Made by a program: the position numbers and the translations under genes. DNA of 10,587 bases from a bacterium CG2_30_54_10 (GTDB lineage: Bacteria; Muiribacteriota; Ozemobacteria; Ozemobacterales; Ozemobacteraceae). The notes under the pieces were generated by a model. The model was not told the origin of the DNA, searched no databases, and saw only the letters and a list, made by a program, of their open reading frames with translations. The DNA lies in the NCBI GenBank assembly GCA_001872985.1, contig MNYA01000388.1, forward strand, positions 1 through 10,587. The letters are read 5' to 3'. Of the stretch, positions 1 through 10,587 are shown in pieces (the stretch's first letter is position 1; each line of letters opens with the position of its first letter).

Positions 1-42
1 AAAGAAAAGCCCGGGGAAGAAAATGACTACAAAAAACTGTAG
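1..42 (+). CDS. possible 3' end of an upstream gene (partial)
   Basis: Frame 1 is open from the window edge to a TAG at 40-42 and reads KEKPGEENDYKKL, a charged tail of the kind seen at protein C-termini. Frame 2 is also open here and contains a 39-codon ORF from an ATG at 23, so the choice of frame is uncertain. Thirteen residues are too few to name a product. The call rests only on composition and on the fact that non-genic sequence follows. Confidence 0.3.
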   Translation, partial: KEKPGEENDYKKL

Positions 43-67
43 CATTCGGTTTGCTGATGCCATGGCC

Positions 68-109
68 ACCCTCTACCCAGATTATTGCGGAAGAGGCCGG
101 GGAGAGGGT
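68..109. repeat. imperfect inverted repeat (11-bp stem)
   Basis: ACCCTCTACCC at 68-78 pairs with GGGGAGAGGGT at 99-109 with a single A/G mismatch, around a 20-base loop. It lies 26 bases after the possible upstream stop codon. No T-run follows, so it is not a classical intrinsic terminator; it may be a weak transcript-end hairpin or chance. Confidence 0.35.
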
Positions 110-117
110 CTGAAAGA

Positions 118-128
118 ACGATCGGTTG
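118..128 (+). repeat. left arm of 11-bp direct duplication flanking element copy A
   Basis: ACGATCGGTTG here is repeated exactly at 390-400. The two copies sit directly outside the two ends of the dispersed element (129-390), as expected for a target-site duplication made on insertion. One base at the right copy overlaps the element end, so the true duplication is 10 or 11 bp. Confidence 0.6.
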
Positions 129-267
129 TCTCATCTCAATAATTGGGGGAAATCACGAAAGTAGATCGAAGGGCGCAAGGCACCCGGCCGCGGGGAGTGC
201 AACACGCGAATTCACTTTGCATGTCAAGAGGGGATGCATACCCATGCACGCTAAATCAGGGATAGGT

Positions 268-332
268 TGTCATTCCGAACGAATATGAGAGATCTGATGA
301 ATACCAGATTTCCCCCTTTGGGCGAAATGACA
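268..332. repeat. nested 65-bp palindromic repeat (TGTCATT...AATGACA)
   Basis: TGTCATT at 268-274 is the exact reverse complement of AATGACA at 326-332. Inside, AGATCTG at 290-296 pairs with CAGATTT at 305-311 with one G-T wobble, giving a long interrupted hairpin. From memory, repeats of the form TGTCATTCCGAGCGAA...AATGACA are common between genes in several bacterial groups, and this one fits that type. It lies inside copy A of the larger element, in the stretch that copy B lacks. Confidence 0.6.
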
Positions 333-359
333 AAAGATGGATTTTAATTAAGCGCATTC

Positions 360-382
360 GGGGCGCGTGCCCCCCTCTTTTT
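360..382 (+). terminator. short GC hairpin followed by T-run at the right end of copy A
   Basis: GGGGC (360-364), loop GCGT, GCCCC (369-373), then CCTC and TTTTT (378-382). The form is that of a weak intrinsic terminator. The corresponding hairpin in copy B (GGGGGC 2187-2192, loop GCGT, GCCTCC 2197-2202) has one wobble and a poorer T-run. It may insulate the next gene from upstream transcription, or it may only be a structural part of the repeat. Confidence 0.3.
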
Positions 383-389
383 GAAAATT

Positions 390-400
390 ACGATCGGTTG
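390..400 (+). repeat. right arm of 11-bp direct duplication flanking element copy A
   Basis: Exact second copy of ACGATCGGTTG (first at 118-128), directly after the right end of copy A. No comparable duplication of 10 bp flanks copy B. Confidence 0.6.
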
Positions 401-466
401 AATTAATTCACTTTCCCCCATGTCTGCGATAACCCCCATAGCACTTGGCCACGAAGAGCGAACCTT

Positions 467-2038
467 TTGGAAATACAAATACAAATTCATAAAGAATCGA
501 GTTGTTCTCCGTCCAACGGTGCGGGGAGGCTTCTCGCGGCAGGTGTTTTCATCGGGTTCTTTCTACTTTTCCAATTAGGGGCAAGGCAGAATTTCCTTCA
601 GGATCCCGGAACATTTTTCCATACCCGGGTCGGGCAACTTATTCTCGAAGAAGGGCAGCTTCCGAGGCAGGATCGGTTTACCTTCCCCTACCAGGGACAA
701 CGATGGATTGCCCAACAATGGCTCGGCGAAGTGATCCTGGCGGCATTGTACAAATTCGGTGGATTTGACACACAGGTATTCATAGCCATCTTCCTTCTTG
801 CCTGCCTCTATGCCTGGCTTGCCCTGAGAATTTACCGTGCGGGGATGACATTCCTTTTGACCCTGCTCATGATTACTTTGGTGGTGGCCGCATCGAGCCA
901 CCATTTTCTGGTGCGCCCCCTTCTTGCCAGCATTTTATTTCAAGCCCTTGTTTCGGCCCTTCTTTTGGAAGTCGAGCGCTGTCGGGCGGGGCTGGCTTGT
1001 CTCTGGTTTCTTCCGATTGCGATCGCGATTTGGGCAAACGTCCACGGCGCCGTATTGGGCGGGGTGATGACGATCGGACTGACCGGGATCGGCTGGGGCT
1101 TTCTTTTTCTGACCGGAAGACCGGGCCCGCTGTCTTCCTGGAGAGGCGTCCGAACCGCGGCGATTCCCATGGCTGCATGCATTCCAGCGCTTCTTGCAAC
1201 ACCATACGGATTGGATATGTTCGATGCCTGGGGCGAAATCGTCAACTCGCCGCTCATCGGGCAGTTGATCGTCGAGCACCGGCCGATGCTTACGTTGCCT
1301 CAGGGCTGGGCGGTTCTTCCCCTCGCGGTTTCATTCACCCTTCTGTCGATTGGTGCGCTCAGAGAGCGCCTGGTTGTAGGCTGGGCGTTTCCGTTGGTCT
1401 GGCTTTTGCTCGCATTTACGAAGATCCGACACGCGCCGATCTTCGCGGTTACTGCAGCGGTCGCCCTTCCCGACCTGTTCCAGGTTTCCCGATTCCGGAA
1501 ATGGCTGGATGAAAGATGGCAGATCGAGACTTTCAGGATCCGCGCGAATGTCATGAAGGGAAGTTTGAACGGCGGGTTCGGTCTCACCGCAGCTTTGGCG
1601 ATGCTCCTTTTGCTCATTGGGCTCGTCTTTCAGGGTTCAGACGTCAACCTGCCGATTCTGGGAACCGGATGGGTTTCTCCTCCTGCCGATCGATGGCCCG
1701 AGGCCGTCCGGCCCGTGATTTTCTCATTTTCTGAACGGGCACCGGACGGAACCCCAATTTTCAATGAATTGTTTTTCGGCGGATACCTCGCATTTCAAGC
1801 CCCGCGCCTTAGAACCTTCATTGATGACCGCTGCGAACTGGCCAAAGACCGGGGATTGTCGGATTATGTTCGGGGAATGGCCGACCCTGAGATCATTTCG
1901 GGATGGCAGAAAAAGTATTGCTTCAAGGCAGCCCTCACCAAACCAGGTTCTCCATTCGACGTCTGGTTTTCCAAAGCCGTTGGTTGGGAAATGATCGCAT
2001 CCTCGACGGCCGGAAACTGGTTCGAATGGCGACCATGA
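467..2038 (+). CDS. polytopic membrane protein, GT-C glycosyltransferase-like
   Basis: 523 residues with about ten to eleven hydrophobic segments (roughly 22-38, 102-122, 126-143, 150-168, 176-194, 197-216, 231-246, 280-298, 302-318, 322-336, 370-389) and a C-terminal soluble part (390-523), probably periplasmic. It resembles a recurring group of uncharacterised membrane proteins related to mannosyl- and arabinosyl-transferase-like GT-C proteins. Family-like marks are DPGTFFHTRVG (47-57), PRQDRFTFP (66-74), WIAQQWLGEV (80-89), WANVHG (189-194), TPYG (245-248), RHAPIFA (321-327), and in the tail FNELFFGGYL (432-441) followed by FIDDR (451-455). The start is a TTG with GAAGAG at 453-458 in front; there is no in-frame ATG near the 5' end, and a TAA at 404-406 limits upstream extension. 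Substrate unknown; a sugar-transfer role is inferred from overall similarity only. Copies A and B of the dispersed repeat flank the gene. Confidence 0.8.
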   Translation: MEIQIQIHKESSCSPSNGAGRLLAAGVFIGFFLLFQLGARQNFLQDPGTFFHTRVGQLILEEGQLPRQDRFTFPYQGQRWIAQQWLGEVILAALYKFGGFDTQVFIAIFLLACLYAWLALRIYRAGMTFLLTLLMITLVVAASSHHFLVRPLLASILFQALVSALLLEVERCRAGLACLWFLPIAIAIWANVHGAVLGGVMTIGLTGIGWGFLFLTGRPGPLSSWRGVRTAAIPMAACIPALLATPYGLDMFDAWGEIVNSPLIGQLIVEHRPMLTLPQGWAVLPLAVSFTLLSIGALRERLVVGWAFPLVWLLLAFTKIRHAPIFAVTAAVALPDLFQVSRFRKWLDERWQIETFRIRANVMKGSLNGGFGLTAALAMLLLLIGLVFQGSDVNLPILGTGWVSPPADRWPEAVRPVIFSFSERAPDGTPIFNELFFGGYLAFQAPRLRTFIDDRCELAKDRGLSDYVRGMADPEIISGWQKKYCFKAALTKPGSPFDVWFSKAVGWEMIASSTAGNWFEWRP

Positions 2039-2100
2039 CCGCGCTGCCGTGCAAGTATCATCTCAATAACCGAGGGAAATCATGAAAGCAGACCTGAAGG

Positions 2101-2145
2101 CGCAAGGCGCCCGACCGCAAGGCGCCCGACCGCAAGGCGCCCGAC
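2101..2145 (+). repeat. three perfect 15-bp tandem repeats
   Basis: CGCAAGGCGCCCGAC occurs three times in a row with no mismatch. Copy A has one diverged unit at the same place, so the array probably grew by slippage after the copies separated. The unit contains the palindrome GGCGCC. Confidence 0.9.
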
Positions 2146-2157
2146 TGCGGGGAGCGA

Positions 2158-2182
2158 GACACGCGAATTCACTTCGCGTGTC
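2158..2182. repeat. perfect 10-bp-stem hairpin inside copy B
   Basis: GACACGCGAA and TTCGCGTGTC are exact reverse complements around a five-base loop TTCAC. In copy A (195-220) the same segment is present but several stem pairs are lost, so the structure has not been kept there. Confidence 0.8.
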
Positions 2183-2228
2183 GAAAGGGGGCGCGTGCCT
2201 CCTCTATTTGAGAAGTTACTAACGGAAC

Positions 2229-3377
2229 ATGACTGGCCAACAATCCTCAATTGATGCCGTAAAGAACAGACTGGCAATGCGGGCGGGCTTCGCTTTTATT
2301 GGGGGGATTGTTCTATCGATTTTTCTGGGAGCCGACAAATTCCAGTGGGATGCGCAAACCTATTGGTGGGCAGGACGTGCATGGTGGCTGGGCCAGCAAG
2401 CGTACGATCCCGAAGTTCTTTCAAAATTGGCCGGCAAGAACATTCTGCCGTTTGTTTATCCACCGACCATTTTGCCTTTTCTGGGTGTTATCTCCATTCT
2501 TCCGGAAGCCTTTTTCCTGGCGCTTTTTCCGCTATCCAAGGTTGTTGTATTTTATCTGCTACTTCGCTGTTGGAACGAGATACTCCGAACGGATCGGGCC
2601 AGGCTTTTGTGGTTTTCGCTTCTTGGCTTCCAGGGCGCATTGTTCATCGATTTCCGGGCGGGGAATGTCAGTGTATTCGAGGCGCTCCTTATCTGGATTG
2701 GCTTGAAGGCATGGATCGATGAGCGGCCTTTGGCTTTCGCGGTTCCGATTGTTCTGGTTGGCCAGGTGAAGATTCTTCCCCTTGCATTCCTGGGTTTGTT
2801 CCTATGGGATAAAAGGCACGGATGGTCGAGAATTCTTCTCGCCGTGGGAGTTCTTGGCGCCGCGAACGGCCTGATGATCTGGCTTTGGCCTGACCGATGG
2901 AGATTGTTCGGACATGTTTTGACCTTGATCGAGGAATCTGGCGCTACCAATCCATGCCAGCTCGAGTTCTGGAAATCCCTCATCGGCGCCTCGGCAGGAT
3001 TTTGGTTGTATTGCGGGTTCTCACTCGTGGTAGCCCGGCTGACCTGGCAGATGGGGAATTCGGCTGCGAAGACAGGAACCGAGGGCCGACGCCGTGCGGT
3101 TTTTCTGGCTTGCCTGACCTACGCACTTCTGGCGCCGAGGTTCAAGGACTATTCTTTCCTGCTTTTGATCCCTTCCGCGATCGGCTCATTCGACCTCAAT
3201 TTTCGATCGAAATTTCTGGAATGGTCATTCCTTGCATTCGGTCTGGTTCCGCTTACACCTCTTCCCAAAATCATTCCCGGTTTCACGGGTTACATTCCTG
3301 TCGCCTGGGTGGTCTTTTTCTGGCTTTTCACGATACTTTCCGAGCGTAACTATCAAAAATCACTGAATTCTTTGTAG
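2229..3377 (+). CDS. GT87/DUF2029-like membrane glycosyltransferase
   Basis: 382 residues, hydrophobic through most of the length (about nine to ten membrane segments, the first at about 18-36). The pattern is that of the GT87/DUF2029 group of polyprenyl-phosphate-sugar-dependent mannosyltransferase-like proteins: WDAQTYWWAGRAWWLG (40-55, with D41 in the place of the expected acidic residue), YD (59-60), FVYPP (75-79), GNVSVFEALL (145-154), GQVKILPLAFLGLFLW (178-193) and a late LAPRFKDYSFLLLIPS (301-316). Such enzymes move a sugar from a lipid carrier on the outer face of the inner membrane. The acceptor is unknown; envelope glycan or a surface protein such as a pilin are possibilities. The start ATG has no good ribosome-binding site; an alternative in-frame ATG lies at 2277. 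Copy B ends 10 bases upstream of the ATG, so any promoter for this gene would lie in or across the repeat. Confidence 0.8.
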   Translation: MTGQQSSIDAVKNRLAMRAGFAFIGGIVLSIFLGADKFQWDAQTYWWAGRAWWLGQQAYDPEVLSKLAGKNILPFVYPPTILPFLGVISILPEAFFLALFPLSKVVVFYLLLRCWNEILRTDRARLLWFSLLGFQGALFIDFRAGNVSVFEALLIWIGLKAWIDERPLAFAVPIVLVGQVKILPLAFLGLFLWDKRHGWSRILLAVGVLGAANGLMIWLWPDRWRLFGHVLTLIEESGATNPCQLEFWKSLIGASAGFWLYCGFSLVVARLTWQMGNSAAKTGTEGRRRAVFLACLTYALLAPRFKDYSFLLLIPSAIGSFDLNFRSKFLEWSFLAFGLVPLTPLPKIIPGFTGYIPVAWVVFFWLFTILSERNYQKSLNSL

Positions 3378-3407
3378 GTGCAAGCAGGCGGTTGGTAAGA
3401 ACTTCAC

Positions 3408-3436
3408 TTGTTTGGAAATTGCCACTGTGCTAAGAT
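3408..3436 (+). promoter_or_regulatory. possible sigma-70-type promoter
   Basis: TTGTTT (3408-3413), a 17-base spacer and TAAGAT (3431-3436). Both boxes are only partial matches to the consensus, and the predicted start of transcription falls almost on the ribosome-binding site of the next gene, leaving little leader. Confidence 0.22.
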
Positions 3437-3456
3437 GTGCCCTAGGAGTCCGCAAC

Positions 3457-3648
3457 ATGCTGGAAGGTCGTTGCCCCCTGTGTCTTCAGACCCGGCACTA
3501 CGATATCGAAAACAAGCATTACTGCCGGTTTCAGAACACTGAGCGCCTGGTTTGCGCGGAATGCCTCAAGGAAATTGAAGATCATCTTAGGCCTACATGG
3601 CAGATCGTGGCCAGGCGGGTGTTTCCCCGGTGCACGAAAAACCTTTGA
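3457..3648 (+). CDS. small zinc-ribbon-like protein, function unknown
   Basis: 63 residues. The ATG at 3457 is preferred because AGGAG (3444-3448) stands eight bases in front; an in-frame TTG at 3412 would add 15 residues with no such site. CPLC at 6-9 and CAEC at 33-36 form a CxxC...CxxC pair typical of a zinc knuckle, with further cysteines at 23 and 59. The rest is basic and polar with no membrane segment. I do not recognise a named family; a zinc-binding adaptor or nucleic-acid-binding role is inference. It stands 79 bases after the glycosyltransferase and 82 before cheR. Confidence 0.65.
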   Translation: MLEGRCPLCLQTRHYDIENKHYCRFQNTERLVCAECLKEIEDHLRPTWQIVARRVFPRCTKNL

Positions 3649-3730
3649 CCGCCCTGTGCCGAGTCTGGAATTCGGCCTTTGACTCAACAGAAGTCCAACC
3701 GCGAAAATTCTTTTCAGGTTTGAAATTTGA

Positions 3731-4783
3731 ATGAAACTTTCTCCGAATACCTTTGCTCAGCTCCGGGACTTTCTATCCCATGAGTATGGCCTCTTTTTCG
3801 AGGCCTCAAAAGTAACATTCCTCGAGAACCGCATCCTGCCCTTCATAGAAAAACTCAATTGCATCGATATGAACCAGTTCATCGCGAAGATCAAAGAATT
3901 CCCCGACCAGCGCAGAGAGCTGTTAGATGCCTTGACCACTAACGAAACCTGGTTTTTCAGGCACCCACGGCACTTTGACATACTCCGGGAAGAGATTCTT
4001 TTACCATTGATTCGAGCAAGGCAGAAGGCTGGGCCACGGGAAATCTCGATTTGGTCCGCCGGATCATCCATAGGCGCGGAAACGTTCTCGATCGCCATCA
4101 CTGTTCGAGAGGCGCTCCTCGACCTGCCTGGCTGGGAAGCCCGAATAATCGGAAGTGACATCTCTGCCGAGGCAATTCAAAGGGCAAACAAGGCGGTCTT
4201 TTCCTCTAAAGAATTGAATCTTCTTTCTCCCATCCTAATGAACAGATATTTTTTCCCTCAGTCCGCCGAAGGCTTCAAGGTAAAACCCGAGATCCGTTCC
4301 ATGGTTGCCTTTGAACGGATGAATCTCCTTGACCCCTGGCCAAATCGTGTCTTCGATGTGATCTTCTGCCGGAATACGATGATCTATTTTCACGAGGGAA
4401 CAAAGGCCACGCTGACTGAGCGGTTTTTCCAGGCACTGGTTCCAGGCGGGACGTTTTTCACAAGCGCGACCGAAACCCTCCATTGGAAAGGGGAAAATGC
4501 CTTCGAGAAGATTTTCATCCGCGGGGAATACGTCTACCGCAAGCGCACGCATGGGAGGCCCTTCGTTCTTTACAGGTTCCGAACTCCGGCCGACCTCTTG
4601 CGGGCCTTGAACATTCTTGTTAAGCACAACTTCGAGTATCAGTTGTTGAACATTCCCCAAGAGTCCCCAAATCAGCCTCGGAAGGCCATCTTTATCGCCA
4701 AGGCTTTCCAGAAAAAGGTCGAGGAAGTCTTCGCCAACGCTGCCCTGAAAGCATCCAGACGGGAAGAAGTCATCAGGCAGTAA
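3731..4783 (+). CDS. cheR: CheR-family SAM-dependent methyltransferase, divergent
   Basis: 350 residues. CheR proteins methylate glutamates of chemoreceptors using S-adenosylmethionine. The CheR order is complete: an N-terminal helical part (1-65), NETWFFR (71-77), the SAM-binding segment WSAGSSIGAETFSIA (108-122), the acidic loop GSDIS (141-145), FDVIFCRNTMIYF (208-220) and GGTFFTSATETL (239-250). The SAM segment departs from the usual SAGCSTGEEPYSIA: Cys to Ser at 112, Thr to Ile at 114, the first Glu to Ala at 116, Pro to Thr at 118 and Tyr to Phe at 119, while Glu117 is kept. About 80 residues (270-350) extend beyond the usual end, finishing in a charged helix. No receptor, CheB or CheA gene is in the window, so the target may not be a chemoreceptor. 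The ribosome-binding site is weak (AGG about 12 bases upstream). Genes for Nudix and TPR proteins follow. Confidence 0.85.
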   Translation: MKLSPNTFAQLRDFLSHEYGLFFEASKVTFLENRILPFIEKLNCIDMNQFIAKIKEFPDQRRELLDALTTNETWFFRHPRHFDILREEILLPLIRARQKAGPREISIWSAGSSIGAETFSIAITVREALLDLPGWEARIIGSDISAEAIQRANKAVFSSKELNLLSPILMNRYFFPQSAEGFKVKPEIRSMVAFERMNLLDPWPNRVFDVIFCRNTMIYFHEGTKATLTERFFQALVPGGTFFTSATETLHWKGENAFEKIFIRGEYVYRKRTHGRPFVLYRFRTPADLLRALNILVKHNFEYQLLNIPQESPNQPRKAIFIAKAFQKKVEEVFANAALKASRREEVIRQ

Positions 4784-4843
4784 CTTCTCAATAAAGGGCT
4801 GTTCCTCTTCCGCACCTCTGCCGATAACAGACTCGGGGGCTTT

Positions 4844-5302
4844 ATGACCGAAAAGGAATTTTCGTCGGTTCGAATCAGGGTTACCGTCCTCATGAAGCAT
4901 GAAGATGGCCGACTGATAATGGTTCGACACAACAAGGCCGGGCGCCGTTACTGGTTGCTTCCGGGGGGTGGGCAAATCCCTGGAGAATCTCTCGAGGCGG
5001 CGGCTCATCGGGAGTTGTTCGAAGAGGTCCGGGTGACCGCCGCGGGCTTTCGTTTCCTGGCGCTCCGGGAAAGCATGGATCCGGCATCTGGAAGACACAT
5101 CCAATTTCCCATTTTCGAGGCGCTCGGCGCGGACCTTTCCAAAATGCAAGTCGGTGAGGATCCCAGGGTTGAAGGAATCGACTGGTTCGGGCCTGATGAA
5201 ATCGGCACGCGGCCGATCTTCCCCCATTTTCCGGAAGACCTGGTTCGGCTTGCCCGTGGGGAATCCATCGATCCATTCAAAACACTTCTCTGGATCCCCT
5301 GA
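4844..5302 (+). CDS. Nudix hydrolase
   Basis: 152 residues, the usual length for a single-domain Nudix enzyme. These proteins hydrolyse a nucleoside diphosphate linked to another group, with Mg2+ bound by the Nudix box. The box runs from G42 to V64: G42, E48, then R56-E57-L58, then E60-E61, with the G-x5-E-x7-REUxEE spacing intact. The box normally ends in Gly-hydrophobic, but Gly is replaced here by Arg63; the metal-binding glutamates are all present, so activity is still likely. WLLPGGG (37-43) ahead of the box is typical. Substrate cannot be read from the sequence. The start has only GGGGG (4835-4839) as a possible ribosome-binding site. Its stop lies 12 bases before the TPR gene, so the two are probably co-transcribed. 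Confidence 0.9.
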   Translation: MTEKEFSSVRIRVTVLMKHEDGRLIMVRHNKAGRRYWLLPGGGQIPGESLEAAAHRELFEEVRVTAAGFRFLALRESMDPASGRHIQFPIFEALGADLSKMQVGEDPRVEGIDWFGPDEIGTRPIFPHFPEDLVRLARGESIDPFKTLLWIP

Positions 5303-5314
5303 CAGGAGGAAAGC

Positions 5315-7885
5315 ATGAGAGAGCAAAAATTCGAGCAGATCATCAAAGATTCCAAAAAGCGGATCAGCGCTAATCCCAGGGACTTTTTTGCCTATTACCA
5401 GCTTGCGCGAGCTTTCGAAATGCTTGGAGAAACCGAAGAAGCGATAAACGTTTTCAGGGAAGCCATTTCAATTAACCCCAAAGATGCCTACGCTCACAAT
5501 TTCCTCGGGTTGTCTTTCCGGAACAAAGGTCTGGTCAATGAGGCGATAACCGAGTTCAAAAAGGCGATAATGTACAACAACAACTACGCCTTTCCTTACG
5601 CCAACCTTGGAGTCATTTACAAACACAAGGGAATGTACGACGAGGCCATTATCCGCTTTAAGAAGGCCATTTCGCTTAAACCCGATTTCGCCTTCGCACA
5701 CCTGCAGCTTGGGCTCATTTTTAAACTGAAAAAACTGTATGAGGAAGCAATAGTCCGTTTCAGAAATGCTATCGATCTGAACCACGACTATGCCTACGCC
5801 CACTTTGCCCAGGGCTCGACTTTTCTTGAGGTCGGCCGCTCCAAGAAGGCTATCGTAGAGTTCAAAAAAGCCGTTCTGCTTAATCCCCAGGACTCGTACG
5901 CACTCTGCCAGCTCGGCCGGGCCTACGTTTGCACCCGACAATACGATGAAGCAGTCGTGACACTGAAACATTCAATTGACATCAATCCGGAGAATGCATA
6001 CACCTTTCTCAACCTTGGCTTGGCACACTTTTACAGCAACAGGTTCGACGAATGTATCGATTCTCTCAGGCGTGTTCTGGACATCGATCCTGGCCTCGTA
6101 GAGGCCCGAGTGATCCTTGGCCAGACTCAATTCCGCAAATCCATGGATGACGCCGCCCTTGCCGAGTTCCGGCGTGCTCTCAAACTCGACCCCAAATTTC
6201 CCCGCCTGCATTTTCTCATCGGAACGGTACTTCGTAAGAAAGGCGAGACACAGAAGGCGATCGATGAATTCCGTTTCGAAAATGGACTGAACCCGAACGA
6301 TGCCGAGCTGCACCTGAACCTGGGACTTGCTTACAAAGATCGGGGGATGCTCGACGAAGCGGTCGGCGAACTCAAGAGGGCGCTCTTTCTCGACACTTCC
6401 CTGAATCGCGCTCATGATCTGCTCGGGGAGATCTACGATGTTAAGGGACAGTGCGAAATGGCCGTCACACATTGGCGAAAAGCAGCCGAACTTCGGAAAA
6501 AGCATGAGGGCCAGGAATCTTCCGAGAAAGTTCACCAGTCTGTGCCTGCCAAAACGGAACTCGACCTGATGATCGAACGGTACAAGGCCGAGATCATGAA
6601 CAATCAGAACAACGCCGAAGCCCATTACAAGCTCGCTTCAGCGTACAAGAACAAAGAGATGTTCGAAGAGGCCATTATCGAGTTTCGCAAGGTTCTGAGC
6701 ATCAATCCTTACGATTCCTTCGCCCACTACAATCTTGAAGTCATCTATCGGATGAAGGGAATCGACGACCAAAACCTGATTCGCTGGAAACGATCCGTTG
6801 CTATCAATCCCGAAAACGCAGGAGCACACTATCGACTCGGTTTGGCTTTCAAAGAGAAGGGAATGCTCGACGAAGCCATCCGGGAATGGGAAAAAGCCAT
6901 CGCGATCGATCCCGAGTTTTCCCACGCACACCTTCAGCTCGGAATTGCCTACAAAAGCACCGGCCACTCCGACGAGGCCATCAAGTCATGGCATCGCACA
7001 ATCGAACTTGACCCCGATTTCAGGGAAGCATTCTTCCACCTTGGAAAAGCCTATTTCAATCAGGGTATGCTCGAAGAAGCGGTGCAGGCAATCAAAAAGG
7101 CCATCAAGCTCAACCCGGATGACGTCGAAAGCCGCTTTGTCCTTGGCCTCGTCTATAAAAACAACGGAATGCAGGAAGAAGCCCGCGAGATTCTCGAGGA
7201 ACTCCTCCGGCTCAAGGAAGACCATGTTCCTGCTCTGATCTGCCTCGGCGCTGTCTACAAGAGCTTGAACCAGACGGAAAACGCACTGAACTGTGTTATG
7301 ATGGCCATCCGCCTTGACCCTAAACAGTTTTTCGCCCACTACCTTCTGGGAACGATCTTCCGTTCCCTCGGCGATCTCCCAAGATCCGAGGGATCCTTCA
7401 AAAAGTCGATTGAATTGAACCCCGAAGACGCCTTCTCGCAGTATAGTCTTGGGGTCATCTACAAAAATTCGGGCCGTCTGCAAATGGCCATCCGGGCCTT
7501 TTCAAAGGCAATCGAACTCGATTCCGACGACGCCTACTCATATTCTCATCTTGGAATGTCCTTTTACGAGCAGGGGCAACTCGATGAAGCGATAATTGCC
7601 TTCACGCATGCCATCGAGATCAATCCCGAGGATTCCTACGCCCTCTACAACCTCGGAATGGCCCACATGGACCACCACGACCCTGACGCCGCCATCGAGA
7701 CCCTCGTCAGGGTCGTCAACCTTACCCCGCAAGATCCCTATGCCTGTTTCAATCTTGGGCTGGCTTACGAAGAAAAAAAACTCGCTCCGGAGGCGAAAGC
7801 CTGCTTCCAGAAGGCCAATCAGCATGCCCCCAAGAACTCCCAGATCGGCCGCTTCGTTCACGAAGCGCTGGCCCGTCTCAAGTAA
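5315..7885 (+). CDS. giant TPR protein (23 tetratricopeptide units)
   Basis: 856 residues, with a strong AGGAGGA (5304-5310) just ahead of the ATG. After a 19-residue N-terminal helix (FEQIIKDSKKRI), residues 20-393 are eleven 34-residue TPR units in perfect register. Then come a 36-residue charged linker (394-429), twelve more units in perfect register (430-837) and a 19-residue C-terminal helix. Most units follow NPxxAxAxxxLGxxYxxxGxxxEAIxxFxKAIxL. The end of the linker (DLMIERYKAEIMN) resembles the N-terminal helix, so each array has a similar cap. There is no signal peptide, membrane segment or catalytic domain. TPR superhelices bind other proteins; the partner is unknown. Products of the adjacent cheR, Nudix or lipoprotein genes are candidates by position only. 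An O-GlcNAc-transferase-like role is not supported, because no catalytic domain follows the repeats. Confidence 0.9.
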   Translation: MREQKFEQIIKDSKKRISANPRDFFAYYQLARAFEMLGETEEAINVFREAISINPKDAYAHNFLGLSFRNKGLVNEAITEFKKAIMYNNNYAFPYANLGVIYKHKGMYDEAIIRFKKAISLKPDFAFAHLQLGLIFKLKKLYEEAIVRFRNAIDLNHDYAYAHFAQGSTFLEVGRSKKAIVEFKKAVLLNPQDSYALCQLGRAYVCTRQYDEAVVTLKHSIDINPENAYTFLNLGLAHFYSNRFDECIDSLRRVLDIDPGLVEARVILGQTQFRKSMDDAALAEFRRALKLDPKFPRLHFLIGTVLRKKGETQKAIDEFRFENGLNPNDAELHLNLGLAYKDRGMLDEAVGELKRALFLDTSLNRAHDLLGEIYDVKGQCEMAVTHWRKAAELRKKHEGQESSEKVHQSVPAKTELDLMIERYKAEIMNNQNNAEAHYKLASAYKNKEMFEEAIIEFRKVLSINPYDSFAHYNLEVIYRMKGIDDQNLIRWKRSVAINPENAGAHYRLGLAFKEKGMLDEAIREWEKAIAIDPEFSHAHLQLGIAYKSTGHSDEAIKSWHRTIELDPDFREAFFHLGKAYFNQGMLEEAVQAIKKAIKLNPDDVESRFVLGLVYKNNGMQEEAREILEELLRLKEDHVPALICLGAVYKSLNQTENALNCVMMAIRLDPKQFFAHYLLGTIFRSLGDLPRSEGSFKKSIELNPEDAFSQYSLGVIYKNSGRLQMAIRAFSKAIELDSDDAYSYSHLGMSFYEQGQLDEAIIAFTHAIEINPEDSYALYNLGMAHMDHHDPDAAIETLVRVVNLTPQDPYACFNLGLAYEEKKLAPEAKACFQKANQHAPKNSQIGRFVHEALARLK

Positions 7886-7914
7886 ATGTTTGCCGTTCTG
7901 ACTAAAAACATTTC

Positions 7915-9912
7915 ATGAATACGAGAATCCAACGAAAAAACCTATCCGGAAACTGGTTCCCCGGAATTTTTCTGCTGACTATGGGTTTGATTCTTCTCGG
8001 CTGCGACACCGGAAACAACGTGACTCCGCGCGAGGGCACGCTCGAAGGAACCGTAACCGACAAAGCAGGAACCGCCATCGAAAATGTCCTGGTAAGCTGG
8101 GTGCAAGACCCCACCAGGTGGGGACGCTCCGACAGTAAAGGCAAGTTCCTCGTTGCCGGGATTGGATTCGGAGATCAGGATTTCAGCGCCGAACTTGCGG
8201 CATATCGGACAACATATTTCAAGGCTCACATCTACTCCGGATCGACCTCTATCATTCAAAAAGTCGTGATGGAAACTTCTTCCTTCGATTTCCGTGACAT
8301 CAAGGTTGATGCGGTTTCCGCGACTACCGCGGTAATCTCTTGGAAAACCACTGACTATACCAACGGCGTGATCGAGTTTGGTGGAACCGAGAGCCTTGGC
8401 TGGACAGCGAGGGAAACCGCTAATCAGTATGCTACCGTCCATTCAGTGCGGATTCCCGACCTCAAGCCGACCACCACTTATTTCTTCAAGATCGTTGCCT
8501 CCCGCCAGAACCGGCCTTCTGAAACCTCACCGGTGCAATCTTTTGCCACTTTGGCGACCTATGACGATCTTGAGGCGCCGGCAACGCCACAAGGGGTTAC
8601 CGCCGCTCTGACCGAACAACAAAACCAAGTCACAATATTCTGGGCGCCCAGCTCCGATCGCGACCTGAAAGGCTACCGGATCTACCGAAACGAGAGTGCT
8701 CTTACGAGCTTCGCTGCCATCGACAGCACGTTGATCGCGAAAGGCCAGGAGCGTTACATTGATGCCGGGGTTACGCCCGGAAAAAAGCTTTATTACAAAG
8801 TTTCCGCCGTAGATCTTGCCGGAAATGAAAGCGGCCCTTCCGAGACAGTATCAATGGTAATTCCCGGAAATCTTACCCAGGAGATAACCTGGATTCGCGC
8901 AAACAACCCTTACCTTCTGTCTGGAGACCTCACCATTGCTGACACCGGCATTCTTCGCATTGATCCCGGAGTTGAAGTCATGATGACGGGTTACGACGCC
9001 CTGAGAAGCGGAAATCCAAATCAGGTGGAGATCAATGTCTCGGGAACTCTCGTTGCAAGCGCGGGATCGGATAATCCGATCACATTTTCGTCCGAAAATC
9101 CGATGCCCAACGCCGGAGATTGGGGTGGAATTAAATTTTCCCAAGCCTCGACCGGTGAATCCGCACTGGTGAACGTAACGATCGCCTATGCTGGAACAGG
9201 ATTGACGATTTCCTCCGCCAGCGGAACCTTCGCCGATTTTTCGATCCTTCATTGTCAAACAGGTTTGATTGCCAGCAAAAATGCCGATCTCACCCTTGCA
9301 AGCATTTCCCTCAGTTTCTGTCAGAGCGGCATGGAGATCTATGACAATCAAAGAGCGGTTATCGACTCCTGCACTTTGTACCATTGTCTGAAAGGGCTTT
9401 CTTCGGCAAGGAACGATACGATTCGCATGGTAGGAAACAACTTCATCGAGTACATCGATTTCGGTTTGACCACCGATGAAATTGGAGGAAGCGTCAGCGT
9501 AACGAACAATCTTTTCGTGTCGCGCCTGGGGCTGGGGATCCACGTTTTGAAATTTCCTCCTTCGGTGACTTACAATACCATCGATTCCCCTTATGGAATT
9601 CGTGTAGACCAGGGAAATCCCCTCATCGAGAAAAATATTCTGGTCGCAGATAGCAGCCTCGGAGGAAAGGGAATCACAGGGATCGAGAACCTTTCGAGGC
9701 TTTTGCCGGTCCCGGTGCTTGGGGCGAATAACATCGTAGGTTTCCCGGTCGGAAATGACTACGTAGGGTGCGCATCGGGCGCTGGAAGCCTATCCAGCGA
9801 GCCGTTGTTCATGAAGGATACGGGTTCGACCCAATATGATTACCGCCTTCGGACAGGTTTTCCGGACAATCTCGATCCATGGGGAATCCGCAGGACCATT
9901 TCTCCGATGTGA
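7915..9912 (+). CDS. lipoprotein with CarboxypepD_reg-like, two FnIII and beta-helix domains
   Basis: 665 residues. A signal peptide with hydrophobic core (about 16-29) ends in the lipobox LLGC with Cys30 as the lipid-bearing residue. Asp31 follows; in enterobacteria Asp at +2 holds lipoproteins in the inner membrane, though the rule may not hold here. GTLEGTVTDKAG (41-52) opens a carboxypeptidase-regulatory-like beta-sandwich (about 41-120). Two fibronectin type III-like domains follow (about 123-213, with ISWKT and TTTYFFKIVA; about 220-318, with LKGYRIYRN and KLYYKVSAVDLAGNESGPSE). From about 325 to 640 is a right-handed parallel beta-helix of NosD/pectate-lyase-like type, with IDPGVEVMM, VSGTLVASAG and GDWGGIKF as entry marks. 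No catalytic residues stand out, so binding of glycan or surface attachment is the likely role. It starts 29 bases after the TPR gene with no clear ribosome-binding site, suggesting co-transcription or coupling. Confidence 0.85.
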   Translation: MNTRIQRKNLSGNWFPGIFLLTMGLILLGCDTGNNVTPREGTLEGTVTDKAGTAIENVLVSWVQDPTRWGRSDSKGKFLVAGIGFGDQDFSAELAAYRTTYFKAHIYSGSTSIIQKVVMETSSFDFRDIKVDAVSATTAVISWKTTDYTNGVIEFGGTESLGWTARETANQYATVHSVRIPDLKPTTTYFFKIVASRQNRPSETSPVQSFATLATYDDLEAPATPQGVTAALTEQQNQVTIFWAPSSDRDLKGYRIYRNESALTSFAAIDSTLIAKGQERYIDAGVTPGKKLYYKVSAVDLAGNESGPSETVSMVIPGNLTQEITWIRANNPYLLSGDLTIADTGILRIDPGVEVMMTGYDALRSGNPNQVEINVSGTLVASAGSDNPITFSSENPMPNAGDWGGIKFSQASTGESALVNVTIAYAGTGLTISSASGTFADFSILHCQTGLIASKNADLTLASISLSFCQSGMEIYDNQRAVIDSCTLYHCLKGLSSARNDTIRMVGNNFIEYIDFGLTTDEIGGSVSVTNNLFVSRLGLGIHVLKFPPSVTYNTIDSPYGIRVDQGNPLIEKNILVADSSLGGKGITGIENLSRLLPVPVLGANNIVGFPVGNDYVGCASGAGSLSSEPLFMKDTGSTQYDYRLRTGFPDNLDPWGIRRTISPM

Positions 9913-9959
9913 GTATGCGGTAGCTTTACCACAAGATGAGTACACTTACCTCAGCCTCC

Positions 9960-9985
9960 GGCCTCAATTTCCCTTTGCAGAGGCC
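9960..9985. promoter_or_regulatory. inverted repeat upstream of pilin promoter
   Basis: GGCCTC (9960-9965) and GAGGCC (9980-9985) are exact reverse complements 14 bases apart. The centre is about 90 bases upstream of the predicted pilin transcription start, a usual place for an enhancer-binding-protein site of a sigma-54 promoter. It could equally be a weak transcript-end hairpin for the lipoprotein gene; no T-run follows. Confidence 0.3.
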
Positions 9986-10036
9986 TTATGTCTTTGCAAG
10001 TGGCTTCCAATGAGGTTTGCCGTTGTTACCCAAGTC

Positions 10037-10052
10037 TGGCATACCTTTTGCA
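10037..10052 (+). promoter_or_regulatory. sigma-54 (RpoN) promoter for the pilin gene
   Basis: TGGCATACCTTTTGCA matches TGGCACGN4TTGCW at every conserved position except the sixth and seventh bases. The -24 GG (10038-10039) and -12 GC (10050-10051) are at the exact spacing. The predicted start of transcription is near 10063, giving a leader of about 36 bases. Sigma-54 promoters need an ATP-driven activator bound upstream; none is encoded in the window. Pilin genes are known sigma-54 targets in several bacteria. Confidence 0.75.
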
Positions 10053-10098
10053 AGCGTATGAGACTGGCCAGCGGCCAAAAATTACAAGGAGGAACACC

Positions 10099-10269
10099 AT
10101 GGAACTTCTCAAGCGCTTCGTACAGGAAGAAAAAGGACAAGGACTTGTTGAATACGCTCTGATCATCGGCCTCATTGCTATCGTTGCGATCGCCGCCCTG
10201 ACCCTTTCCGGAAACAGCGTCAGCAACATGTTCGGCTCAATCGGATCCACCCTCAACTCCGCTTCCTAA
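10099..10269 (+). CDS. flp: Flp/Tad-type (type IVb) prepilin
   Basis: 56 residues, typical for Flp pilins. The ATG at 10099 is preferred over an in-frame ATG at 9988 because AAGGAGG (10086-10092) is six bases ahead and the sigma-54 promoter lies between the two. The leader MELLKRFVQEEKG ends in Gly13; the following QGLVEY puts Glu and Tyr at +5 and +6, the Flp processing pattern for the TadV/CpaA-type prepilin peptidase. The mature part is 43 residues: a hydrophobic helix (about 20-36) and a short Ser/Asn/Gly-rich tail. It would be assembled into thin Tad pili for surface attachment. No tad/cpa assembly genes are in the window; they may lie elsewhere, as single or remote flp genes are common. 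Its own promoter and terminator make it a single-gene unit. Confidence 0.93.
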   Translation: MELLKRFVQEEKGQGLVEYALIIGLIAIVAIAALTLSGNSVSNMFGSIGSTLNSAS

Positions 10270-10280
10270 AGAATCGGTTT

Positions 10281-10325
10281 AACAAGAAACTCCCGGGGAA
10301 CCCAGTTCCCTGGGAGTTTCTTGTT
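10281..10325. terminator. strong intrinsic terminator after flp
   Basis: A 21-bp stem (10281-10301 with 10305-10325), continuous apart from one G-T wobble, around a three-base loop; in practice the top pair would open to a five-base loop. The left arm begins AACAAGAAACTCCC and the right arm ends GGGAGTTTCTTGTT, so the T-rich stretch is part of the stem. It starts 11 bases after the flp stop. The A-rich left and T-rich right arms could allow it to act in both directions. Confidence 0.9.
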
Positions 10326-10558
10326 ATTCGATTCAATGTAAGTGTTTAGCCTTCTGAAGCGAATACCTCGAAACCTTGCTCCAACAGACACTTTGGAAAA
10401 TTTTCACGATGGCAATCGATGACTGAGCAAAACATTGATCTGATCGACGTTTGAGGCAGTTTAACTTCAGACCGCTAAACTCATTGGGCGCATTCCAAAA
10501 AAGAGGTAGCCGGTCGAAAGAACAGCAGTGGCAGCGCATCAACGAAGAAGGTGTGTCG
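10326..10558. other. apparently non-coding stretch
   Basis: No convincing gene. The longest open frame is 78 codons on the minus strand (10333-10569). It gives a protein rich in Cys, Ser and basic residues without domain-like pattern or a good ribosome-binding site, and it runs into the repeat at the window end. I see no tRNA, hairpin array or promoter here. Confidence 0.5.
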
Positions 10559-10587
10559 TATCTACTCAATAATTCGGGGTAATTTTG
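10559..10587 (+). mobile_element. probable left end of a third copy of the dispersed repeat (cut by window edge)
   Basis: TATCTACTCAATAATTCGGG here resembles the left ends of copy B (TATCATCTCAATAACCGAGG) and copy A (TCTCATCTCAATAATTGGGG): shared CTCAATAA at the same offset, then a G-run and AAT. Only 29 bases are visible, so the call depends on sequence beyond the window. Confidence 0.4.

Follow-up and report, generated by a model that had tools for sequence, protein, structure and literature searches.

The 264-bp element designated copy A, at positions 128 to 391 on the plus strand of the 10,587-bp stretch analyzed here (the window), very probably belongs to a high-copy MITE family with IS66-type ends and was inserted by an IS66-type transposase acting in trans. 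The window corresponds to contig C452 of the host genome (G000), a 2.83-Mb draft in 511 contigs that is 67% complete. Copy A belongs to the long subtype and is delimited by the family ends and by alignment with the loci L023, L024, and L218 and with copy B, a homologous element in the same window. The original prediction had placed its boundaries at 129 and 390, one base off on each side, but had correctly recognized the flanking duplication itself: a check of the sequence located the 11-bp exact repeat ACGATCGGTTG at positions 118 to 128 and 390 to 400, bracketing the element. The left end of copy A reads GTCTCATCTCAATAAT, and the right end, TCTTTTTGAAAATTAC, is decayed. As had been proposed for a MITE-like element without a transposase, no ORF of at least 80 aa is present within copy A or within copy B (2055 to 2219). 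The target duplication proper is the 8-bp sequence GATCGGTT, found on the plus strand to the left (120 to 127) and to the right (392 to 399) of the element, with its length set by the family profile described below. The match between the flanks reads 11 bp in this copy because the AC at 118 to 119 is identical to the last two bases of the element (390 to 391) and the G at 400 to its first base (128), so that the 8-bp duplication is extended by bases coinciding with the element's own termini.

The family ends are about 20 bp long and consist of GTAWCWNCTCAAWAA, usually followed by a run of G; one end usually reads GTAACTT, and the opposite end often reads GTATC. The copies fetched from the host genome share ends of the form GTATCATCTCAATAA... 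and GTAACTTCTCAA(A/T)AA.... The imperfect inverted ends originally ascribed to copy A are borne out by the family as a whole, whose copies carry GTAWCWNCTCAAWAA on either side; in copy A, the right-hand version is decayed. An exact search with this motif recovered 442 matches in the host genome versus none in a reversed control. Matches were also obtained in G006 (90, with 0 in the reversed control), G007 (47, with 1), G003 (26, with 1), G013 (14, with 0), and G001 (6, with 0), and the remaining 33 of the 39 genomes of the phylum have between 0 and 3 each. A scan of the genome_contigs collection with an exact 23-base pattern gave no match. Of 27 elements in 21 sequences, 25 of them selected for flanks matching at 6 or more of 8 positions, 23 lie outside predicted ORFs of at least 110 aa; the ORFs that span the other 4 may be spurious.

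The length of the target duplication was read from 57 pairs of ends in the host genome, a set that takes in artefactual pairings of neighboring or nested ends and includes copy B; copy A dropped out, its right end having decayed too far for detection by the scan. When the last p bases to the left of each element were compared with the first p bases to its right, mean identity was 0.63 at p = 8 and 0.22 to 0.31 at p = 4 to 7 and 9 to 13. At 8 bp, 15 pairs match at 8/8 positions, 9 at 7/8, 4 at 6/8, and 29 at 5/8 or fewer, and the 198 random flank pairings used as a control reached a maximum of 6/8, in three cases. Duplications recur among the genome-wide copies, as anticipated in the original prediction, but at 8 bp instead of the 10 to 11 bp claimed there. 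A transposon that generates a 10- to 11-bp duplication and is mobilized by a transposase from outside the IS66 family is very improbable: the 11-bp flanking match that speaks for it is that of copy A alone, where the three extra bases coincide with the element's own termini, and the profile over the 57 pairs has its only peak at 8 bp, with none at 9 to 13 bp. Perfect 8-bp duplications were found, too, at 5 of 10 loci in G007 and 3 of 10 in G006, these loci having been chosen by their ends. The fragmentation of the draft into 511 contigs, several of which end inside the repeat, would fit a tandem duplication of local origin or a misassembly at a repeat, but we give this reading next to no credence: the 8-bp pattern recurs at numerous loci and in two other genomes, and the duplicated sequence differs from one locus to the next. 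An empty site is also available: at L217, a 157-bp element with the duplication GTAAAAAT is nested in another repeat copy, and removal of this element together with one duplication leaves a sequence that occurs uninterrupted at L070, a few differences appearing farther along.

The most likely mobilizer is a transposase of the IS66 family. The sole IS66 match in the host genome covers 188 aa from the C-terminal part of a transposase (PF03050, 44.5 bits), and the NCBIfam IS66 model scores this fragment at 79.1 against a cutoff of 180. The remnant is enclosed in a stretch of 1,030 bp whose ends, ATAACTTCTCATTAACTCGGGGTT and GTAACTTCTCAATAACTCGGGGTT, agree with each other at 22 of 24 bases; the flanks of the stretch agree at only 5/8 positions. 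A 122-bp copy of the family (L213) has 26 of 27 bases in common with an end of the same stretch. No complete IS66 element with the family ends was found in G007 or in the 67% complete assembly of the host, which has just the one fragment. Relatives of the remnant transposase in named genomes of many phyla comprise 144 confirmed loci, the best 80 of which were retained, and the element ends were examined in 45 of these 80. Nine of the 45 (L134, L145, L147, L148, L149, L154, L164, L181, and L193) are complete elements spanning 1.7 to 3.0 kb, with similar ends that have GTAAC on both sides and perfect 8-bp duplications. Their main ORFs encode 496 to 548 aa, and domain scans of five of the nine each gave a match to the C-terminal half of the IS66 DDE domain. 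Twenty of the 45 examined loci, and 35 of the best 80, contain the exact 15-mer GTAACTTCTCAATAA. The full-length IS with the same ends envisaged in the original prediction exists in other organisms as an IS66-type element but is represented in the host by a fragment only. Within the phylum, L101 and L117 of G003 are likewise comparable to the MITE family in having perfect 8-bp duplications, here around an IS66 transposase, and ends beginning with GTAA, as one end of the MITE family usually does. Their ends, GTAAGCGCTCAATAAACC and GTAAAGATTCAG, diverge from those of the MITE family after the first bases, with one L101 end agreeing with the MITE end at 13 of 16 bases when counted by eye. Among 18 further IS66 loci of relatives (L109 to L126), only L117 has both ends clearly recognizable together with a perfect 8-bp duplication, L125 has a single GTAAGCGCTCAATAAACC end, and none has the ends of the MITE family on both sides.

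Two further observations concern genes near such ends. In L134 (2260 to 3117) and L149 (2039 to 2920), a gene encoding a DruA domain (PF14236), which is familiar from Druantia defense, lies beside the IS66-type transposase within the same ends and duplications. Separately, pieces of a Transposase_29 gene (PF21804) are present at L104 of G006 (1216 to 3455), with a solo family end some 0.2 kb away; this gene was rejected as the mobilizer because no second end was found.

Weighing against mobilization by an IS66-type transposase are the 29 of 57 end pairs and copy B, which are without a clear duplication, and the IS66 loci of relatives, which mostly lack the family ends. The 5/8 flanks and below-cutoff NCBIfam score of the remnant, and the failure to find a complete IS66 element with the family ends in the host or G007, likewise count against it. 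Taking together the recurrent 8-bp duplications, the defined ends, the one empty site, and the IS family with the same ends, the proposed insertion by transposition is upheld, and we infer that an IS66-type transposase acted in trans and that this mobilizer has been lost from the host genome or is unassembled in the draft. In such a scenario, a DDE transposase of the IS66 type, provided in trans, would recognize the family ends, and staggered cuts of 8 bp between genes would allow the insertion of copy A, which would leave the duplication of GATCGGTT.

The window contains further pieces of the family. Copy B, at 2055 to 2219 on the plus strand, is a 165-bp core-type element recognized by alignment and by its family ends, which lies between two ORFs on the same strand and has no target duplication, its flanks agreeing at 3/8 positions. 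Positions 2101 to 2145 of this copy hold three head-to-tail units of the 15-bp sequence CGCAAGGCGCCCGAC. A solo family end, GTAACTTCTCAATAAAGGG, was identified from its sequence at 4780 to 4798 (plus strand), with no partner seen nearby; its TAA supplies the stop codon of a CheR-like ORF at 3731 to 4783. The left end of a further copy, found by exact pattern match at 10558 to 10587 (plus strand), is truncated by the end of the contig. A stretch resembling CAGTGGCAGCGCATCAACGA was noticed by eye before a family end, both at about 10515 to 10557 of the window and in L070 upstream of the element at 1501, and is possibly another dispersed repeat. An Rfam scan of the window at gathering thresholds gave no match, and one of four loci scanned at E values up to 1 gave a single weak match far under its cutoff.

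The interiors enclosed by the family ends are diverse. Among 35 distinct copies, selected for flank matches of at least 6/8, lengths of 77, 101 to 102, 112, 122, 134 to 136 (16 copies), 156 to 160 (8 copies), and 263 to 311 bp were observed, and at least five different interiors, unrelated yet with the same ends, could be told apart by eye. Copy A has, on the plus strand at 267 to 333, an imperfect palindrome, TTGTCATT...AATGACAA, which was delineated by alignment and folding and is missing in copy B. An interior resembling it was noted by eye in the 156- to 160-bp copies, and a similar stretch is present in L023 and L024. The fold energy of this palindrome is indistinguishable from that of shuffled sequences (z of -0.21), and the strand of copy A, folded in two pieces, does no better than shuffles (z of 0.84 and -0.21); copy B and three other copies fold better (z of -2.5 to -6.3). 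A function as a portable terminator was considered but is not supported: copy A has one terminator-like site (360 to 373), the region from 1 to 2400 has 6 such sites against 3.3 (standard deviation, 1.9) in shuffles, and of 11 elements with a labeled hairpin end, the 7 with unambiguous neighbors are oriented 3 with and 4 against the genes.

The interior seen most often is a three-palindrome core, a unit of about 78 bp. In an RNAalifold analysis of 67 of the 75 extracted cores (the other 8 were excluded on account of their length or start), the middle hairpin was recovered and the two outer palindromes were not recovered as separate hairpins; the description as three palindromes is therefore one read from the sequence. 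Both sides of the middle hairpin change between genomes in these 67 cores, a pattern that can arise in palindromic DNA without selection on RNA. With up to 2 mismatches allowed, a family end lies within 90 bases of the core in 34 of 36 cases in the host genome, where many core loci were found by a query that included the ends; in all 10 cases in G007, where 8 of the 10 loci had been selected through their ends and L065 and L077 are the same place; and in none of 36 cases in G006, where something end-like appears beside 18 of the 36 when 3 mismatches are allowed. As the core is free of ends in G006 and enclosed by them in the host, core and ends are separable. At L106 and L107 of G006, the core forms tandem arrays with spacings of 135 bp and 77 bp, without IS66 ends.

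Such arrangements recall the REP/REPIN repeats, which are palindromic, lack a target duplication, and occur in genomes with a Y1 transposase. The palindromic interior, the bare and tandemly arrayed core in G006, and the single Y1_Tnp match in each of G006 and G007 would be accommodated if copy A were a hairpin repeat of this kind that owed its dispersal to a Y1 (RAYT-type) transposase or to recombination, with an accidental flanking repeat. Although such a spread may apply to the bare core of G006, it is very unlikely for copy A: unlike REP/REPIN, the core in the host is bounded by IS66-type ends, 8-bp duplications recur in many of the end-bearing copies, and its assembly, at 67% completeness, has no Y1_Tnp (PF01797) match. 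Within the preferred IS66-based explanation, one possibility, which we advance tentatively and on balance hesitate to endorse, is that ends and interior are separate modules, with IS66-type ends having repeatedly enclosed and spread palindromic repeats that were already present in this bacterial family. Given its occurrence free in G006 and inside IS66 ends in the host and G007, the core, which has compensatory changes in its middle hairpin and no Rfam match, may perhaps be a structured functional unit, of RNA or DNA, dispersed by transposition.

Several parallels are offered by known elements. Passages of PMC12898284 describe ISDge4 of Deinococcus geothermalis, an IS66-family element of the single-ORF ISBst12 group with the ends GTGACTACTCAGCA and GTAACTGCTCAGCA, which resembles the present family in its ends beginning GTAACT.CTCA and its 8-bp direct repeat; unlike ISDge4, the MITE family has no transposase gene and measures 77 to about 311 bp. 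For two IS66 elements of Paracoccus, a table row in PMC3281130 gives the value 8, seemingly the duplication length. The bacterial MITEs treated in a review (PMC10969869), such as MITEAba12 and ERIC, are alike in being short, ORF-free, intergenic, and high in copy number, with inverted ends and a target duplication, whereas the copy A family has IS66-type ends around several unrelated palindromic interiors. The term IS66 is absent from the main text of that review, and the literature searched, together with this term search of one review, yielded no report of IS66-derived MITEs. In our reading, the copy A family is a new family of IS66-derived MITEs; its kind is familiar, and its mix-and-match interior is unusual. 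Its ends number in the hundreds in a draft of 2.8 Mb, and its separable core provides a natural test case for the acquisition of MITE interiors: since bare and enclosed cores are both found in related genomes, one can establish which events came first.
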